Shown: positions 1-64,000 of the stretch, piece after piece
Layout of the letters: the number at the start of each line of letters is the position of its first letter
How positions within the stretch are numbered: the first letter of the stretch is position 1
NCBI RefSeq assembly: GCF_900155635.1
Contig: NZ_LT732540.1
Coordinates: forward strand, 1,297,288 to 1,361,287
Direction of reading: 5' to 3'
Origin: Olsenella urininfantis
Lineage (GTDB): Bacteria > Actinomycetota > Coriobacteriia > Coriobacteriales > Atopobiaceae
Length of the DNA stretch: 64,000 bases
Made by a program: the position numbers and the translations under genes
Notes under the pieces: model-generated
What the model saw: the letters and a program-made list of their open reading frames with translations, nothing else
Told to the model about the DNA's origin: nothing
Databases searched by the model: none

Positions 1-1013
1 AACTTGGGGATCAGGCCAGCCACGATGAGCGTTGCGCCCACGATGGTGAAGACGCGCCTGGCGACGACCTTGGTGGTCACGATGATGCCCACGTTCTGGC
101 TGAAGGGGTCGGAGGGGAAGCCTCCGATGAGGGCGCCCAGCATGCCGCAGACGCCGGTGCCCTTGACGGCCCCGCCCAGCTCCTTGTCCGTCGCCTGGCG
201 GTTGAAGCCGCCGGCCGTGGTGGAGGAGACGTCACCGATGGTCTGCACCGCCTGGACGACGTACATGAGGACCATGGTCACGATGGCGGTTGGCTCGAAG
301 GTCAGGCCGAAGTGCAGGGGCTGGGGCAGGGCGACCCACGCGGCGTTGGAGATGCCGGTGGTGTCGACACCGATGACGATGGCCCAGACCACGTAGCCCA
401 CAAGCAGGCCAAAGAGAATGCCCAGGGTCTTGAGGATGCCCTTGGCGAAGAAGTTGAACGAGAGGGTCACCAGAAGCACGAGGAAGGCTATGGCAACGAA
501 GACGGGGCTTCCGAAGTTGGGGCTTGCCGCGCCGCCGCCGATGTAGTTCATGGCCGTGCCGTAGAGCGAGAGACCGATGCAGAGCACGACGGTACCGCTG
601 ACCACGGGCGGGAAGAGCGGGCGGATCTTCTCCATGGCCATGCCGATGAAGATGGAGAGAAACGCCGCCACGAGCTGCGCGCCCAGGATGCCCGAGACGC
701 CGTAGGCCTTGCCGATGGTGAGAAGGATCGGCAGGTAGGCGAAGGCGACGCCCATGGCGTTGGGAAGCCCCATGCCCACGCCAAAGGGCGAGAAGAGCTG
801 GACGAGCGTGGTGATGCCCGCAATGAGCATGCAGGCCTGGATGAGGATGACCTTCTCCCCGTCGGGAAGCCCCAGCGTAGAGGCGATGATGATGGGAGGC
901 GTGATGTTGCCGACCACCATCGCGAGAACATGCTGGAGCGCATGCGGAACGCAAGCCCCCCAGCTGGGCGTGCCGTCAAGCTTCCTGAGCTCTTTCAGGT
1001 CGTCTGCTGCCAT
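1..1013 (-). CDS. NCS2-family purine (xanthine/uric acid) permease, C-terminus cut off by window edge
   Basis: A cytoplasmic-membrane nucleobase:cation symporter. Reading from the ATG at 1013 gives about 337 residues (starting MAADDLKELRKLDGTP) before the window ends; roughly 100 residues are missing. The protein is strongly hydrophobic with repeated membrane segments and carries the NCS2 signature FSQNVGIIVTTKVVARR near its visible end, comparable to the QNxG motif of XanQ and UacT. Its position downstream of xdhD mirrors E. coli, where xanQ follows xdhD. It is probably a xanthine or urate importer; which substrate cannot be decided from sequence. The 160-bp upstream gap holds two inverted repeats, so it is likely regulated on its own. 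Confidence 0.9.
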   Translation of the reverse strand, partial: MAADDLKELRKLDGTPSWGACVPHALQHVLAMVVGNITPPIIIASTLGLPDGEKVILIQACMLIAGITTLVQLFSPFGVGMGLPNAMGVAFAYLPILLTIGKAYGVSGILGAQLVAAFLSIFIGMAMEKIRPLFPPVVSGTVVLCIGLSLYGTAMNYIGGGAASPNFGSPVFVAIAFLVLLVTLSFNFFAKGILKTLGILFGLLVGYVVWAIVIGVDTTGISNAAWVALPQPLHFGLTFEPTAIVTMVLMYVVQAVQTIGDVSSTTAGGFNRQATDKELGGAVKGTGVCGMLGALIGGFPSDPFSQNVGIIVTTKVVARRVFTIVGATLIVAGLIPK

Positions 1014-1035
1014 GAGTGTCTCCCCCCTAAAAAAA

Positions 1036-1114
1036 ACTTTTTGTATGACAACAAGACAAAAAGTCTATAGGCCATTCCCCCATAAAAGCTCCAAACGTAA
1101 GGAAATGGCCTATA
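1036..1114. promoter_or_regulatory. Two nested inverted repeats upstream of the NCS2 permease
   Basis: The AT-rich gap between xdhD and the permease start contains ACTTTTTGT (1036-1044) facing ACAAAAAGT (1056-1064), a perfect 9-bp inverted pair with an 11-nt spacer. Next to it, TATAGGCCATT (1066-1076) faces AATGGCCTATA (1104-1114), perfect 11-bp arms 27 nt apart. The 9-mer recurs upstream of ygeX and xdhA, and TATAGGCC recurs upstream of ygeX. I read these as operator sites shared by purine genes; they could instead form a leader hairpin. Confidence 0.5.
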
Positions 1115-1173
1115 TATGCCGTTTAGGTGAGAAAAACCGCCACTCGCACCCTATATAATTTCGAACGAAAGCG

Positions 1174-4053
1174 CTAGATCTTACCAAGCTCCTTCAAAAC
1201 CTTCTCCGGAGTCATTGGCCAGCTGCGCATCCAGACACCGCAGGCGTCGTGGATGGCGTTGCCGATGGCAGGGGCCGCGCCGTTGCAGGCGATCTCCGAG
1301 ATGGACTTGGCGCCGAAGGGCCCGTCGGCGTCGTTGACGTCCACCATGATGGCCCTGAAGTCATCCGGCTGCTCGAAGACCATGGGCACGCCGTAGTCCG
1401 TGAGCGTGGTGCGCAGGGGACGTCCCTGCTCGTCGATGGTCATGTCCTCGTAGAGGGTGTGTCCGATGGACTTGAGGGCGGCGCCGAACATCTGGCACTG
1501 GGCGAGCTCGGGGTTGATGGGGGTGCCCGCGTCCTGCAGGGCGTAGTACTTCTGCACCTTGATCTGGCCGGTGCGCACGTTGACCGCAACCTGGGCGAAG
1601 TGCGCGCCGTAAGGTATGGCGCTCGCCGTGGTGACGAAGCTGCCGTGCGCCACCACCTGCCCGCGTCCGTTGCCAGCGCAGCAGGCATGCGAGAGGTCCG
1701 CGTAGCTCAGGGTCGCGTCCGTCTTGGTGGAGTGCACCTCTCCCGGGTAGCGCAGCTCGAGGTCGGCCTCGTCCTCCCCCATCTGCAGGGCTGCCTCAGC
1801 CATGATGCCCGCCGCGAGCTTGCGGGCGGCGTCCACGGAGGCGTTTCCGCTGAAGAAGGTGCCCGAGGAGGCATAGGAGCCCGTGTCGAAGGCGGCGGAG
1901 TCGGTGTCGCCGGAGATGACGGTGACCAGCTCGAGGGGCAGCTTCAAGATCTCTGCCGCCACCTTGGTCGAGATGGTGTCCAGGCCGGTTCCGATGTCGG
2001 CGCCGCCGCTGTTGAGAATCACGGTGCCGTCGGTCTCGAGCTTGCAGATGGCCTCGGCGTGATCGAGCCCGGGCAGGCCGCTGCCCTGCATGATCATCGC
2101 GAAGCCCTTGCCTATCCTCCAGTCGGGGTCTTCGGGCTCCTCGCGCTTGCCCCACTCGATCATCTTGCAGCCCTGCTCGATGCACTCGTCCAGGCCGCAG
2201 GAGCCAACGGGGACCACGTTGCCCTCGCGACCCTCTCCCAGGCCCTTGAGAATCTCCAGGCGATATCCCGTCTCCACGTGGTTCTTGACGACCATGTCCT
2301 TGAAGTCGATTCCGAGCCTCTCGGCAAGCTGGGCCATGGCCATCATGATGCCGTAGGTGCCCTTGGGAGTTCCGTATCCCTGGTAGGCCCCGGGCTGCAG
2401 CTTGTTCGAGTAGTAGGTGATCAGGTCGTAGGCCATGTTGTCGACCTTGAAGAGCGGCAGCACCTTGGAGCAGGAGTTCATGGGAACGGTGAGGCAGTGG
2501 TTGCCGTAGGCTCCGGTGTTGGCACGCACCTCCATGAAGATGGCCGTGATGGTGCCGTCCTTCTTGGCGCCCATCTTCACGCGCACGCGCATCGGGTGGC
2601 GGGCTGAGGCGGCGGTGAGCTCCTCGGCACGGGTGTGGCGGTAGTAGACGGGGCGGTGGGTTGCATAGGCCGCGTAGGCGCAGACGTCCTCGACAAGTAT
2701 GTCCTGCTTGGAGCCGTAGCCGCCGCCGACCCTGGTCTTCACCACATGGATCTTGTTCTGCGGGAGGCCACAGACCCACGAGACGATGCGGCGCACGTGG
2801 TAGGGCACCTGCGTGGAGGCATAGACCTGAAGGCGGCCACCTTCCATCTTGGCATAGCAGAGGTGCGGCTCGAGGGGCGCCTGCTGCACGTTGGTGGTGC
2901 GGTAGGTCTCGTCCACGATGGCGTCTGCCTCGGCGAAGCCGCGCTCCACGTCTCCGATGCCGCCCTTGTTGGAGGCGGCGATGTTCCTGTGGGTGTCTGC
3001 CCTCAGCGGGAAGGGGTAGAAGACCTTGCCCTCGCGGGCGTCCCCGGCATCCCGGTTGTACTCGTCCAGGTCGGCGGGAGCTCCCGCGCCGTACTCCACG
3101 ATGCCGTCGTGCACGCGCGGAGCCCCTTCGGCCATGGCCTGCTCCACCGAGAAGACCGGCTCCAAGACCTGGTAGTCCACGGTGATGAGGCCGCAAGCCC
3201 TTTCGGCTATCTCCTTGGTCTCGGCGATGACCGCAGCCACACGGTCTCCCACGAAGCGCACCTTGTGGTTGAAGAGCCTGGTGTCATGCGGGGAGGGCTC
3301 GGGGTTGCCCTGGCCCGCCTGCATGTAGGTGATGTCGGGGCAGTTGAAGCAGGTGATGACCGCGACGACGCCAGGAAGGGCCTCAGCCGCGCTGGCGTCG
3401 ATGGAGTTGATGTACGCGGAGGCGTAGGGCGAGCGGAGCATGGCCAGGTGGCAGGCATCGGAGTCGACGAAGTCCTCCACGAAGGCACGCTCCCCCCGCA
3501 CAAGCTGGGGGCCGTCCACCTTTGACCCGGGCTTGCCCACGTAGGACAGCTCGGGGCGGTAGTCATCGGCGATCTTGGACTCGTAGCGGCCCTTGTCGCG
3601 CAGCTCGCAGGCCAGCCTGACGGCCAGGTAGTAGTTCTCGTAGCTGGCGTCGCGGATGTAGATGCCCGAGAGAGCATCCTTGACCTGCTCGCGCGTTGGA
3701 TGGGGCTCCCTCTCGAGAAGCCAGGTCAGGATCAGGGCCGTGGCGGGCGAGTTGTATGCGCTCTGGACCACGCCGGCATCGATCAGGGCCTGCTGCACGT
3801 AGCTCAGCCTGCCGGGCTCTGCGAGACCTGCGGGGGTGCGGACCTCCCGACCATCCGCCTCGCCGGCGGGCATGAGGTTGGCGTAGACGGGCGTGCCATC
3901 GACCAGCACGGTGTCGGAGCCGCAGAAGCCCTCGCCGTCATCGCTGTCTCGCACGCAGAAGCAGCCGCTTCGAACCAGAAGCTCGCGCAGGGGCAGCGTG
4001 GGGTCAAGCTCGAAGCCGCGCTCCCTGCCGTCGATCGTGCACTCGATCCTCAT
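1174..4053 (-). CDS. xdhD: XdhD-type molybdenum hydroxylase (hypoxanthine/purine oxidation)
   Basis: A 959-residue homologue of E. coli XdhD (956 residues), colinear along its whole length. It should hydroxylate a purine at the molybdenum-pterin centre. Residues 1-170 correspond to an iron-sulfur domain that has lost nearly all its ligands: the plant-type site reads RDSDDGEGFCGSDT and the second site QSAYNSPATALI. Residues from about 190 hold the hammerhead and MoCo-binding domains, with GGGYGSKQD and the catalytic glutamate in AKSISEIACNGAAP. The start overlaps the ygfM stop by ATGA, so the two are co-translated. Cofactor electrons must leave by another subunit, presumably YgfM or YgfK. Confidence 0.93.
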   Translation of the reverse strand: MRIECTIDGRERGFELDPTLPLRELLVRSGCFCVRDSDDGEGFCGSDTVLVDGTPVYANLMPAGEADGREVRTPAGLAEPGRLSYVQQALIDAGVVQSAYNSPATALILTWLLEREPHPTREQVKDALSGIYIRDASYENYYLAVRLACELRDKGRYESKIADDYRPELSYVGKPGSKVDGPQLVRGERAFVEDFVDSDACHLAMLRSPYASAYINSIDASAAEALPGVVAVITCFNCPDITYMQAGQGNPEPSPHDTRLFNHKVRFVGDRVAAVIAETKEIAERACGLITVDYQVLEPVFSVEQAMAEGAPRVHDGIVEYGAGAPADLDEYNRDAGDAREGKVFYPFPLRADTHRNIAASNKGGIGDVERGFAEADAIVDETYRTTNVQQAPLEPHLCYAKMEGGRLQVYASTQVPYHVRRIVSWVCGLPQNKIHVVKTRVGGGYGSKQDILVEDVCAYAAYATHRPVYYRHTRAEELTAASARHPMRVRVKMGAKKDGTITAIFMEVRANTGAYGNHCLTVPMNSCSKVLPLFKVDNMAYDLITYYSNKLQPGAYQGYGTPKGTYGIMMAMAQLAERLGIDFKDMVVKNHVETGYRLEILKGLGEGREGNVVPVGSCGLDECIEQGCKMIEWGKREEPEDPDWRIGKGFAMIMQGSGLPGLDHAEAICKLETDGTVILNSGGADIGTGLDTISTKVAAEILKLPLELVTVISGDTDSAAFDTGSYASSGTFFSGNASVDAARKLAAGIMAEAALQMGEDEADLELRYPGEVHSTKTDATLSYADLSHACCAGNGRGQVVAHGSFVTTASAIPYGAHFAQVAVNVRTGQIKVQKYYALQDAGTPINPELAQCQMFGAALKSIGHTLYEDMTIDEQGRPLRTTLTDYGVPMVFEQPDDFRAIMVDVNDADGPFGAKSISEIACNGAAPAIGNAIHDACGVWMRSWPMTPEKVLKELGKI

Positions 4054-4841
4054 CGCGCACCGTCCCTTTCCGCGTCCTCGAGCATGCGGGCGAGGGTGAC
4101 GCCCGCGAGGTAGCGCTTGTACCTCTCGCTACCATACATGTCTGTGGGAATGGCCTCGTCAAGCCCGTAGGAGAGCTCGACCAGCTCGTCCTCGCCGGCG
4201 CCGCGAGACAGCGCCTCCGAGAGCTCGGGAGAGACGAAGGCGCCCACGCCCTTGACGCAGAGCGCCGCACGGGCCTCGCCCTGCGACAGGCAGAGGGAGA
4301 CGACGAGGTACGAGAGGCTCTCCATGGTGTTGGCATAGCGCTTCGACGAGACCCATCCGGGCTCGGCGGGGACGATGACGCGGCCGATGAGCCTGTGCTC
4401 GGGCCTAGTCCTTGCCCACTCGGCAACGCTCAGGCGCCTGGTTGCGCCAGCCTCGTTCATGAGCTCCACCTCTGCGGCGACGGCAAGCATCGTGGCCGCG
4501 AGGTAGGAGTCGTCGCGCCAGGCGGCGACGTTGCCCGCCACGGTTGCCATGTTGCGCTTGGTGCGAGACCCCATGAAGGACAGGGCCTCCTTAAGGTAGG
4601 CGGGAACGAGCTGGCTCTGCAGTGCCTCCTGGAAGGTCACGGCCGCGCCGATCAGCACCTCCCCGTCCCGCTCTTCGACCTTTCCCAGCCCCTCTATACG
4701 CCGGATTGAAACCATCTTCCGGCAGTGCCGGGCCGCGCCAAGGCGCATGAGCTCGGTGCCGCCGGCAAGGTACCCCGCGCCACCAGCGGCAAGGACCGCC
4801 GCCTCCCGCGCGGAGGACGCCATGACAAGCCTCTCGTCCAT
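4050..4841 (-). CDS. ygfM: YgfM-type FAD-binding subunit of a molybdenum hydroxylase
   Basis: A 263-residue flavoprotein subunit resembling E. coli YgfM (259 residues) and the FAD subunit of xanthine dehydrogenases. The FAD-binding loop AGGTELMR lies near residue 33 and TVAGNVAA in the middle, the place of the usual T-x-GGN motif; SYKRY-like YKRYLAGV closes the protein. I place the start at 4841 (MDERLVMASS) because GGAG lies 8 nt upstream and the length then fits the family; the open frame extends further to 4907 without a ribosome site. The gene is translationally coupled to xdhD, so it is the likely electron acceptor for that enzyme. Confidence 0.85.
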   Translation of the reverse strand: MDERLVMASSAREAAVLAAGGAGYLAGGTELMRLGAARHCRKMVSIRRIEGLGKVEERDGEVLIGAAVTFQEALQSQLVPAYLKEALSFMGSRTKRNMATVAGNVAAWRDDSYLAATMLAVAAEVELMNEAGATRRLSVAEWARTRPEHRLIGRVIVPAEPGWVSSKRYANTMESLSYLVVSLCLSQGEARAALCVKGVGAFVSPELSEALSRGAGEDELVELSYGLDEAIPTDMYGSERYKRYLAGVTLARMLEDAERDGAR

Positions 4842-5073
4842 GTGATGCTCCAATGTACAGGCGCGTGGCTGCCGTGCCAGAGGCACGCGCTTCCTCCCAG
4901 CAAGCAAGGATTCGCACGGTCAGGGAGGACTATTCCGCACACCCCTATCGTGCGCCTAAATTGGGGCAAAAGATAGTCGCGAAGGGGCGGAAGTTACCAA
5001 AAACTACGCCTGTGAGCTGCGCAAACGTGATACTTTCAGTAACACAACGCCTGAGGCGGGGGCCGGGTGGCCA

Positions 5074-5210
5074 CAGGTGAGCAGACGCGACATCCAACGC
5101 CGAGAAGCCCGCAGAGACGCGCGTTCGCCCACCTGGCACCGACCCACAGGTGGGCGAACACGCGGGTTTCTCGCCGAGAGGGGCTCTGGGCGTGCGTTCG
5201 CCCACCACGG
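5074..5210. repeat. Cluster of hairpin elements with GTTCGCCCACC arms
   Basis: The 485-bp gap between ygfM and ridA (4842-5326) has no credible gene. It contains GTTCGCCCACCTG at 5123-5135, its exact reverse complement at 5147-5159 (11-nt loop) and a third copy at 5196-5206, plus a degenerate CAGGTGAGCAG at 5074-5084. Flanking 5101-5112 and 5162-5173 extend the palindrome. Between the second and third copies lies TTTCTCGCC (5167-5175) followed by GGGGCTCTGG (5180-5189), the same two blocks found in the hairpins at 40.6 kb. A related cluster sits at 50.87-51.03 kb. I see no known family name for it. Confidence 0.8.
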
Positions 5211-5326
5211 CAGGTACCACAACAGTCACCAGCCGCCGGCACACCCCCAACACGCACGGAAAAGCCCCGGGCCACACAAGGGCGCGCGGGGCAAAAACAG
5301 CAGGTCAAATGACTAGAACGCAGGCG

Positions 5327-5710
5327 CTAGACCCTGGCGACGGCCTTGATCTCGACCTTTGCGCCCAGGGGGAGAGCCGCAACCTGGAATGCGGCGCGGG
5401 CGGGATACGGAGCCTCGAAGAACTCGGCGTAGACCTCGTTCATGGCGGCGAAGTCGGCGATATCGGCGAGCAGGACGGTGGTCTCAACCACGTCAGACAT
5501 GCTCGCGCCGGCGGCCTCGAGGACGTTCTTCATGTTGGTCAGGCTCTGGCGGGTCTGGCTCTTGACGTCGTCGCCGGCGATGGAGCCGCAGGAGGGGTCG
5601 ACGGGCAGCTGGCCCGACACGTTGATGGAGACGCCCTCGGCCTGGACTGCTGCGGAGTAGGGACCCACGGCTGCGGGAGCCTTGTCGGTGACGATAGCCT
5701 TCTTGTTCAT
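5327..5710 (-). CDS. ridA: RidA-family enamine/imine deaminase
   Basis: A 127-residue YjgF/YER057c/UK114 protein. Family members form trimers in the cytosol and hydrolyse 2-aminoacrylate and related imines released by PLP-dependent lyases. The conserved N-terminal VGPYSAAVQ, the SGQLPVD segment and the catalytic arginine region YPARAAFQVAALPLGAKVEIKAVA are present and the length is standard. GAGAGAGGAAG precedes the ATG. It lies in the same direction as hyuA, mocA, ygeW, ygeY and ygeX; since YgeX releases aminoacrylate from diaminopropionate, a detoxifying role in this pathway is a reasonable inference. TdcF-like activity is an alternative. Confidence 0.9.
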   Translation of the reverse strand: MNKKAIVTDKAPAAVGPYSAAVQAEGVSINVSGQLPVDPSCGSIAGDDVKSQTRQSLTNMKNVLEAAGASMSDVVETTVLLADIADFAAMNEVYAEFFEAPYPARAAFQVAALPLGAKVEIKAVARV

Positions 5711-5793
5711 ATCTCTTCCTCTCTCATCTCTGCCCGTCGCAGTTGGAGACGGGCACGGAAACCAATAGGATGCGCAAGCGGGACCGGGACGTT

Positions 5794-7158
5794 CTACCGC
5801 CTGCTCACGTAAGACCCGGGCGTCTCACCCGTGGGCTCCCCGTCCTGGGCGACGAGCACGCCGTTCACGAGGACGTACCTCGCCCGGCCGTGAGCCTCGA
5901 AGCCCTCATAGGGAGTGTAGTCGACGTTCTGGTGCTGGGTTGCTGCCTGGATGGTCCAGCTCTGGGACGGGTCCCAGACGCAGACGTCGGCGTCGGCACC
6001 CTCGGCAAGGACCCCCTTGCGGGGGAACATGCCGAACACCTTGGCGGGGTTCTCGCTCATGAGACGGCAGAAGTCCTGGGGGCCAAGCTCGTCCGCAAAG
6101 CTGGTCATGACCAGGGCGGGGCGATGCTCCACACCGGGCCCGCCATTGGGAATCTTGGTGAAGTCGCCGATTCCGCGGTCCTTCTGACCCTTGAGGTTGA
6201 ATGAGCAGTGGTCCGTCGCCAGGGTGTCTATCTCGCCGTCGCGCAACGCCTGCCGCAGCACCGAGACGTCATGGCGCCTGCGCAGGGGCGGGCTCATGAC
6301 GAACTTGGCTCCCCCGAAGCCGCCCTCCAGGTAACGAGCGTCATCGAGCAGCAGGTACTGGGGGCAGCTCTCCACCATGACCTCCACGCCACGCGCACGG
6401 GCGTCACGGATTGCCTCAAGGCCCAGGGCGCAGGAGAGGTGCACAACGTTGATGCGCGCGCCCGACAGCTCCGCCAGGTAGCACAGGCGGGAGATGGCCT
6501 CCGCCTCGCAGACGTCCGGCCTGCTCAGGGGATGGCCCTCGGGGCCCGTCACGCCGCGCGCCAGCATGCGGCGCTGAAGCTCGTTCACCAGCGTGCCGTT
6601 CTCGCAGTGCACGCAGAGGATTCCGTTGCGCTCGCGGATGGACTCGAGCACCTCGAGGGTCTGGGCGTCATCAAGGCGCAGGTGGTCGTAGGCGAAGTAG
6701 GTCTTGAAGGAGCTCACGCCGGCATCGAACATGCCGTTGATCTCAGACCTGGTGTGCTCGTTCCAGTCTGCGATTGCCATGTGGAAGGCATAGTTTGCCG
6801 TGCAGGTCCCCTCGGCCCGCCTGTGCCACTCCTCGAGGGCGCCCGACAGGGTCATTCCCTTGTCCTGGGTGGCGTAGTCCACGATGGTCGTGGTGCCACC
6901 GCAGGCGGCCGCGCGCGTGCCCGTCTCGAAGCTGTCCGCCGTCCAGTCCATGCCCGTCCAGCACTGCATGTGCGTGTGCGCATCGATGAAGCCCGGAAAG
7001 ACCCAGCAGCCCGAGGCATCCAGCACCTCGTCCACGCCCGTGGCCTCGATGTCAGCTGCGATGCGCGCGATCTTGTCTCCCTCAAGGGCCAGGTCCGCAC
7101 GCACCAGGCCGTCCGGAAGAACCAGCACGCCACCCTTGACCAGCTTCACCTGCACCAT
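5794..7158 (-). CDS. hyuA: Dihydropyrimidinase/hydantoinase-like amidohydrolase (YgeZ/HyuA)
   Basis: A 454-residue cyclic amidohydrolase close to E. coli HyuA (YgeZ, 461 residues). It should open a hydantoin- or dihydropyrimidine-like ring produced from a purine. All metal ligands of the binuclear site are visible: H61 and H63 (DAHTHMQ), carbamylated K152 (SSFKTYFAYD), H184, H240 and D316 (ATDHCSF). The ATG at 7158 directly abuts GGAAGGAG with no spacing, so initiation may really occur at the GTG codons 2 or 4 (7155 or 7149), which give better spacing. It follows mocA by only 21 nt and is probably cotranscribed with it. Confidence 0.9.
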   Translation of the reverse strand: MVQVKLVKGGVLVLPDGLVRADLALEGDKIARIAADIEATGVDEVLDASGCWVFPGFIDAHTHMQCWTGMDWTADSFETGTRAAACGGTTTIVDYATQDKGMTLSGALEEWHRRAEGTCTANYAFHMAIADWNEHTRSEINGMFDAGVSSFKTYFAYDHLRLDDAQTLEVLESIRERNGILCVHCENGTLVNELQRRMLARGVTGPEGHPLSRPDVCEAEAISRLCYLAELSGARINVVHLSCALGLEAIRDARARGVEVMVESCPQYLLLDDARYLEGGFGGAKFVMSPPLRRRHDVSVLRQALRDGEIDTLATDHCSFNLKGQKDRGIGDFTKIPNGGPGVEHRPALVMTSFADELGPQDFCRLMSENPAKVFGMFPRKGVLAEGADADVCVWDPSQSWTIQAATQHQNVDYTPYEGFEAHGRARYVLVNGVLVAQDGEPTGETPGSYVSRR

Positions 7159-7179
7159 CTCCTTCCGACTCGGAAATCC

Positions 7180-8133
7180 CTACGCGCCCGTGACCTTGCG
7201 CTCGAGGAGTGCAAGGGTCTCTGGCGTGTCAACGTCCTCAAGCTCGCTGGCGTCCTGGGCCTCCACCAGCACGCACCCCTGCGCAAGGGAGCTGTCCTGC
7301 CTGAGCAGGGCGGTGCCGCCCACGTCACCCTCGAGCGCACGGAGCCTGCCGAAGAGCTCGGACGGGAAGAGCACGGGCCCCGCCGCGCGGCCCTTCCACG
7401 AGAGGCGCACCACGCGGCTCGGATCGGCCTCGAACTCCCTCACCATGGCCCGCACGCTTCTCTCGCCAAGAAGGGGCTGGTCCCCCGTCACGAACATGCA
7501 GCCGCTCCAGTTGCAGCCTGCGTCAAGCCCCGCGCGGACCGTGTCGCTCTGCAAGGGGAGGTCGTGCCTCACGCAGCGGATGCCCAGCCTGCCACAGAGA
7601 CGGCGCACCTCATCCCAGCGGGTCACCACCACGGGGTCCACCAGGTCGAGGGGCAGCGCCCGCAGGGTGCGCTCGAGCACGGGCGTTCCCGCCAGGGGTG
7701 CCACCAGCTTGTTGGAGCCGAAGCGCGTCGAGAGGCCCGAGGCCATCACCACCACGCCCACCCGCGGGCGTGGGTCCTCGCTCTCCCCCAGAGGGCCAAA
7801 GCCCTCGAAGCAGGCCTCGAAGGAATGGGCGCCAAAGGCGCGGCAGTCGGCGCTCCAGCGCTCGTAGCGCTCGATGAGGTCAAGCGCCTCGGGGGTGAGG
7901 CGAGAGCCGCCGCCGCCAGATCCGCCAATGGTGCGGCTCGTGAGCTTGACGCCCAAAGACTCCTCTGCGAACTTGAGCATCCTGATCGCCTTGGTGTAGG
8001 CCATGCCCATGGATTGGGCGGCGCAACGCAGGCTCCCCGTGGCCCCTATGGCCCTGAGCAGCCTGCAAGGCCCCGGTCCGAAGCACCGCCTTGCGTTGTC
8101 ATCCAACACGAACAGAGCCTGCGAGGGTCTCAT
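7180..8133 (-). CDS. Fusion of a ModE/LysR-type winged helix with a MocA-like molybdopterin nucleotidyltransferase
   Basis: A 317-residue two-domain protein. Residues about 15-95 form a winged helix like that of ModE (LLRAIGATGSLRCAAQSMGMAYTKAIRML); from about 125 on it is an NTP_transf_3 domain with the nucleotide motif MASGLSTRFGSNK at 130-142 and CMFVTGDQPL. MocA (E. coli ygfJ) transfers CMP to molybdopterin for xanthine-dehydrogenase-type enzymes, and the three such enzymes here need that or a similar cofactor. The start at 8133 is chosen because AGGAGGG lies 9 nt upstream; the frame is open to 8259 without one. Whether the helix domain binds DNA or only assists the enzyme is unknown. Confidence 0.82.
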   Translation of the reverse strand: MRPSQALFVLDDNARRCFGPGPCRLLRAIGATGSLRCAAQSMGMAYTKAIRMLKFAEESLGVKLTSRTIGGSGGGGSRLTPEALDLIERYERWSADCRAFGAHSFEACFEGFGPLGESEDPRPRVGVVVMASGLSTRFGSNKLVAPLAGTPVLERTLRALPLDLVDPVVVTRWDEVRRLCGRLGIRCVRHDLPLQSDTVRAGLDAGCNWSGCMFVTGDQPLLGERSVRAMVREFEADPSRVVRLSWKGRAAGPVLFPSELFGRLRALEGDVGGTALLRQDSSLAQGCVLVEAQDASELEDVDTPETLALLERKVTGA

Positions 8134-8161
8134 GGCCCACTTCCCTCCTGACGCTTGCACA

Positions 8162-8233
8162 AGGCGACGGAACCGCAAGCGGTGCCGTCGCCTCAAATGA
8201 TACGGCCCGCGCCGGGAAAGGCGACGCGGGCCG
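8162..8233. terminator. Two strong hairpins between ygeW and mocA
   Basis: AGGCGACGG (8162-8170) pairs with CCGTCGCCT (8185-8193) and encloses ACCGC/GCGGT, making a long stem. A second hairpin pairs CGGCCCGCG (8203-8211) with CGCGGGCCG (8225-8233), just after the ygeW stop. Neither has a U-tract on the minus strand, so they may be partial terminators or mRNA-processing/stability structures. Confidence 0.5.
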
Positions 8234-8243
8234 CAGAGCGTTT

Positions 8244-9446
8244 CTACGCCTCGAACCAACGGGCCTCGCCGCGGGCCTCGAGGGCCCTCAGCGTGGACAC
8301 GGGGTCCTTGGCCTTCTGCAGGAAGACCATGGAGGCGACGGCGTAGGGCTTGTAGCTCGCCTCGAGGTACAGGCCGTCGCGGTGGTAGTCGAAGACCTCG
8401 TTCGCAACCTCACCCTCCTCGCAGGAGACGCCGTTGATGTCGGCGGGCAGCGGGTGCATGTAGATGGCGTCCATGCCCTTGGCGGTCTTTGCCATGAGCT
8501 CGGGCGTGCAGCACCAGTCCTTGTGGGTGGCGTTCTGGGCGAGAAGCTCCTTCTCGAGCTTGTCGATGCCAGCGGTGTCACCAGCGGCGTAGAGCTTGGT
8601 GCGCTGCTCCATGGCGGCATAGGGGGCCCAGCTCTTGGGAATGACGATGTCGGCGCCCTCGAAGGCCTCCGCCATGTCGTGGGACTGCCTGAAGCTGCAG
8701 CCGCTCTCCTGCGCGAACTCGCCAGCCTGCCTGACCAGGTCCGGCATCAGGTCGTAGCCCTCGGGGTGGGCCAGGGTGACGTCCATGCCGAAGCGGGTCA
8801 GCAGCATGATGAGGGACTGGGGGCAGCTGAGGGGCTTTCCGTAGGAGGGAGAGTACGCCCAGGTGACGGCAACCTTCTTGCCACGGAGCTTGTCCAGGCC
8901 GCCGAACTCGTTGATGAGGTAGAGCATGTCGGCGGAGGACTGCGTGGGGTGGTCGGAGTCGGACTGCAGGGAGACCAGGGTGGGACGGTGGTCGAGGATG
9001 CCGTCACGCCAGGACTGCTCTACGGACTCGGCGACCTCCTTCATGTAGGCGTCGCCCTCGCCGATGAACTTGTCGTCGCGGATGCCGATGACGTCGGCCA
9101 TGAAGCTGATCATGGTAGCGGTCTCGCGGACGGTCTCTCCGTGGGCGATCTGGGACTTGCTCTCGTCCAGGTCCTGCTGCTGGAGGCCCAGCAGGTTGGT
9201 GCCGGAGGCGAAGGAGAAGCGGGTGCGCGTGGAGTTGTCACGGAAGTTCGAGACGGCCAGGCCGGACTCGAAGATGCGGGTGGAGATGTTGCGCTCGCGC
9301 AGGTTGCGCAAGGCGTCAGCCACGATGTACATGGCCTTCAGCTCGTCGGTGGTCTTGTCCCAGGTGTGCAGGAAGTCGTTGTTGTACATCTTGGAGTAGT
9401 CGAGCTTGCCGAGCTCCTCCAGGTAGGCGTCGAACTTGCTGTCCAT
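8244..9446 (-). CDS. ygeW: YgeW knotted carbamoyltransferase
   Basis: A 400-residue member of the aspartate/ornithine carbamoyltransferase superfamily, matching E. coli YgeW (396 residues). The carbamoyl-phosphate loop STRTR is at 72-76, HPTQSSAD at 166-173 and HPLPAD at 330-335. In published models of anaerobic purine breakdown, YgeW acts on a ureido intermediate, running in the direction that releases carbamoyl phosphate. It lies between ygeY and mocA in the E. coli-like order X-Y-W. The carbamate kinase (YqeA) that would make ATP from the product is not in this window. AAGGAAGGGG precedes the ATG. Confidence 0.93.
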   Translation of the reverse strand: MDSKFDAYLEELGKLDYSKMYNNDFLHTWDKTTDELKAMYIVADALRNLRERNISTRIFESGLAVSNFRDNSTRTRFSFASGTNLLGLQQQDLDESKSQIAHGETVRETATMISFMADVIGIRDDKFIGEGDAYMKEVAESVEQSWRDGILDHRPTLVSLQSDSDHPTQSSADMLYLINEFGGLDKLRGKKVAVTWAYSPSYGKPLSCPQSLIMLLTRFGMDVTLAHPEGYDLMPDLVRQAGEFAQESGCSFRQSHDMAEAFEGADIVIPKSWAPYAAMEQRTKLYAAGDTAGIDKLEKELLAQNATHKDWCCTPELMAKTAKGMDAIYMHPLPADINGVSCEEGEVANEVFDYHRDGLYLEASYKPYAVASMVFLQKAKDPVSTLRALEARGEARWFEA

Positions 9447-9483
9447 CTGTGCCCCTTCCTTGTTGTCTTGTCCCTTGCAAGGA

Positions 9484-9517
9484 GGCGCCCGCCGCGCCCC
9501 AGGGCAGGGCGGGCGCC
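9484..9517. other. Intercistronic hairpin between ygeY and ygeW
   Basis: GGCGCCCGCC (9484-9493) pairs perfectly with GGCGGGCGCC (9508-9517) across a 14-nt loop, in the 83-nt gap after the ygeY stop. No U-tract follows. A weaker hairpin of the same kind (GCAGGCAG 10955-10962 with CTGCCTGC 10989-10996) sits between ygeX and ygeY. Confidence 0.5.
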
Positions 9518-9529
9518 GTCATGCACGTT

Positions 9530-10909
9530 CTACTTGATGTCGTTGTTGGTGAGGCCGGCGCGGAACTCGGTGGCGTCACCGGTGGCGGCAGAGCCGTCGT
9601 AGAGGTTCAGTGCCGCGGTGTAGAGGGCGGCGGCGGTCACGAGGTCCTGCTTGTAGGTGATCTCGTTGGGGGCGTGGGCCTGGGACTCGGCGCCGGGGCC
9701 GAAGCCGACGCAGGGGATGCCGTAGCGGCCCTGGATGGCAACGCAGTTGGTCGAGAAGGTCCACTTGTCAACCAGGGGGCGATGACGCTTGTCCATGGAG
9801 GGCTCGCAGCCGATGCGCTCGTCGCCGAAGAGGGCCTTGTGGGCGTCGATCAGGGCCCTGACGTGGGGAGCGGACTCCTTGTTGATCCAGGTCGGGAAGT
9901 AGCTCTCGGTCTCGTAGACCTCGCCGGTCCAGGAGGGGCGGTCATACATGTACATGGAGACCTTGACGTCATCGCCGTACTTCTTGACTGCGGGGAGGTC
10001 GCGAACCTCCTCGAGGCAGGACTCCCAGGTCTCGCCGGCGGTCATGCGGCGGTCGATGGAGATGGCGCAGGAGTCCGCGACGGCGCAGCGGCTGGGGCTG
10101 GTGAAGAAGATCTCGGAGACGGTGCAGGTGCCGCGGCCCAGGAAGCGCGCGTCCTCGAAGTGCTCGGGGTTGTACTTGGGATCGAGCATCTTGACGAGGC
10201 CCTTGATGTCCGTGGACTCGTCGCAGCCGTTGTTGTTGAGGGAGCGGACGTCGGCGATGATGTCGGCCATCTTGTAGATGGCGTTGTCGCCGCGGTCGGG
10301 GGCAGAGCCGTGGCAGGAGACGCCGTGGACGTCGACCCTGATCTCCATGCGGCCGCGGTGGCCGCGGTAGATGCCGCCGTCGGTGGGCTCGGTGGAGATG
10401 ACGAACTCGGGCTTGATGCCGTCCTTGTTGTAGATGTACTGCCAGCACATGCCGTCGCAGTCCTCTTCCTGGACGGTGCCGACGACCATGACCTTGTAGC
10501 CCTCGGGGATGAGGTCGAGGTCCTTCATCATCTTGGCTGCGTAGACGGCAGAGCAGACGCCGCCCTCCTGGTCGGAGCCGCCGCGGCCGTAGATGAGCTC
10601 GTCGGTCTCGTAGCCCTCGTAGGGGTCCGCCTCCCAGTTCTCGAGGTTGCCCACGCCGACGGTGTCGATGTGGCCGTCCATGCAGAGGATCTTCTCGCCC
10701 GTGCCCATGAAGCCCATGACGTTGCCGAGGCCGTCGACGCGGACCTCGTCGAAGCCCAGGCGCTCCATCTCCTCCTTGATGCAGGCGACGACCTCCTTCT
10801 CCTGGCAGCTCTCGCTGGGGTGGGAGATCATGGCGCGCAGGAAGCGGTTCATATCCTCGCCGTAGGCCTGCGCGGCCTTCTTGATCTGATCGTAGTCGAG
10901 CTCCTTCAT
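9530..10909 (-). CDS. ygeY: YgeY, M20-family metal-dependent amidohydrolase
   Basis: A 459-residue M20 deacylase/peptidase-fold enzyme that acts on an intermediate in the chain from the opened purine to diaminopropionate; E. coli YgeY lies in the same place between ygeX and hyuA. Metal ligands of the co-catalytic site are visible: H80 and D82 (MDGHIDTV), D113 ([10 protein letters not shown]), E148/E149 (TVQEEDCDG), E174 (STEPTDGG), and the terminal H in [22 protein letters not shown] precedes the ATG. The exact substrate is inferred from the pathway, not from the sequence. Confidence 0.9.
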
Positions 10910-11021
10910 GTCCTTTCCTCCCTGTCTCGTTCCCTTGGGAACCCTCGCTTGGGTGCAGGCAGATGGTCGGACCTTGGGCCGTCCTCCCCTGCCTGCGGCG
11001 GAGGGCGGCTCGCTGGGAAGG

Positions 11022-12236
11022 CTACTCGGTGGGGTAGGCTCCGCCCCAGACGACCTCGCGATAGCGAACCGGGTCGGTGTCGCCCTCTGTCGAGAAGAGC
11101 AGGACCTTGGAGTCCTGGTTCAGCTCTAGAAGTTCGCGCAGGTCAGCGTAGTCGGGGTCGCTCATGATCGTGGAGATGACGCCCATGCCCACGGCACCGG
11201 ACTCGCCGGAGGTGACGCTGGGGTCTCCCTTGCTGGGGGCCGCAAGCATGCGCATGCCCTTCGCCGCCACCCAGTCGGGGCAGGAGAGGAACGCGTCCGC
11301 GTGGTTGCGCAGGATGTCCCAGCCGATGGTGTTGGGCTCGCCGCAGGCAAGCCCGGCCATGATGGTCTGCAGGTCCCCACCCACGATGCGGGGATCGCCG
11401 TCAGCGGCCAAGGCGCCCTTGTACAGGCAGTCCGCGGCCTCCGCCTCCATGATCACGAACTTGGGGGGACAGCTGGGGAAGAGGTTGGCGAAGAAGCCGA
11501 CCATGGCGCTGGCGAGGGATCCCACGCCGGCCTGGACGAAGACGTGGGTGGGACGGTTGACCTCAAGCTGGCGGAGCTGCTCGGCAGCCTCGGCGGACAT
11601 GGTGCCGTAGCCCTGCATGATCCAGGAGGGGATCTTCTCGTAGCCGTCCCAGGCGGTGTCCTGGACGATGACGCCATGCTCGGTCTCGGCCGCCTCTTTG
11701 GCTGCCAGACGAACGCAGTCGTCGTAATTGAGCTCCTCGATGGTTACCTTGGCGCCCTCCTTGGCGATGTTGTCGAAGCGCGTCTTGGTGGAGCCCTTGG
11801 GCATGTGCACCACTGACCTCTGGCCCAGCTTGTTGGCGGCCCATGCAACGCCGCGACCGTGGTTGCCGTCGGTCGCGGTGAAGAAGGTGGCCTGGCCGAA
11901 GTCCTTCTGGAGCTGGTCGGACGTGAGGTAGTCGAAGGTCATCTCGGACACGTCGTGGCCGGTCTCGTCAGCGATGTAGCGAGCCATGGCAAAGGAGCCG
12001 CCCAGCACCTTGAAGGCATTGAGGCCGAAGCGGTAGCTCTCGTCCTTGACGAAGAGGCCACCCAGGCCGAGGCGCTCGGCCATGCCCGCGAGGTTGGCCA
12101 GCGGGGTCACGGAGTACTGGGGGAAGCTCCCGTGGAAGGCACGGGCCTTGGCGACGTTGTCGAGGGACATGACAGGCAGGTTCACGTCCTCGCTCTTGGG
12201 CATCATGTTGGCAACCCACTTGATCTTTGGCTCCAT
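11022..12236 (-). CDS. ygeX: 2,3-diaminopropionate ammonia-lyase
   Basis: A 404-residue PLP enzyme (tryptophan synthase beta fold) that converts 2,3-diaminopropionate to pyruvate and two ammonia. The Schiff-base lysine is K76 in [12 protein letters not shown], and [14 protein letters not shown] is the phosphate/substrate loop. Length and sequence match E. coli YgeX (398 residues, K77). I set the start at 12236 because AGGAGGGG lies 8 nt upstream; the frame extends to 12293 without a ribosome site. It is the first gene of the ygeX-ygeY-ygeW run and is preceded by a palindromic promoter region. It provides the carbon exit of the pathway. Confidence 0.95.
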
Positions 12237-12289
12237 GCTGCGTCCCCTCCTGGACTTCCCGAACCCAATACTTACACAATGTACGTACA

Positions 12290-12324
12290 CCAAACTTTTT
12301 GTTTGGCACTATCAAATATAGGCC
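12290..12324. promoter_or_regulatory. Palindromic operator-like site upstream of ygeX
   Basis: CCAAAC-TTTTT-GTTTGG (12290-12306) is a perfect palindrome around the 9-mer ACTTTTTGT that also occurs upstream of the NCS2 permease and xdhA. TATAGGCC follows at 12317-12324, as upstream of the permease. The gap 12237-12581 otherwise holds only the hairpin described next. Confidence 0.5.
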
Positions 12325-12450
12325 CTTTGCAGCAATAGGCAAGGGGCTTTACAAAGAGTCCGTCGCACATGCTGGCCCCATCGCCGAACGGCCCCAATGG
12401 CGCTCCGAACGTTGTTGTGCTCGCGCAAGAACAACGACCTCGGAAAGCAT

Positions 12451-12480
12451 GCCCCCGTGCAGCTCGGGCTGCACGGGGGC
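12451..12480. terminator. Perfect 13-bp hairpin downstream of the decayed ABC locus
   Basis: GCCCCCGTGCAGC (12451-12463) pairs with GCTGCACGGGGGC (12468-12480) over a TCGG loop. It lies about 100 nt past the last stop of the ABC remnant on the minus strand and upstream of ygeX. There is no clear U-tract, so it is terminator-like rather than a textbook terminator. Confidence 0.55.
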
Positions 12481-12581
12481 GGAACCAGACGAATCGTAAG
12501 GGGGCGCGGGCGGGACGGCAGTGGGCCACAGGACCCCAGACGGCCAGCGGCGCCGCGCGAGGCGGACGTCGTGGGGCGGGC

Positions 12582-13052
12582 CTACCTCACGCGCCAGCCC
12601 TGCGCGCGATGGCGGTCCGCCCAGAAGCTGCGGTAGCGTCCCTCCTGGGCACGCAGCTCCTCGTGCGTTCCCAGCTGGGTGATGCGGCCCTCCTCCAACA
12701 TGGCTATCTGGTCCGTTCCGGCAATGGTCGAGAGCCGGTGCGCGATCACGATGACCGTCCTGTCACGCGCGAGCTCGTGCATCGTGTCCACGATGGCCGC
12801 CTCGTTCTACGCGTCAAGCGCCGCCGTCGCCTCGTCGAAGAGGACTATGGGTGCGTCCTTCAGCAGGGCTCGGGCAATGGAGACGCGCTGGCGCTCGCCA
12901 CCGGAGAGCCCGCCGCCTCCCGAGGGGCCGCAGAGCACCACGCACTCGCCCTCGGCAACGCTCAGGCTCACGTCGCTGACGGTCCTGGACGCCCCCTTGT
13001 ACGCGAACGAGACGTCCTCCAGGGAGAGGACCTCCCCGCTCAGCGCGCTCAT
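12582..13052 (-). pseudogene. Chimeric, inactivated ABC ATPase
   Basis: The frame starts [16 protein letters not shown], typical of an ECF-type ATPase, and reaches the Walker A loop as GPSGGG. It then runs directly into [19 protein letters not shown], the signature of an exporter-type ATPase, so the lysine-threonine of Walker A, the Q-loop and about 90 residues are missing. After the Walker B/D-loop DEATAALDA there is an in-frame TAG (12807-12809), followed in the same frame by an exporter-type C-terminus (HRLSTIAGTDQIAMLEEG) ending at 12582. I infer a deletion that joined two neighbouring ABC genes near 12910-12918, then a nonsense mutation. It cannot hydrolyse ATP. Confidence 0.88.
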
Positions 13053-13432
13053 GCCATCACTCCGTTCGCGGCAACCGCACCGACGCAGACGACGAGGGCG
13101 AGGGCCACGCAGGCGCAGGCCGTCACGGAAAAGAGATGCCACATCTGGAAGACCTGCACGGGCGAGAGGATGATGGACGAGACTCCCCAGCGTGTGTACG
13201 CGACATAAAGCGGCCCAAGAACCGCCAGGAACCCCATCATGCCCAGGGCGCCGCGCAGCTCCCTTGCGACCAGCATGTAGACAATCGACGACAGGCTGAG
13301 CGCGAGCATGGGGCGCAGCCCCAGGTTCTGAGAGCATGCGACCATGGCCAGGAGCAGCACGGCCGCCTTTGTGGCAACCGTGAGCCCCACTCCCCTGACG
13401 TCGTCCTCGCCCGCTCTACAGGGCGCCGGCAC
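13049..13432 (-). pseudogene. Remnant of an ECF-transporter transmembrane (EcfT) component
   Basis: A 127-residue hydrophobic frame ([47 protein letters not shown]) with the look of the N-terminal half of EcfT/CbiQ. Real EcfT proteins are over 200 residues and end with the Ala-Arg-Gly coupling helices, which are absent here. The stop overlaps the ATPase start by ATGA, so the ancestral operon order S-T-A is preserved. I call it truncated and non-functional because its partners are broken. Confidence 0.6.
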
Positions 13433-13935
13433 GCTCGAAGTGCCTCTTCATGAGGGCCCTCCCGACGAGGCAGCCCAAGAACCCCACGGCCATGGTGATG
13501 AGCATGATGGCCACGATCCACGCCGGGTTCCCGTAGTACTTGAAGAACGCTTCGGCGTAGGACTGGTACAGGCCGCGGTCGGCCATGGTCTGCGCCACGT
13601 ACGCCCCCATGTTCCCGAGGTAGGGGATCAGCGTGGAGAGCAGGTATAGGCCTCTGAACGTGGTCCACGCGGCGGTTATCTACCAGAGGCTCTGGCGCTG
13701 CCGGGGTGTCCGCAGGAAGACGAGGTCGAGAGCCAGCCCCCCTACCACGTAGAAGGGCAGCATGAAGAGCATGTTGCCCATCGTGCAGAGGAGCAGGGCG
13801 GCGATGGTGGTGAAGACGGCGGTCATGCCGAGGCGGTTGACGCACCTCACCATGAGCATGTACACGGGCGCAGCGAGGAGCACTGCCGCGGCGCCCGAGG
13901 CGACCATCGCGAAGTCGTAGGAGAAAACACACGGC
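13416..13935 (-). pseudogene. Remnant of an ECF substrate-binding membrane protein (Trep_Strep-like)
   Basis: Membrane-protein sequence in one frame from about SYDFAMVASGAAAVLLAAP through MLFMLPFYVVGGLALDL is interrupted by an in-frame TAG at 13680-13682 and continues with AAWTTFRGLYLLSTLIPYLGN to RALMKRHFERAGAL. The pattern resembles S components of the Trep_Strep family, which are commonly followed by EcfT and ATPase genes. The first 40-60 residues are missing, so the left boundary is approximate. With its neighbours it forms a decayed uptake operon inside the purine island. Confidence 0.65.
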
Positions 13936-14069
13936 CGGTTGCAACTCGTCGACTTGCTCCTCATTCGGCACAAGGCGCGAGCGATCCCGCTGACGGGAGG
14001 ACGGCCCCATCGGGTATCTTTAGTGGACCGAGGACGGACACCCCCAGGGGCGGGAAAGAGAGGGACGAC

Positions 14070-14549
14070 ATGCTCGAGGCGGAGGAGGCCAGAAGGATAG
14101 CCGACGAGGCGAAGCCAGGGCGCGAGCGCGCGGAGGCGGACACGCTGTCGGGCAACGCCCTCAAGTGGGCCATGAAGAACGCCGTGGGCCAGACGGACAC
14201 GCGCATCCGCATGTACGCGACCTACGGGCGCAGGTCCCTGACGGTGAAGTTCGCGCCGGGCGAGAGGGACGGCAACGGCGAGGGCAACGCGTTCTACAAC
14301 GATCTGCTGGCAAACAGCAACATGACCGTCGCGGACGCGATGAGCGACATCATCTACGGCAGGGAGCAGACGCTCATCAGCCCCCTCCAGCAGGCGCGTC
14401 TCCTGAACGAGTACAACACGCAGCTGGTGCACTTCATCCGCACGTTGCGGCGCCTGGGCTTTGACGTCCAGACGGGCACCGAGGCGTCAGACGGCGCTGA
14501 CGCCGGAAACGCCCGCCGCGATGACAGCACCATCATCGTGAACTGGTAG
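14070..14549 (+). CDS. Hypothetical protein of 159 residues
   Basis: I do not recognise this protein. It starts MLEAEEARRIADEAKPGRER with GAGAGGGA 6 nt upstream, has no signal peptide or membrane segment, is rich in charged residues and ends in VNW. It is the only plus-strand gene among the first 38 kb, lying between the decayed ECF locus and ade. The codon usage is GC-rich like its neighbours and the frame is clean. A strong hairpin follows. Its role may be tied to the lost transporter or be independent; nothing in the sequence decides this. Confidence 0.6.
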   Translation: MLEAEEARRIADEAKPGRERAEADTLSGNALKWAMKNAVGQTDTRIRMYATYGRRSLTVKFAPGERDGNGEGNAFYNDLLANSNMTVADAMSDIIYGREQTLISPLQQARLLNEYNTQLVHFIRTLRRLGFDVQTGTEASDGADAGNARRDDSTIIVNW

Positions 14550-14597
14550 GCCCAGGGAGAACGCGTCCCAGGGCCACCGGCACGGCTGTCGAAGAGG

Positions 14598-14631
14598 GGC
14601 GCCCGCGGGGACCCTCTTCCCCGCGGGCGCC
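14598..14631. terminator. Bidirectional terminator-like hairpin between convergent genes
   Basis: GGCGCCCGCGGGG (14598-14610) pairs perfectly with CCCCGCGGGCGCC (14619-14631) over an 8-nt loop. It lies between the stop of the plus-strand hypothetical gene and the stop of ade on the minus strand. No U-tract is visible on either side. Confidence 0.6.
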
Positions 14632-14669
14632 ACATGCGTCCGTTCGAGCGAATGTCACCCGTTGGGCGG

Positions 14670-16499
14670 CTAGCCCTCGACCACCAGGTCCTCGAACTGG
14701 AAGGTGTCGGTGTTCACGAGGCCGCGGTTGGTCAGGCGCAGGCTGGGGATGCAGGCCAGGGAGAGAAGGGCCATGGTCATGAAGGGCGAGGGCATGGTGC
14801 AGCCCATGCTCTTCCAGGCCTCCTCGACTCTCTCGACGTCCGCCGCCACGTCCTCGACGTGACGAGGACTCATGAGGCCGCAGACGGGAAGGGCCACCTG
14901 GCCCAGGATCTTGCCGTCCTCGACGGCGCACTCGCCGCCGCCGCACTCGACGAGCGTCCTGGCGGCAAGGGCCATGTCGGCGTCATTGTCGCCAACGACG
15001 AGCAGGTTATGGGCGTCGTGGGCAACGGTCTGCGCCAGGGCGCCATGGATGCCGAAGCCCTTGACGAAGCCATGGGCGAAGCTGCCGGTGTTGTTGTGAC
15101 GCTCGAAGACGAAGGCCTTGAGCAGGTCGTTCTCGGAGTCGGCAACAAGCTGGCCGTCCTTGATGGGCGCCTGGGCAAGGGCGCACTCGGTGATGGTGGA
15201 GCCAGGGGCAACCACCATGGCGCGCACGGTTGCGGAGTCACCCGCGAGGGCCTCGCCCTTGGAGTTCACGGCGGGGATCCGGAAGGTGGCGTCGGTGATG
15301 TCAACGGCCACGTGCATGGTGTCGGTCATGAACTCGGGATACTGGTAGGAGCCGGCCTCGAAGAGGGCCTTGCCGTCCTCTGCCACGACCTCGCCATCGA
15401 TGATGGTGCGCGTCACGTGGAAGTCCTTGAGGTCCTCGAGGAAGACGATGTCGGCGCACTTGCCCGGGGTGATGGAGCCCATGTCGGTGCCCATCTGGAA
15501 GTAGGTGGCGGCGTTGATCGTCACCATCTGGATGGCGGTGACGGGGTCGATGCCCTCGCGCACGGCCATGCGCAGGATGCGGTCGAGGTGGCCGTCTGAG
15601 ACCAGCGTGTTGGGATGGTTGTCGTCGGAGACGAGGTTGCACAGGCGGGTGTCGATCCTGCCGCCGGCGACCGCCGGAGCCAGGTCGTGCAGGTTCTGCC
15701 AGGCGGAGCCCTCGCGAATCTGGGCGTACATGCCCAGGCGCAGCTTGGCGATGATGTCCTCGGAGCGGATGGACTCGTGGCAGGAGGAGACGCCGGAGGC
15801 GATGTAGGCGTTCAGGCCGCGGTCGGTCTCGCAGACGCTGTAGTGGCCCGTGGGGGTGGCGCCGGCCTTGAGCGTGGCATTGACCTCCTCGATGGCGTTG
15901 TCGGCGCAGGAGAGGATGCCGGGGTAGTTCATCATCTCGCCCAGGGCGACGACGGAATCCCAGCCCATGGTCCCCTCGACGCCTGCCGCGTCGACGGAGG
16001 CGCCCGTGTCCTCGAAGCCGGGAACGGCAGGCACGCAGGACGGGGTGGTGATCATGGCCTTCAGGGGCACGCTCTTGGCGACCTTGGCCACCTCGGCCAC
16101 CCCCTCGAGGCCCGTGACGTTGCAGAGCTCGTGGGGATCCCAGTAGATGCCTGTGGTGCCGTGGGGCACGACCGCGCGGGCGTACTCGTCCACGCCCACC
16201 ATGGAGCTCTCCACGTGGATGTGGCCATCCATGAAGCCGGGTGCCACGTACTGGCCCTCGGCGTCTATGACCTTTGTGTTCTCGCCTATGCAGTGGTCAG
16301 CAGTGTAGGGGGCGATGCCCACGTAGGCGACGCGGCCCGCCGCGACGGCGATGTCCGTGTCCTCGAGGATCTCGTGGGTGGTGACGCTCACGAGCTTTGC
16401 ATGGCGGATTACGAGGTCAGCGGGCTCCTGACCCTGGGCTACCTTGATGAGGGTGCGGTTGCACTCCCACAGGGGCTGCTTGCAGAACTTGTTGAGCAT
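14670..16499 (-). CDS. ade: Adenine deaminase
   Basis: A 609-residue amidohydrolase-superfamily enzyme converting adenine to hypoxanthine and ammonia in the cytosol. The metal motif DGHIHVESSM, PHGTTGIYWDPHE and the C-terminal adenine-deaminase domain (HNLLVVGDNDADMALA) are present; E. coli Ade is 588 residues. The start at 16499 (MLNKFCKQPLW) is preceded by AAAGGA; an upstream in-frame ATG at 16538 lacks a site. It is directly downstream of an AzgA-type permease (46 nt), so uptake and deamination of adenine form one unit that feeds hypoxanthine to the molybdenum hydroxylases. Confidence 0.95.
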   Translation of the reverse strand: MLNKFCKQPLWECNRTLIKVAQGQEPADLVIRHAKLVSVTTHEILEDTDIAVAAGRVAYVGIAPYTADHCIGENTKVIDAEGQYVAPGFMDGHIHVESSMVGVDEYARAVVPHGTTGIYWDPHELCNVTGLEGVAEVAKVAKSVPLKAMITTPSCVPAVPGFEDTGASVDAAGVEGTMGWDSVVALGEMMNYPGILSCADNAIEEVNATLKAGATPTGHYSVCETDRGLNAYIASGVSSCHESIRSEDIIAKLRLGMYAQIREGSAWQNLHDLAPAVAGGRIDTRLCNLVSDDNHPNTLVSDGHLDRILRMAVREGIDPVTAIQMVTINAATYFQMGTDMGSITPGKCADIVFLEDLKDFHVTRTIIDGEVVAEDGKALFEAGSYQYPEFMTDTMHVAVDITDATFRIPAVNSKGEALAGDSATVRAMVVAPGSTITECALAQAPIKDGQLVADSENDLLKAFVFERHNNTGSFAHGFVKGFGIHGALAQTVAHDAHNLLVVGDNDADMALAARTLVECGGGECAVEDGKILGQVALPVCGLMSPRHVEDVAADVERVEEAWKSMGCTMPSPFMTMALLSLACIPSLRLTNRGLVNTDTFQFEDLVVEG

Positions 16500-16545
16500 G
16501 GTGCGGTCCTTTCTCTTCCGGTCAGCTGGCGCCGGCACGCCTTCC

Positions 16546-17928
16546 CTAGACGAAGAAGTACTTTGCGACGAACAGGAGCGCTATCACGTACATTGCCACA
16601 CTGACCTTCTTGCGGCGGTCCTCACCGCCGAGCGTGTTGATCACGACGTATGAGATGAATCCCAGGGCCATGCCCTCGACGATGCTGTAGGTGAAGGGGA
16701 TGGTGAAGAGGCAGATGAAGGCCGGCATTGCCTCGGACATGTCGGAGAAGTCGATGCCGAGCAGCGACGAGATCATCAGGAAGCCGACGATGACCAGGGC
16801 TGGAGCCGTTGCGAAGGAGGGAATCGCCAGGAAGATCGGCGAGAGGAGCAGCGAGATCAGGAACATGACGCCGGTGACCAGCGAGGTGAGGCCCGTCTTG
16901 CCGCCGGCGGCGATGCCGGCCGCGCACTCGACCACGGAGGTGGTGACGGAGGTGCCCGTGACGGCCGCGGTCATGGCGCCGACAGACTGCGCGACGAGGG
17001 CGTTCTTGAAGCGGGGGAACTTGCCGTCCGCCTGGAGGATGCCGGCCTTGGAGGCGGATCCCACCAGCGAGCCGAAGGTCTCGGAGATGTTGGTGAAGAG
17101 GTAGGCCACGACGACGGTCGCGAACCCGACGCTAAAGACCTGGGAGAAGTCCATCTTCATGAAGGTGGGCGCAAGCGAGGGTATGGACAGGCCGCGAGAG
17201 AAGTCGGGGATCAGGCTGCCAAAGCCGGCGGCGGGATCGGGGACGTAGATGCCCGCGAGCTGGCAGACGAGTCCGATGCCCCAGGTGATGAGGATGCCCA
17301 GGAGGATGTTGCCCTTGACGTTGTGAATCATGAGCAGCGCCGTGATGACGATGCCCACAAGGCCCAGGAGCGCGGAGATGCCGCCGGTGGAGAAGCTGCC
17401 GTCCTGCATGCTGGCATGGAAGGGGAAGATGGTGATGAGGGTGGAGGGGCTGTCGACCACGATGCCGGCGTTCTTGAGGCCGATCAGGGTGATGAAGAGG
17501 CCGATGCCTGCCGTGATCGCGAGCTTGAGGCTCATGGGGATGGCGTCCAGGACGATCTCCCTGATGTTGGTCAGGGCGATGAGCAGGAAGATCAGGCCCT
17601 CGACGAAGAACGCCGCGAGCGCGACCTCCCAGGTGTAGCCCATTCCCAGGACGACGGTGTAGATCATGAAGGCGTTGAGGCCCATGCCGGGCGCCAGGAT
17701 GAAGGGGTAGTTCGTGGAGAGGGCCATGATGCAGGTGCCGAATGCGGCAGTGATGGCAGTTGCCGTGAAGACCGCGCCGGGGTCCATACCGCCGTCACCC
17801 AGGATGGAGGGGTTGACGACGAGGATGTATGCGATGGTGACGAAGGTGGTGATGCCTGCGATCACTTCCGTCTGAATGTTGGTTCCATGCTCCTCCAGGT
17901 GGAAGAACGACTGGATCTTCTCCTTCAT
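16546..17928 (-). CDS. AzgA-type adenine/hypoxanthine permease
   Basis: A 460-residue NCS2 family protein of the AzgA branch (PurP/AdeP/GhxP-like), with about a dozen hydrophobic segments. Diagnostic stretches include GITTFVTIAYILVVNPSIL near the N-terminus, ALSTNYPFILAPGMGLNAF and TGTSVTTSVVECAAGIAAGGKTG. It imports adenine, guanine or hypoxanthine with protons. The start at 17928 is preceded by AAGGAG. The 216-bp gap upstream (17929-18144) contains an AT-rich tract but no riboswitch that I can recognise. Confidence 0.93.
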   Translation of the reverse strand: MKEKIQSFFHLEEHGTNIQTEVIAGITTFVTIAYILVVNPSILGDGGMDPGAVFTATAITAAFGTCIMALSTNYPFILAPGMGLNAFMIYTVVLGMGYTWEVALAAFFVEGLIFLLIALTNIREIVLDAIPMSLKLAITAGIGLFITLIGLKNAGIVVDSPSTLITIFPFHASMQDGSFSTGGISALLGLVGIVITALLMIHNVKGNILLGILITWGIGLVCQLAGIYVPDPAAGFGSLIPDFSRGLSIPSLAPTFMKMDFSQVFSVGFATVVVAYLFTNISETFGSLVGSASKAGILQADGKFPRFKNALVAQSVGAMTAAVTGTSVTTSVVECAAGIAAGGKTGLTSLVTGVMFLISLLLSPIFLAIPSFATAPALVIVGFLMISSLLGIDFSDMSEAMPAFICLFTIPFTYSIVEGMALGFISYVVINTLGGEDRRKKVSVAMYVIALLFVAKYFFV

Positions 17929-18144
17929 GGGCGGATGTCTCCTTTCTCGTTGAGTCGAATGCTTCCGGGGTGGCCTTGGTCCTCCTTCCGACATGTCCTT
18001 TGCTGGCCATGAGTCCCATTTTTTTATAAGAACGACCTGACCGCACGCTGATGCGGCCAAACACGGAGTCCCTTGCGGGGCCCACCTTGTTTTTTGGAAT
18101 GAGATTGTCGCGGCCGTACCGGCAGGTCACGACGCGGCCCCTTG

Positions 18145-18654
18145 CTAGCGGACGGGCTGGCCCTCTTCCTCTCCCAGGCGCTCGTGACAGTACTCGACCG
18201 CCCTCTCCACCGCGTTCATGACGTCCTGGTAGCCCGTGCAGCGGCAAAGGTGCCCCGAGAGGAGCTTGCGCAGCTCGTCCCTGTCATAGGTCTTGCCGGA
18301 GCGCACTATCTCGACCGTGCTCATGATGAGACCGGGGATGCAGAAGCCGCACTGGACGGCAAACTCGTCCACGAAGGCCTGTTGGACGGGGTCGAGGGCG
18401 CCATCGGGGCCCTGGAGCCCCTCGACGGTAAGAATCTCCTTGCCCTGGGCCCAATCGGTCAGGTAGAGGCAGGTGTCGGTGGTCACGCCGTCAATCAGGA
18501 CGGTGCAGGCCCCGCACTCGCCCACCTCGCAGCCGCGCTTGACGCTCGTGAGGTGCAGGCGGTTGCGCAGGGTGTCCAGCAGGGACTCGCGGGGGTCATA
18601 GCCCACCTGCACTTCCTTGCCGTTGACCGTGCACTTGAGGATTCTCATGTCCAT
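18145..18654 (-). CDS. xdhC: Xanthine dehydrogenase [2Fe-2S] subunit
   Basis: A 169-residue iron-sulfur subunit that passes electrons from the molybdenum site to FAD. Both clusters are complete: the plant-type ligands in KRGCEVGECGACTV plus a later cysteine, and the helical-domain ligands in QCGFCIPG and CRCTGYQ. E. coli XdhC is 159 residues. The ATG overlaps the xdhB stop as TAATG, so the genes are translationally coupled. It is the last gene of an xdhA-xdhB-xdhC operon in the E. coli order. Confidence 0.95.
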   Translation of the reverse strand: MDMRILKCTVNGKEVQVGYDPRESLLDTLRNRLHLTSVKRGCEVGECGACTVLIDGVTTDTCLYLTDWAQGKEILTVEGLQGPDGALDPVQQAFVDEFAVQCGFCIPGLIMSTVEIVRSGKTYDRDELRKLLSGHLCRCTGYQDVMNAVERAVEYCHERLGEEEGQPVR

Positions 18655-19535
18655 TAGATCTCTGCCCCTCCCTTGCGCGCGGCCTCGACGAGGGAGCGCT
18701 TGGCCATCTCCTTGATGAGCTGGAGCCTGAACTCCTTGGAGGCGCGCCAGCTGTCACGCGGGTTGGTGTCGGCCTGGGCGAGCGCGCCGACCCTCTCCGC
18801 GGCCTCCGCGACGGTGAGCCCACGCACGCCGTCCTCCGCGCCATGCGCCCTCATGGGCGTGGGGCCCGCGACGCCAAAGGCCAGGCGGACATCCTCGACG
18901 CGCCGCTTGTCGGCAGAGAGCTTGACCAGGCAGCAGCAGCCCATGGTTGCGATCTCAAGGGCGCGGCGCTTGCCGTACTTGAAGTAGTGTCCCGTGAAGC
19001 CCTCGTAGTGGTCCTTGGGGATGCGGATCTTGACCAGGACCTCGTCGCGCTCCTTGGTGGAGCGTCCAGGGCCTGCATACCACTCCTCGATGGGGATGGT
19101 GCGCTCGCCCCTGGGGCCCCTCACGTCCAGGAGCGCCCCGTAGGCAAAGAGGGTCGAGGCGGAGTCTGCCGAGGTGGCGGCGTTGCAGACGTTGCCACCG
19201 ATGGTGCCCGAGACGCGCAGCTGTGGGCCGCCAGGGGTGTCGCAGGCGTCGCCCAGGGTGGCGACGGTCGCCTGGATCACGGGGCTCGTGGTCACATGAT
19301 GGAACCAGGTTATGGGACCGATCTCCACGGTGCCGTCGTCGGAGAGGGTCACCCCATCAAGCTCGTCGCGCAGCTCGTGGATGGACACCAGGTGAGCCCC
19401 CGCGAACTTGCCCTCACGGATCTTCACGAGGACGTCGGTGCCACCGGCGACGACGATGGCCTGGGGGTCTTCCGCAAGCGCGCGGACGGCGTCGTCGACG
19501 CTCGTTGCGCAGTGCAGGGATTCGATGTCATACAT
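18654..19535 (-). CDS. xdhB: Xanthine dehydrogenase FAD-binding subunit
   Basis: A 293-residue FAD subunit (E. coli XdhB 292 residues). It carries the FAD loops VVAGGTDVLV near residue 29 and TIGGNVCNAATSAD, followed by the CO_deh_flav C-terminal domain. It accepts electrons from XdhC and reduces NAD or another carrier. Start and stop both overlap neighbours as TAATG, giving equal stoichiometry with XdhA and XdhC. Confidence 0.95.
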   Translation of the reverse strand: MYDIESLHCATSVDDAVRALAEDPQAIVVAGGTDVLVKIREGKFAGAHLVSIHELRDELDGVTLSDDGTVEIGPITWFHHVTTSPVIQATVATLGDACDTPGGPQLRVSGTIGGNVCNAATSADSASTLFAYGALLDVRGPRGERTIPIEEWYAGPGRSTKERDEVLVKIRIPKDHYEGFTGHYFKYGKRRALEIATMGCCCLVKLSADKRRVEDVRLAFGVAGPTPMRAHGAEDGVRGLTVAEAAERVGALAQADTNPRDSWRASKEFRLQLIKEMAKRSLVEAARKGGAEI

Positions 19536-21877
19536 TAGATGAGACCCTCCTTCTTGAATCCCTCGAAGAGGCGCTGAGGGGTCATCGGCTCCTGGTAGAA
19601 CTTGACGCCCGTGGCGTCCAGGATGGCGTCGCGGATGGCGCCGGCAGGCGAGATGATGGGCGTCTCGCCGACGGCCTTGTTGCCATAGGGGCCAGTGGGG
19701 TCATCCGTCTCCACAAACTGGGCCTCGAGGTCGGGCACATCCATGGTGGTGGGAATCTTGTAGTCGAGCAGCGTGGGGTTGAGAACGCGACCCGTCTTGG
19801 GGTCCACCTGGACCTCCTCGTAGAGGCCGAAGCCGATCGACTGGGCCATGCCGCCGTGGACCTGCTGCTCCACGAGCTTGGGGTTGATCAGGCGACCGGA
19901 GTCCTGGACGTTGATTATCTTGTTGACCGTGACCAGGCCCAGAGGCATGTCAACGGTTACGTCCGCGAAGGTGCAGCCGCATGCGATCGCGTTGGTGTGC
20001 ACGTTCGCGGTAGCGCGGGCGTGAAGCTGATCGTTGTGCTCGGTGTTGTAGTAGGCCTCGAGCGCAAGGTCTCCCAGGCCGCACACCCTGTTGCCGACAG
20101 TGTCGTAGATGGCGTGGTCGCGCAGGGTGAGGTCTCCCTGGGCGGCAGGGTACAGCCCGGCTGCGAACTCGATGATCTTGGCACGCAGCTTCTCGCCGGC
20201 CTTCTTCACGGCCGTGCCCGAGACATAGGTCTGGCGCGACGCGTAGGCGCCCGCGTCATAGGGGGTGACATCGGTGTCCTGGAACGAGACGATGTGGATG
20301 TCCTCGGTGTCCACGCCGATGGCCTCGGCGGCCATCTGGCTGAAGACGGTGTCGGCGCCCTGTCCGATCTCGGTTGCGCCCATCTGGAGCTGGAAGCTGC
20401 CGTCCTGGTTCAACGTGATGGCAGCCGTCGCGGTCTCGAGGGCAAACGGCGCGACCGCGGTCTTGTAGACAAAGAACGCGACGCCCACGCCGTGACGCAC
20501 CGGGCCGGTCTGGTTTGCGTACTCGGCCTTCTTCTTGTCCCACTCGATGTAGGCCTTGCCCTTCTCTACGCACTCGGGAAGGCCGCAGGTGCGTGCCGAG
20601 ATGTAGTTGCCGGGACTGAACTCGTCCACGTAACCCTGGTAGATGGCATTCCGAAGGCGGAACTCGACACCGTCCCAGCCCATGTCGTGGGCGATGTCGC
20701 CCATGAGGCACTCCGCCGCCCAGTTGCCCTCGGGCACGCCATAGGCGCGCATGGCGCCGGTGTGCGGTCCGTTGGTGTGGACGGTCCACGCCTCGCAGCG
20801 GATGGCGTCCTCCTGCCTGTGATACAGCCAGCGGAAGGAGTTGACGGAGTTGAGCACCAAGGCGTGGCCGTGATGGATGTAGCCGCCGGTGTTGGACCAG
20901 GCCTTGATGGAGCGGGCACGCAGGTTCATGTCGTCGTCCACGCTGGCCTCGACGTCGAAGCTCTTGGGCTGGCGCCCGCTCGTGCCGAAGAAGAGCTCCT
21001 CGCGGCTGAGCTCGAGGCGGACGGGGCGGCCGCCCACCTGCTTGCAAAGCCAAGCGTTCAGGGGCTCGTAGTGGATGTCCTGCTTTGTGCCGAAGCCGCC
21101 ACCGATGTAGGGCTTGATGACGCGGACGTCACCCCAGGGGATGCCCAGGGCCTGGCCGATGACGCGCCGACAGATGTGGGGTATCTGGGTGGACGAGACG
21201 CAGACGATCTTGCCGTTCTCCTCGTAGCAATAGGAGGTGCAGGTCTCGATGTGGACCTGCGACTGCTCGCCCGTCTCCATGTGCAGCTTGTAGTGGTGGT
21301 ACCTGGGATCCGTGAGGACATCCTCCACGCAGGAGTAGCCCATCGTGGCCAGCTTCTCGTCGTCGGTCTTGGCCAGGGTGTGGGCCACGACGTTGTCCGG
21401 CTTGCCCTCCTGGACGGGGTGCTCGGTGCCCCTCATGGACTCGATGGGGTCGTAGACGACGGGGTACTCCTCGTACTCGACCTTGATCTTGGCGAGGGCA
21501 CGGTCGCAGGACACGGTGTCCTCCGCTACCACGGCAGCGATGTTGTCACCGTAGATGCGCACGCGGGGATCGAGGAGGCGCCGGTCGCCCACGTCGCGCT
21601 TCTCCTTCTTGGACTCCGCGTACCACGGATGCCCGGCAACCGGATACGCCCATTCGGGCGTGTCGAAGCAGGTGAAGATGCCCACGACACCCGGCACCTT
21701 CTCGGCCTCGCTGACATCTATGGACTTCACCACTCCGTTGCCGATGGTGGAGTGCAGAATCCGGGCCTCAAGACAGGGCTTGGGACATAGGTCGTCGGTG
21801 TACATGGCACGACCGGTCACCTTGTCATATGCGTCAACGCGCGCGACGGGCCTGCCCACCTCTTTCAGCTTCTCCAT
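19535..21877 (-). CDS. xdhA: Xanthine dehydrogenase molybdenum-binding subunit
   Basis: A 780-residue catalytic subunit (E. coli XdhA 752). N-terminal hammerhead domain, then the two MoCo-binding domains with GGGFGTKQD, the QMGATEIGQGADT segment and the catalytic glutamate in KAVGETPIISPAGAI. It hydroxylates hypoxanthine/xanthine, with electrons passing to XdhC and XdhB. GAGGGGGGAG precedes the ATG. It is the first gene of the xdhABC operon, whose 422-bp upstream gap contains several palindromes. Substrate range cannot be read from the sequence. Confidence 0.94.
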   Translation of the reverse strand: MEKLKEVGRPVARVDAYDKVTGRAMYTDDLCPKPCLEARILHSTIGNGVVKSIDVSEAEKVPGVVGIFTCFDTPEWAYPVAGHPWYAESKKEKRDVGDRRLLDPRVRIYGDNIAAVVAEDTVSCDRALAKIKVEYEEYPVVYDPIESMRGTEHPVQEGKPDNVVAHTLAKTDDEKLATMGYSCVEDVLTDPRYHHYKLHMETGEQSQVHIETCTSYCYEENGKIVCVSSTQIPHICRRVIGQALGIPWGDVRVIKPYIGGGFGTKQDIHYEPLNAWLCKQVGGRPVRLELSREELFFGTSGRQPKSFDVEASVDDDMNLRARSIKAWSNTGGYIHHGHALVLNSVNSFRWLYHRQEDAIRCEAWTVHTNGPHTGAMRAYGVPEGNWAAECLMGDIAHDMGWDGVEFRLRNAIYQGYVDEFSPGNYISARTCGLPECVEKGKAYIEWDKKKAEYANQTGPVRHGVGVAFFVYKTAVAPFALETATAAITLNQDGSFQLQMGATEIGQGADTVFSQMAAEAIGVDTEDIHIVSFQDTDVTPYDAGAYASRQTYVSGTAVKKAGEKLRAKIIEFAAGLYPAAQGDLTLRDHAIYDTVGNRVCGLGDLALEAYYNTEHNDQLHARATANVHTNAIACGCTFADVTVDMPLGLVTVNKIINVQDSGRLINPKLVEQQVHGGMAQSIGFGLYEEVQVDPKTGRVLNPTLLDYKIPTTMDVPDLEAQFVETDDPTGPYGNKAVGETPIISPAGAIRDAILDATGVKFYQEPMTPQRLFEGFKKEGLI

Positions 21878-22040
21878 TTGCTCCCCCCTCAGTCACAAAC
21901 AGCTCTGGCAGCAGCCACGGCTGGCGCTGATGCCACTACCCTACCCTCGCGCTATGGAAAGGGGCTCCTCGCGGTCGAGACATGCGCGCTGATGCACGCC
22001 CTGCCACGCTTGCGTAACCTTTCCATATTACGTAGCCCAC

Positions 22041-22259
22041 CTTGGAACGGAGGTTCCAAGCCTTCTCATGGGCTGTCTGAAGGTGCCGTGGACCCCCTCC
22101 CTGGGGGAACCCACAGTTGAACTGACAGACCTATGCGTGCCGCTCGACTGTTTGACCGATTTCATCGTAACGGTGTTGTGCCCTTACAAAAAGTAATCGC
22201 GACGCGTGCGGCGAATTATTCGCCGCCAGTGGCATACAAGTTGTTAGGAATGCTAACAA
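22041..22259. promoter_or_regulatory. Promoter region of xdhABC with four palindromes
   Basis: The gap 21878-22299 contains no gene. It holds CTTGGAAC/GTTCCAAG (22041-22060), TTAC-AAAAA-GTAA (22184-22196, containing the shared 9-mer ACAAAAAGT), the 19-bp palindrome GCGGCGAATTATTCGCCGC (22208-22226) and TTGTTAG/CTAACAA (22241-22259, 5-nt spacer). I read these as operator sites for the xdh operon; the first could also act as a hairpin in the leader. Confidence 0.5.
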
Positions 22260-22299
22260 ATCGTTATACCTGCGGAAATACATCGCTTTGGCGGTCGCA

Positions 22300-23583
22300 T
22301 TAGATTTGCAGCCTTCTTCCAGCCACGAACTTGTCGCAGATGCGCCCGCCCTCCGCCTCCAGGTACACGTAGCGCTCGAGACGCTCCTCGAGGCTGCATT
22401 CGAGGGTGGTGCGCAGGGCCGAGTCGTCCAGGACCAGGGCATCGAACTCGAAGCCCTGATCGAAAGACCCAACCTTTCCGAAGAAGGACCCGCCGCCTGC
22501 GGTGGCGAGATAGAATGCCTCGCTGGTGGAGAGGGGGCGAAGGGTCTCGTCCACGCAGCGCCAGCGCAGCTTGGAGACGCCCACCGCGTCGGCCATCGCC
22601 CTGAAGAGCGACAGGCTGGCGCCGCCCGCGATGTCCGTGCCCAGGCCCACGTTCATGCCCCTCTCGAGGTAGTCCCTGATGGGAGCGATGCCCGAGGAGA
22701 GCATGGTATTGGACTGTGGGCAGTGCGCTATGAAGCAGCCGCTGCCCTTGAGGATCTCGATCTCCTCCTCGGGGCAGTAGTTGCAGTGCGCCATCACCGA
22801 GGGGACGTCTCCCGAGAGATGGCCAAAGCGCTCATAGGTCTGTCCATAGCAGCTTGACCAGGGACAGAGCTCGCGCACCCACTCGACCTCGGAGAGGTTC
22901 TCCGAGAGGTGCGACTGAAGGGGAAGCCGCAGCTCCTCCCTGAGCTGGCCAAGGCCCGCCATGAGCTCGTCCGTGCAGCTGGGCGTGAAGCGTGGCGTGA
23001 GGATGGGCAGCGTGTTCTCGTATCCCCTCTCCCCCACCCGTCCCAGCCAGAGCCTGGTGTCGGAAAGGGAGGCCTTTGCCGAGCGCTCGCGGAGGTAGTC
23101 CGGGCTGTTTCGGTCCATGTTGACCTTGCCGACGAAGGTCTTGAGGCCCGTCTCCTCGAGAAGGTCCATGAGCCTCAGCGTGGGCTCCACGTGGATGGTC
23201 CCAAAGACCACCGCACGCGTGGTTGCGGAGTGGAGGAGGTCATCCGCAAAGACCTGGTAGGCGCGCTCGGCGTAACCGAGGTCTGCGTACCTGCCCTCCT
23301 CGGGAAAGGTGTGGGTGTCGAGCCAGTCCAGGAGCTCCAGGTCCATGCCAAGGCCACGGAACCCATACTGGGGCGCATGCAGGTGGAGGTCCACGAGGCC
23401 GGGAACGACCAGCCTGCCGCGCCGGTCGATGACCTCGATTCCCTCAAGGCCTGCGGGAAGCTCCTCGAAGACTCCCCGGGAGACGCCGTTCTCGCAGACG
23501 AGGTAGCCGTCCTTCACGCAAGAGAGCTCGGCTGCGCTCTTCGACCAGCAGATGTCACCCCTGAGGGCAAATGACCCTCCCAT
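22300..23583 (-). CDS. guaD: Guanine deaminase (amidohydrolase type)
   Basis: A 427-residue zinc amidohydrolase that deaminates guanine to xanthine. Motifs: PGLVDLHLHAPQYGFRG (metal HxH plus the guanine-deaminase APQY), SHLSENLSEVEWV, MAHCNYC and LGTDIAGGASLS. E. coli GuaD is 439 residues. The start at 23583 (MGGSFALRGD) is preceded by GGGGAGGGGGAG; the open frame upstream to 23643 has none. It lies downstream of the BMP lipoprotein gene and shares its direction, supporting use of imported guanine or guanosine. Confidence 0.94.
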   Translation of the reverse strand: MGGSFALRGDICWSKSAAELSCVKDGYLVCENGVSRGVFEELPAGLEGIEVIDRRGRLVVPGLVDLHLHAPQYGFRGLGMDLELLDWLDTHTFPEEGRYADLGYAERAYQVFADDLLHSATTRAVVFGTIHVEPTLRLMDLLEETGLKTFVGKVNMDRNSPDYLRERSAKASLSDTRLWLGRVGERGYENTLPILTPRFTPSCTDELMAGLGQLREELRLPLQSHLSENLSEVEWVRELCPWSSCYGQTYERFGHLSGDVPSVMAHCNYCPEEEIEILKGSGCFIAHCPQSNTMLSSGIAPIRDYLERGMNVGLGTDIAGGASLSLFRAMADAVGVSKLRWRCVDETLRPLSTSEAFYLATAGGGSFFGKVGSFDQGFEFDALVLDDSALRTTLECSLEERLERYVYLEAEGGRICDKFVAGRRLQI

Positions 23584-23665
23584 TGTCTCCCCCTCCCCTT
23601 GCGTGGGTACGCCGGGATGGCGATGGCCACCCCGGCGTACCACCGCATGTCAAGCGTCTTTGGTG

Positions 23666-24751
23666 CTAGAGCGTGGAGCGGATCGCCTCGACCTCCGCGT
23701 CGGTGAGGAAGGCGTCGTTCTTGATCTGCTCGGCGTACTCCCTGACCTTGTCCTGGACGTCCGCGGGCACCTTGTCGGAGAAGGTGCCCAAAGACACGCC
23801 GCCGTTGGACATGTCGGCGCTGATGACCTTGCCGCCCCCGAAGCTGCCGGCCTCGATCTCGTCCATGGCCTGGTCGATCTTCCAGTCGATGATGGTCGAG
23901 GTGATGACGCAGGGCTTCTCGTCTCCCACGGAGTCGATGGGCTGGGCGATGTCGAAGTGGGTGTCCGCGCCAGCGGACTCGAGCGCCTGACGCGCGCCGT
24001 TGTCGACCGCGGAGGCGTCGCCCCACATGACGTCAACGTTGTTGGTGTTGATCCAGCTCTCCGTGAGCTTGGCGCCAAGGGAGGCATCGCTGAAGCCGGC
24101 CTCGAAGTTGTAGTGCCCCTCGACGCCTGGGGTCACCTTCTGTGCCGCCGCCAGGTAGGCGGCATACTTCGTCAGAGTGGTGGGGAGCTTCGCGCCGCCG
24201 ATGAAGCCGATGCTGTTGGTCTTGGTCATGAGGCCGGCGACGACTCCGGCCAGGGCGCCGGACTGCTTGAGGCTGGTGAGGACGGTCTCGAGGTTGTCAA
24301 GCGTCTGGTAGTCAGCCAGGTCGATCTTGGGGTCGGTGTTGGTGATGAGAAAGTGGACCTTGGGATGGTCCTCGGCCGCCTCGGCGACGACGTCCGCCCA
24401 CACGGAGGCGAACTCGTTTCCCGCGCCGACGATGAGGTCAACGTCCTGGTCGGCGTAGCTCTGGGCCGCCGCGGCGGCGTCCGCGTCGGCGGTGTTGTCC
24501 TTGGGCTCGAGCATCTCCCAGTTGGGGTGGGACTCGAGGGCGCGCTTGAGGGACTCGAAGTGGCCCTGGCCCCAGCCGCCGTCGTTGGTGGGCCCGCTGA
24601 TAACGATGGCGACCTTGAGCTTCCTGCCCTCCTCGTCGCCCGAGGTGGCGGAGCCATCGGACGCGGAGCTCCCGCAGCCTGCAAGGAGGCTGCCTGCAAC
24701 GGCCATGGCGCCGGTTGCGAGGGCCTGGCGCCTGCTCAACATGACACTCAT
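23666..24751 (-). CDS. BMP-family nucleoside-binding lipoprotein, copy 1
   Basis: A 361-residue extracellular binding protein of the PnrA/BmpA (basic membrane protein) family, anchored by lipid at the cysteine of LLAGC near residue 26. The leader also has twin arginines (SRRQA), so export by Tat is possible. It should capture purine nucleosides for the ABC transporter encoded upstream. It is a paralogue of the gene at 25432-26529, with blocks of identical DNA at the 3-prime end. AAAGGA precedes the ATG. Confidence 0.9.
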   Translation of the reverse strand: MSVMLSRRQALATGAMAVAGSLLAGCGSSASDGSATSGDEEGRKLKVAIVISGPTNDGGWGQGHFESLKRALESHPNWEMLEPKDNTADADAAAAAQSYADQDVDLIVGAGNEFASVWADVVAEAAEDHPKVHFLITNTDPKIDLADYQTLDNLETVLTSLKQSGALAGVVAGLMTKTNSIGFIGGAKLPTTLTKYAAYLAAAQKVTPGVEGHYNFEAGFSDASLGAKLTESWINTNNVDVMWGDASAVDNGARQALESAGADTHFDIAQPIDSVGDEKPCVITSTIIDWKIDQAMDEIEAGSFGGGKVISADMSNGGVSLGTFSDKVPADVQDKVREYAEQIKNDAFLTDAEVEAIRSTL

Positions 24752-24827
24752 GCTTCGTTCCTTTCAAGGGGGGTTGCCGGGGGCGTTCTCTTGATGGGGC
24801 ACGACGAAACGTGCACCCGCAGCTGGG

Positions 24828-25325
24828 CTAGCTCCAATATCCCTGGTGGGCCTGCGCCGCCTCCTCCTCAAGCTCCGGGAAGGGGCCAACCACCTCTATG
24901 TCCTTCTGGCCTGCGGCAAAGATCTCTCTGCAGGGGAGGTCGAAGGTGGGGTTCTGCTCGTTCGAGCCCGTGAGCCTGAGGAGCGCCCTCTCGGTCATCG
25001 CGTAGACGACGCGGCCCACGCCCGCCCAGTAGATGGCACCCGCGCACATGGCGCAGGGCTCGGCCGAGGTGTAGAGCGAGCAGGCTGCCAGGTATGCGCG
25101 GTCGAACTTCTGTGACGCCCTGTCCACGAGCTGCGTCTCGGCGTGACCCGTGCAGCGATGGGTGGCGATCTCTATGTTCTCCTGCTCGAGGACCACCTCG
25201 CCCTCGGGCGAGACGAGGATGGCGCCAAAGGGGGTGTTGCCGTGCTCGCGCGAGAGACGGGAGACCTCGATGGCCCTGCGAAGGAGCGCGACGTCCTCTT
25301 CGTGCGTGAAGTTCTTTCGTTCCAT
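24828..25325 (-). CDS. Cytidine-deaminase-fold nucleoside/guanine deaminase
   Basis: A 165-residue enzyme with the zinc motifs HAE (TGHAETQLVD) and PCxxC (SAEPCAMCAGAIYWA) and NTPFGAILVSPEG, most like B. subtilis-type guanine deaminase (about 156 residues) and TadA relatives. It should remove an amino group from a purine base. The start at 25325 follows AGGAGGAAAG. It sits between the two BMP lipoprotein genes, so it is probably cotranscribed with the uptake system. A tRNA-editing role is less likely given the context. Confidence 0.85.
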   Translation of the reverse strand: MERKNFTHEEDVALLRRAIEVSRLSREHGNTPFGAILVSPEGEVVLEQENIEIATHRCTGHAETQLVDRASQKFDRAYLAACSLYTSAEPCAMCAGAIYWAGVGRVVYAMTERALLRLTGSNEQNPTFDLPCREIFAAGQKDIEVVGPFPELEEEAAQAHQGYWS

Positions 25326-25431
25326 CTTTCCTCCTGGCCCAGGCTCGGCATGCCCAGCGTTGGAATGCACGATGCGCCGAGATGTCGCGAAAGGCATCCC
25401 GGCGCATATCTTGGTCGTGCGAGACGGGTGC

Positions 25432-26529
25432 CTAGAGCGTGGAGCGGATCGCCTCGACCTCCGCGTCGGTGAGGAAGGCGTCGTTCTTGATCTGCTCGGC
25501 GTACTCCTTGATCTTGCCCTGGACGTCCGCGGACACCTTGTCTGAGAAGGCACCCAGGGAGATGCCGCCGTTGGACATGTCGGCGCTGATGACCTTGCCG
25601 CCCCCGAAGCTGCCGGCCTCGATCTCGTCCATGGCCTGGTCGATCTTCCAGTCGGTGACGGTGGAGGTCACGACGGTGGGCTGGTCAGGGCCGGCGATGT
25701 CGATGGGCTGGGCGATGTCGAAGTGGGTGTCCGCGCCAGCGGACTCGAGCGCCTGACGGGAGCCGTTGTCGACCGCGGAGGCGTCGCCCCACATGACGTC
25801 AACATTGTTGGTGTTGATCCAGTTCTCGGTGAGCTTGGTGCCCAGGGAGGCGTCCGTGAAGCCGGCCTCGAAGTTGTACTGACCCTGGATCTGGGGGTTG
25901 ATCTTCTTGGCGGCGGCGAGGAAGGCAGAGTACTTCGCCTCGGTGGAGGGAAGCTTCATGCCACCGATGAAGCCGATGCTGTTGGTCTTGGTCATGAGGC
26001 CGGCGACGACTCCGGCGAGGGCGCCCGTCTGCTTGAAGTTGGGCAGGACGGTCTCGACCCTGTCGAGGCTCTCGTAGTCGCCCATCTCGGACTTGGGGTC
26101 GGTGTTGGTGATGAGGAAGTGGACCTTCTCGTTGGATGCGGCATCGGCCACGACCTCGGCCCAGTCGGACGCGAACTGGTTGCCGTTGCCGATGATGAGG
26201 TCAACGCCCTGGTCGACGTAGCTCTGGGCCGCAGTGGCGGCGTCGGCGTCGGGGGTGTTCTCCTTGGGCTCCAGCATGGTCCAGTTGGGGTGCTTCTCGA
26301 GGGCGCGCTTGAGGGACTCGTAGTGGCCCTGGTCCCAGCCGCCGTCGGTGATAGTGCCGGACATGATCATGGCGACCTTGTAGCCGCCCTCGGAGCCAGC
26401 GTCGGTGCCGGAGGAGGCGGTGCTGCCGCTGTTGCCGCATCCCGCAAGAGCCATCATGGCCGCGGAGCCGAGGCCCAGCTTGACGGCCTGACGCCTGTTG
26501 AGCATGAAGTTGAACTTGGACTCGCTCAT
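25432..26529 (-). CDS. BMP-family nucleoside-binding lipoprotein, copy 2
   Basis: A 365-residue PnrA/BmpA-type lipoprotein with twin arginines (NRRQA) and lipobox LAGC near residue 31. It is very similar to copy 1; the last third contains runs identical in DNA (for example MDEIEAGSFGGGKVISADMS in both). As the first gene after the permeases it is the likely main binding protein. GGAAAGGAAC precedes the ATG. Confidence 0.92.
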   Translation of the reverse strand: MSESKFNFMLNRRQAVKLGLGSAAMMALAGCGNSGSTASSGTDAGSEGGYKVAMIMSGTITDGGWDQGHYESLKRALEKHPNWTMLEPKENTPDADAATAAQSYVDQGVDLIIGNGNQFASDWAEVVADAASNEKVHFLITNTDPKSEMGDYESLDRVETVLPNFKQTGALAGVVAGLMTKTNSIGFIGGMKLPSTEAKYSAFLAAAKKINPQIQGQYNFEAGFTDASLGTKLTENWINTNNVDVMWGDASAVDNGSRQALESAGADTHFDIAQPIDIAGPDQPTVVTSTVTDWKIDQAMDEIEAGSFGGGKVISADMSNGGISLGAFSDKVSADVQGKIKEYAEQIKNDAFLTDAEVEAIRSTL

Positions 26530-26626
26530 GGTAGTTCCTTTCCTAGATAAGACTAACCTGCCAAAACGCTGCGAAGAACTTTCAACTCCCTCTTGTGCCC
26601 AGCTCGCTCCCTTCGTCTAGAAACTT

Positions 26627-26648
26627 AAAAAGAACCAAGGGTTCCCTT
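26627..26648 (-). terminator. Weak terminator-like hairpin between permease and lipoprotein genes
   Basis: On the minus strand a short palindrome (AAGGGAACCCTT, plus-strand 26637-26648) is followed closely by a T-run (plus-strand AAAAA 26627-26631 region). This could lower read-through from the permease genes into BMP copy 2 or mark a separate promoter. Stem of only 5 bp, so low confidence. Confidence 0.3.
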
Positions 26649-26718
26649 ACATTTTGCCTGAGCCGTTCGGCTTGCCACCCCCCGCTCTGCAAGCGGTGGA
26701 GCAGGGAACGTGTGCGGT

Positions 26719-27654
26719 CTAGCGCGACTCTCGGTAATAGGGCTGGCCATTGGCCTTGGGACCAGCGTGCCTGGAGCCGAAGAAGATCAGGGCGAAGATG
26801 GTGAAGATGTACGGGATCATCTTGAAGAACATGACGGGGGCGGCGTTGAACTGGGCCTGCAGGGCAACGTTGAGGCCATCGAAGAAGCCGAAGAGCAGGC
26901 TTGCCGCCATGATGCCCACGGCGCTCCAGCGGCCGAAGATGACCGTTGCCAGCGCGATGAAGCCACGGCCCATGACGATGCCGTCAATGTAGATGGGGGT
27001 CATGCACACCGAGAGGAACGCGCCGCCCATGCCGGCGAGCGCGCCGCAGAGCACGCAGGCGACGAGCTTGATGCGGATGACGTTAATGCCCAGGGTCTCT
27101 GCCGCCTGGGGGTTCTCGCCCACGGAGCGGAAGGACAGGCCCGAGCGGAAGCGCTTGAAGAAGTAGGTGACCACAGGCACCAGCAGGAAGGCGAGATAGC
27201 CCAGAAGCTGCTGGTTGAACAGGGGCCCTCCTATGTAGGGTATCTGGCTGAGGCCGGGAATGGAGAGCCTCTCCATGACTACGCCCGTGGCGTTGGCGGA
27301 GTTTGCGCCTACGAACATGTTGTAGCCGAAGAGGGCCAGTGCCGGGGCCAGGATGTTGATGGCCATGCCCACGACCACCTGGTCGACGCAGAGCGTGACG
27401 GTGCAGAAGGCGTAGATCATGTTGATGGCGATGCCCGCGATGACGGCGGCGCAGACGCCCAGCCAGAGGTTGCCGGTCATCTTGCCCACGGCGAAGGCGA
27501 CGAAGGCGCCAACGGCCATGATGCCCTCGAGGCCGATGTTGACCAGGCCTGCACGCTCGGAGAAGAGCTCGCCCAAGGCAACCAGGAGCAGCGGGGCCGC
27601 GCTCAGCGTGGTCGCGTTGAGAATGGTGGGCAGCGAGTTGACGAGGAAGTCCAT
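26719..27654 (-). CDS. BMP-type ABC transporter permease (NupQ/YufQ-like)
   Basis: A 311-residue inner-membrane permease of the BPD_transp_2 family, with 8-10 hydrophobic segments. Recognisable stretches are ERAGLVNIGLEGIMAVGAF, FRSVGENPQAAETLGINV and ALAGMGGAFLSV. With the 369-residue permease it forms the heterodimeric channel for nucleosides. Its ATG overlaps the upstream stop as TAATG. Confidence 0.92.
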   Translation of the reverse strand: MDFLVNSLPTILNATTLSAAPLLLVALGELFSERAGLVNIGLEGIMAVGAFVAFAVGKMTGNLWLGVCAAVIAGIAINMIYAFCTVTLCVDQVVVGMAINILAPALALFGYNMFVGANSANATGVVMERLSIPGLSQIPYIGGPLFNQQLLGYLAFLLVPVVTYFFKRFRSGLSFRSVGENPQAAETLGINVIRIKLVACVLCGALAGMGGAFLSVCMTPIYIDGIVMGRGFIALATVIFGRWSAVGIMAASLLFGFFDGLNVALQAQFNAAPVMFFKMIPYIFTIFALIFFGSRHAGPKANGQPYYRESR

Positions 27655-28763
27655 TATGCCGTCACCTCTTCCTTCTTGTCAGGGGCGCTCTGGGCCTTGT
27701 CGTGCCTGGTGCCGCGCACGTTGAAGAACGCGATGACCTTGGGCAGCTTGACGATGGCCATGCCCGCCACGGCAAAGATGATGATCAGGCCGCGGATGAT
27801 GTCCACGATTGCGGTGGGGACTCCGATGACGCTCTGCATCATGGTGCCACCCGTGTTGAGGATGCCGAAGAGGACGGCGACTGCCATGGCGGCCAGGGGG
27901 TTGAGCTGGGCGATGAGCGCGATTGCGACGCCATCGAAGCCAAAGCCGGAGCCGAAGCCGCCGGCCAGGCGATAGGGCGTCTTGCCCAGGAGCTCAACGG
28001 AGCCGCCCATGCCGGCGATGGCACCGGAGATGACGAAGGCGAGCAGGACGAGCCTCTTGACGGGGAAGCCGCTCACCTGGGAGGCGATGGGGTTCATGCC
28101 CACCGCGCGAATCTTGAATCCAAAGGAGGTGCGGAAGATCACGTACCACAGGAAGGCACCCAGGAGCAGCGCCAGAATCACGCCCGCATGCATGTCGCCC
28201 AGGCTGGCGAGGCGTGCCGCATTGGGGAGGGCAAGGGTCTTGGGGAGGCCGTTGTCCGAGTAGAGGTTCTTGAATACGTGCTCCATGAAGTACATGGCGA
28301 TGTAGTTCAGCATGATCGTGGTGATCATCTCGTTGAGGCCACGGGTGATCTTCAGGATGCCTGGGAGCAGGCCCCAGAGACCACCCACCACGATGCCTGC
28401 CGTGAGGCCGCAGAGCGTGGCGACGGGACCGTCGAGCCCCATCCCCAGGATGACGGTCGCGGTGGCGCAGCCGCCCATGATGAACTGCCCCTCTCCACCG
28501 AGGTTGAACACGCCGCACTTGTAGGCGAAGACGGCGGTGAGGCCGGTGAAGATGAGCGGGCAGGAGCGCTCGAGGGTCTTGCCGATCTTGGCCGCAGACC
28601 CCAAAGACCCCTGGATCATGGCGCCATAGCCCTGAAGGGGGCTCTTGCCGAGACAGGCGATGATGATCGCGCCCACGATGAGCGCAAGCAGCACCGAGAC
28701 GATGGGGGTGAGCGTCATCAGCATCTTCTCGCGGCTGTTTTCCGAACTCGTGCTCTTTGACAT
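27654..28763 (-). CDS. BMP-type ABC transporter permease (NupP/YufP-like)
   Basis: A 369-residue permease partner with about ten membrane segments; diagnostic stretches are FAYKCGVFNLGGEGQFIMGG, GLNEMITTIMLNYIA and FKIRAVGMNPIASQVSG. It belongs to the same BPD_transp_2 family as NupP/YufP. It starts 13 nt after the ATPase gene and is coupled to the second permease. GGAAGGAGGAG precedes the ATG. Confidence 0.92.
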   Translation of the reverse strand: MSKSTSSENSREKMLMTLTPIVSVLLALIVGAIIIACLGKSPLQGYGAMIQGSLGSAAKIGKTLERSCPLIFTGLTAVFAYKCGVFNLGGEGQFIMGGCATATVILGMGLDGPVATLCGLTAGIVVGGLWGLLPGILKITRGLNEMITTIMLNYIAMYFMEHVFKNLYSDNGLPKTLALPNAARLASLGDMHAGVILALLLGAFLWYVIFRTSFGFKIRAVGMNPIASQVSGFPVKRLVLLAFVISGAIAGMGGSVELLGKTPYRLAGGFGSGFGFDGVAIALIAQLNPLAAMAVAVLFGILNTGGTMMQSVIGVPTAIVDIIRGLIIIFAVAGMAIVKLPKVIAFFNVRGTRHDKAQSAPDKKEEVTA

Positions 28764-28775
28764 GGCTCCTCCTTC

Positions 28776-30287
28776 CTACTTGCCGGCCATGGCGAGCGAG
28801 ATCTCCTTGATGGGGGGATTCGCGCCGGGGTACGTTCCCATGATCTGTCCTTCGAAGAGGACCACGATGCGATCGGAGAGCTTCAGGACCTCGTCGAAGT
28901 CCGCGGAGACCAGAAGCACCGAGCATCCCGCGTCGCGCTGCGCCACGATCTGGTCGTGGACGAAGCTGGTGGCCCCGATGTCCAGGCCGCGAGTGGGATA
29001 GACGGCCACAAGGAGCTTGGGGTGGCTCTCGAGCTCGCGGGCGAGGATGACCTTCTGCTGGTTTCCTCCCGAGAGGCTGCGTGCCGTCTGGCTGACGGAG
29101 GTGCAGCGGATGTCGTTCTCCTCGCGGAGCCTCTCGGCGAAGTCGCGGATGGCGTCCATCTTGAGCCAGGCGCCGTGTCCTGCAGAGAAGCGCTCGGAGT
29201 CGGTCTGCTTGAGGACCAGGTTCTCGGCGATGGTCATGTCTCCCACGAGGCCCATCTTGTTTCGGTCCTCGGGGATGTTGCCGAAGCCCGCGTCGATGAA
29301 GGCCTGGGGCGAGAAGAGGGCGATGCTCTTGCCGTCCGGACCGCAGACCTCGCCGGACTCTGGCGAGAGGAGGCCCGTGACGAGGGAGGCCAGCGCCGCT
29401 TGCCCGTTGCCGTCTATGCCCGCGACGCCCAGGATCTCTCCCTTGTGCAGCGTCAGGCTCACGTCCTTGAGTCCCCCGTGCTTGACCTCGGGATGATAGG
29501 AGACGTTGGTGAGCTGGAGCATGGGCTCATCGGTGGCGTTCACCTTGGCGTAGACGCTCTCCTCGAACTTCTGGCCGATCATGAGGTCGGCGAGCTCCTG
29601 CTCGGTGGTCTTCGCGATCTCCAGGGTGTCGATGCACTCGCCGCGGCGCAGGACGGTGACCCTGTCCGAGATGTGCATGACCTCGCGCATCTTGTGCGAG
29701 ATGAAGATGATCGACTTGCCCTCGTCGGTGAGCGAGCGCATGATGTCGAAGAGCCCCTGGACCTCGAGGTCCGTCAGGACCGCCGTGGGCTCGTCCAGGA
29801 TCAGCAGGTCCGCGCCGCGGAAGAGGACCTTGAGGATCTCGACGCGCTGCTGCATGCCGATGGACATGTCGGCGACGCGCTCGTCCAGGTCAACCTCAAG
29901 GCCATAGCGCTGCATGAGGCCCTCGATGGTCTTGCGGTCGTCCTCCTGCCTGAGCAGCGGGGTGCTGTGGCGCTTGTCGCCCAGGATGATGTTCTCGAGG
30001 CCCGTCATGTCCTCCACCAGCATGAAGTGCTGGTGGACCATGCCGATGCCACGCTCGACGGCATCGCGTGGGGAGTCGATGCGCACCTCCTCGCCCCTCA
30101 TGAAGAACTTGCCCGCAGAAGGTGTGTACAGGCCTATCAGGCAGTTCATGAGCGTGGACTTGCCCGCTCCGTTCTCGCCCAACAGGGTGTGCACCTCGCC
30201 CTTCATTATGGAGAGGTTCACGTTCCGGTTCGCGTAGAACGAACCGAAGCGCTTGTCGATGCCCTCCATCCTCAAGAGCTCTTCCAT
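28776..30287 (-). CDS. BMP-type ABC transporter ATPase with two nucleotide-binding domains (NupO/YufO-like)
   Basis: A 503-residue fused double ATPase. Domain 1 has a full Walker A (GENGAGKST), signature SIGMQQR and LDEPTAVLTD. Domain 2 has a degenerate Walker A (GIDGNGQAA) and LSGGNQQK, with VYPTRGLD where LDEPTRGLD is usual; this asymmetry is normal for the family. It powers nucleoside uptake with the two permeases and BMP proteins. Start 30287 is preceded by AGAGGTGG. Confidence 0.93.
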   Translation of the reverse strand: MEELLRMEGIDKRFGSFYANRNVNLSIMKGEVHTLLGENGAGKSTLMNCLIGLYTPSAGKFFMRGEEVRIDSPRDAVERGIGMVHQHFMLVEDMTGLENIILGDKRHSTPLLRQEDDRKTIEGLMQRYGLEVDLDERVADMSIGMQQRVEILKVLFRGADLLILDEPTAVLTDLEVQGLFDIMRSLTDEGKSIIFISHKMREVMHISDRVTVLRRGECIDTLEIAKTTEQELADLMIGQKFEESVYAKVNATDEPMLQLTNVSYHPEVKHGGLKDVSLTLHKGEILGVAGIDGNGQAALASLVTGLLSPESGEVCGPDGKSIALFSPQAFIDAGFGNIPEDRNKMGLVGDMTIAENLVLKQTDSERFSAGHGAWLKMDAIRDFAERLREENDIRCTSVSQTARSLSGGNQQKVILARELESHPKLLVAVYPTRGLDIGATSFVHDQIVAQRDAGCSVLLVSADFDEVLKLSDRIVVLFEGQIMGTYPGANPPIKEISLAMAGK

Positions 30288-30395
30288 GTGTTGACCACCT
30301 CTTTCGCAGCTCTGCAATGTCACGTTCCAGTGGTGATGAGCTTGCAGGGGACCGTCAAGGACGGGCGTTCCCCTGGATTCCCGAAGCGAGGGAGG

Positions 30396-33182
30396 CTAGG
30401 CACCCGCCCCCTTGCGCCGTGACCTCCTCTCGTACGGAGTGTCCGCCAGCGGCAGCTTGCACCTGAGCCTCCCGTCCAGGCGGCGATAGGCGTTCTGAAC
30501 CGCCGGCGCCGTGGGGATGGTCGCGATCTCGCCGATGCCCTTGCCGCCGTACGCCACGTCGAGCAGCTCCTCCTTCTCCACGTAGATGGCGTGGATGTCG
30601 GGGATCTGGTTGGCGCGCAGCAGGCCCAGGGTTCCAAAGCGGGCGGAAGGCACGCAGTCATCCAGCGGGAAGTCCTCGGTGAGGGCGTAGCCCATGCCCA
30701 TGAGGACACCGCCTTCTATCTGGCCCTGGATGGCGATGGGGTTGACCACCTTGCCGGAGTCGTGCGCGGCGTAGATCTGGGAAACGAGGCCCTTCTTGTC
30801 CAGTATCACCAGGTGCGTGGCAAACCCATAGCACACGTGGCTCTTGGGGTTGGGCTTGTCCGCCCCCAGCTTGTCCGTGGGCTCGAAGTAGACGTAGCTG
30901 AACTCGCAGCCCTCGAGGGCGGCAAGGGCGCCCGCGGGGTCCTTGGCGTGCCTGCCGCCACCCGCCTTGAGCTCGCAGGCGCGGACGTCGTGGACGCGAC
31001 CGTCCTCGTACTCGACCCTGGCGCCATCACCGGTGGCGCGCACCGGGTCCGCGGGGGCCGGGCAGCCCGCCTCGATGTTGGTCATGGCGTCACGCAGCAG
31101 GAAGGCGGCGCCACGGACGGACTCGCCGGTGATGACGGTCTGGCGCGAGCCGGAGGTGGTGCCGGAGTCGGGGGCCGCCTCGGTGGAGCACTCGCCGTTG
31201 ATGATGAGCTCGCGGGGCAGGCCCGTGGCCTCGGCCACGTCCTGCAGGAAGACGGTGTTGCAGCCTTGCCCTATGTCGGAGGTGGCCGAGTAGACCGTGG
31301 CCCTGCCGCCCTCGACGACTATCTTGCAGCGTCCGGCGTCGGGCAGGCCCACGCCCACTCCGGCGTTCTTCATGGAGCAGGCGAGGCCGCAATGGTCGGC
31401 ATTGGCGTCATAGGCGTCCTTCACCGCGAGGAGGGTCTCCTTGAGGGCGGTGGAGCAGTCTGCGACCTGGCCGTTGGGCAGTGCCTCCCCTGGCTCGATG
31501 GCGTTCTGATAGCGCATCTGCCAGGGGCTGATGCCAACCTCGTCGGCAAGGAGGTCCATGAGGCACTCGAGGGCAAACTGGCTCTGGCACACGCCGAACC
31601 CACGGAAGGCGCCCGCGGGAGGGTTGTTGGTGTAGTAGCCATAGCCACGGATGTCGGTGTTCTGGTACCTGTAGGGGCCCACTGAGTGGGTGCAGGCGCG
31701 CTCCAGCACCGGCCCGCAGAGGCTCGCGTAGGCGCCCGTGTCGAAGTTGATCTCGCAGTCCAGGGCCGTGAGCATGCCCTCCTCGTCACAGCCCAGGGTG
31801 AAGGTGCCCTGCATGGCATGGCGCTTGGGATGGAAGTTGATGGACTCCTGGCGCGTGAGGCGGCACTTGACCGTGCGACCGAAGCGCATGGCGGCGAGGG
31901 CCGCGAGGTGCTGGACGCTCACGTCCTCCTTGCCGCCGAAGCCGCCGCCCACGAGCATGGTCTGGACCACCACGCGCTCGGGGGTCCCGTCCCAGCCAAA
32001 CATGTGGGCGACTTCCTTGCGCGTGTCATAGGCGCCCTGGTCTGTGCTCTGTATCTTGACGCCATCCTTGTAGGGGAAGGCAACGGCGCACTCCGGCTCA
32101 AGGAAGGCATGCTCGGTGAAGGGGGTCTCGAAGGTCTTGGTCACCACGTGCGCGGAGCTGGCGAGGGCCTCCTTGGCGTTGCCGCGCGTGACATGCCTGC
32201 TCTGGCAGACGTTGTCGTGCAGCTCCACCACGTTGCCAAAGGCAAGGAAGCTGTCATGGATGACAGGTGCGCCCTCCGCCTTGGCCTCCTCTATGCTGCG
32301 GACGGGCTCGAGCTCCTCGTAGCTGACCTTGACGAGCTTCTTCGCCTTTGCCAGGGTCTTCTCGTCCTCGGCAACCACCAGGCATATGGCGTCCCCCACG
32401 AAGCGCGTGACGTCGCCCTCGGCAATCATCACGTCCCAGTCCTGGATGAGGTGGCCCACCTGGTTGACGGGCACGTCCTCGGCCCTGAGCACTCCCAGGA
32501 CGCCAGGCAGGGCCTCGGCCTTGGAGCTGTCGATGCCCAGCACGCGGGCGCGAGGGTGCTTGGAGCGGACGGCGGAGGCGTAGGCCATGTCCGGGTAGTC
32601 GTCCTTGGTGAGGTCATCGGGATACTGGCCGTACCCCAGGACCTTGCGCCTCACGTCCACGCGGAAGGCGCGCTTGCCCACGCCGTAGTCCTCGCCCCTC
32701 TCCAGCTCGGGGTCGATCTCCTTCTCGCCCCTGAGGATCTCCGCGGCAAGGAGGATGCCCTCGATGATCTTCTTGTAGCCGGTGCAGCGGCAGACGTTGC
32801 CCCTGATGGCGACCTTGACCTGGTCCTCGCTGGGATTGGGGTTGGACCTCAGGAGGGCGGCCCCGCTCATTACCATTCCGGGGATGCAGAAGCCGCACTG
32901 CACGGCGCCAACCGCCCCGAAGGCATAGACGAAGCTCTCCTTCTCCCGCTCGGTGAGGCCCTCAACGGTGAGGACCTCCTTACCCTGGGCAAGGGCGGTG
33001 GAGATGACGCAGCCCTTGGTGGCGACGCCGTCCACCACCACGGTGCAGGTGCCGCAGGCGCCCTCCGAGCAGCCATCCTTGACGGAGGTGAGGCCAAGCT
33101 CATCACGGAGGAAGCGAAGGAGCGAGACGTTCTCGTCGGTGCTTATCCCCTCGCCGTTGACGGTGAAGCTGTACTTTCCCAT
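30396..33182 (-). CDS. Fused [2Fe-2S]/molybdenum hydroxylase of the selenium-dependent xanthine dehydrogenase type
   Basis: A 928-residue single-chain enzyme. Residues 1-150 hold two intact [2Fe-2S] sites (KDGCSEGACGTCTV; QCGFCIPG and CRCTGYK); from about 165 on come the hammerhead and MoCo domains with GGGFGGKED and the catalytic glutamate in GGKGIGEIATIPTAPAV. No FAD domain is fused; electrons probably go to the polyferredoxin and YgfK encoded just upstream. The architecture is that of the Se-dependent molybdenum hydroxylases associated with purine degradation. Selenium content is inferred from family membership; no YqeB/YqeC or SelD lies in the window. Confidence 0.88.
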   Translation of the reverse strand: MGKYSFTVNGEGISTDENVSLLRFLRDELGLTSVKDGCSEGACGTCTVVVDGVATKGCVISTALAQGKEVLTVEGLTEREKESFVYAFGAVGAVQCGFCIPGMVMSGAALLRSNPNPSEDQVKVAIRGNVCRCTGYKKIIEGILLAAEILRGEKEIDPELERGEDYGVGKRAFRVDVRRKVLGYGQYPDDLTKDDYPDMAYASAVRSKHPRARVLGIDSSKAEALPGVLGVLRAEDVPVNQVGHLIQDWDVMIAEGDVTRFVGDAICLVVAEDEKTLAKAKKLVKVSYEELEPVRSIEEAKAEGAPVIHDSFLAFGNVVELHDNVCQSRHVTRGNAKEALASSAHVVTKTFETPFTEHAFLEPECAVAFPYKDGVKIQSTDQGAYDTRKEVAHMFGWDGTPERVVVQTMLVGGGFGGKEDVSVQHLAALAAMRFGRTVKCRLTRQESINFHPKRHAMQGTFTLGCDEEGMLTALDCEINFDTGAYASLCGPVLERACTHSVGPYRYQNTDIRGYGYYTNNPPAGAFRGFGVCQSQFALECLMDLLADEVGISPWQMRYQNAIEPGEALPNGQVADCSTALKETLLAVKDAYDANADHCGLACSMKNAGVGVGLPDAGRCKIVVEGGRATVYSATSDIGQGCNTVFLQDVAEATGLPRELIINGECSTEAAPDSGTTSGSRQTVITGESVRGAAFLLRDAMTNIEAGCPAPADPVRATGDGARVEYEDGRVHDVRACELKAGGGRHAKDPAGALAALEGCEFSYVYFEPTDKLGADKPNPKSHVCYGFATHLVILDKKGLVSQIYAAHDSGKVVNPIAIQGQIEGGVLMGMGYALTEDFPLDDCVPSARFGTLGLLRANQIPDIHAIYVEKEELLDVAYGGKGIGEIATIPTAPAVQNAYRRLDGRLRCKLPLADTPYERRSRRKGAGA

Positions 33183-33194
33183 GTCCTCCCCTCC

Positions 33195-33644
33195 CTAGAA
33201 GCTCTTGGCCAGGATGCCGTGGGCATCGCGAATCACGCCGCGCGGGCACTTTGTGGCACACATGCCGCAGGAGATGCAAAGCTCGACATCGGTCACGGCG
33301 CAGTTGTCGATGACGTGCACGGCATCTGCCGGGCAGGCCCTCTCGCACGCCCCGCATGCGATGCAGCTCGAGTCGCATATCTTGCGGGCGAGGGAGCCCA
33401 CGTCAGGGTTGGAGCAGAGGGGCAGAATGGCCGCCTCGCGCGGAACGACCTCTATGACGTCCTGCGGGCAGGCCCTGGCACAGAGGCCGCAGCCAACACA
33501 TGCCTCGCGGTTGACCTGGGCGGTGTTGTTCTCGTTGAGCTCTATTGCGTTGACGCGGCAGGCAAGGACGCAGGCCCCGCAGCCCATGCATCCGTAGTTG
33601 CAGTACCTGCTGGACCCTCCCCAGCAATGTACGACAGCTACCAT
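33195..33644 (-). CDS. RnfB-like polyferredoxin (four [4Fe-4S]-type motifs)
   Basis: A 149-residue cysteine-rich electron carrier. Cysteine groups run RYCNYGCMGCGACVLAC, CVGCGLCARACPQD, CIACGACERACPAD and CISCGMCATKCPRG, the order seen in the C-terminal part of RnfB. It lacks the membrane anchor and N-terminal domain of RnfB. Start 33644 is chosen because AGAAGGGAC directly precedes it; the frame is open to 33845 without a site. It lies between ygfK and the molybdenum hydroxylase, 12 nt from the latter, and is the obvious electron link between them. Confidence 0.88.
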   Translation of the reverse strand: MVAVVHCWGGSSRYCNYGCMGCGACVLACRVNAIELNENNTAQVNREACVGCGLCARACPQDVIEVVPREAAILPLCSNPDVGSLARKICDSSCIACGACERACPADAVHVIDNCAVTDVELCISCGMCATKCPRGVIRDAHGILAKSF

Positions 33645-33759
33645 GTCCCTTCTCTTAGCCACTCTGGCACCTGGCTTCCCCTGGGTTTGGTGTCGGGGGC
33701 ACTGCGACGCGCGCACTGCCACCCGACACCCGGCTGACGTGTAAGGGCGCAGTCTGAAG

Positions 33760-36756
33760 CTAGCCGACCGTGAGATAGGCGTAGTCGCTCTGCGCTGCGG
33801 CGATCGTGGCACGGACCGCCTCGGGTAGGCCACAGTCCTTATCATTCACATCGTAGACCTTTTCGGAGCCATCCAGACGCACGAGCATGCCGCCCTCGAC
33901 GGGAAGGAAGCCCTCGTTGGTGCTGTTGTCGAAGTCCTCCTTGCTCCAGAAGAGCGTGAGCTTGTCCTTGTAGGGGCGGCCGCCCTGATAGGGGCAGAAG
34001 ACGGCGCAGTTGCCGCACTCGTTGCACATGCCGTCCACGTGCACGATCTGGCGCTGCCTCATGCCGGGCACGCGGATTGCCACGTTGGCACGGTTGGGGC
34101 AGACCTCGACACAGGTCTCGCACACGGTGGCGCAGCCCAGGCAGCGGGTCTTGTCGCAACCCTTGAGGCCGAGGCAGAGGTCACCGCGCTTGGCCAGGGG
34201 GGCCTCGTAGTCCTCCTTGACGTTGGACTCCGCCTTGGAGTTGAAGTTGAAGCCCGAGATGGCCACGGTGACCATGGCCGCGTCGGCAATGCCCTCGACC
34301 ACGGTGGCAGGCCCACGGCGGGCGTCGCCGATCGCGTAGACGTGGTCCACGCTGGTCTTGTGGCTTGCGTTGACCACGGGGCGTCCCTTGCGGTCGAGCT
34401 CGATGCCGGAGGCCTCGAAGAGATCGCCCTCGACGTTCTCGCCCACGGCGGCGATGACGGCGGTGGCGGGAATGGTGACGGTCTCGCCCGTTGCGACAGG
34501 AGAGCGGCGACCAGACTCGTCAGGGGCACCAAGCTCCATGACCGCGCAGGTCAGAACGTTGTCAGAGAGCGTTTCGGGCGCAAGGAGCTCCATGAGCTCC
34601 ACGCCGTCCCCAAGGGCGAGCGTCAGCTCCTCCTCGTCTGCGGGCATGTAGCGACGAGTGCGACGGTAGACCAGACGCACGTTCTCGACGCCCTTGATGC
34701 GCTTTGCGGCACGGGCGACATCCATGGCGGTATTGCCGGCGCCGATGACCACGACGTCGCTGCCCAGCTCGAGAGAGTCGGGGTCGCTCTTGGCGGCCAC
34801 GAGGAAGTCGATGGCGTCCATCTCGGCGCCAGACTTGAGGGTGGCACGCCCCGGCGCCCAGGCCCCGATGGCGATGACGACGTCGGTGTAGCCCTGCTCC
34901 AGCAGCTCGCCCGCAGACTTGACCTCGCGGCCCAGCTCGAACTTGGCGCCATAGGCACGGCAGAGCTCGATGTCGCGGTCTATCGCCTCGTGGGAGATGC
35001 GAAACTCCGGGATGGCGTGGCGAACGATGCCACCGAGCCTGTCGGTGCGCTCGATGACGGTCACGTCCACGCCGGCACGAGAGAGGAAGGAGGCGGCGGA
35101 CAGGCCGGCCGGACCGCCGCCGATGACGGCGACCGTCTTGCCCTCCCGCTCTCCCCTGCGGGCAAGCGTGGGCAGGACCTTCTCGGCTGCGGACTCCGCG
35201 GCCTTGAGCTTCGCCTCACGGATGTGGACGTGCTCCTCGTAGTAGTTGCGCATGCAGCCGTCACCGCAGTGGTGGGGGCAGATGGTGCCGGTCACGAAGG
35301 GCAGGGCGTTGCGCTCCAGGATGATGTTGAGCGCGTCCTCGTAGCGACCCTCGTCCACGGCCATGAGGTAGCCGGGGATGTCCTGGTGGATGGGGCAGTC
35401 GTGGCGGCAGGGTGCGGTGAAGCAGTCCGTGAGGGGGAGCTTGGCCGCAACATGGCGCTCGGGAAGCGGCTTGATGGGCTTGCGATAGGCATCGCCGCTC
35501 ACGGCCTCCTCCACCAGGCCGCGCACGGCCTTGGCGTCAACGCCGTCGAACGCCTTGGCGGGAACCGCCTCCAGCACGCTCACGATCTGGCCAAAGCGCT
35601 GGTATCCACCAGGCTTCAGGATGGTGGTGGCCACGGTGACGGGCCAGATCCCGGACGAGACGAGGCCGGCCACGTTGTTGGCGTCGGCCCCGCCGGAGTA
35701 GGAGATGCGAAGCCTGCCGTCGAACTGCTCGGAGAGGCGCGCGGCCAGGGTGAGGGACAACGGGTACAGGGAGCGCCCCGACATGTACATCTCGTCGCTG
35801 GGAAGCTCGCCGCGGGTGACGTCCACGGGGAAGGTGTTGGTCAGCTTGACGCCAAACTCCAGGCCCCTCTCCTCGCCCAGGGCCATGAGGCGCTCGAGCA
35901 TGGGAACGGCATCGGACCACTGGAGGTCCTCCAGGAAGTGGTGGTCGTCGAAGGCGATGTAGTCGAAGCCCAGCGAGTCCAGGGTGGTGCGGGCGTACTC
36001 GTATCCCAGGAGCGTGGGGTTGCACTTGACGAAGGTGTTGAGGCCCTTCTCGCCCATGAGGTAGGTCGCGATGCGCTCGATCTCTGCGGGCGGGCAGCCG
36101 TGCAGGGTGGACTCGGTGATGGAGCGGGAGACCTGCGGGGTGATGGAGTCGACGAAGGCCTCGTCCACATGCTCGAAGCGGTCGAGGTTCGCCTTTGCCC
36201 ACGCGATCGCCTCACGGAAGACGGGCGTGGCGGAGGCGTCCTTCATGTCATTGATGTACTTGTCCACCTTGGGGCTCTTGATGCCCTCGAGGTCGTAGCC
36301 CACGGACATGTTGAACACGAAGCCGTCGGCGTCACCCAGGCCAAGCTCGCGGGAGAGCAGCTTGCAGGCGACCCATGCCTTGACGTACTCGTCGAAGGCC
36401 TCGGGAACGGTGAGCTCGGTGGACCACTCGCAGTTGTATCCCTCGTCACCCGCAAGGATGCAGGGCTTGTTCACGCAGGCGGAAAGCTCCTCGCCGTCCA
36501 TGACCTGGACGGTCTTGAGCTCGAAGAAGCGGGCGCCCGTGACGTAGCTGGCGACAATGTTCTGCGCGAGCTGCGAGTTGGGGCCGGCGGCGGGACCCAC
36601 GGGGGTCTCGATGCTCTCACCGAAGATGCGGCGCGTGCCCTCCTTGGTGCCCTTGGCCATGCGGGACACACCGAAGATGGTCCCCTGCGTGCGATGCTCG
36701 TCGATGATCCAGTTCATCAGCTGGTCGAACGGAATGGGGCGCATGATGTCGCTCAT
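33760..36756 (-). CDS. ygfK: YgfK, Fe-S flavoprotein (putative selenate reductase subunit)
   Basis: A 998-residue flavoprotein like E. coli YgfK (1032 residues). Residues 1-430 resemble a dihydroorotate-dehydrogenase-like barrel; next comes a GltD-type cysteine region (CRHDCPIHQDIPGYL, CPHHCGDGC), a dinucleotide fold with VIGGGPAGLSAASFL near 545 and a second, VIGAGNTAMDVA, then C-terminal clusters (CLGCATVCETCVEVCP, CNECGNCAVFCPY). It should move electrons between the molybdenum hydroxylase and NAD(P)H or quinone-free carriers. The 115-bp gap after it contains GGTGTCGGG/CCCGACACC (33689-33730). It is preceded by ssnA. Confidence 0.92.
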   Translation of the reverse strand: MSDIMRPIPFDQLMNWIIDEHRTQGTIFGVSRMAKGTKEGTRRIFGESIETPVGPAAGPNSQLAQNIVASYVTGARFFELKTVQVMDGEELSACVNKPCILAGDEGYNCEWSTELTVPEAFDEYVKAWVACKLLSRELGLGDADGFVFNMSVGYDLEGIKSPKVDKYINDMKDASATPVFREAIAWAKANLDRFEHVDEAFVDSITPQVSRSITESTLHGCPPAEIERIATYLMGEKGLNTFVKCNPTLLGYEYARTTLDSLGFDYIAFDDHHFLEDLQWSDAVPMLERLMALGEERGLEFGVKLTNTFPVDVTRGELPSDEMYMSGRSLYPLSLTLAARLSEQFDGRLRISYSGGADANNVAGLVSSGIWPVTVATTILKPGGYQRFGQIVSVLEAVPAKAFDGVDAKAVRGLVEEAVSGDAYRKPIKPLPERHVAAKLPLTDCFTAPCRHDCPIHQDIPGYLMAVDEGRYEDALNIILERNALPFVTGTICPHHCGDGCMRNYYEEHVHIREAKLKAAESAAEKVLPTLARRGEREGKTVAVIGGGPAGLSAASFLSRAGVDVTVIERTDRLGGIVRHAIPEFRISHEAIDRDIELCRAYGAKFELGREVKSAGELLEQGYTDVVIAIGAWAPGRATLKSGAEMDAIDFLVAAKSDPDSLELGSDVVVIGAGNTAMDVARAAKRIKGVENVRLVYRRTRRYMPADEEELTLALGDGVELMELLAPETLSDNVLTCAVMELGAPDESGRRSPVATGETVTIPATAVIAAVGENVEGDLFEASGIELDRKGRPVVNASHKTSVDHVYAIGDARRGPATVVEGIADAAMVTVAISGFNFNSKAESNVKEDYEAPLAKRGDLCLGLKGCDKTRCLGCATVCETCVEVCPNRANVAIRVPGMRQRQIVHVDGMCNECGNCAVFCPYQGGRPYKDKLTLFWSKEDFDNSTNEGFLPVEGGMLVRLDGSEKVYDVNDKDCGLPEAVRATIAAAQSDYAYLTVG

Positions 36757-36835
36757 ATTGGTCCTCTCCTAAAACCAAAAGCGGATTATGTCCCCCGCAT
36801 TTATTGCGTCCGCGGGCGACGCAGGTGCATGCGAC

Positions 36836-38191
36836 TTAGTACTCGCGGCCGTTGAGCTCCCCCCAGAGCTGCTTGGAGGCGGCGAGGATGCGGGCGTTGA
36901 TTGCCTCCTCGTCCACGCCCGTGAACTCGCGGTCCTTGTACAGGACGCGACCGTTGATGATGGTGGTGCGGCAGGACTTGCCCTCGAAGCCGAAGAGGAT
37001 GTGGCCGTCGATGTTCTCGTCAGAGAAGGGCGTGAAGGGCTTGTAGTCGAAGATCGCGATGTCTGCCGCGGCGCCAGGGGCAAGGATGCCAAGGGGCTTG
37101 CCCGCGGGCTTGGACGAGAAGTACCTCTCGGCGATGGCGCGGTTGTTCTTGAAGAGCATGGCCATGTCCTCGTCCCAGGCGACGTTTGGCATGCAGCTGT
37201 TGTGGCGCTGGACCATGATGAAGGTCTTGAGGCTCTCCAGCACGTCATGGGTGTAGGCGTCGGTGCCCATGCCCACGGTGATGCCGCGCTTGAAGAACTC
37301 GAGGACCGGGGCGCAGCCCACGGCGTTGTTCATGTTCGAGCCGGGGTTGTTGACGATCATGGTCTTGGTCTCGGCAACGATGTCCATGTCTGCCGGCGTC
37401 ACGTGGATGCAGTGGCCCAGCATGGTCTTCTCGCCCAGCAGGCCATGGTCCAGCAGACGGTGCACCGCGGTGCAGCCGTGCTTGCCCAGGCTGTCGTATA
37501 CGTCGTCCATGCCCTCGCAGACGTGGACGTGGAAACCAGTGAGGCCGTTGTTCGCCTCGACCATCCTGTCCAGCGTCTCGTCGGAGAGCGTGAAGAGGGC
37601 GTGCCCGCCGAACATGGCGGCGATCATGTCGGAGTCCTGCTCGGCAGCCCAGCGCGCGAACTCGGCATTCTCGGCGATGGCCTGGTCGCGCTTCTCCTGG
37701 CCGTCACGGTCTGAGGTCTCGTAGCAGAGGCAGGAGCGCATGCCCATCTCCTCGGCGACGTCCTTGATGGCGAAGAGCGAGCCGGGGATCTCCCGGAAGC
37801 TGGCGTGGTGGTCGAAGATGGTGGTCACGCCGTTGCGGATGCAGTCGAGGATGGTGGCATAGGCGGACGCGCGGGTGCCCTCCATGGTGAGGTTGCGGTC
37901 TATCTTCCACCACTGCTGCTCGAGGTTCTCGAGGAAGTTGGTGGGGTTGCAGCCCTTGATGGCAAGGCCGCGTGCCAGGCCGGAGTAGATGTGGGTGTGC
38001 GCGTTAATGAGGCCCGGCATGATGACGCCGCCCTGGGCGTCGAGGAACTCTGCCCCCGGGTACGCCTGCTGAAGCTCAGTGCGATCCCCCACCGCGACGA
38101 TGGCGCTCCCGTCCACGACAACGGCACCATCTCCGAAGTATGCATGCTCGTCATCTCGCGTGATGACCCTACCGTTACCAACAAGCAGCAT
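36836..38191 (-). CDS. ssnA: SsnA, putative aminohydrolase of the purine pathway
   Basis: A 451-residue amidohydrolase of the ATZ/TRZ subtype, matching E. coli SsnA (442 residues). Metal motif NAHTHIYSGLARG, the HVHVCEG stretch, GHCIHV and MGTDAYTHD are in place. E. coli ssnA is next to ygfK as here. Published work on anaerobic purine use gives SsnA a role in opening an oxidised purine ring; the exact substrate is not evident from sequence. It is the first gene of the ssnA-ygfK-ferredoxin-hydroxylase run and divergent from a DauR-like regulator. GGGGGAGGG precedes the ATG. Confidence 0.9.
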   Translation of the reverse strand: MLLVGNGRVITRDDEHAYFGDGAVVVDGSAIVAVGDRTELQQAYPGAEFLDAQGGVIMPGLINAHTHIYSGLARGLAIKGCNPTNFLENLEQQWWKIDRNLTMEGTRASAYATILDCIRNGVTTIFDHHASFREIPGSLFAIKDVAEEMGMRSCLCYETSDRDGQEKRDQAIAENAEFARWAAEQDSDMIAAMFGGHALFTLSDETLDRMVEANNGLTGFHVHVCEGMDDVYDSLGKHGCTAVHRLLDHGLLGEKTMLGHCIHVTPADMDIVAETKTMIVNNPGSNMNNAVGCAPVLEFFKRGITVGMGTDAYTHDVLESLKTFIMVQRHNSCMPNVAWDEDMAMLFKNNRAIAERYFSSKPAGKPLGILAPGAAADIAIFDYKPFTPFSDENIDGHILFGFEGKSCRTTIINGRVLYKDREFTGVDEEAINARILAASKQLWGELNGREY

Positions 38192-38381
38192 GTGACCCTC
38201 CCCCTTCGATGCGCCGCAGATCAGCTACGGCCAGACAAGGAAAAAGCACACGGCCCTCTCCGACCATGTTCCTATCCGAAAAAATGATAGGATGAATGAC
38301 GAAAAGTAAGAATCCATCAGGGCGCGGACGGTCGATATCGCCCCATCGGCGCGTTGTACTTTCATATATGCAACGCTAGGG

Positions 38382-38499
38382 TGGTATAAGGACCCATGCC
38401 GTTGGCAGGAGTTTCGCTGCTAAGCACCGAAATTTAGTTATACCATCAACCGCAGGGAAGCCGCACGGACCTATCCCGAACAGATGCCGATGTGGTATA
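38382..38499. promoter_or_regulatory. Three TGGTATA half-sites in the ssnA/regulator divergent gap
   Basis: The 363-bp gap 38192-38554 holds TGGTATAA at 38382-38389, its reverse complement TTATACCA at 38438-38445 and another TGGTATA at 38493-38499, spaced about 55 nt apart. Between the first two, TTTCG..CGAAA and GCC-GTT-GGC could form hairpins, giving a three-way junction-like fold. Either the divergent regulator binds here or a structured leader precedes it; I favour binding sites. Confidence 0.45.
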
Positions 38500-38554
38500 T
38501 CCAGCATCTGTCATTTTTTCCGATACCTCGACTCACTCATCGGCGGAGGAACAC

Positions 38555-39205
38555 ATGCGTGGCCGCGACATCGAGTTCTGCAAGAGCCTGGCACATGGCA
38601 TCGCTGCCCAGTTTGGACCAAACTGCGAGATAGCGGTGCACGACATCTCCTCGGGCGACCTCACGAGCACCATCGTGGTCATTGAGAACGGCCACGTCTC
38701 CGGGCGCAAGCTGGGAGACGGTCCCTCCCACGTGGTCCTCGAGGCTCTTCACGACCGAAGGAAGGCGCCCAGCGACCGCCTCGCCTATCTCACCAAGACC
38801 GAGGACGGCAAGATCTTGAAGTCCTCGACCATCTTCCTGCGCGGGGACGACGGCGAGGTAGACGGCATCTTTGCCATCAACTATGACATCACCATCCTCC
38901 TGGCCGCCCAGACCGAGATGGCAAACATGATCTCCGTCTCAGGCGGGCCCACGGCCGAGCCCGAGCCCATTCCCCAGAGCGTGACGGAGCTTCTGGACGA
39001 GCTCATCGAGCAGAGCGTGCGCATGGTTGGCAAGCCCGTCACGCTCATGACCAAGGAGGACAAGGTCAAGGCCATCGGCTTCCTCAACGACTCCGGCGCG
39101 TTCCTGGTCACGAAGTCCGGCCAGAAGGTCTGCAGCTACTTCGGCATCTCCAAGTACACGCTCTACAGCTACATGGACGAGGCCAAGGGCCAGCCGAAGG
39201 AGTAG
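38555..39205 (+). CDS. YheO/DauR-like PAS-HTH transcriptional regulator
   Basis: A 216-residue cytosolic regulator. Residues about 5-125 form a YheO-type PAS-like ligand domain (CEIAVHDISSGDLTSTIVVIENGHVSGR, DGIFAINYDI), and about 165-212 a C-terminal helix-turn-helix (KVKAIGFLNDSGAFLVTKSG, FGISKYTLYSYM). It is placed divergently from ssnA, so it is the natural candidate regulator of the purine genes. The ATG at 38555 has GGAGGAACAC just upstream; a GTG at 38492 in the same frame overlaps a TGGTATA site and lacks a ribosome site. Ligand unknown. Confidence 0.85.
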   Translation: MRGRDIEFCKSLAHGIAAQFGPNCEIAVHDISSGDLTSTIVVIENGHVSGRKLGDGPSHVVLEALHDRRKAPSDRLAYLTKTEDGKILKSSTIFLRGDDGEVDGIFAINYDITILLAAQTEMANMISVSGGPTAEPEPIPQSVTELLDELIEQSVRMVGKPVTLMTKEDKVKAIGFLNDSGAFLVTKSGQKVCSYFGISKYTLYSYMDEAKGQPKE

Positions 39206-39235
39206 CCGACACCAGGCCCCATTGGGGAGGTTTCC

Positions 39236-40477
39236 ATGAACGATCTTGAGGCGGGCCCGCTGAGCGAGGCGGCGGTCCTCACGCAGGCGCTTGTGCGCAT
39301 TGATAGCAGCGACCCGGGGGCGTGCGAGGGAGAGGTCGAGTCCTTCGTGCGTGACTGGCTTGCGGCGCAGCTTGAGGAAGCGAAGCAGCGGGCCGTCTCT
39401 GGCGAGGCCAGACTGCAGCTGGGACGGGTCTTGCTGGAGGAGCTCGAGGCGCTGCCGGGGCGACGCTGCCTGAGGCTGCGCATTCCCGACCACGAGGAGG
39501 GTGCGGGCGGCATCTGCCTGCTTGCCCACATGGACACCGTGGTTGCGGGCGAGGGCTGGCCTGCCGAGACGGGCGCCTTTTCCGGCGTGGTGCGCGACGG
39601 GCAGCTGTATGGCCGGGGGTCCTGCGACATGAAGGGAGGACTTGCCTGTGCCATGCTGGCCTTTGCCAGCGCCCTTGGCCGAGTCGCCGAGGGAGACGGC
39701 CTCCCCTCTCGCAGCCTGAGCCTCGTCTGCACGGTGGACGAGGAGGACTTCATGCGCGGCATCGAGGCGGCGATATCTGCCGGATGGGTGGGCGCGACGG
39801 ACTGGGTGCAGGACATCGAGCCAACGGGTGGGAGCATCCGCATGGCTCACAAGGGCCGCACCTGGTTCGAGCTGGACGTGAGCGGGGTCACGGCGCACGC
39901 AAGCACCCCTTGGAAGGGGGCCGACGCCATCGCTGGCATGGCCGAGGCGATCTGCCGGATCCGCAGACGCGTGGGAGAGCTGGCAGAGCACCCCGCCCTG
40001 GGCCGCTCGACCGTCACGTTTGGACAGGTTGAGGGAGGATATCGACCCTACGTGGTGCCCGACTCCTGTCATGCCACCGTGGACATGCGCCTGGTGCCTC
40101 CGGCAGGCAGCGAGCTGGCTCGGCGGATCGTGCGCGAGTCCATGGCCGAGGCCGAGGAGGCCGTGTCGGGAACGAGCGGAAGCTGGCGCGTCACGGGAGA
40201 CAGGCCGCCCCTTGAGGGGCATCCCCTCTCGCCGTTCCTCGCGCGCCTGCAGCGGGCCTACCGTGAGGCAACGGGGCATGAGGCCGAGATGGACGTCTTC
40301 ACCGGCTACACCGACGGCGCCGTGGTTGCCGGGCTCTGCCACAACGACAATTGCCTCTCGTATGGTCCGGGCGAGCTTGAGATGGCGCACAAGCCCAATG
40401 AGCACGTGGCACTTGCGGACCTCGAGCGCGTGCAGGGCGTGCTGGTGGCGCTTCTGCGCAGCGCCTGGGAGGAGTAG
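39236..40477 (+). CDS. M20-family deacylase/peptidase
   Basis: A 413-residue metallohydrolase of the ArgE/DapE/YgeY fold. Ligands: H and D of LLAHMDTVV near residue 98, D of GSCDMKGGLA, EE of VDEEDF, E of IEPTGGS and the terminal H in HKPNEHV. It follows the DauR-like regulator by 30 nt with GGGAGG before the ATG, so the two are one transcript. A role in hydrolysing a purine-derived amide or an N-acyl amino acid is possible; the substrate cannot be inferred. Confidence 0.85.
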   Translation: MNDLEAGPLSEAAVLTQALVRIDSSDPGACEGEVESFVRDWLAAQLEEAKQRAVSGEARLQLGRVLLEELEALPGRRCLRLRIPDHEEGAGGICLLAHMDTVVAGEGWPAETGAFSGVVRDGQLYGRGSCDMKGGLACAMLAFASALGRVAEGDGLPSRSLSLVCTVDEEDFMRGIEAAISAGWVGATDWVQDIEPTGGSIRMAHKGRTWFELDVSGVTAHASTPWKGADAIAGMAEAICRIRRRVGELAEHPALGRSTVTFGQVEGGYRPYVVPDSCHATVDMRLVPPAGSELARRIVRESMAEAEEAVSGTSGSWRVTGDRPPLEGHPLSPFLARLQRAYREATGHEAEMDVFTGYTDGAVVAGLCHNDNCLSYGPGELEMAHKPNEHVALADLERVQGVLVALLRSAWEE

Positions 40478-40502
40478 GCGCACGCACGGGCGCGCCGTGG
40501 CA

Positions 40503-40621
40503 CCGCCAGCCGAACCCATGCCGCGCAAAACGGCGATGTGTGTAGCTTTCTCGCCACTACAGCTGTGATGTGTGTAGCTTTCTCGCCAAAAAAGGGGCTC
40601 TGGCTACACACATCTCAGCTC
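40503..40621. repeat. Left inverted-repeat block with hairpin elements
   Basis: GATGTGTGTAG occurs at 40535-40545 and 40567-40577, and inverted at 40604-40614. The last two make a hairpin: GATGTGTGTAGC, a 24-nt spacer, GCTACACACATC. The spacer begins TTTCTCGCC (40579-40587) and ends with GGGGCTCTG, the same blocks as at 5167-5189. The remaining gap to the gene (40622-40835) shows nothing I can name. Confidence 0.85.
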
Positions 40622-40835
40622 TCGTGGCGCGCACCCACGGCGCGAGATACCCTCTCGCCGTGAGCCATGTAGACATATGGTGTCGTCCCACACCACGCGC
40701 CCGGCTCCCAAGCGAGGGCTGCTTCGGCATGCACCCACCCTTGCCTGGGAATTCATGAATCTCACAAGCGCTTCTGCCGGCCAGGGGCTTGCAGAAAGAG
40801 CACCCTCCGCAAGTTTGGCCTGATAGCCTCCCGGC

Positions 40836-41825
40836 ATGCCAACTTTCATCTCGCATAACAGCTCTCTGGCGTACTGGCTCACATGCCAACACGCCATCCA
40901 TGGGCTGCCCCCTGTTCACAGGGCGGACCTTGGGGACGCAAGCACTTCCGTTGACGCCGTCAGGCATGACATGGCGGAGCTGAGGCCCGAGGATGCAGCC
41001 CGCCTTCTCCACGACGGCAAGCTTGACGTTCTTGTGCCTTCGCCCACAAGTCGAAATGTGAGCGGGGGCGTCATCAGGCACCTCTTCTCCCACGGCCTGC
41101 CGGAAGGCTCGCTCAGGATGCTTGCGCCAGATGTGCTCATTGCATCACCTGAGCTCTGCTTTCTTCTTATGTCTGACACGCTGGGCATGCCGTGCAAGAT
41201 CGTGGAACTGGGATTTGAGCTGTGTGGGAGCTATGCGTTTCAGCCAGATGGAAAGCAGCCCGCAGGCAGTCGCCCTCCCCTCACGAGCGTTGGGGGCCTC
41301 TCTGCCTACCTTGACCGATGCCCTGGTCTTCGGGGGTATGCAAAGGCGCGGGCAGCCCTGCGCTGGGTAATGGACGGCTCCGCCTCCCCCATGGAGACCC
41401 TCCTTGCCATGGAGCTTGGCATGCCCAAGAAGCTGGGCGGCAGAGGATTTCCGCCCTTTGCGCTCAATCGGCGGATAGCCCTCCCCGACATGCACCTGAG
41501 GCGCCTTGCCCGACGCTCGCACGTCTACGTTGACCTCCTCTTTGAGGGAGCTGGACTCTGCCTAGAGTTTGACAGCTACGAGCATCACGCCGGACGAGTT
41601 GAGTACGACAACACCCAGGCGCGGGCCAATGCCCTGCGCGCTCTTGGGTATTCCGTCAACTCGATCACCTTTGGGCAGGTGAGAACCCTCGGCCGCTTCG
41701 ATGACCTGGTGTGGAGTCTCGAGACGCAGCTGGACCTGCGACATCGCTCCTGCTCGGATAAGGGGCGCGCACGCCAGCGCGAATTGCATGCGCTTCTGGT
41801 CAACACCTCTCGTCGCAGGTTCTAG
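40836..41825 (+). CDS. Probable PD-(D/E)XK (DUF559/Vsr-like) endonuclease-fold protein
   Basis: A 329-residue protein starting MPTFISHNSSLAYWLTCQHA. The C-terminal 130 residues resemble DUF559-like nucleases: GSASPMETLLAM (a likely acidic residue in SPxE), then HVYVDLLFEGAGLCLEFDSYEHHAG, giving D...ExD of the PD-(D/E)XK core, and ANALRALGYSVNSITFGQV. The N-terminal part (VLVPSPTSRNVSGGVIRHLFS, APDVLIASPELCFLLMS) resembles regions found next to such domains in actinobacteria, sometimes compared with AbiEi. No ribosome site is evident before the ATG. The gene stands alone inside inverted repeats. Activity is inferred from fold resemblance only. Confidence 0.6.
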   Translation: MPTFISHNSSLAYWLTCQHAIHGLPPVHRADLGDASTSVDAVRHDMAELRPEDAARLLHDGKLDVLVPSPTSRNVSGGVIRHLFSHGLPEGSLRMLAPDVLIASPELCFLLMSDTLGMPCKIVELGFELCGSYAFQPDGKQPAGSRPPLTSVGGLSAYLDRCPGLRGYAKARAALRWVMDGSASPMETLLAMELGMPKKLGGRGFPPFALNRRIALPDMHLRRLARRSHVYVDLLFEGAGLCLEFDSYEHHAGRVEYDNTQARANALRALGYSVNSITFGQVRTLGRFDDLVWSLETQLDLRHRSCSDKGRARQRELHALLVNTSRRRF

Positions 41826-41870
41826 TGCCCTGAGGGCGGCTCTCTTCCCCTCGCTCCACTGACGCAAAAT

Positions 41871-41985
41871 GCGAGATGTGTGTAGCTTGGAGGCCCATTT
41901 TGGGCGAGAAACTACACACATCTCAGCTGTGGTGGAGACAAAGCTACACACATCGCCGCTTTCGTGGCATGGGTTCGGCTGGCGG
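41871..41985. repeat. Right inverted-repeat block with hairpin elements
   Basis: GATGTGTGTAG at 41875-41885 and inverted copies at 41912-41922 and 41944-41954. The first pair forms a hairpin whose spacer, read on the minus strand, starts TTTCTCGCC and continues with CAAAATGGG, like the left block. It ends 30 nt before the ilvE stop. Confidence 0.85.
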
Positions 41986-42014
41986 CGCGGGTGCGAGACG
42001 GCGGGGGAGACTGG

Positions 42015-43046
42015 CTAGTCGACGTCGATCTTGTGGACCCAGCCGAAGCGATCCTCGACCTCGCCAGCCTGGATGCCGGTCAGCGTCTCACGCAGGCGAC
42101 GCATCACAGGGCCAACCTCGTCCATGCCGAACACGACCGAACCATCGGGGCCATCCACCTGGCCAACCGGGGAGATGACCGCCGCGGTTCCGCACATGCC
42201 GCACTCCACGAACTCGCCTATCTCGTCAAAGCGCACCGGACGCTGCTCAACGGTCATGCCCAGCATCTTCTCGGCCACGTCCACGAGCGAGCGGCGCGTG
42301 ATGGAGGGCAGGATCGAGTCGGTCGCAGACTGGGGAACGACCAAGCTGCCATCCTTCTTCACGAAGAGGAAGTTGGCGCCACCAGACTCCTCCACGAAGC
42401 TGCGGGTCTCGGGATCGAGGTACATGTTGTCCGCGTAGCCCTCGGCATGCGCCTCCACGCTGGGATAGAGGGACATAGCGTAGTTGAGGCCGGCCTTGAT
42501 GCCGCCCGTGCCATGCGGGGCAGCGCGGTCGTACTCGGAGACGCGCAGCTTGACTGGCTTGACGCCACCGGAGTAGTACGGGCCCACCGGCGTCACGAGG
42601 ATGCGGAACTGGTACTCGGTGGCAGGTGCCACGCCGATCACGTTGCCCGTGGCAACCATGAAGGGACGCACGTAGAGGGCCGCCCCAGAGCCAAAGGGCG
42701 GCACCCATGCCGCGTTGGCACGCACGACCCGCTCGACGGCATCAACGAAGCGCTCCTCTGGGAAGGGCGGCATGACGATGCGCCTGGCGGAATCGGCCAT
42801 GCGCTCGGCGTTCTGGTCCGGGCGGAAGCAGACTATCTCGCCGCCCTTGGTGGTGTAGGCCTTGAGCCCCTCGAAGACCTCCTGGCAGTAGTGGAAGATG
42901 CCTGCGCACTCGGAAAGCGTGAGGGTGTGGTCAGACGTGAGGCAGCCCTCGTCCCATGCGCCGTCCTTGTAGTTGGACACGTAGCTGTAGTCGGTTGGCA
43001 GGTAGGCAAACGAGAGCTTGCCCCAGTCCAGGTCCTTCTTCTCCAT
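42015..43046 (-). CDS. ilvE: Branched-chain amino acid aminotransferase
   Basis: A 343-residue class IV PLP aminotransferase that interconverts Leu/Ile/Val and their keto acids with glutamate. The PLP lysine lies in GGIKAGLNYAMS, and FVEESGGANFLF plus GTAAVISPVG complete the cofactor pocket; the length fits the bacterial IlvE2 type. Start 43046 is preceded by AAGGAG; the ATG-less extension to 43061 is excluded. The 422-bp gap upstream (43047-43468) has no gene; I looked for a T-box and saw none. Confidence 0.95.
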   Translation of the reverse strand: MEKKDLDWGKLSFAYLPTDYSYVSNYKDGAWDEGCLTSDHTLTLSECAGIFHYCQEVFEGLKAYTTKGGEIVCFRPDQNAERMADSARRIVMPPFPEERFVDAVERVVRANAAWVPPFGSGAALYVRPFMVATGNVIGVAPATEYQFRILVTPVGPYYSGGVKPVKLRVSEYDRAAPHGTGGIKAGLNYAMSLYPSVEAHAEGYADNMYLDPETRSFVEESGGANFLFVKKDGSLVVPQSATDSILPSITRRSLVDVAEKMLGMTVEQRPVRFDEIGEFVECGMCGTAAVISPVGQVDGPDGSVVFGMDEVGPVMRRLRETLTGIQAGEVEDRFGWVHKIDVD

Positions 43047-43468
43047 GACGCTCCTTCGCACGTTGCGGGCCTCGTTTCACCGAAGTGTACACGCGTGCCT
43101 TGGGGCACTTCGGCAAGCGAGACATTCCCGAAACATGGATACGGCAGCCCCCTCTGGTGCCAAACCGAAACCGGAGCTCTTGGGCTCGTCGCAAACCCGC
43201 CCGATGCCGAGCGTTGAGACGTGACGCGGCCATGAAAGCCTCGGCTCTGCCGTGACAAGTGAGTTGATGCGGGCCATGTGCGACTGTGACAACGACCGTC
43301 ACCCATAGGTGAGGCGCCTCCTTTGGTCAGATACTCCCGCCTTGGTGTCCAGACCTTGAGTGCGGCTCCGTCCTAGACTCTGCAGGCCGCAAAAGACAGG
43401 ACGCCTGCCGCAGGCGGAGACTCATAATCCATACGAGAGAACAAGGACGACAAGGCAGGGGGAATCTC

Positions 43469-44518
43469 ATGCGCATGTTCAAGAACGACTACTCCGAGGG
43501 AGCGGCACCAGGGATACTCGAGGCGCTCGTGCGCACCAATGGCGAGCAGTGCGTTGGCTACACCGAGGGAGACCCCCACTGCGAGCGTGCCCGCGAGCTC
43601 ATCCGGGCAGAGGCTGGGCTTCCCGAGGCGGACGTCGAGTTCTGCATCGGCGGCACCTCCACCAACATCGTTGGCGTCACCGGCATGCTCCGCGACTGGG
43701 AGGGTGTCATCTGCACCAAGGACGCGCACATCAACGTGCACGAGACCGGCGCCATCGCCGCCTGCGGCCGCACCATTCTGGCCACTCAGGACGAGGACGG
43801 CTTCCTCTCGCCCGACCGCGCCGAGCAGGTCTTCCAGAGCCAGACCATGACCGGGCGGCACATGACTCGTCCCAAGATGATTTACATCACCAATGCCACG
43901 GAGTTCGGCGGCGCGTGGGACCGCACGCGCTTCGACGCCATCTGCGACTGGGCAGAGAGCCACGACCTCAAAGTCTTCGTGGACGGCGCGCGCATGGCCT
44001 GCGCGCTGACCTCCGAGGGCTCAGACCTCACGCTGCGACATCTCGCAAGCCGTGCCAGCGCCTTCTACCTGGGCGGAACCAAGAACGGAATGCTCTTCGG
44101 CGAGGCCATGGTCATAGCCGACCCCGAGCTCAAGGAGAGCTTCCCCTACCTGGTGAAGGAGCGCGGTGGCCTCATGGCCAAGGGACGCCTTCTGGGCGTG
44201 CAGTTCGAGGCGGCCTTCGAGCGCGACGGGGACGGCGAGGCGCTCTACTGGAGACTGGCGAGGGACGCCAACAGGTGCGCCGCCCGCCTGCGCGCGGGCA
44301 TGGTTGAGCTGGGTTTTGCGCCCTACCTCGACTCCCCCACCAACCAGCAGTTCTTCGTGGTCTCCCCTGCCGTTGCCCGCGCGTTCGAGGAGGCCGTGGG
44401 GTCGGAGGCCTTCGCGCTGCTGCCCGACGGCAGCGAGGTCATCCGCTTCGTCTGCTCCTGGGCCACGAGGGCCGAGGACGTGGACGAGCTGCTCGCCCTC
44501 GCCCGCACGCTGCGCTAG
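43469..44518 (+). CDS. Low-specificity threonine aldolase-type PLP lyase
   Basis: A 349-residue beta-eliminating lyase/aldolase-family enzyme that should split threonine or allo-threonine into glycine and acetaldehyde. The N-terminus FKNDYSEGAAPGILEAL, HINVHETGA, FVDGARMACAL and the PLP lysine in YLGGTKNGMLFGEA match the family. GGCAGGGGGAA precedes the ATG. It stands alone with a bidirectional terminator after it. Related beta-eliminating lyases are possible. Confidence 0.88.
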   Translation: MRMFKNDYSEGAAPGILEALVRTNGEQCVGYTEGDPHCERARELIRAEAGLPEADVEFCIGGTSTNIVGVTGMLRDWEGVICTKDAHINVHETGAIAACGRTILATQDEDGFLSPDRAEQVFQSQTMTGRHMTRPKMIYITNATEFGGAWDRTRFDAICDWAESHDLKVFVDGARMACALTSEGSDLTLRHLASRASAFYLGGTKNGMLFGEAMVIADPELKESFPYLVKERGGLMAKGRLLGVQFEAAFERDGDGEALYWRLARDANRCAARLRAGMVELGFAPYLDSPTNQQFFVVSPAVARAFEEAVGSEAFALLPDGSEVIRFVCSWATRAEDVDELLALARTLR

Positions 44519-44550
44519 AAAAAGCGCCTGGCCCACCGGGGCCAGGCGCT
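44519..44550. terminator. Bidirectional intrinsic terminator
   Basis: AGCGCCTGGCC (44523-44533) pairs with GGCCAGGCGCT (44540-44550). On the plus strand TTCTCTCTCC follows; on the minus strand the five A residues at 44519-44523 give a U-tract. It separates the convergent threonine aldolase and PhoU-like genes. Confidence 0.85.
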
Positions 44551-44577
44551 TCTCTCTCCAATTGTGACGCTCTGCCC

Positions 44578-45210
44578 CTACGCGCTCTTCATGACCACGG
44601 AGCGCACCACGCCGGCAGCATGGTCGCAGGCATCCAGGCAGCCCTCCATGCGGTCGAAGACGCGCATCCAGCCCACCACGTGCCCACGACGCGCCTCGTC
44701 GAGCGTGTCGTCGTGGAAGAGCTGGCGCAGGCCCTGCTCGTAGACCTCGTCTCCCTCGTCCTCGATGTGGCCCACGGCAATGGCCTTCTCCATGACCACG
44801 GGATCGTTCTTGTAGTCGGGCAGGTGGTCGAACATCCCCACCAGCTCCTTGGCCGCCTCAAGGGCGAGGCCTGCCATCTGGCGGGCCTCCACGCGGGTGC
44901 CGCTCATGTTGAAGAGGTCAAGGCCCGTGCAGACGCCCTCCATGTAGTCAACGATGTCATCCAGCCTGAGCGCCAGGTTGGAGATGTCATCGCGGTCGAA
45001 GGGCGTGATGAAGGAGGTGTAGAGCTCCTTCATGATCTTGCGCACGAACTCGTCAGAGCGTGCCTCGTGCAGCTTCATGACGGGAATCATGGCAATGCTG
45101 CCGGGGTAGCCCTCGACGAACTTCACATAGTCCTCGCCCGTTGCCTTTATCTCTGCGGCGAACTGCTTGAAGAGGGTGTAGAACGGGTCTTCCTTCTTGA
45201 TGCGTGCCAT
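44578..45210 (-). CDS. DUF47/PhoU-like Pit accessory protein
   Basis: A 210-residue all-helical DUF47 protein, the usual partner of PiT phosphate transporters. Conserved features include SDEFVRKIMKELYTSFITPFDRDDI near residues 51-75 and DDIVDYMEG, as in PhoU-like metal-binding helices. It starts 69 nt after the pit gene and is probably cotranscribed; such proteins modulate phosphate uptake. CAGAAAGAGAAG precedes the ATG. Confidence 0.92.
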   Translation of the reverse strand: MARIKKEDPFYTLFKQFAAEIKATGEDYVKFVEGYPGSIAMIPVMKLHEARSDEFVRKIMKELYTSFITPFDRDDISNLALRLDDIVDYMEGVCTGLDLFNMSGTRVEARQMAGLALEAAKELVGMFDHLPDYKNDPVVMEKAIAVGHIEDEGDEVYEQGLRQLFHDDTLDEARRGHVVGWMRVFDRMEGCLDACDHAAGVVRSVVMKSA

Positions 45211-45279
45211 CTGTCTTCTCTTTCTGCGAGGGGGACGTGACTGCGTGACGGGCGCGAGGCGAACGAGGCGCCCCGACGT

Positions 45280-46329
45280 TTAGAACAGGACCAGGAAGAT
45301 CTTTGCGAGCACATAGCCGATGAGGCCGCAGCCCGGGAAGGTGAAGATCCAGGTGAGCACCATGTCCTTGGCGATGGCCCAGTTGACCGAGCGGACGTTC
45401 TCTGCGGCGCCGGCACCCATGATGGCGGCTGTCTTGGTGTGCGTCGTGGAGACGGGAAGGCCCGTGAGCGTTGCCACCAGCAGCGAGGCGGTGGCGCTGA
45501 TCGAGGCGGCAAATCCCTGGTACTTGTCCAGCTGGACCATGTTCATGCCCACGGTCTTGATGATCTTCTTGCCACCAACCGCCGTGCCCAGGGCCATGAT
45601 GCCGGCGCAGAGCACCTCTATCCAGAGCGGGAAGCCGCCCACGTCGGACACGCCCATGTTGGCTGCCAGGGCGATGGCCATCATGGCGGTTGACATGAAC
45701 TTCTGGCCATCCTGGGCACCATGCATGAGGGCCACGCCCGCGGCACCCACCACCTGCATGCGACCGAAGAAGTCGTTGGCCTTCCTGCGGTCTGCGTGAC
45801 GGCAGAGGCGGGGAATGGCCTTGGCGATGGCCCAGCCGGCAAGGAGGCCCAGCGCAGTCGAGAGGACCAGGCCATAGATGACCTTGACCCACTCGCCCAT
45901 GTTGACGCCATCCAGGCCGCCGGAGACCGCGAGCGCCGCTCCCGTGAGGCCGGCGATGAGCGCATGGCTCTCCGAGGTGGGGATTCCGAAGATCCAGGCC
46001 CCGACGCCCCAGGCAACGATGCCCACGGTCGCCGCCGCCAGGGCAATGAGGGCGGCGTGGGTGTCCCCGCCGAAGTCCACCATGTTGCTCATGGTGTCAG
46101 CGACTGCCGTGGAGACGAAGGACATGGCCACCAGGCCCACGAAGTTGCACACCACGCTCATGACGATGGCCTCGTTGACGCCAATGGAGCGTGTGCCCAC
46201 GGGCTCCGCGATGGCATTGGCCGCATCGGTGGAGCCGTTGACGAAGATGGTCCCCAGAACGAGGACCATCACTACAGCAAGGAAGGGGTTAGACGCAAGG
46301 ATGGAGAGGAACTGCTCGAAGCTAATCAT
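45280..46329 (-). CDS. pit: PiT-family inorganic phosphate transporter
   Basis: A 349-residue inner-membrane phosphate:cation symporter with about ten hydrophobic segments and the two inverted PiT signatures: VNGSTDAANAIAEPVGTRS at the N-terminus with GIPTSESHALIAG, and MHGAQDGQKF with LPVSTTHTKTAAIMGAG in the second half. Start 46329 chosen over 46380 for length and AAAGGCGG upstream. Forms an operon with the DUF47 gene. Confidence 0.93.
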   Translation of the reverse strand: MISFEQFLSILASNPFLAVVMVLVLGTIFVNGSTDAANAIAEPVGTRSIGVNEAIVMSVVCNFVGLVAMSFVSTAVADTMSNMVDFGGDTHAALIALAAATVGIVAWGVGAWIFGIPTSESHALIAGLTGAALAVSGGLDGVNMGEWVKVIYGLVLSTALGLLAGWAIAKAIPRLCRHADRRKANDFFGRMQVVGAAGVALMHGAQDGQKFMSTAMMAIALAANMGVSDVGGFPLWIEVLCAGIMALGTAVGGKKIIKTVGMNMVQLDKYQGFAASISATASLLVATLTGLPVSTTHTKTAAIMGAGAAENVRSVNWAIAKDMVLTWIFTFPGCGLIGYVLAKIFLVLF

Positions 46330-46389
46330 GTTCCGCCTTTCTCGGGGTTGGACAATCATAGCGGAACAAATGCCTGACAAGCATGGAAG

Positions 46390-47211
46390 CTAGAGGGTAT
46401 CCAATGCGATTTGCCTGAGCCCCACGCCTCCGAAGCTGTCGTGGGCAAGGATGTTGACATGCGTGAACTCGCATTCCATGGCCGTTCTCACCGCCTGGTC
46501 AAAGCCACCGTTGAGAAGCTCCTTCTGGTGTGCATCCGCGCTGATGAGTATCTCTCCCCCAAATTCATGCAGCTTGTGCAACAGCTCGCGACGGGGGTAG
46601 AGCTCCCTCTTCCTCCCCCGGTTCACCGCCCCGCAGTTGATCTCGAAGGGGACGCCCTGAGAGACCAGGTGCTCCATGGCATCGAGCGCCGGACCCAGGT
46701 AGCGCGGGTCCCGCTCGTCGAAGCTCGGGTTCTGGTCATTGAAGCGGGTGACGAGGTCGAAGTGCCCCACGAAGCTGCAGTGCGTGCGGTCGAACACCTG
46801 GGCCTCGAAGTCAAAGTAGGCTCGGGCGAGCGCGTACCAGTCTCCTCCGTAGAACTCCTGGCAGAGACCCTCAAGGCCCTCGAAGGTATGGTCTACGCTC
46901 TCTGGCTCCTCCTGCTGGAGCGGCAGGAAGTGCGTGGAGCCTATCGCGTACTCCGCTTCCGGGCAGCAGCCCGGGTCCATGGCGTTGTCCAGCTCCACGC
47001 CCAGAAGTATGTCCAGCCGGCCGCGGTAGAGCTCCCGCACCCGCCTGACCTCTGCCACGTAGGCCGGCCAGTCCATGTGGATGTGCGGGTCCATGTGCCC
47101 AGAGAAGCCCAGTTGCTCGAAGCCCAGCGCGGTGGCGTGCGCGGCAAGCTCCTCTATGGTGTCCGTGCCGTCGCAGAAGCGGCTGTGGGTATGGAAGTTC
47201 GCCTTGAGCAT
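46390..47211 (-). CDS. PHP-domain histidinol-phosphatase (HisJ-like)
   Basis: A 273-residue PHP phosphoesterase. The trinuclear metal ligands are visible: FHTHSRFCDG, SGHMDPH, GVELDNAMD, GSTHFLP, GHFDLVTRFN and SADAHQ. HisJ-type enzymes of this length dephosphorylate histidinol phosphate. There is no other histidine gene nearby, so another sugar- or nucleotide-phosphate substrate is possible. GAGAGGACA precedes the ATG; 30 nt separate it from the aminotransferase. Confidence 0.85.
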   Translation of the reverse strand: MLKANFHTHSRFCDGTDTIEELAAHATALGFEQLGFSGHMDPHIHMDWPAYVAEVRRVRELYRGRLDILLGVELDNAMDPGCCPEAEYAIGSTHFLPLQQEEPESVDHTFEGLEGLCQEFYGGDWYALARAYFDFEAQVFDRTHCSFVGHFDLVTRFNDQNPSFDERDPRYLGPALDAMEHLVSQGVPFEINCGAVNRGRKRELYPRRELLHKLHEFGGEILISADAHQKELLNGGFDQAVRTAMECEFTHVNILAHDSFGGVGLRQIALDTL

Positions 47212-47241
47212 GCCGTGTCCTCTCGCCTTGCGGGAATGCGC

Positions 47242-48792
47242 CTACTGGCGATAGAAGCTGAGAAACTCCGCCAGGTTGTGCATGGCGTCGCGCAGGATCT
47301 CGACGCGCGGCAGGTAGACGATGCGAAAGTAGCCCGGCGTCTCCCAGTTGAAGCCCTTGCCGCCCACGACGAGCACGCGCTTCTGCTTGAGGAGGTCAAG
47401 GGCGAAGCGCTCGTCGTCGGTGATGTTGAACCTCTTGGGGTCCAGGTGCGGGAACATGTAGAAGGCGGCATCGGGCTTCTGGACCTCAACGCCGTCGATC
47501 TCCTTGAGGGCGTCGTAGACGAACTCGCGCTGCTCGAAGACGCGCCCTCCCGGCACGATGTAGTCGTTCACGCTCTGGTGACCGCCAAGCGCGGTCTGGA
47601 CGATGGACTGGGCGGGGACGTTGGAGCAGAGACGCATGTTGGAGAGCATGTTGATGCCCTCCATGTAGTCGCGGCCCAGCTCCTTGTTGCCCGAGATGGA
47701 CATCCATCCAATGCGATAGCCCGCCACCATGTGAGACTTGGAGAGGCCGTTGAAGGTCACGCAGAAGAGGTCGCCGGCGAGGCTCGCGATGGAGACGTGC
47801 TGCTTGCCGTCCATGACCAGACGGTCGTAGATCTCGTCGGCAAAGATCATGAGCTGGTGCTCGCGGGCGATGTCAACGATCTCCTGCAGGACCTCGCGCG
47901 GGTAGAGCGAGCCGGTGGGGTTGTTGGGGTTGATGACCACGATGGCCTTGGTGCTTGCCGTGATCTTGGAGCGGATGTCGGCCATGTCCGGGTACCAGTG
48001 GGCCTGCTCGTCACAGACGTAGTGCACGGGCGTGCCGCCCGCAAGCGTCGCACAAGCCGTCCAGAGCGGGTAGTCGGGGCTGGGAATGAGTATCTCGTCG
48101 CCGGTGTTCAGCAGGGCGGACATGCTCAGGTTGATGAGCTCGGAGGCGCCGTTTCCGGTGTAGATGTCGCTCATCTCTACGTTGGGGATTCCCTTGATCT
48201 GGTCGTACTGCATGATGGCCTTGCGAGCGGAGAAGAGCCCTCGGCTGTCGGAGTAGCCCTCGCAGTCGCGCAGCTGGCGCTTCATGTCGTGGATGACCTC
48301 GTCGGGCGTGCGAAAGCCAAAGGGCGCGGGGTTGCCGATGTTGAGCTTGAGGACGTGGACGCCGTCCTCCTCCATGCGGTTGGCCTCGTCCACCACGGGA
48401 CCGCGGACGTCGTAGAGAACGTTGTCGAGCTTGGAGGACTTGGTGAACTGTCGCATGGCCGATCCTTTGCGTTTGGGGGTCTTGGTCTGGCGTGCGGAGG
48501 GGGACTCAGTTGCTTGGCTCGTGGTACGGGGCGCAAGGCCCTTGGCTGCTCGCGTCGTGCCGCGGGCGAGCCATGCCGGCTCGACGCGCAGGAGGTCGGC
48601 CAGCAGGGCAAGGACGTCCGGGCGGGGCTGGGTCTTCCCGCTGAGGTATTGGCTCATCTGGCTCTTGCCCAGCTTCTTGCCCCTCTCGGCAGCGAGGCGG
48701 ATGAGGTCGGCCTGCTTGAGCCGGCGCTCGCCCATCGCCTGGCCAAGGCGCAGCGCGAAGCCGTTGCGTGAGACGTTCTCGTCAGTCATCAT
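47242..48792 (-). CDS. XRE-type HTH fused to an AlaA-like alanine aminotransferase
   Basis: A 516-residue fusion. Residues about 10-75 form an XRE/HTH_3 domain (LRLGQAMGERRLKQADLIRL, KSQMSQYLSGKTQPRPDVLALL); a linker of 40 residues follows, then a class I PLP aminotransferase close to AlaA, with NPNNPTGSLY, DEIYDRLV and the PLP lysine in NGLSKSHMVAGYRIGW. Upstream the gap 48793-48928 has GTTCAATTTAA repeats, a likely autoregulatory operator. An internal ATG at 48456 (MRQFTKSSKLD) has AAAGGAT upstream and would give a 404-residue enzyme, the exact size of E. coli AlaA, so two products are possible. M2 at 48789 has the better ribosome spacing. Confidence 0.9.
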   Translation of the reverse strand: MMTDENVSRNGFALRLGQAMGERRLKQADLIRLAAERGKKLGKSQMSQYLSGKTQPRPDVLALLADLLRVEPAWLARGTTRAAKGLAPRTTSQATESPSARQTKTPKRKGSAMRQFTKSSKLDNVLYDVRGPVVDEANRMEEDGVHVLKLNIGNPAPFGFRTPDEVIHDMKRQLRDCEGYSDSRGLFSARKAIMQYDQIKGIPNVEMSDIYTGNGASELINLSMSALLNTGDEILIPSPDYPLWTACATLAGGTPVHYVCDEQAHWYPDMADIRSKITASTKAIVVINPNNPTGSLYPREVLQEIVDIAREHQLMIFADEIYDRLVMDGKQHVSIASLAGDLFCVTFNGLSKSHMVAGYRIGWMSISGNKELGRDYMEGINMLSNMRLCSNVPAQSIVQTALGGHQSVNDYIVPGGRVFEQREFVYDALKEIDGVEVQKPDAAFYMFPHLDPKRFNITDDERFALDLLKQKRVLVVGGKGFNWETPGYFRIVYLPRVEILRDAMHNLAEFLSFYRQ

Positions 48793-48802
48793 GCTCCAAA
48801 AA

Positions 48803-48896
48803 GTTCAATTTAAAGCAGAAGTTCAATGCATGCTTCGTTAAATTGAACGAACTATAGCACACCGCAAGAACGACTTTGGCAAAAAGTTCAATTTTT
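48803..48896. promoter_or_regulatory. GTTCAATTTAA operator array upstream of the HTH-aminotransferase
   Basis: GTTCAATTTAA at 48803-48813 faces its exact reverse complement TTAAATTGAAC at 48838-48848; GTTCAAT also occurs at 48821-48827 and GTTCAATTTTT at 48886-48896. Position immediately before the start codon suggests autorepression by the HTH domain. Confidence 0.65.
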
Positions 48897-48928
48897 GTCT
48901 CCACTGCGCTGGGGCGGGGATGATGCGC

Positions 48929-50743
48929 CTACTCCACGTCTCCCTCGAGGAAGCCGCCCGTCTGCCTGTCCCAGAGGCCCGCGTACTCACCCTTGGCCTC
49001 GACCAGCTCATGATGGGTCCCATCCTCCACGATCTGCCCGTGCGAGAGGACCACGATGCGGTCGAGGGCCGCGACGGTGGAGAGTCGATGCGCCACCACG
49101 ATGGAGGTGCGGCCACGCATGAGGTTCTCCAAGGCGTCCTGGACCAGGGCCTCGGACTCGGAGTCAAGGGCGCTTGTGGCCTCGTCAAGCACCAGTATGG
49201 GGGCGTCGACCAGGATGGCGCGGGCAATGACAACTCGCTGGCGCTGCCCACCCGAAAGCTTGACGCCCCTCTCTCCCACCATGGTGTCAAAGCCCAGCGG
49301 CAGGCGCTCGATGAACTCGAGCGCGTTTGCGTCGGCGGCTGCCGCGCGAATCTCCTCCTCGCTGGCATCGGGCCTTCCGTAGGCGATGTTCTCGCGGATG
49401 GTGCGGTGGAAGAGCAGCGCCTCCTGCGGCACGTAGGCAACCTGCTGCCGCAGGGACTGCTGGGTGGTTCGGCTCACGTCCTGCCCGTCCACCAGCACGC
49501 GGCCCTCCTGCACGTCGTCCAGGCGAAGCAGCAGCTTGGTGAGGGTGGTCTTGCCGGAGCCCGAGCGTCCCACAAGGCCCATGCGCTGGCCTGCGGGGAT
49601 GTGCAGGTTGAGGTTGTCGAAGACCTTGTCGTCCGCCTGGGCGTCCGCGTAGCGGAAGCCGATGTGCTCGAAGTCGATCCTGCCCTCGCTCACCCTGAGC
49701 GGGGAGGCGCCCTCGTCGTCCGCCACCAGGGTGGGCTCGTCCAGGACGCGGGTCATCTCGGCCGCGTCCCCCAGAGCGCGGTTGATGCGCTGCATCATGG
49801 AGTTGAAGTAGTTGAAGCGCATGGTCAGGTTGTAGGTGTACGTGAACATGACCACCAGCGTGCCCGCGCTGATGCCAAACCAGGCGTTGCCTCCGGCGAC
49901 AAAGATCGAGACCACGAACATGATCACCGTGATGAGGAACGACGTGGTGAAGCTTCGCCACATGGTGGCGCGCATGTTGGAGTTTGCCGCGAGCATGGCA
50001 TCTCGGTTGGACGTGGTAAAGGTCTCGCGCTCGAAGTCCTCGCGGCCGTAGGTCTTTACCGCGAGGATGTTCGTCACGGCATCCGAGAGCACGCCCGAGA
50101 GCTTGTTCTGCGCGGTGGAGGCGGCTGCGGAAAGAGGGAGGATGCGCTTGTACATGCGATACGCCAGCGCCACATAGACCACCATCATGACCAGCAGGAT
50201 GGCTACGAAGCTGGGAGAGACCGGCGCCAGCAGGCCAACCGTCAGCACGATGGATGCCAGCGTGGGGTAAAGGGCATAGGTCAGGACGTCAACAAGGCCC
50301 GTGTAGCCCGAGACGAAACGCGAGGTCTGGCTCACGAGGCTGCCGCCGAAACGGCTGTTGTGAAAGGTCATGGACTGGTTGGAGAGGGTGTCGAAGCACA
50401 GGCGCGAGAGCTGGTAGTCACCGTTTATCTCGAGCTTGTAGACGGAATAGTCCTGCAGCTTGGAGAGGGTCTGACCCAACGCGTTCACCACGAGGAGCGC
50501 CAGGATGTAGGGACCAAAGACGGAGAAGACCTGCTCTGCCGCAACGGGAGAGGCCTGGACCCTGTCAACGATGAGTCCCATGACGTAGGTGTTGGCAAAG
50601 GTGAGCAGCGCTATGTAGCCGACGGAGCTGACGATGGACAGCGCGAATGCGCCGGGCTTCTGCTTGGTGACCCACCAGAAGTAGTGCAGGGTACGACGGA
50701 TGGTCTGACGATCGTTCTTGTCGGTGGTGCTGCGCATGCTCAT
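48929..50743 (-). CDS. ABC-type exporter, fused membrane and ATPase domains
   Basis: A 604-residue type I (ABCB-like) half-transporter working as a dimer in the inner membrane. Residues about 30-310 hold six membrane helices; the ATPase has Walker A GRSGSGKTT, KLSGGQRQR and LVLDEATSALDSES. Start 50743 (MSMRSTTDKND) is chosen for GAGGAGC 9 nt upstream; the frame is open to 50932. Substrate unknown; single-gene exporters of this kind move lipids, peptides or drugs. Confidence 0.92.
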   Translation of the reverse strand: MSMRSTTDKNDRQTIRRTLHYFWWVTKQKPGAFALSIVSSVGYIALLTFANTYVMGLIVDRVQASPVAAEQVFSVFGPYILALLVVNALGQTLSKLQDYSVYKLEINGDYQLSRLCFDTLSNQSMTFHNSRFGGSLVSQTSRFVSGYTGLVDVLTYALYPTLASIVLTVGLLAPVSPSFVAILLVMMVVYVALAYRMYKRILPLSAAASTAQNKLSGVLSDAVTNILAVKTYGREDFERETFTTSNRDAMLAANSNMRATMWRSFTTSFLITVIMFVVSIFVAGGNAWFGISAGTLVVMFTYTYNLTMRFNYFNSMMQRINRALGDAAEMTRVLDEPTLVADDEGASPLRVSEGRIDFEHIGFRYADAQADDKVFDNLNLHIPAGQRMGLVGRSGSGKTTLTKLLLRLDDVQEGRVLVDGQDVSRTTQQSLRQQVAYVPQEALLFHRTIRENIAYGRPDASEEEIRAAAADANALEFIERLPLGFDTMVGERGVKLSGGQRQRVVIARAILVDAPILVLDEATSALDSESEALVQDALENLMRGRTSIVVAHRLSTVAALDRIVVLSHGQIVEDGTHHELVEAKGEYAGLWDRQTGGFLEGDVE

Positions 50744-50873
50744 TGCGTGGTGCTCCTCAGGCCTGGCCGGGCAGGTGCAATGCCCCCGTTTCGGTGCTAG
50801 ACACCCTTTGATACCCAAATGGCGCCGTGATATGCCATGCAAGCTGCCACAATTGCGCAGGGCGCACCTGGAT

Positions 50874-51032
50874 GAGGTGGGTGAACGCGCAGGTTGGGGC
50901 TTCTCTCGGCCGAAAAGGACGTGTTCACCCACCTGGAGACCCTGTATTGGTGGGCGAATGCAACGTTTTTGTCACCGCATGGCTCCACAAGACGCGTTCG
51001 CCCACCAAACCAGACACGTCAGGTGAGCGAAC
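50874..51032. repeat. Cluster of hairpin elements with GTTC(G/A)CCCACC arms
   Basis: The 360-bp gap 50744-51103 has no gene. AGGTGGGTGAAC (50875-50886) pairs with GTTCACCCACCT (50923-50934) around a spacer with CTTCTCTCGGCC; TGGTGGGCGAA (50949-50959) pairs with TTCGCCCACCA (50997-51007); CAGGTGAGCGAAC is at 51020-51032. The paired changes G-to-A and C-to-T in the first hairpin keep base pairing, which suggests the stem is selected. Related to the cluster at 5074-5210. Confidence 0.75.
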
Positions 51033-51103
51033 ACGAGAGAAAACACTGACCGAAGCAACAAGCGTCACATCTACCCACCGGGGCGGACGGGGCACCTGCC
51101 GAA

Positions 51104-52144
51104 CTACCAGATCCCCAAGACGTGCTGGGCGAGCAGGCTGGTGGCTATGATGCCCAGCCAGCAGCAGAATCCCAGCGCGATGGGCTTGCCACCCGTGCGC
51201 ACCAGCCTGACGACATCAGTGTTGAGGCCAATGGCGGCCATGGCCATCACGATGAGGAACTTGCTCAGGGTCTTGAGCGGGGCGAACGCCGCAACGGGGA
51301 TGCCTGCCGCAGTAGCGAGGGTAGTCGCCAGGGAGGCAAGCACGAACCAGAGCAAAAACATCGGGAAGGCGCGCCTGAGCGAGAAGCCGCTCCCCTCGCC
51401 ACCCTTCTCGCGACGTGCCCTCAGCAGGGCCAACGCCAAGGTGATGGGGATGATGGCCAGGGTGCGCGTCAGCTTGACGGTCACGGCCTTGTCAAGGGTC
51501 GCCGTGCCCAGACCCCAGAGCGCATCCCAGGTTGATGCGGTTGCGGTCACGGAGGAGGTGTCGTTCACTGCGGTGCCCGCGAAGATGCCAAATGCCTCGC
51601 CGGAAGTGGTGCTGAAGCCCAGCAGGCTGCCAAAGGAGGGAAACACCAGGGCTGCCACCAGGTTGAACAGGAAGATGACGGACATGGCCTGCGCCACCTC
51701 GGAGTCGTCGGCATCCACCACGGGAGCCGTGGCCGCGATGGCAGACCCTCCGCAGATGGAGGACCCCACGCCCACAAGGGCAGAGATCTTGGTGGGCACC
51801 TTGAGAAGGCGGTGCATGAGGTAGGCGACAACGAGCGAGGAGCTGATGGTGAGCACGATGATGGGCAGGGACTGAGCGCCCGTCTGGGCAACCACACGCA
51901 GGTCGAGGCCAAAGCCCAGCAGCACCACGGCAGTCTGGAGCAGCTTCTTGGAGCTGAACGCTATGCCCGCGTCAAAGCCCGCGCGCCTCTCGCCCTTGAG
52001 GAAGAGAGCCACCACCATGCCCGCGACGATGGAAAGCACGGGGCCACCCACCACCGGAAATGCCGTTCCCACAAACCAGCACGGCACGGAAATTGCCAGG
52101 CAGAGCAGGATGCCCCTGCCCCTCTCGCCCACGAAAGAACCCAT
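51104..52144 (-). CDS. YeiH/UPF0324-family membrane transporter
   Basis: A 346-residue protein of the conserved hypothetical YeiH (Cons_hypoth698) family, with about ten membrane segments. Family stretches: [39 protein letters not shown] and the AIGLNTDVV region near the end. Members are described as putative sulfate exporters; the substrate is not proven. Start 52144 follows GGGGAGG; an ATG at 52162 in the same frame lacks a site. It precedes the repeat cluster and lies downstream of metY. Confidence 0.88.
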
Positions 52145-52257
52145 CTTGCCTCCCCATTGCATGAATTTGCGCAGGTGAGACTATAGACCCCTCTTGCCCC
52201 AGTCCGCAACCCCGTCAGCAGGTGGCGTCATTGGGGGCCGCTTCGCGGGGTTCGACC

Positions 52258-52299
52258 AAAAAGGCCCGCAGCCCGCCAGTTGGTGGCGGGCTGCGGGCC
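52258..52299 (-). terminator. Intrinsic terminator of metY
   Basis: GGCCCGCAGCCCGCCA (52263-52278) pairs perfectly with TGGCGGGCTGCGGGCC (52284-52299) over a 5-nt loop, followed on the minus strand by a U-tract from AAAAA at 52258-52262. It lies 19 nt past the metY stop. Confidence 0.9.
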
Positions 52300-52317
52300 C
52301 AAGGGAATCCACGGACC

Positions 52318-53604
52318 CTATCGGCAGGCGTCCAGGGCCTGGGAGAGGTCGGCGATGAGGTCCTCCTTGTCCTCCAGGCCGCAGGAGAGGCGAATCATGC
52401 CCGCAGGCACGCCCGCGGCGACAAGCTCCTCGTCGCTCAGCTGGCGATGCGTGCTGGTGGCCGGATTGAGGCAGCAGGTGCGTGCGTCGGCCACATGGGT
52501 CTCGATGGCAGCCAGGCGCAGCGCGGCCATGAACTTCTCGGCCATGGGACGACCCCCGGAGAGCTCGCAGGAAACGACGCCGCAGCCACCCTGGGGAAGG
52601 TACTTCTGTGCCAGCTGGTAGTAAGGGCTGCTGGGAAGTCCCGGGTAGTTGACGCTCGAGACCAGGGGATGCCCCTCGAGGAACTCCGCCACGGCCTGCC
52701 CGTTCTCTACGTGACGCGGCATCCTCACGTGCAGGGACTCCAGCCCCAGGTTGAGGTAGAACGCGCTCTGCGGAGATTGGGTGCAGCCAAAGTCACGCAT
52801 GAGCTGGGCCGTGGCCTTGGTGATGAACGCCCCCGCCTGACCGAAGCGCTCGGCATAGACGATGCCGTGATACGAGTCGTCGGGCGTGGTGAGCCCAGGG
52901 AACCTCTCGGCATGGGCCATCCAGTCGAACGTGCCGCCATCCACGATGGCGCCTCCCACGGCCACGCCATGGCCGTCCATGTACTTGGTGGTGGAGTGGG
53001 TCACGATGTTTGCGCCCCACTCGAGGGGCCTCAGGTTGACCGGCGTGGGGAAAGTGTTGTCCACGATCAGGGGCACGCCCTTCTCGCCTGCCACGCGGGC
53101 GAACTTCTCGATGTCCAGCACCGTGAGAGCAGGGTTTGCGAGGGACTCGCCGAAGAGCGCCTTGGTGTTGGGCTGGAAGGCGGCGGCAAGCTCCTCCTCG
53201 CTCGCGTCCGAGGGGACGAAGGTGGACGAGACGCCCATCTTGGCCATGGTGACCTTGATGAGGTTGTAGGTGCCCCCGTAGATGGACGACGAGGCGACGA
53301 TGTGGTCGCCTGCCTCGCAGACGTTGAAGAGGGCGAAGAAGTTGGCCGCCTGGCCCGAGGATGTCAGCATGCCGGCGACGCCACCCTCCATCTGGGCGAT
53401 CTTGGAGGCGACGTGGTCGCAGGTGGGGTTCTGCAGGCGAGAGTAGAAGTAGCCCTGCGCCTCGAGGTCGAAGAGCCTCCCCATGGCCTCGCTGCTGTCG
53501 TACTTGAAGGTGGTGGACTGAATGATGGGAACCTGGCGCGGCTCCCCGTTTCCTGGCGTGTATCCTCCCTGCACGCAGCGCGTGCCGATTCCCTGACCCG
53601 TCAT
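52318..53604 (-). CDS. metY: O-acetylhomoserine sulfhydrylase / aminocarboxypropyltransferase
   Basis: A 428-residue Cys/Met-metabolism PLP enzyme that makes homocysteine (or methionine) from O-acetylhomoserine and sulfide or thiol. The PLP lysine lies in THSTTKYMDGHGVAVGG, with YSRLQNPT and SSGQAANFFAL at the front. The length fits MetY rather than MetB or MetC (about 380-400). The YeiH-type transporter next to it may link to sulfur metabolism. AGAGGGAGG precedes the ATG. Confidence 0.93.
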   Translation of the reverse strand: MTGQGIGTRCVQGGYTPGNGEPRQVPIIQSTTFKYDSSEAMGRLFDLEAQGYFYSRLQNPTCDHVASKIAQMEGGVAGMLTSSGQAANFFALFNVCEAGDHIVASSSIYGGTYNLIKVTMAKMGVSSTFVPSDASEEELAAAFQPNTKALFGESLANPALTVLDIEKFARVAGEKGVPLIVDNTFPTPVNLRPLEWGANIVTHSTTKYMDGHGVAVGGAIVDGGTFDWMAHAERFPGLTTPDDSYHGIVYAERFGQAGAFITKATAQLMRDFGCTQSPQSAFYLNLGLESLHVRMPRHVENGQAVAEFLEGHPLVSSVNYPGLPSSPYYQLAQKYLPQGGCGVVSCELSGGRPMAEKFMAALRLAAIETHVADARTCCLNPATSTHRQLSDEELVAAGVPAGMIRLSCGLEDKEDLIADLSQALDACR

Positions 53605-53720
53605 GCGGCCTCCCTCTCGTGTGTTCGTCCCTTGGCAGGCTTTTGGTTATAGCATCTGGGTCCCCGGCGTGCCTGTCGTTAACATGGCTGCCACACACCG
53701 GGCACCTTCCGGCGGCGCGG

Positions 53721-55130
53721 CTAGAACTCCGCGTTGCCCACGGTGCGTGGGTGCGGAAGCACGTCGCGGATGTTGTCGATGCCCGTGAGGTACATGACCA
53801 GCCGTTCGAAGCCCAGGCCGAAGCCCGCATGGCGACAGCCGCCGAAGCGGCGCAGGTCGCAGTAGTGGCGATACTGCTCGACCTCCATGCCCAGCTCGCG
53901 AATGCGGCCCTCGAGCAGGTCGAGGCGCTCCTCTCGCTGGGATCCGCCGATGATCTCCCCTATGCCGGGCACGAGGCAGTCGGCGGCGGCGACGGTCTTG
54001 CCGTCATCGTTCAGGCGCATGTAGAAGGCCTTGATGGCGGCGGGGTAATCCGTCACGAAGGTGGGACGCTTGAAGTGCTGCTCGGTGAGGAAGCGCTCGT
54101 GCTCGGTCTGGAGGTCTGAGCCCCAGCTCACGGGGTACTCGAAGCTGGCGCCAGACTCCTGGGCGGCCTCGAGAATCTTGATGGCCTCCGTGTAGCTCAC
54201 GCGCGCGAAGTCGGACTCCGCAACGTGGCGCAGGCGTTCGACCAGCCCCTTGTCCACGAACTTGTTGAGCATCTCGAGCTCGTCGGGGCAGGTGTCAAGG
54301 ACATGCGCGATGACCCCCTTGAGCATGTCCTCGGCAACGTCCATGTCCTGCTCGAGGTCGCAGAAGGCCATCTCGGGCTCCACCATCCAGAACTCGGCCG
54401 CATGCCTGCGGGTATTCGAGTTCTCGGCACGGAAGGTGGGGCCAAAGGTGTAGACGTCACCGAAGCTGAGGGCGAAGTTCTCGGCCTGGAGCTGGCCCGA
54501 GACGGTCAGGCTCGTGGGCTTGCCGAAGAAGTCCTGACTCCAGTCCACCTTGCCGTCCTCGGTGCGCGGCGGGTTGTCGGGGTCGATGGTGGTCACGCGG
54601 AACATCTCGCCCGCGCCCTCTGCGTCGCTGGCCGTGATGATGGGCGTGTTCACGTAGACGAAGCCACGGTCCTGGAAGAAGCTGTGGATGGCCATGGCCG
54701 CTACGCTGCGCACGCGGAACACGGCACGGAAGAGGTTGGTGCGGCTGCGCAGGTGCTGCTGGGTGCGCAGGAACTCGCGGGTGGCACGCTTCTTCTGCAT
54801 GGGGTAGTCGGGTGCGGACGCACCCTCCACCACGACCCTCTGAGCCTGCAGCTCGATGGGCTGGGGGCGGTCGGGCGTGAGGGCCAGAACGCCCTCGACG
54901 GCCAGGGCAGCCCCCACGCCCTGGGAGACGATGAGGTCATAGGGCTCGTCGCCCAGGGACTCGCGGTTCAGGACCACCTGCAGGTCCTTGAAGCAGCTGC
55001 CGTCATTGAGCGTGACGAAGCCGAAGTTCTTCATGTCGCGGATGGAACGGACCCAGCCTGCGACGCTTACGCTGCCGCCTGCCAGCTGGTCCTTCTCGGC
55101 ATGGAGCGTGGCAATCCTCGTACGGTTCAC
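53721..55130 (-). CDS. asnS: Asparaginyl-tRNA synthetase
   Basis: A 469-residue class IIb synthetase charging tRNA-Asn. N-terminal OB-fold ([25 protein letters not shown]), motif 2 ([25 protein letters not shown]) and motif 3 ([15 protein letters not shown]) are all present. The start is the GTG at 55130 (AAGGGAAG upstream); it gives a length equal to E. coli AsnS (466), while the frame runs on to 55211 without a ribosome site. Confidence 0.96.
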
Positions 55131-55246
55131 GTGGGCTTCCCTTCGTGGGGATAGAAGTTGACGTTTTACCTGCAACACGATAGCGCAACAGCCACGCGGC
55201 TCGCAGCACATATAATGCCCGAGACCGCAAGAGACGTGGAGGGACC

Positions 55247-55741
55247 ATGACCAAAGAAGCTGACTTCGACCTGCTAGCCGCCCAGGTGAGAGCCCTGACA
55301 GAGGAGGGCGGGCACTGGCTGCCCGTGCTTGCCAACGCCTCGGCGCTGATCATGGACGCGCTTCCACAGCTCAACTGGGCGGGCTTCTACCTTGCGAGCC
55401 AGGGAGAGGGTAATCGGCGCAGCCTGGTGCTGGGCCCCTTCCAGGGCAAGGTGGCCTGCACGAGGATCGCCTGGGGCAGGGGTGTGTGCGGCACCGCCGC
55501 CGAGAGGGACGAGCCTCAGCTGGTGGCCGACGTCCATGCGTTCCCCGGGCACATCGCCTGCGACAGCGCCTCGGCCTCTGAGGTTGTGCTGCCGCTGCAC
55601 GACGGCAGCGGCTCCGTAGTGGGGGTCCTGGACGTCGACTCGCCCGTCCAGGGCCGCTTCGACGAGAGCGACCTTGCGGGGCTGGGGCTGGTGGCCAATG
55701 TCATCGAGGGCTGCTGCGGCTTCGATGGACCGCCCCTGTAG
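55247..55741 (+). CDS. msrC: Free methionine-(R)-sulfoxide reductase (GAF domain)
   Basis: A 164-residue GAF-fold enzyme (YebR/fRMsr) that repairs free methionine-R-sulfoxide. The conserved [24 protein letters not shown] and [21 protein letters not shown] carry the three cysteines of the redox site. GTGGAGGGA precedes the ATG. It is transcribed divergently from asnS across a 116-bp gap. Confidence 0.93.
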
Positions 55742-55773
55742 CGGCGCTGCCCCCAGAGGGCCAGGGGCCGGCC

Positions 55774-55961
55774 TCAGCGGGCGCTGCCCTTGCCCATCAC
55801 GCGCCCCAGCTCCAGGACCATGACGGAGGTCTTGTCCAGCGCCGCCTCCATGTAGCGCACGCCCGCCTCCATGTGCTCGGGCGAGTACTTGCGCAGCAAT
55901 GCCATCAGGCCCGCGCGCTTCTCGTCATCGTCCGCGACTCCTTGCGCATCTTGAACTCCAT
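55774..55961 (-). pseudogene. Small gene of about 62 codons with an apparent 1-nt frameshift
   Basis: Starting at the ATG at 55961 (GGGAGG 5 nt upstream) the frame reads MEFKMRKESR and then soon stops. Skipping to the neighbouring frame near 55932 gives DDDEKRAGLMALLRKYSPEHMEAGVRYMEAALDKTS and a C-terminus GRVMGKGSAR, stopping at 55774. The 188-nt span is one base short of an intact frame. It lies just after the B3/B4-domain gene in the same direction. A true inactivation, a programmed shift or a sequencing error are all possible. I do not recognise the protein. Confidence 0.5.
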
Positions 55962-55981
55962 GGCAACCTCCCGTGCGATGC

Positions 55982-56704
55982 CTAGCGCAGCTCCGTCTCT
56001 GGATGCTTGCGGGTCAGGAAGTCCTTGTTGGTGACGATGCCGCCCAGGATCTCCTCCGCGAGCCTGGCCATCTCCTCGATGGCCGCATGCAGGTCCTTGG
56101 AACGGGAGGGGTCCACGTTCTCCATGATGAACATGCAGTGCGGGGTCTCGTCCGTGGCCTCGGTGCGCTGGCCGTCTCGCCAGTTCCAGCAGCGACAGAT
56201 GGCTCCCGCGTCATCCAGGTAGGCGATCTCGCCGGGCAGGGTGGGGTCGTTCTCCTCCTCGCCGATGGGCAGGAAATAGTCTCCGCCCTCGGTCTTGGCA
56301 AGGCGGAAGGTGCCCTCTATGGCCTCGATGTTCTCCACGCCGATGGGCAGGGCGTACTTGAGCGAGATGGCGTTGGACACGTCCACCGAAGGAACGATGT
56401 GACGCACGGGGTTGCCCTTGGAGATGCGCTTGATGAGATTCTCCACGGAGACGCGGGCGCCCTTCTTGGTCTTGAACTTCTGGTAGGCCTTGCGCCACAC
56501 CGCTACGACCTCGTTCTCGCTGATGGTGTTGCTGGTGATCCACTTCTCCGCCGAATTGTTGGCGTGATCGAGCAGGCGGGCCGCACGCTGGGTGGCCTCC
56601 TCACCAATCTTGTCGGGGGGAAGGATTCCGTCCACGCAGACGATGCCTATTTCTACCTCGGGAAATACCTCCCAGAACGAGTCCTCTACCACGAATTTCC
56701 TCAT
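55982..56704 (-). CDS. B3/B4 (phenylalanyl-tRNA synthetase beta-like) domain protein
   Basis: A 240-residue free-standing B3/B4 domain, the editing module of PheRS beta. Family members sit alone in many bacteria and are thought to act on tRNA or misactivated amino acids. The middle (NPVRHIVPSVDVSNAISLKYALPIGVENIEAIEG) is the typical core. GCAGGGAGG precedes the ATG. The 346-bp gap 56705-57050 to hypB shows nothing more than two divergent promoters' worth of AT-rich DNA. Confidence 0.85.
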   Translation of the reverse strand: MRKFVVEDSFWEVFPEVEIGIVCVDGILPPDKIGEEATQRAARLLDHANNSAEKWITSNTISENEVVAVWRKAYQKFKTKKGARVSVENLIKRISKGNPVRHIVPSVDVSNAISLKYALPIGVENIEAIEGTFRLAKTEGGDYFLPIGEEENDPTLPGEIAYLDDAGAICRCWNWRDGQRTEATDETPHCMFIMENVDPSRSKDLHAAIEEMARLAEEILGGIVTNKDFLTRKHPETELR

Positions 56705-57050
56705 TGCCGCCTCCCTGCAGCCGTTGCCGGAAATGCGTCACTATCATGCTCCCCAGGCACATCTTCACTGGAAAAATAGTAGCAACGCACCACGCAAACG
56801 CGGACAGGCGAAACCGAGGGGGCGCACGTCGCGTGGGCGGGGATGCACGCGGAGCGGCAAATCGTGCGCCGATGCGCCAAAAGTATGCAGGGACCGGCCA
56901 TCATACGCGAACGGCGCATACATCTGTGCGTCTCGTGAGCGCAGGGAAAAATTTGTCAACGGTACCTGCCTGGGTCTCGCCAGTTGGAGCCAGCTATTCT
57001 CATATACTTTCTCTCATCCATTTTTTACGCATTTCGAAAAGGGAGCACCC

Positions 57051-57722
57051 ATGGAGAACGTTCGCGTCATCGAGGTGAAGGAGAACGTCTTCGCCAGCAA
57101 CATTCGCAATGCAGACGAGCTGCGCGCACGCATGAGGGGCGAGGGCTGCCTGCTCATCAATCTCATGTCCTCCCCTGGCAGCGGCAAGACCACGTTGCTC
57201 TCGGCCACCATCGATGCCCTCAAGGACGAGATGGGCATCGGCGTCATCGAGGCGGACGTTGACTCTGCCGTGGACGCCAAGACCATCCAGATGCACGGAG
57301 CCCGCGCGGTGCAGGTGCATACCGGCGGCATGTGCCACCTGGATGCCGGCATGTGCGACCAGGGTCTGGCAGAGCTCGACACCACTGGGCTCGACCTGGT
57401 GTTCATAGAGAACGTGGGCAACCTCATCTGCCCCGCGGAGTTTGACACGGGAGCCGCCAGGAAGGTCATGATCCTCTCGGTTCCCGAGGGGCACGACAAG
57501 CCCCTCAAGTACCCGCTCATCTTCGAGGTCTCTGACCTCGTCCTCATCAGCAAGTGCGACGTTGCTCCCTACTTCGACTTCGACATGGAGCAACTACGCA
57601 AGAACGTAGCCGACCGCAGGCGCAGCAGCCAGATCCTTCCCCTGTCTGCCAAGACTGGCGAGGGCATGGACGCCTGGCTGCAGTGGCTGCGCGACGAGGT
57701 GGCCGCCTGGAAGCAGGCATAG
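57051..57722 (+). CDS. hypB: HypB, nickel-insertion GTPase of hydrogenase maturation
   Basis: A 223-residue GTPase. P-loop MSSPGSGKTTLL near residue 40, EADVDSAVDAKTIQ, the metal-site cysteine/histidine in GGMCHLDAGM and SKCDVAP for guanine recognition. It lacks the N-terminal histidine-rich or CxxCGC nickel store found in some HypB. It opens a run hypB - Fe-S flavoprotein - hypA, so nickel enzymes ([NiFe]-hydrogenase) are expected elsewhere in the genome; none is in this window. GGGAGCACCC precedes the ATG. Confidence 0.95.
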   Translation: MENVRVIEVKENVFASNIRNADELRARMRGEGCLLINLMSSPGSGKTTLLSATIDALKDEMGIGVIEADVDSAVDAKTIQMHGARAVQVHTGGMCHLDAGMCDQGLAELDTTGLDLVFIENVGNLICPAEFDTGAARKVMILSVPEGHDKPLKYPLIFEVSDLVLISKCDVAPYFDFDMEQLRKNVADRRRSSQILPLSAKTGEGMDAWLQWLRDEVAAWKQA

Positions 57723-57813
57723 CCACGCGCCCCACTGCGCCCCGGGCACGACATTAGCCAGCTGCGCGTCCGGTGGGGGCCGGGCGCGCAGACAGAGGAA
57801 GTCAGGAGAGAAC

Positions 57814-60795
57814 GTGTCTGACATCAGCAGCCCAGACTTCGAGCGCACCGGCCAGGCAGGCTTCGCCGTTGCGCGCCAGACCATGAGCGCACGCCTTTCC
57901 GAGGCGGAGATCCAGGCAAGAAACGAGCTCCCCACCTGCGTGTCCAACGGCGACCCCTTCCGCGTGATCGCCGAGGAGGTCCAGGTGGAGCACGCGGACG
58001 CCACCCACTGGCGCCACGAGGACGAGGGCGGCGTGGGACCTGCCGCGCATGCGCCCCTCAAGCCCGGCGTGCTGCGCGAGGTGAGCAAGGTCACCGACCG
58101 CATCCCCAAGAAGCTCGGGCTCGAGAATATGAGCGAGAACGACCCCGAGTACTGGGGCATCGCCTCCGTCATGACCGAGGAGGAGGCGGAGCTCACCAAG
58201 CACATGAAGGTGCGCATCCCCGAGACCCTCTCGCAGATGGTGGAGGGCTCCGGCATGCCCGCAGGGCGCGTTCAGGAACTTCTCGACGCCCTCTGCGTCA
58301 AGGGCGTCATCGAGTACAACTGGGAGAACCTCGACGGCACGAACCCCACCCACGAGAGGCGCTTCGTGCTTCCCATGTTCGTGCCCGGCATGGCCGAGTT
58401 CACGGTCATGAACCAGCAGCAGATGGTGGAGCACCCCGAGATAGGCAGCATGTTCGAGCGCATGACCTTCCTGCCCCTCACCAAGGTCACCAAGATGGTC
58501 CCCCAGGGCGGGGCCGGCATCGGCATGCACGTCATCCCCGTCGAGCGCGCCATCACCCACGAGAACGTGAGCGCGGATGTGGAGCACCTCTCTCACTGGC
58601 TCAGGAAGTACGACCGCTACGCCGCTGGCGCCTGCTCCTGCACCGTGTCCGAGCGCGCCCGCAACAGCAACGCCGGCCGCGACGCCCAGAACTGGTGCAT
58701 CGGCGTGGGCGACATGGCCGACTACCTCTTTGAGACGGGCAAGGGCCACTACATCAGCTACGACGAGGTCATCGAGACCCTCATCCGCGCCGAGAAGAAC
58801 GGCTACGTGCACCAGATAACCAACATCGACGGCCAGGACAAGATCTTCGCCATCTGCAACTGCGACGTAAACGTCTGCTACGCCCTGCGCACCTCCCAGC
58901 TCTTCAACACGCCCAACATGAGCAGGAGCGCCTACGTGGCCCACGTTGACAGCGAGCGCTGCGTGGCCTGCGGCGGCTGCGTTGAGATCTGCCCCGCCGG
59001 GGCCGCCCAGCTGGGCCAGAAGCTCTGTACCGACCACGGCCCCCAGAGCTACCCGCAGCAGCCCCTGCCCGACGACAGACCCTGGGGCGAGGAGGACTGG
59101 GACCCCGACTACAAGAACAACAACCGCATCGAGTGCCACGAGACGGGCACGGCCCCCTGCAAGACGGCCTGCCCCGCCCACGTGAGCGTCCAGGGCTACC
59201 TGCGCCTGGCGGCCGAGGGGCGCTACCGTGACGCGCTTGCCCTCATCAAGCAGGAGAACCCCTTCCCCGCCGTCTGTGGCCGCGTCTGCAACCGCCGCTG
59301 CGAGGACGCCTGCACCCGCGGGACCGTTGACGACGCCGTGGCCATCGACGAGGTCAAGCGCTTCGTCGCCACCAAGGACCTCCAGTCCGAGAGCCGCTAC
59401 GTCCCCGAGCCGCGCATACCCTCCAACCGTGGGCGCCTCCCCCAGAAGGTGGCCATCGTTGGCGCCGGCCCCGCCGGCCTCACCTGCGCCTACTACCTGG
59501 CGAACATGGGCTACTCCCCCGTGGTCTTCGAGCGCAACCCCCTGCCCGGCGGCATGCTGACCTACGGCATCCCCGCCTACAAGCTGCAGAAGGACGTCGT
59601 TGCCGCAGAGATCGACGTCATGCGCGAGATGGGCGTGGAGATCCGCTGCGGCGTGGAGGTGGGCAGGGACGTCACCTTGGCCCAGCTGCGCGAGCAGGGC
59701 TTTGCCGCCTTCTACCTGGCCATCGGCTGCCAGGGTGGCCGCAGGGCGGGAATCGAGGGCGAGGGGGGCCCAGACGTCTGCAGCGCGGTGGACTTCCTGC
59801 ATCAGGCCATCGAGGAGCCCCAGCTGGAGGTGTCCGGCACCACCGTGGTGGTGGGCGGCGGCAACGTTGCCATAGACGCCTCGCGCGTCTCCCTGCGCTG
59901 CGGGGCCAGCTCCGTCGCCATGGTCTGCCTCGAGCAGGAGGACCAGATGCCCGCCCTTCCCGTGGAGCGCGAGGAGGCCCGCGCCGATGGCGTCGCCATC
60001 AGCTGCGGCTGGGGCCCCACGCGCGTGGAGCGCGACGAGGGCGGCAAGGTCACGGGCGTGAGCTTCCGTCGCTGCCTCTCGGTCTTTGACGAGAACGGCC
60101 GCTTCACCCCGCTCTTCGATGACTCCGACACCATGCTGGTGCCCTGCGACCGCGTGGTCATGGCCATTGGCCAGAGCGTCGTCTGGGGCGACCTCCTGGC
60201 GGACGAGTCCGTGGACCTGCGCCCCAACGGCGGGCCCCTGGCGGACTCCAAGACCTACCAGACCGCCCAGAAGGACGTGTTCGTGGGCGGGGACGCCTTC
60301 ACCGGGCCGCGCTTCGCCATTGACGCCATCGCCGCGGGCCACGAGGCTGCCGTGAGCATCCACCGCTTCGTGCAGGTGGGCTCCTCCCTCACCCTGGGCC
60401 GCAACCAGCGCCACTACGTGGAGCTTGACAAGGAGCACCTTACCCTGCCCCAGAACATGTCCGGGGAGGGACGCCAGGCGCCCACGGTGGACGAGGTCAC
60501 GAGCATCCTGCACAACTGGAGCGACCCGAAGCGCTGCTTCACCGAGGAGCAGATCAAGATCGAGTGCGCCCGATGCCTGGGCTGCGGCGCCTCCATCGTC
60601 GACCCCAACAAGTGCATTGGCTGCGGCCTCTGCACCACACGCTGCGAGTTTGATGCCATCCACCTCACCCGCGACAACCCCGGGTGCTCCACCATGTCAC
60701 CCTCCGAGGAGAAGATCAGGAAGATACTGCCCTACGCCGCGAAGCGCGGCATCAAGATTCTGCGCAACAAGGCGACGGGCAGGGCGGGACGCTAG
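57814..60795 (+). CDS. Large Fe-S flavoprotein: winged helix, ferredoxin and GltD-type oxidoreductase modules
   Basis: A 993-residue multi-domain electron-transfer protein starting at the GTG 57814 (CAGGAGAG upstream). Residues about 110-380 form a helical/winged-helix region with cysteine pairs (GACSCTVSERAR; AICNCDVNVCYALR) of unknown cluster type; about 385-400 a ferredoxin motif CVACGGCVEICPAG; 450-860 a GltD/NfnB-like unit with CPAHVSVQGYLRLA, CGRVCNRRCEDAC, VGAGPAGLTCAYYLA and VVGGGNVAIDAS; the C-terminus has CARCLGCG and CIGCGLCTTRCEFDAI. It likely passes electrons between NAD(P)H and ferredoxin or hydrogenase. It lies between hypB and hypA, with hypA 2 nt away. Confidence 0.82.
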   Translation: MSDISSPDFERTGQAGFAVARQTMSARLSEAEIQARNELPTCVSNGDPFRVIAEEVQVEHADATHWRHEDEGGVGPAAHAPLKPGVLREVSKVTDRIPKKLGLENMSENDPEYWGIASVMTEEEAELTKHMKVRIPETLSQMVEGSGMPAGRVQELLDALCVKGVIEYNWENLDGTNPTHERRFVLPMFVPGMAEFTVMNQQQMVEHPEIGSMFERMTFLPLTKVTKMVPQGGAGIGMHVIPVERAITHENVSADVEHLSHWLRKYDRYAAGACSCTVSERARNSNAGRDAQNWCIGVGDMADYLFETGKGHYISYDEVIETLIRAEKNGYVHQITNIDGQDKIFAICNCDVNVCYALRTSQLFNTPNMSRSAYVAHVDSERCVACGGCVEICPAGAAQLGQKLCTDHGPQSYPQQPLPDDRPWGEEDWDPDYKNNNRIECHETGTAPCKTACPAHVSVQGYLRLAAEGRYRDALALIKQENPFPAVCGRVCNRRCEDACTRGTVDDAVAIDEVKRFVATKDLQSESRYVPEPRIPSNRGRLPQKVAIVGAGPAGLTCAYYLANMGYSPVVFERNPLPGGMLTYGIPAYKLQKDVVAAEIDVMREMGVEIRCGVEVGRDVTLAQLREQGFAAFYLAIGCQGGRRAGIEGEGGPDVCSAVDFLHQAIEEPQLEVSGTTVVVGGGNVAIDASRVSLRCGASSVAMVCLEQEDQMPALPVEREEARADGVAISCGWGPTRVERDEGGKVTGVSFRRCLSVFDENGRFTPLFDDSDTMLVPCDRVVMAIGQSVVWGDLLADESVDLRPNGGPLADSKTYQTAQKDVFVGGDAFTGPRFAIDAIAAGHEAAVSIHRFVQVGSSLTLGRNQRHYVELDKEHLTLPQNMSGEGRQAPTVDEVTSILHNWSDPKRCFTEEQIKIECARCLGCGASIVDPNKCIGCGLCTTRCEFDAIHLTRDNPGCSTMSPSEEKIRKILPYAAKRGIKILRNKATGRAGR

Positions 60796-60797
60796 CC

Positions 60798-61142
60798 ATG
60801 CACGAGCTGGGCGTGGTCTTCGCGATGATCGACACCCTGGAGGAGGTGGCGCACGAGAACGGCATCGCCCACATCAGCAAGGTGACGCTGGACCTGGGCG
60901 AGGTGAGTGGCGTCGTTGCCTCCTACCTGCTCGACTGCTGGAGGTGGGCGGCGGACAAGCGCGACTGGCTCGAGGGGGCCACCCTCGAGGTATGCGAGGT
61001 CGAGGCGACAAGCGTCTGCAACGCCTGCGGCAGGACCTACGCCACCGTGGAGCACGGACGCCAGTGCCCGCGCTGCGGCAGCGAGGACACAGAGCTCCTG
61101 TGCGGCCGGGAGTTCCAGATACGAGACGTGACGGTCTACTAG
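60798..61142 (+). CDS. hypA: HypA, nickel chaperone of hydrogenase maturation
   Basis: A 114-residue protein with the nickel-binding MHEL N-terminus and the zinc site CNACGRTYATVEHGRQCPRCGS. It delivers nickel with HypB to [NiFe]-hydrogenase. The ATG is 2 nt after the flavoprotein stop, so translation is coupled. It is separated from hypB by the flavoprotein gene, an unusual order. Confidence 0.94.
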   Translation: MHELGVVFAMIDTLEEVAHENGIAHISKVTLDLGEVSGVVASYLLDCWRWAADKRDWLEGATLEVCEVEATSVCNACGRTYATVEHGRQCPRCGSEDTELLCGREFQIRDVTVY

Positions 61143-61160
61143 CCAGAGACGGAGCGCCGG

Positions 61161-62567
61161 ATGGGAAAGAGTCGGGATGGTCGGGGTGACTTCAGGGCGG
61201 AGCACGACTCCCTGGGGGAGGTCCTGGTGCCCGCCGACGCCCTCTGGGCCGCTCAGACCCAACGCTCCCTCGAGAACTTCCGCATCGGCACAGAGACCAT
61301 GCCCGAGGGCATCATACGCGCCTTCGCCCTGCTCAAAAAAGCCGCCGCACAGGCAAACATGGAGCTCTCCTGCCTGGACCCCCAGGCAGGAGAGCTCATC
61401 TGCCTGGCTGCGGACGAGGTTCTCTCCCATCAGCATGACGACAGCTTCCCGCTCAAGGTCTGGCAGACGGGCTCGGGCACGCAGTCGAACATGAACCTCA
61501 ACGAGGTGCTCGCACGACGAGCCAACCAGCTCGCCGCCCAGAAAGGCGTCTCTCTTGAGAAGCCCATCCACCCCAACGACCACGTGAACCGCAGCCAGAG
61601 CTCCAACGACACCTTCCCCACCGCGCTGCACGTCGCGGCGGTGCTGGCCCTGACGGAGGAGCTCATCCCCGCGGCTCGCCGGCTCGCCGCCACCTTCGAG
61701 CGTCTCGAGCGCGAGAACGAGGGGGTGGTGAAGAGCGGGCGCACCCACCTGCAGGACGCGGTTCCCATTGCCTTCAGCCAGGAGATATGCGGCTGGCGCG
61801 GCATGCTCGAGGCCGGCATGGAGCAGCTGGAGGCGAGCCTTCCGGGCCTTTTGCGCCTTGCCCTGGGAGGCACCGCCGTGGGAACGGGCCTCAACGCCCC
61901 CGCCGGGTTCGACTCCCTCGTTGCCGAGAGGATCGCCGCCCTCACCGGCCAGCCCTTCGTGACGGACCCCAACAAGTTCCACGCCCTCACCAGCAAGGAC
62001 GCCCTGGTGTTCAGCCACGGCGCCCTCAAGGCGCTTGCGGCAAACCTCATGAAGATCGCCAACGACGTGCGCTGGCTGGCCTCTGGCCCCCGCCTGGGCC
62101 TGGGAGAGATTTCCATCCCCGCCAACGAGCCCGGGAGCTCAATCATGCCCGGCAAGGTGAACCCCACGCAATGCGAGGCCCTCACCATGGTGGCCGTGCA
62201 GGTCATGGGAAACGATGCCGCGATCGGATTTGCCGCAAGCCAGGGCAACTTCGAGCTCAACGTCTTCATGCCGGTCATAGCCCTGAACTACCTGCAGTCA
62301 GCGCGCCTGCTCGCCGACGCCATGGAGAGCTTCAACGCCCGGTGCGCCTGCGGAATAGTTGCCAACAGGGAGCGGATGGCCCACAACCTGCACCATTCGC
62401 TCATGCTGGTCACCTGCCTCAACCCCCACATCGGGTACGAGCGTGCCGCTCAGGTTGCCCACAAGGCCTTCGAGGAGCGGCTGAGCCTGCGCGAGGCCTG
62501 CCTGGGCCTAGGCTTCCTCACGGCAGAGCGCTTTGACGAGGTCTTCAAGCCCGAAGAGATGGTCTAG
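61161..62567 (+). CDS. fumC: Fumarate hydratase, class II
   Basis: A 468-residue class II fumarase interconverting fumarate and malate. Signatures: SGTQSNMNLNEVLA, HPNDHVNRSQSSND, SGRTHLQDAVP and GSSIMPGKVNPTQCE. Its length matches E. coli FumC (467). It starts 18 nt after hypA and is followed 17 nt later by a malic enzyme gene, so fumarate to malate to pyruvate could be one route. GACGGAG precedes the ATG. Confidence 0.95.
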   Translation: MGKSRDGRGDFRAEHDSLGEVLVPADALWAAQTQRSLENFRIGTETMPEGIIRAFALLKKAAAQANMELSCLDPQAGELICLAADEVLSHQHDDSFPLKVWQTGSGTQSNMNLNEVLARRANQLAAQKGVSLEKPIHPNDHVNRSQSSNDTFPTALHVAAVLALTEELIPAARRLAATFERLERENEGVVKSGRTHLQDAVPIAFSQEICGWRGMLEAGMEQLEASLPGLLRLALGGTAVGTGLNAPAGFDSLVAERIAALTGQPFVTDPNKFHALTSKDALVFSHGALKALAANLMKIANDVRWLASGPRLGLGEISIPANEPGSSIMPGKVNPTQCEALTMVAVQVMGNDAAIGFAASQGNFELNVFMPVIALNYLQSARLLADAMESFNARCACGIVANRERMAHNLHHSLMLVTCLNPHIGYERAAQVAHKAFEERLSLREACLGLGFLTAERFDEVFKPEEMV

Positions 62568-62584
62568 CCACGAAAGAAGGACTC

Positions 62585-63739
62585 ATGGACGAGACAAGCA
62601 GGCTCAGCCTCCAGCTGCACGAGAGGCTCCAGGGCAAAATCGAGGTCGTCTCTCGCAAGCGCGTGACCACCAGGGAGGACCTCTCGTTGGTCTACACCCC
62701 AGGGGTCGCCGAGGCCTGCCGCCAGATACACGCCGACTACCAGAGGTCCTGGGAGCTCACGAGACGCTCCAGGCTCGTTGCTGTGATCACCGACGGGACT
62801 GCCGTGCTGGGCCTCGGAGACATAGGCCCCGCCGCGGGCATGCCCGTCATGGAGGGCAAATGCGCCCTTTTCAAGGAGTTTGGCGACGTTGATGCCTTCC
62901 CCATCTGCGTGGACACCCACGACACCGACGAGTTCGTTCGCACGGTGCAGCTCATCTCCAAGAGCTTTGGCGGCATCAACCTCGAGGACATCGCCGCCCC
63001 GCGCTGCTTCGAAATCGAGCGGCGCCTCAAGGAGCTCTGCGACATTCCCGTCTTCCACGACGACCAGCACGGCACCGCCATCGTGGTGGCGGCGGCCCTC
63101 ATCAACGCCCTGAAGGTCACGGGTAAGCGCATGGGAGAGGTCAAGATCGTGATCAACGGGGCGGGGGCCGCAGGCTGCGCCATCGGCACGCTGCTTGCCC
63201 ACATGGGCTTCGGGAACGTGGTGATGTGCGACGTCAACGGGATCATCTGCGAGGGGGACGAGGGCCTGCACGAGGGCCAGGAGGCCCTCAGCCACATCAC
63301 GAACGCCAGACACGAGCACGGCAGCCTGGCGGATGCCCTGGTGGGGGCAGACGTCTTCGTGGGCGTCTCGCGCCCGGGGCTCGTCAGCAAGGAGATGGTT
63401 GCCAGCATGAACGAGGGCATCGTCTTCCCCATGGCCAACCCGACGCCAGAGATCATGCCTGAAGAGGCGCTGGCTGCCGGGGCTGCCGTGGTGGGGACGG
63501 GTCGCTCCGACTTCCCCAACCAAATCAACAACGTCCTGGTCTTCCCCGGCATCTTCAAGGGAGCCCTGGCGGCTCGAGCCACCAAGATCACCGAGGAGAT
63601 GGAGGTTGCGGCGGCGCATGCCATTGCCTCGGTGGTGCCAGACGAAGAGCTGTCCCCTGAGAACATCATTGCCTCCGCCCTTGACAAGGGTGTTGCGGAC
63701 GTGGTTGCCCGCGCGGTTGCCGAGCACGTGCACGGCTAG
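62585..63739 (+). CDS. Malic enzyme (NAD-type, short form)
   Basis: A 384-residue malate dehydrogenase (decarboxylating). N-terminal [14 protein letters not shown], catalytic-region [14 protein letters not shown] and the nucleotide loop [15 protein letters not shown] are in place. Length fits the short bacterial form (about 390). It follows fumC by 17 nt with AGAAGGA upstream, so the pair forms an operon that would link fumarate to pyruvate. Confidence 0.95.
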
Positions 63740-63832
63740 TGGCCTGCCGTCACGGCCATACGATATAGTGTGGAGAATCACTCTCATACACTTTTCTGAC
63801 GTTATCGCAGCCCAGAACCTGAGGAGGCGTAC

Positions 63833-63877
63833 GTGATCAACAGCACGCTCGTTGCGCGCGCCGCGGTGGTGGCATAG
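63833..63877 (+). CDS. Possible 14-residue leader peptide
   Basis: GAGGAGG lies 5 nt before a GTG that encodes MINSTLVARAAVVA and a TAG. The next ATG is 2 nt downstream (63880). A strong ribosome site in front of such a short frame suggests a leader peptide or the start of a frameshifted gene. In the gene's own frame the sequence after the TAG is Ala-rich and open to the window end. Confidence 0.35.
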   Translation: MINSTLVARAAVVA

Positions 63878-63879
63878 CG

Positions 63880-64000
63880 ATGGCATACCAGAGCCGAGGC
63901 GGCAGGCGGCCCGAGGGCCGCAGCGCGAGGGGGTCCTGCACGCGGGCCGGCAGAGGCGGCGTCCAAGGGCGCGGCAGACGGGAGCCCGGCGGCTCCCGCA
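63880..64000 (+). CDS. Start of an unresolved gene cut by the window edge
   Basis: All three plus frames are open in the last 120 nt: the ATG frame at 63880 is Arg/Gly-rich (MAYQSRGGRRPEGRSARGS), while the frame of the upstream GTG is Ala/Gly-rich (EAASKGAADGSPAAPA). Either could be the real N-terminus of a low-complexity protein. Too little sequence is present to name it. Confidence 0.25.
   Translation, partial: MAYQSRGGRRPEGRSARGSCTRAGRGGVQGRGRREPGGSR

Follow-up and report, generated by a model that had tools for sequence, protein, structure and literature searches.

The window, by which we mean the whole 64-kb stretch of Olsenella urininfantis DNA that was analysed, carries a free-standing nuclease gene (40836..41825, plus strand) between two convergent genes, one for an ArgE/DapE-like peptidase, named by reading its sequence (39236..40477, plus strand), and the other for a branched-chain amino acid aminotransferase (42015..43061, minus strand). 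The 329-amino-acid product consists of an AbiEi-like domain (about residues 1 to 180) followed by a Vsr/EDxHD nuclease domain (about residues 183 to 302). No intron, intein or gene break was found around the gene, and no nucleotidyltransferase toxin gene adjoins it, its neighbours being the two genes named above. A search of NCBIfam found nothing, and a plasmid collection gave four records in which the neighbours were housekeeping genes only. The nearest relative of the gene lies in Olsenella phocaeensis (genome G001), the two nucleases being 66% identical; there, too, the nuclease gene adjoins the peptidase gene, in the opposite orientation (locus L001 compared with window positions 36000-41800). 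Among 30 related peptidase-gene loci fetched from the taxonomic family of O. phocaeensis, an HTH gene adjoined the peptidase gene in 19, while a nuclease within about 1.5 kb of it was present in O. phocaeensis only.

The preliminary description had reported near-complete inverted blocks on the two sides of the nuclease gene, and these were confirmed. The arms at 40500-40616 and 41873-41988 (about 115 bp) are inverted copies of each other with exact runs of 20 bp (40503-40522 and 41966-41985) and 19 bp (40531-40549 and 41940-41958) in common, and a local alignment of the upstream flank with the reverse-complemented downstream flank scored 73, compared with 14 for the best of 400 mismatched-flank controls. 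Each arm turned out to be a palindromic element in itself, with three copies of GATGTGTGTAG. The left element (40500..40629, plus strand) has the motif at 40535 and 40567 on the plus strand and at about 40603-40604 on the minus strand, with spacings of 32 and 36-37 bp. The right element (41860..41988, minus strand) is an inverted copy of the left one, 79 to 90% complementary depending on the stretch, with the motif at 41875 on the plus strand and at 41912 and 41944 on the minus strand. Besides these six copies there is no match in the window, where 0.51 would be expected at one mismatch. Extra arm copies in direct orientation, such as the pair with the 32-bp spacing in the window, occur also in O. 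phocaeensis, where L001 has nine copies. The search sequence for elements of the window type is GATGTGTGTAGCTTTCTCGCC. In 140 family genomes, the window motif gave four single matches only, all at 3 mismatches, one of them being an O. phocaeensis element. The O. phocaeensis motif, GGCGAGAGAACCACCCACTTC, is alignable with GGCGAGAAAGCTACACACATC of the window, and the gene-side copies mostly have their own species' version.

The Pfam match of the window protein to DUF559 was weak (E of 0.03, below the cut-off), and a Foldseek search of the PDB with the model of the protein gave no hit with E below 0.001. The AlphaFold model itself (pLDDT of 92.3) matched EDxHD/Vsr nucleases over residues 183-302 and also the AbiEi fold. 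The D...ExD signature likened earlier to DUF559/Vsr nucleases is thus real, and the fold is of the Vsr/EDxHD kind, as had been proposed with a PD-(D/E)XK-like protein in mind. In an alignment of 77 family members, residues E187, D233, E244, and H251 were invariant in all, which together with the model match gives the EDxHD/Vsr catalytic fold with its conserved acidic and histidine residues. Column 260 is an aspartate in 74 of the 77 members and a threonine in three, the window protein among them, and because of this replacement the window copy may have an altered activity, as judged from its sequence. Among the 77 members, the only profiles matched at an E of 0.001 or less were MTES_1575 (22 members), DUF559 (14), and PvuRts1I-like_N (1). 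Of the anti-phage defence families of PADLOC, none matched up to an E of 1. The linked gene does not encode a Y1/HUH tyrosine transposase, its folds being AbiEi and Vsr/EDxHD.

The family was surveyed at 79 loci fetched from species genomes (from the best 80 of 154 qualifying stretches), mostly of Coriobacteriia, with a few MAGs labelled otherwise, and by profile searches of 17 genomes, likewise mostly Coriobacteriia, which had been chosen from the homologues, largely for flanking repeats at a locus. The profile-searched genomes had between 1 and 13 family matches each (median of 7, fragments counted). A MAG labelled Lachnospiraceae (G015, locus L067) had six family matches, one of them with long inverted flanks, which may be due to transfer or misbinning.

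Inverted similarity between the upstream and downstream flanks (score of 14 or more) was found at 48 of the 135 distinct gene loci whose flanks were long enough, compared with 0.7 expected. At 39 loci at least four 11-mers were common across the gene, a result obtained for 0.75% of mismatched pairs and for 4 of 112 pairings with sequence lying farther away at the same locus. By an inverted-arm finder, 70 of 146 genes had one or more elements no farther than 500 bp away at a score of 18 or more, a threshold below which the window's own elements fall, and an adjoining element at 98 of these genes when the threshold was set to 14. The density of elements was 0.559 per kb near the genes (81 in 145 kb) versus 0.004 per kb at a distance of 1.2 to 2.5 kb (1 in 255 kb), and a control in genome G020, at 44 kb too small to carry weight, had none. 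The repeats are therefore no local one-off of the window, since many homologous genes have elements of their own. These are mostly about 75 to 230 bp long, with inverted arms of about 20 to 45 bp, and several genes have whole elements, and not single ends, on both sides. The arm sequence varies from locus to locus, with some close relatives having common arms. Repeats like those upstream of type III toxin-antitoxin genes were considered and ruled out, the elements being palindromic and located on either or both sides of the gene.

Dispersed repeats without the gene, which had been suggested as a sign of mobility, were found in several relatives. In O. phocaeensis the arm gave 14 matches, two of them within probable assembly duplicates, compared with none in seven other genomes and one reversed-control match in G023. 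Elements occur at about six sites other than that of the gene, several of them with the three-motif layout of the window and spacings of 32-33 and 36-37 bp. Arm pairs 1.9 to 3.7 kb apart in this genome were considered as elements bracketing other genes, and this was rejected for two of the three, which are repeated stretches at single-N joins. These two, L306 and L308, with repeated stretches of 1.2 to 1.3 kb, suggest assembly errors. The third pair, at L307 and 89.6% alike, is real.

In Raoultibacter timonensis (G006), the arm of locus L135 gave 31 matches when up to 3 mismatches were allowed, with none in the reversed control or in seven other genomes. The matches make up 16 pairs, of which two adjoin the gene and 14 lie away from it, and two further arms are unpaired. 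The pairs are of nearly uniform length (14 of 131 bp and two of 130 bp), with arm starts 104 to 105 bp apart. Their arms are 89% alike, and the spacers are mostly unrelated (34% identity versus a null of 28%), so most copies are not recent; one pair of copies has a spacer stretch in common (score of 27.5, null maximum of 9.5). In Gordonibacter sp. An230 (G002), by comparison, all four matches of the L002 arm lie at the gene, with no dispersal.

A second Raoultibacter genome (G153), of which 400 kb was sampled, had 11 solo elements, compared with none in the shuffled control. The arms of five of them match the flanks of four of the nine full nuclease loci of that genome, and the other six have no matching nuclease flank among these nine. 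Such unmatched elements lie on contig C2 at about 738380, 816754, 836079, 840256, and 846167; the one at 738380 combines the outer half of the L135 arm of R. timonensis with another inner half, as if the arm were in the course of changing. The L135 arm itself is absent from G153, though the two genomes share synteny, and the L135 gene with both its elements is missing at the syntenic place, where the flanks are 83% identical. Five solo sites of R. timonensis could be aligned to G153; two have elements with other arms there, and three have none by the finder, the clearest being L262, with a gap of 75 bp versus 425, a difference that may be a gain or a loss.

We then considered eight genomes of the taxonomic family of O. 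phocaeensis (G127 to G134). With 40 candidates scored per genome, so that all the counts are lower bounds, the query element had at least 65 copies in seven of the eight, gene-side copies included: at least 11 in G127, 11 in G128, 3 in G129, 6 in G130, 14 in G131, 11 in G132, and 9 in G134, with none in G133. The five genomes with an orthologous nuclease at an E of 1e-50 or less had 9 to 14 elements each, and the three without one at that threshold, where the gene may be diverged or unassembled, had 3, 6, and 0. A set of 40 copies from many sites in six genomes, composed of 20 earlier matches and 20 fetched mainly among copies with arms unlike those of the query, showed a mean column identity of 86% over a length of about 155 bp. 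Two copies in G127 (C5:323682 and C12:38216) were 91.7% identical over 156 bp only.

The arms in this set were paired in 91.9% of cells, compared with 83.9% in shuffles and 30 to 45% when slid, and both-side arm changes numbered 87 versus 38 in shuffles, a comparison that kinship can inflate and in which part of the set had been found by its arm pattern. There was no excess over shuffles in the number of pairs with a both-side change (9 versus 9.2) or of pair types (19 versus 19.9). Six genomes have an element at one site, identified by the flank on its right, in three arm versions with both sides changed; the pairing of this element has decayed in G128, and G129 is without it. The latter was considered as a pre-insertion empty site and rejected, the absence being probably a loss. 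In a shown set biased to other-armed copies, both arms were of the gene-side version in four of six solo elements of G127, none of nine in G131, and none of four in G134, and the link between solo and gene-side arms is therefore loose in the last two genomes.

Many elements have a central core. The motif cgAcCtGggnTTTtgc, learned on 79 gene-side elements, reached a log-likelihood of 187, compared with 66 for shuffled input. In R. timonensis, its best site was centred 64 or 67 bp from the left end in 12 of the 16 elements, and seven of the 16 (two gene-side ones being in the training set) beat all 40 shuffles; in G153, seven of the 11 elements beat all shuffles. The core score of the window and O. 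phocaeensis elements was not above shuffles, so what is said of the core excludes the window's own type.

The elements are thus linked to the gene, differ in their arms from one gene copy to another, and are dispersed without it in relatives; in one element family the two arms have changed together. We think it probable that gene and elements form a two-component system like that of REPINs and RAYTs, in which a nuclease of Vsr/EDxHD fold with an AbiEi-like N-terminal domain is accompanied by palindromic elements whose arm sequence goes with the nuclease copy. For the window, the preliminary description had suggested that a PD-(D/E)XK-like protein is paired with repeats in the manner of REP/RAYT, and this is supported by the elements beside many homologous genes, the dispersal in relatives, the absence of a unit from the syntenic G153 site, and the fold. 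One element or pair would stay beside the gene, while the others would be scattered and non-autonomous. The nuclease would recognise the arms through its variable N-terminal part, its conserved catalytic domain would cut or nick at the core, and the cutting would cause elements to be copied throughout the genome, in the way thought for RAYTs and REPINs, with gene and elements changing specificity together. Cutting at the core and a driving role in the spread are suggested by the invariant catalytic residues, the lineage-specific arms, and the true dispersed copies. On the fuller proposal we are almost evenly divided, leaning slightly to doubt: that a restriction-fold nuclease lineage independently gave rise to a REPIN/RAYT-like mobile system, in which each copy reads private arms, cutting takes place at a core that most family members have in common, every genome has tens of non-autonomous elements spreading in trans, and both arms are rewritten as species diverge.

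The protein might instead be a domesticated sequence-specific DNA-binding regulator or chromosome organiser, and the elements its selected binding sites, not spread by it. The R. timonensis elements would suit such a role, their arms being well conserved and their length fixed (arm starts about ten helical turns apart) around diverged spacers, and the elements next to the gene are placed like operators. AbiEi proteins are autoregulatory DNA binders. We nevertheless consider this explanation unlikely. The nuclease residues are invariant in all 77 aligned members, and the L135 arm is present in only one of two syntenic Raoultibacter genomes. Moreover, whole elements of G127 to G134, interiors included, are homologous at non-orthologous places, and this, together with the spacer stretch common to two R. 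timonensis copies, indicates that copies have spread.

Structured RNAs, either 3' UTRs or small RNAs, with the protein as a ribonuclease or RNA-binding partner, would account for the covarying arms and for the position of both the window element and the L262 element of R. timonensis between convergent genes; the nuclease-domain fold is, besides, common to mitoribosomal chains of Toxoplasma and Tetrahymena. This is improbable, however, since none of the 15 pairs predicted within the arms showed a both-side change, the extra direct arm copies of the window and L001 are needless for a stem, the fixed length with a free spacer in R. timonensis fits DNA sites better, and Rfam gave no match within the window. 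Least credible is an ordinary transposon-like unit of gene and two arms, with the solo elements MITE-like and moved by another transposase: it would agree with the inverted arms, the solo elements of about 155 bp, the unit present in R. timonensis and missing from G153, and the inversion of the window and O. phocaeensis genes beside the same neighbour, but complete elements, not single ends, lie on each side of several genes, target duplications are lacking, and 1 to 13 diverged copies per genome with locus-specific arms are unlike an IS family. As to these duplications, the mean longest flank repeat of 40 elements was 0.85, compared with 1.09 for shuffled partners, and that in R. timonensis was 1.5 versus 1.1 (shuffled maximum of 1.7). 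The mobile, transposon-like unit envisaged in the preliminary description would agree with the missing unit at the syntenic G153 site but not with the lack of target duplications.

The REPIN/RAYT-like reading can be set against known systems. REPINs and RAYTs (REP and TnpA-REP, or 'REPtrons') are described as inverted doublets whose spacing is preferred and whose spacer is less conserved, together with a linked gene that has repeats private to it (PMC3116915), and TnpA-REP co-evolves with its REPs (PMC8266576). The likeness lies in a lone gene adjoined by palindromic repeats of its own, dispersed inverted doublets, and enzyme and repeats that co-vary by lineage. Doublets were found here in R. 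timonensis (130 to 131 bp) and in the G127 group (about 155 bp), and the same repeats were both gene-side and dispersed in G006, G001, G153, and the G127 group, unlike those of L002 in G002. The enzyme, however, has a restriction endonuclease (Vsr/EDxHD) fold and an AbiEi-like domain in place of an HUH/Y1 transposase; lacking the defining feature of a RAYT, the system works like REPIN/RAYT and is no member of it. The elements differ as well, having arms of 20 to 45 bp and many of them a central core, and the 1 to 13 family matches in a genome have different arms. In contrast to EDxHD homing endonucleases (I-Bth0305I) and Vsr, the gene is free-standing and has palindromic elements and an AbiEi-like N-terminal domain, and in contrast to the AbiEi antitoxins of type IV toxin-antitoxin systems, it has no adjoining toxin gene in the window and its AbiEi-like domain is followed by a nuclease domain. 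MITEs and IS-derived elements are similarly short, gene-less, and dispersed, with inverted ends, but here no target duplications were found, and the linked gene, which whole elements flank, encodes no known transposase.

In the open-access literature, covered as titles and the starts of abstracts on REPIN/RAYT, EDxHD/Vsr, AbiEi, Olsenella, and Eggerthella, no such pairing of nuclease and elements was found, nor was anything on a palindromic repeat plus endonuclease in Coriobacteri, DUF559 plus an inverted repeat, or Collinsella miniature inverted repeats. The gene and its elements look like an undescribed counterpart of REPIN/RAYT that employs an unrelated enzyme. The established case of repeat populations maintained by one domesticated enzyme is that of the REPINs, whose enzyme is an HUH transposase. 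If our reading is true, a second, unrelated enzyme class has the REPIN arrangement, which would then evolve repeatedly, and the nuclease family would offer several specificities per genome. Since the gene copies and their presumed targets are readable together, co-evolution of specificity is directly testable.

Apart from the main elements, a second, shorter palindromic repeat (L358:1378-1448 in G127, about positions 678-748 of the query part) is multi-copy in G127 to G134, G133 included. Near it lies GCGACCTGCGC, which resembles the main elements' core.
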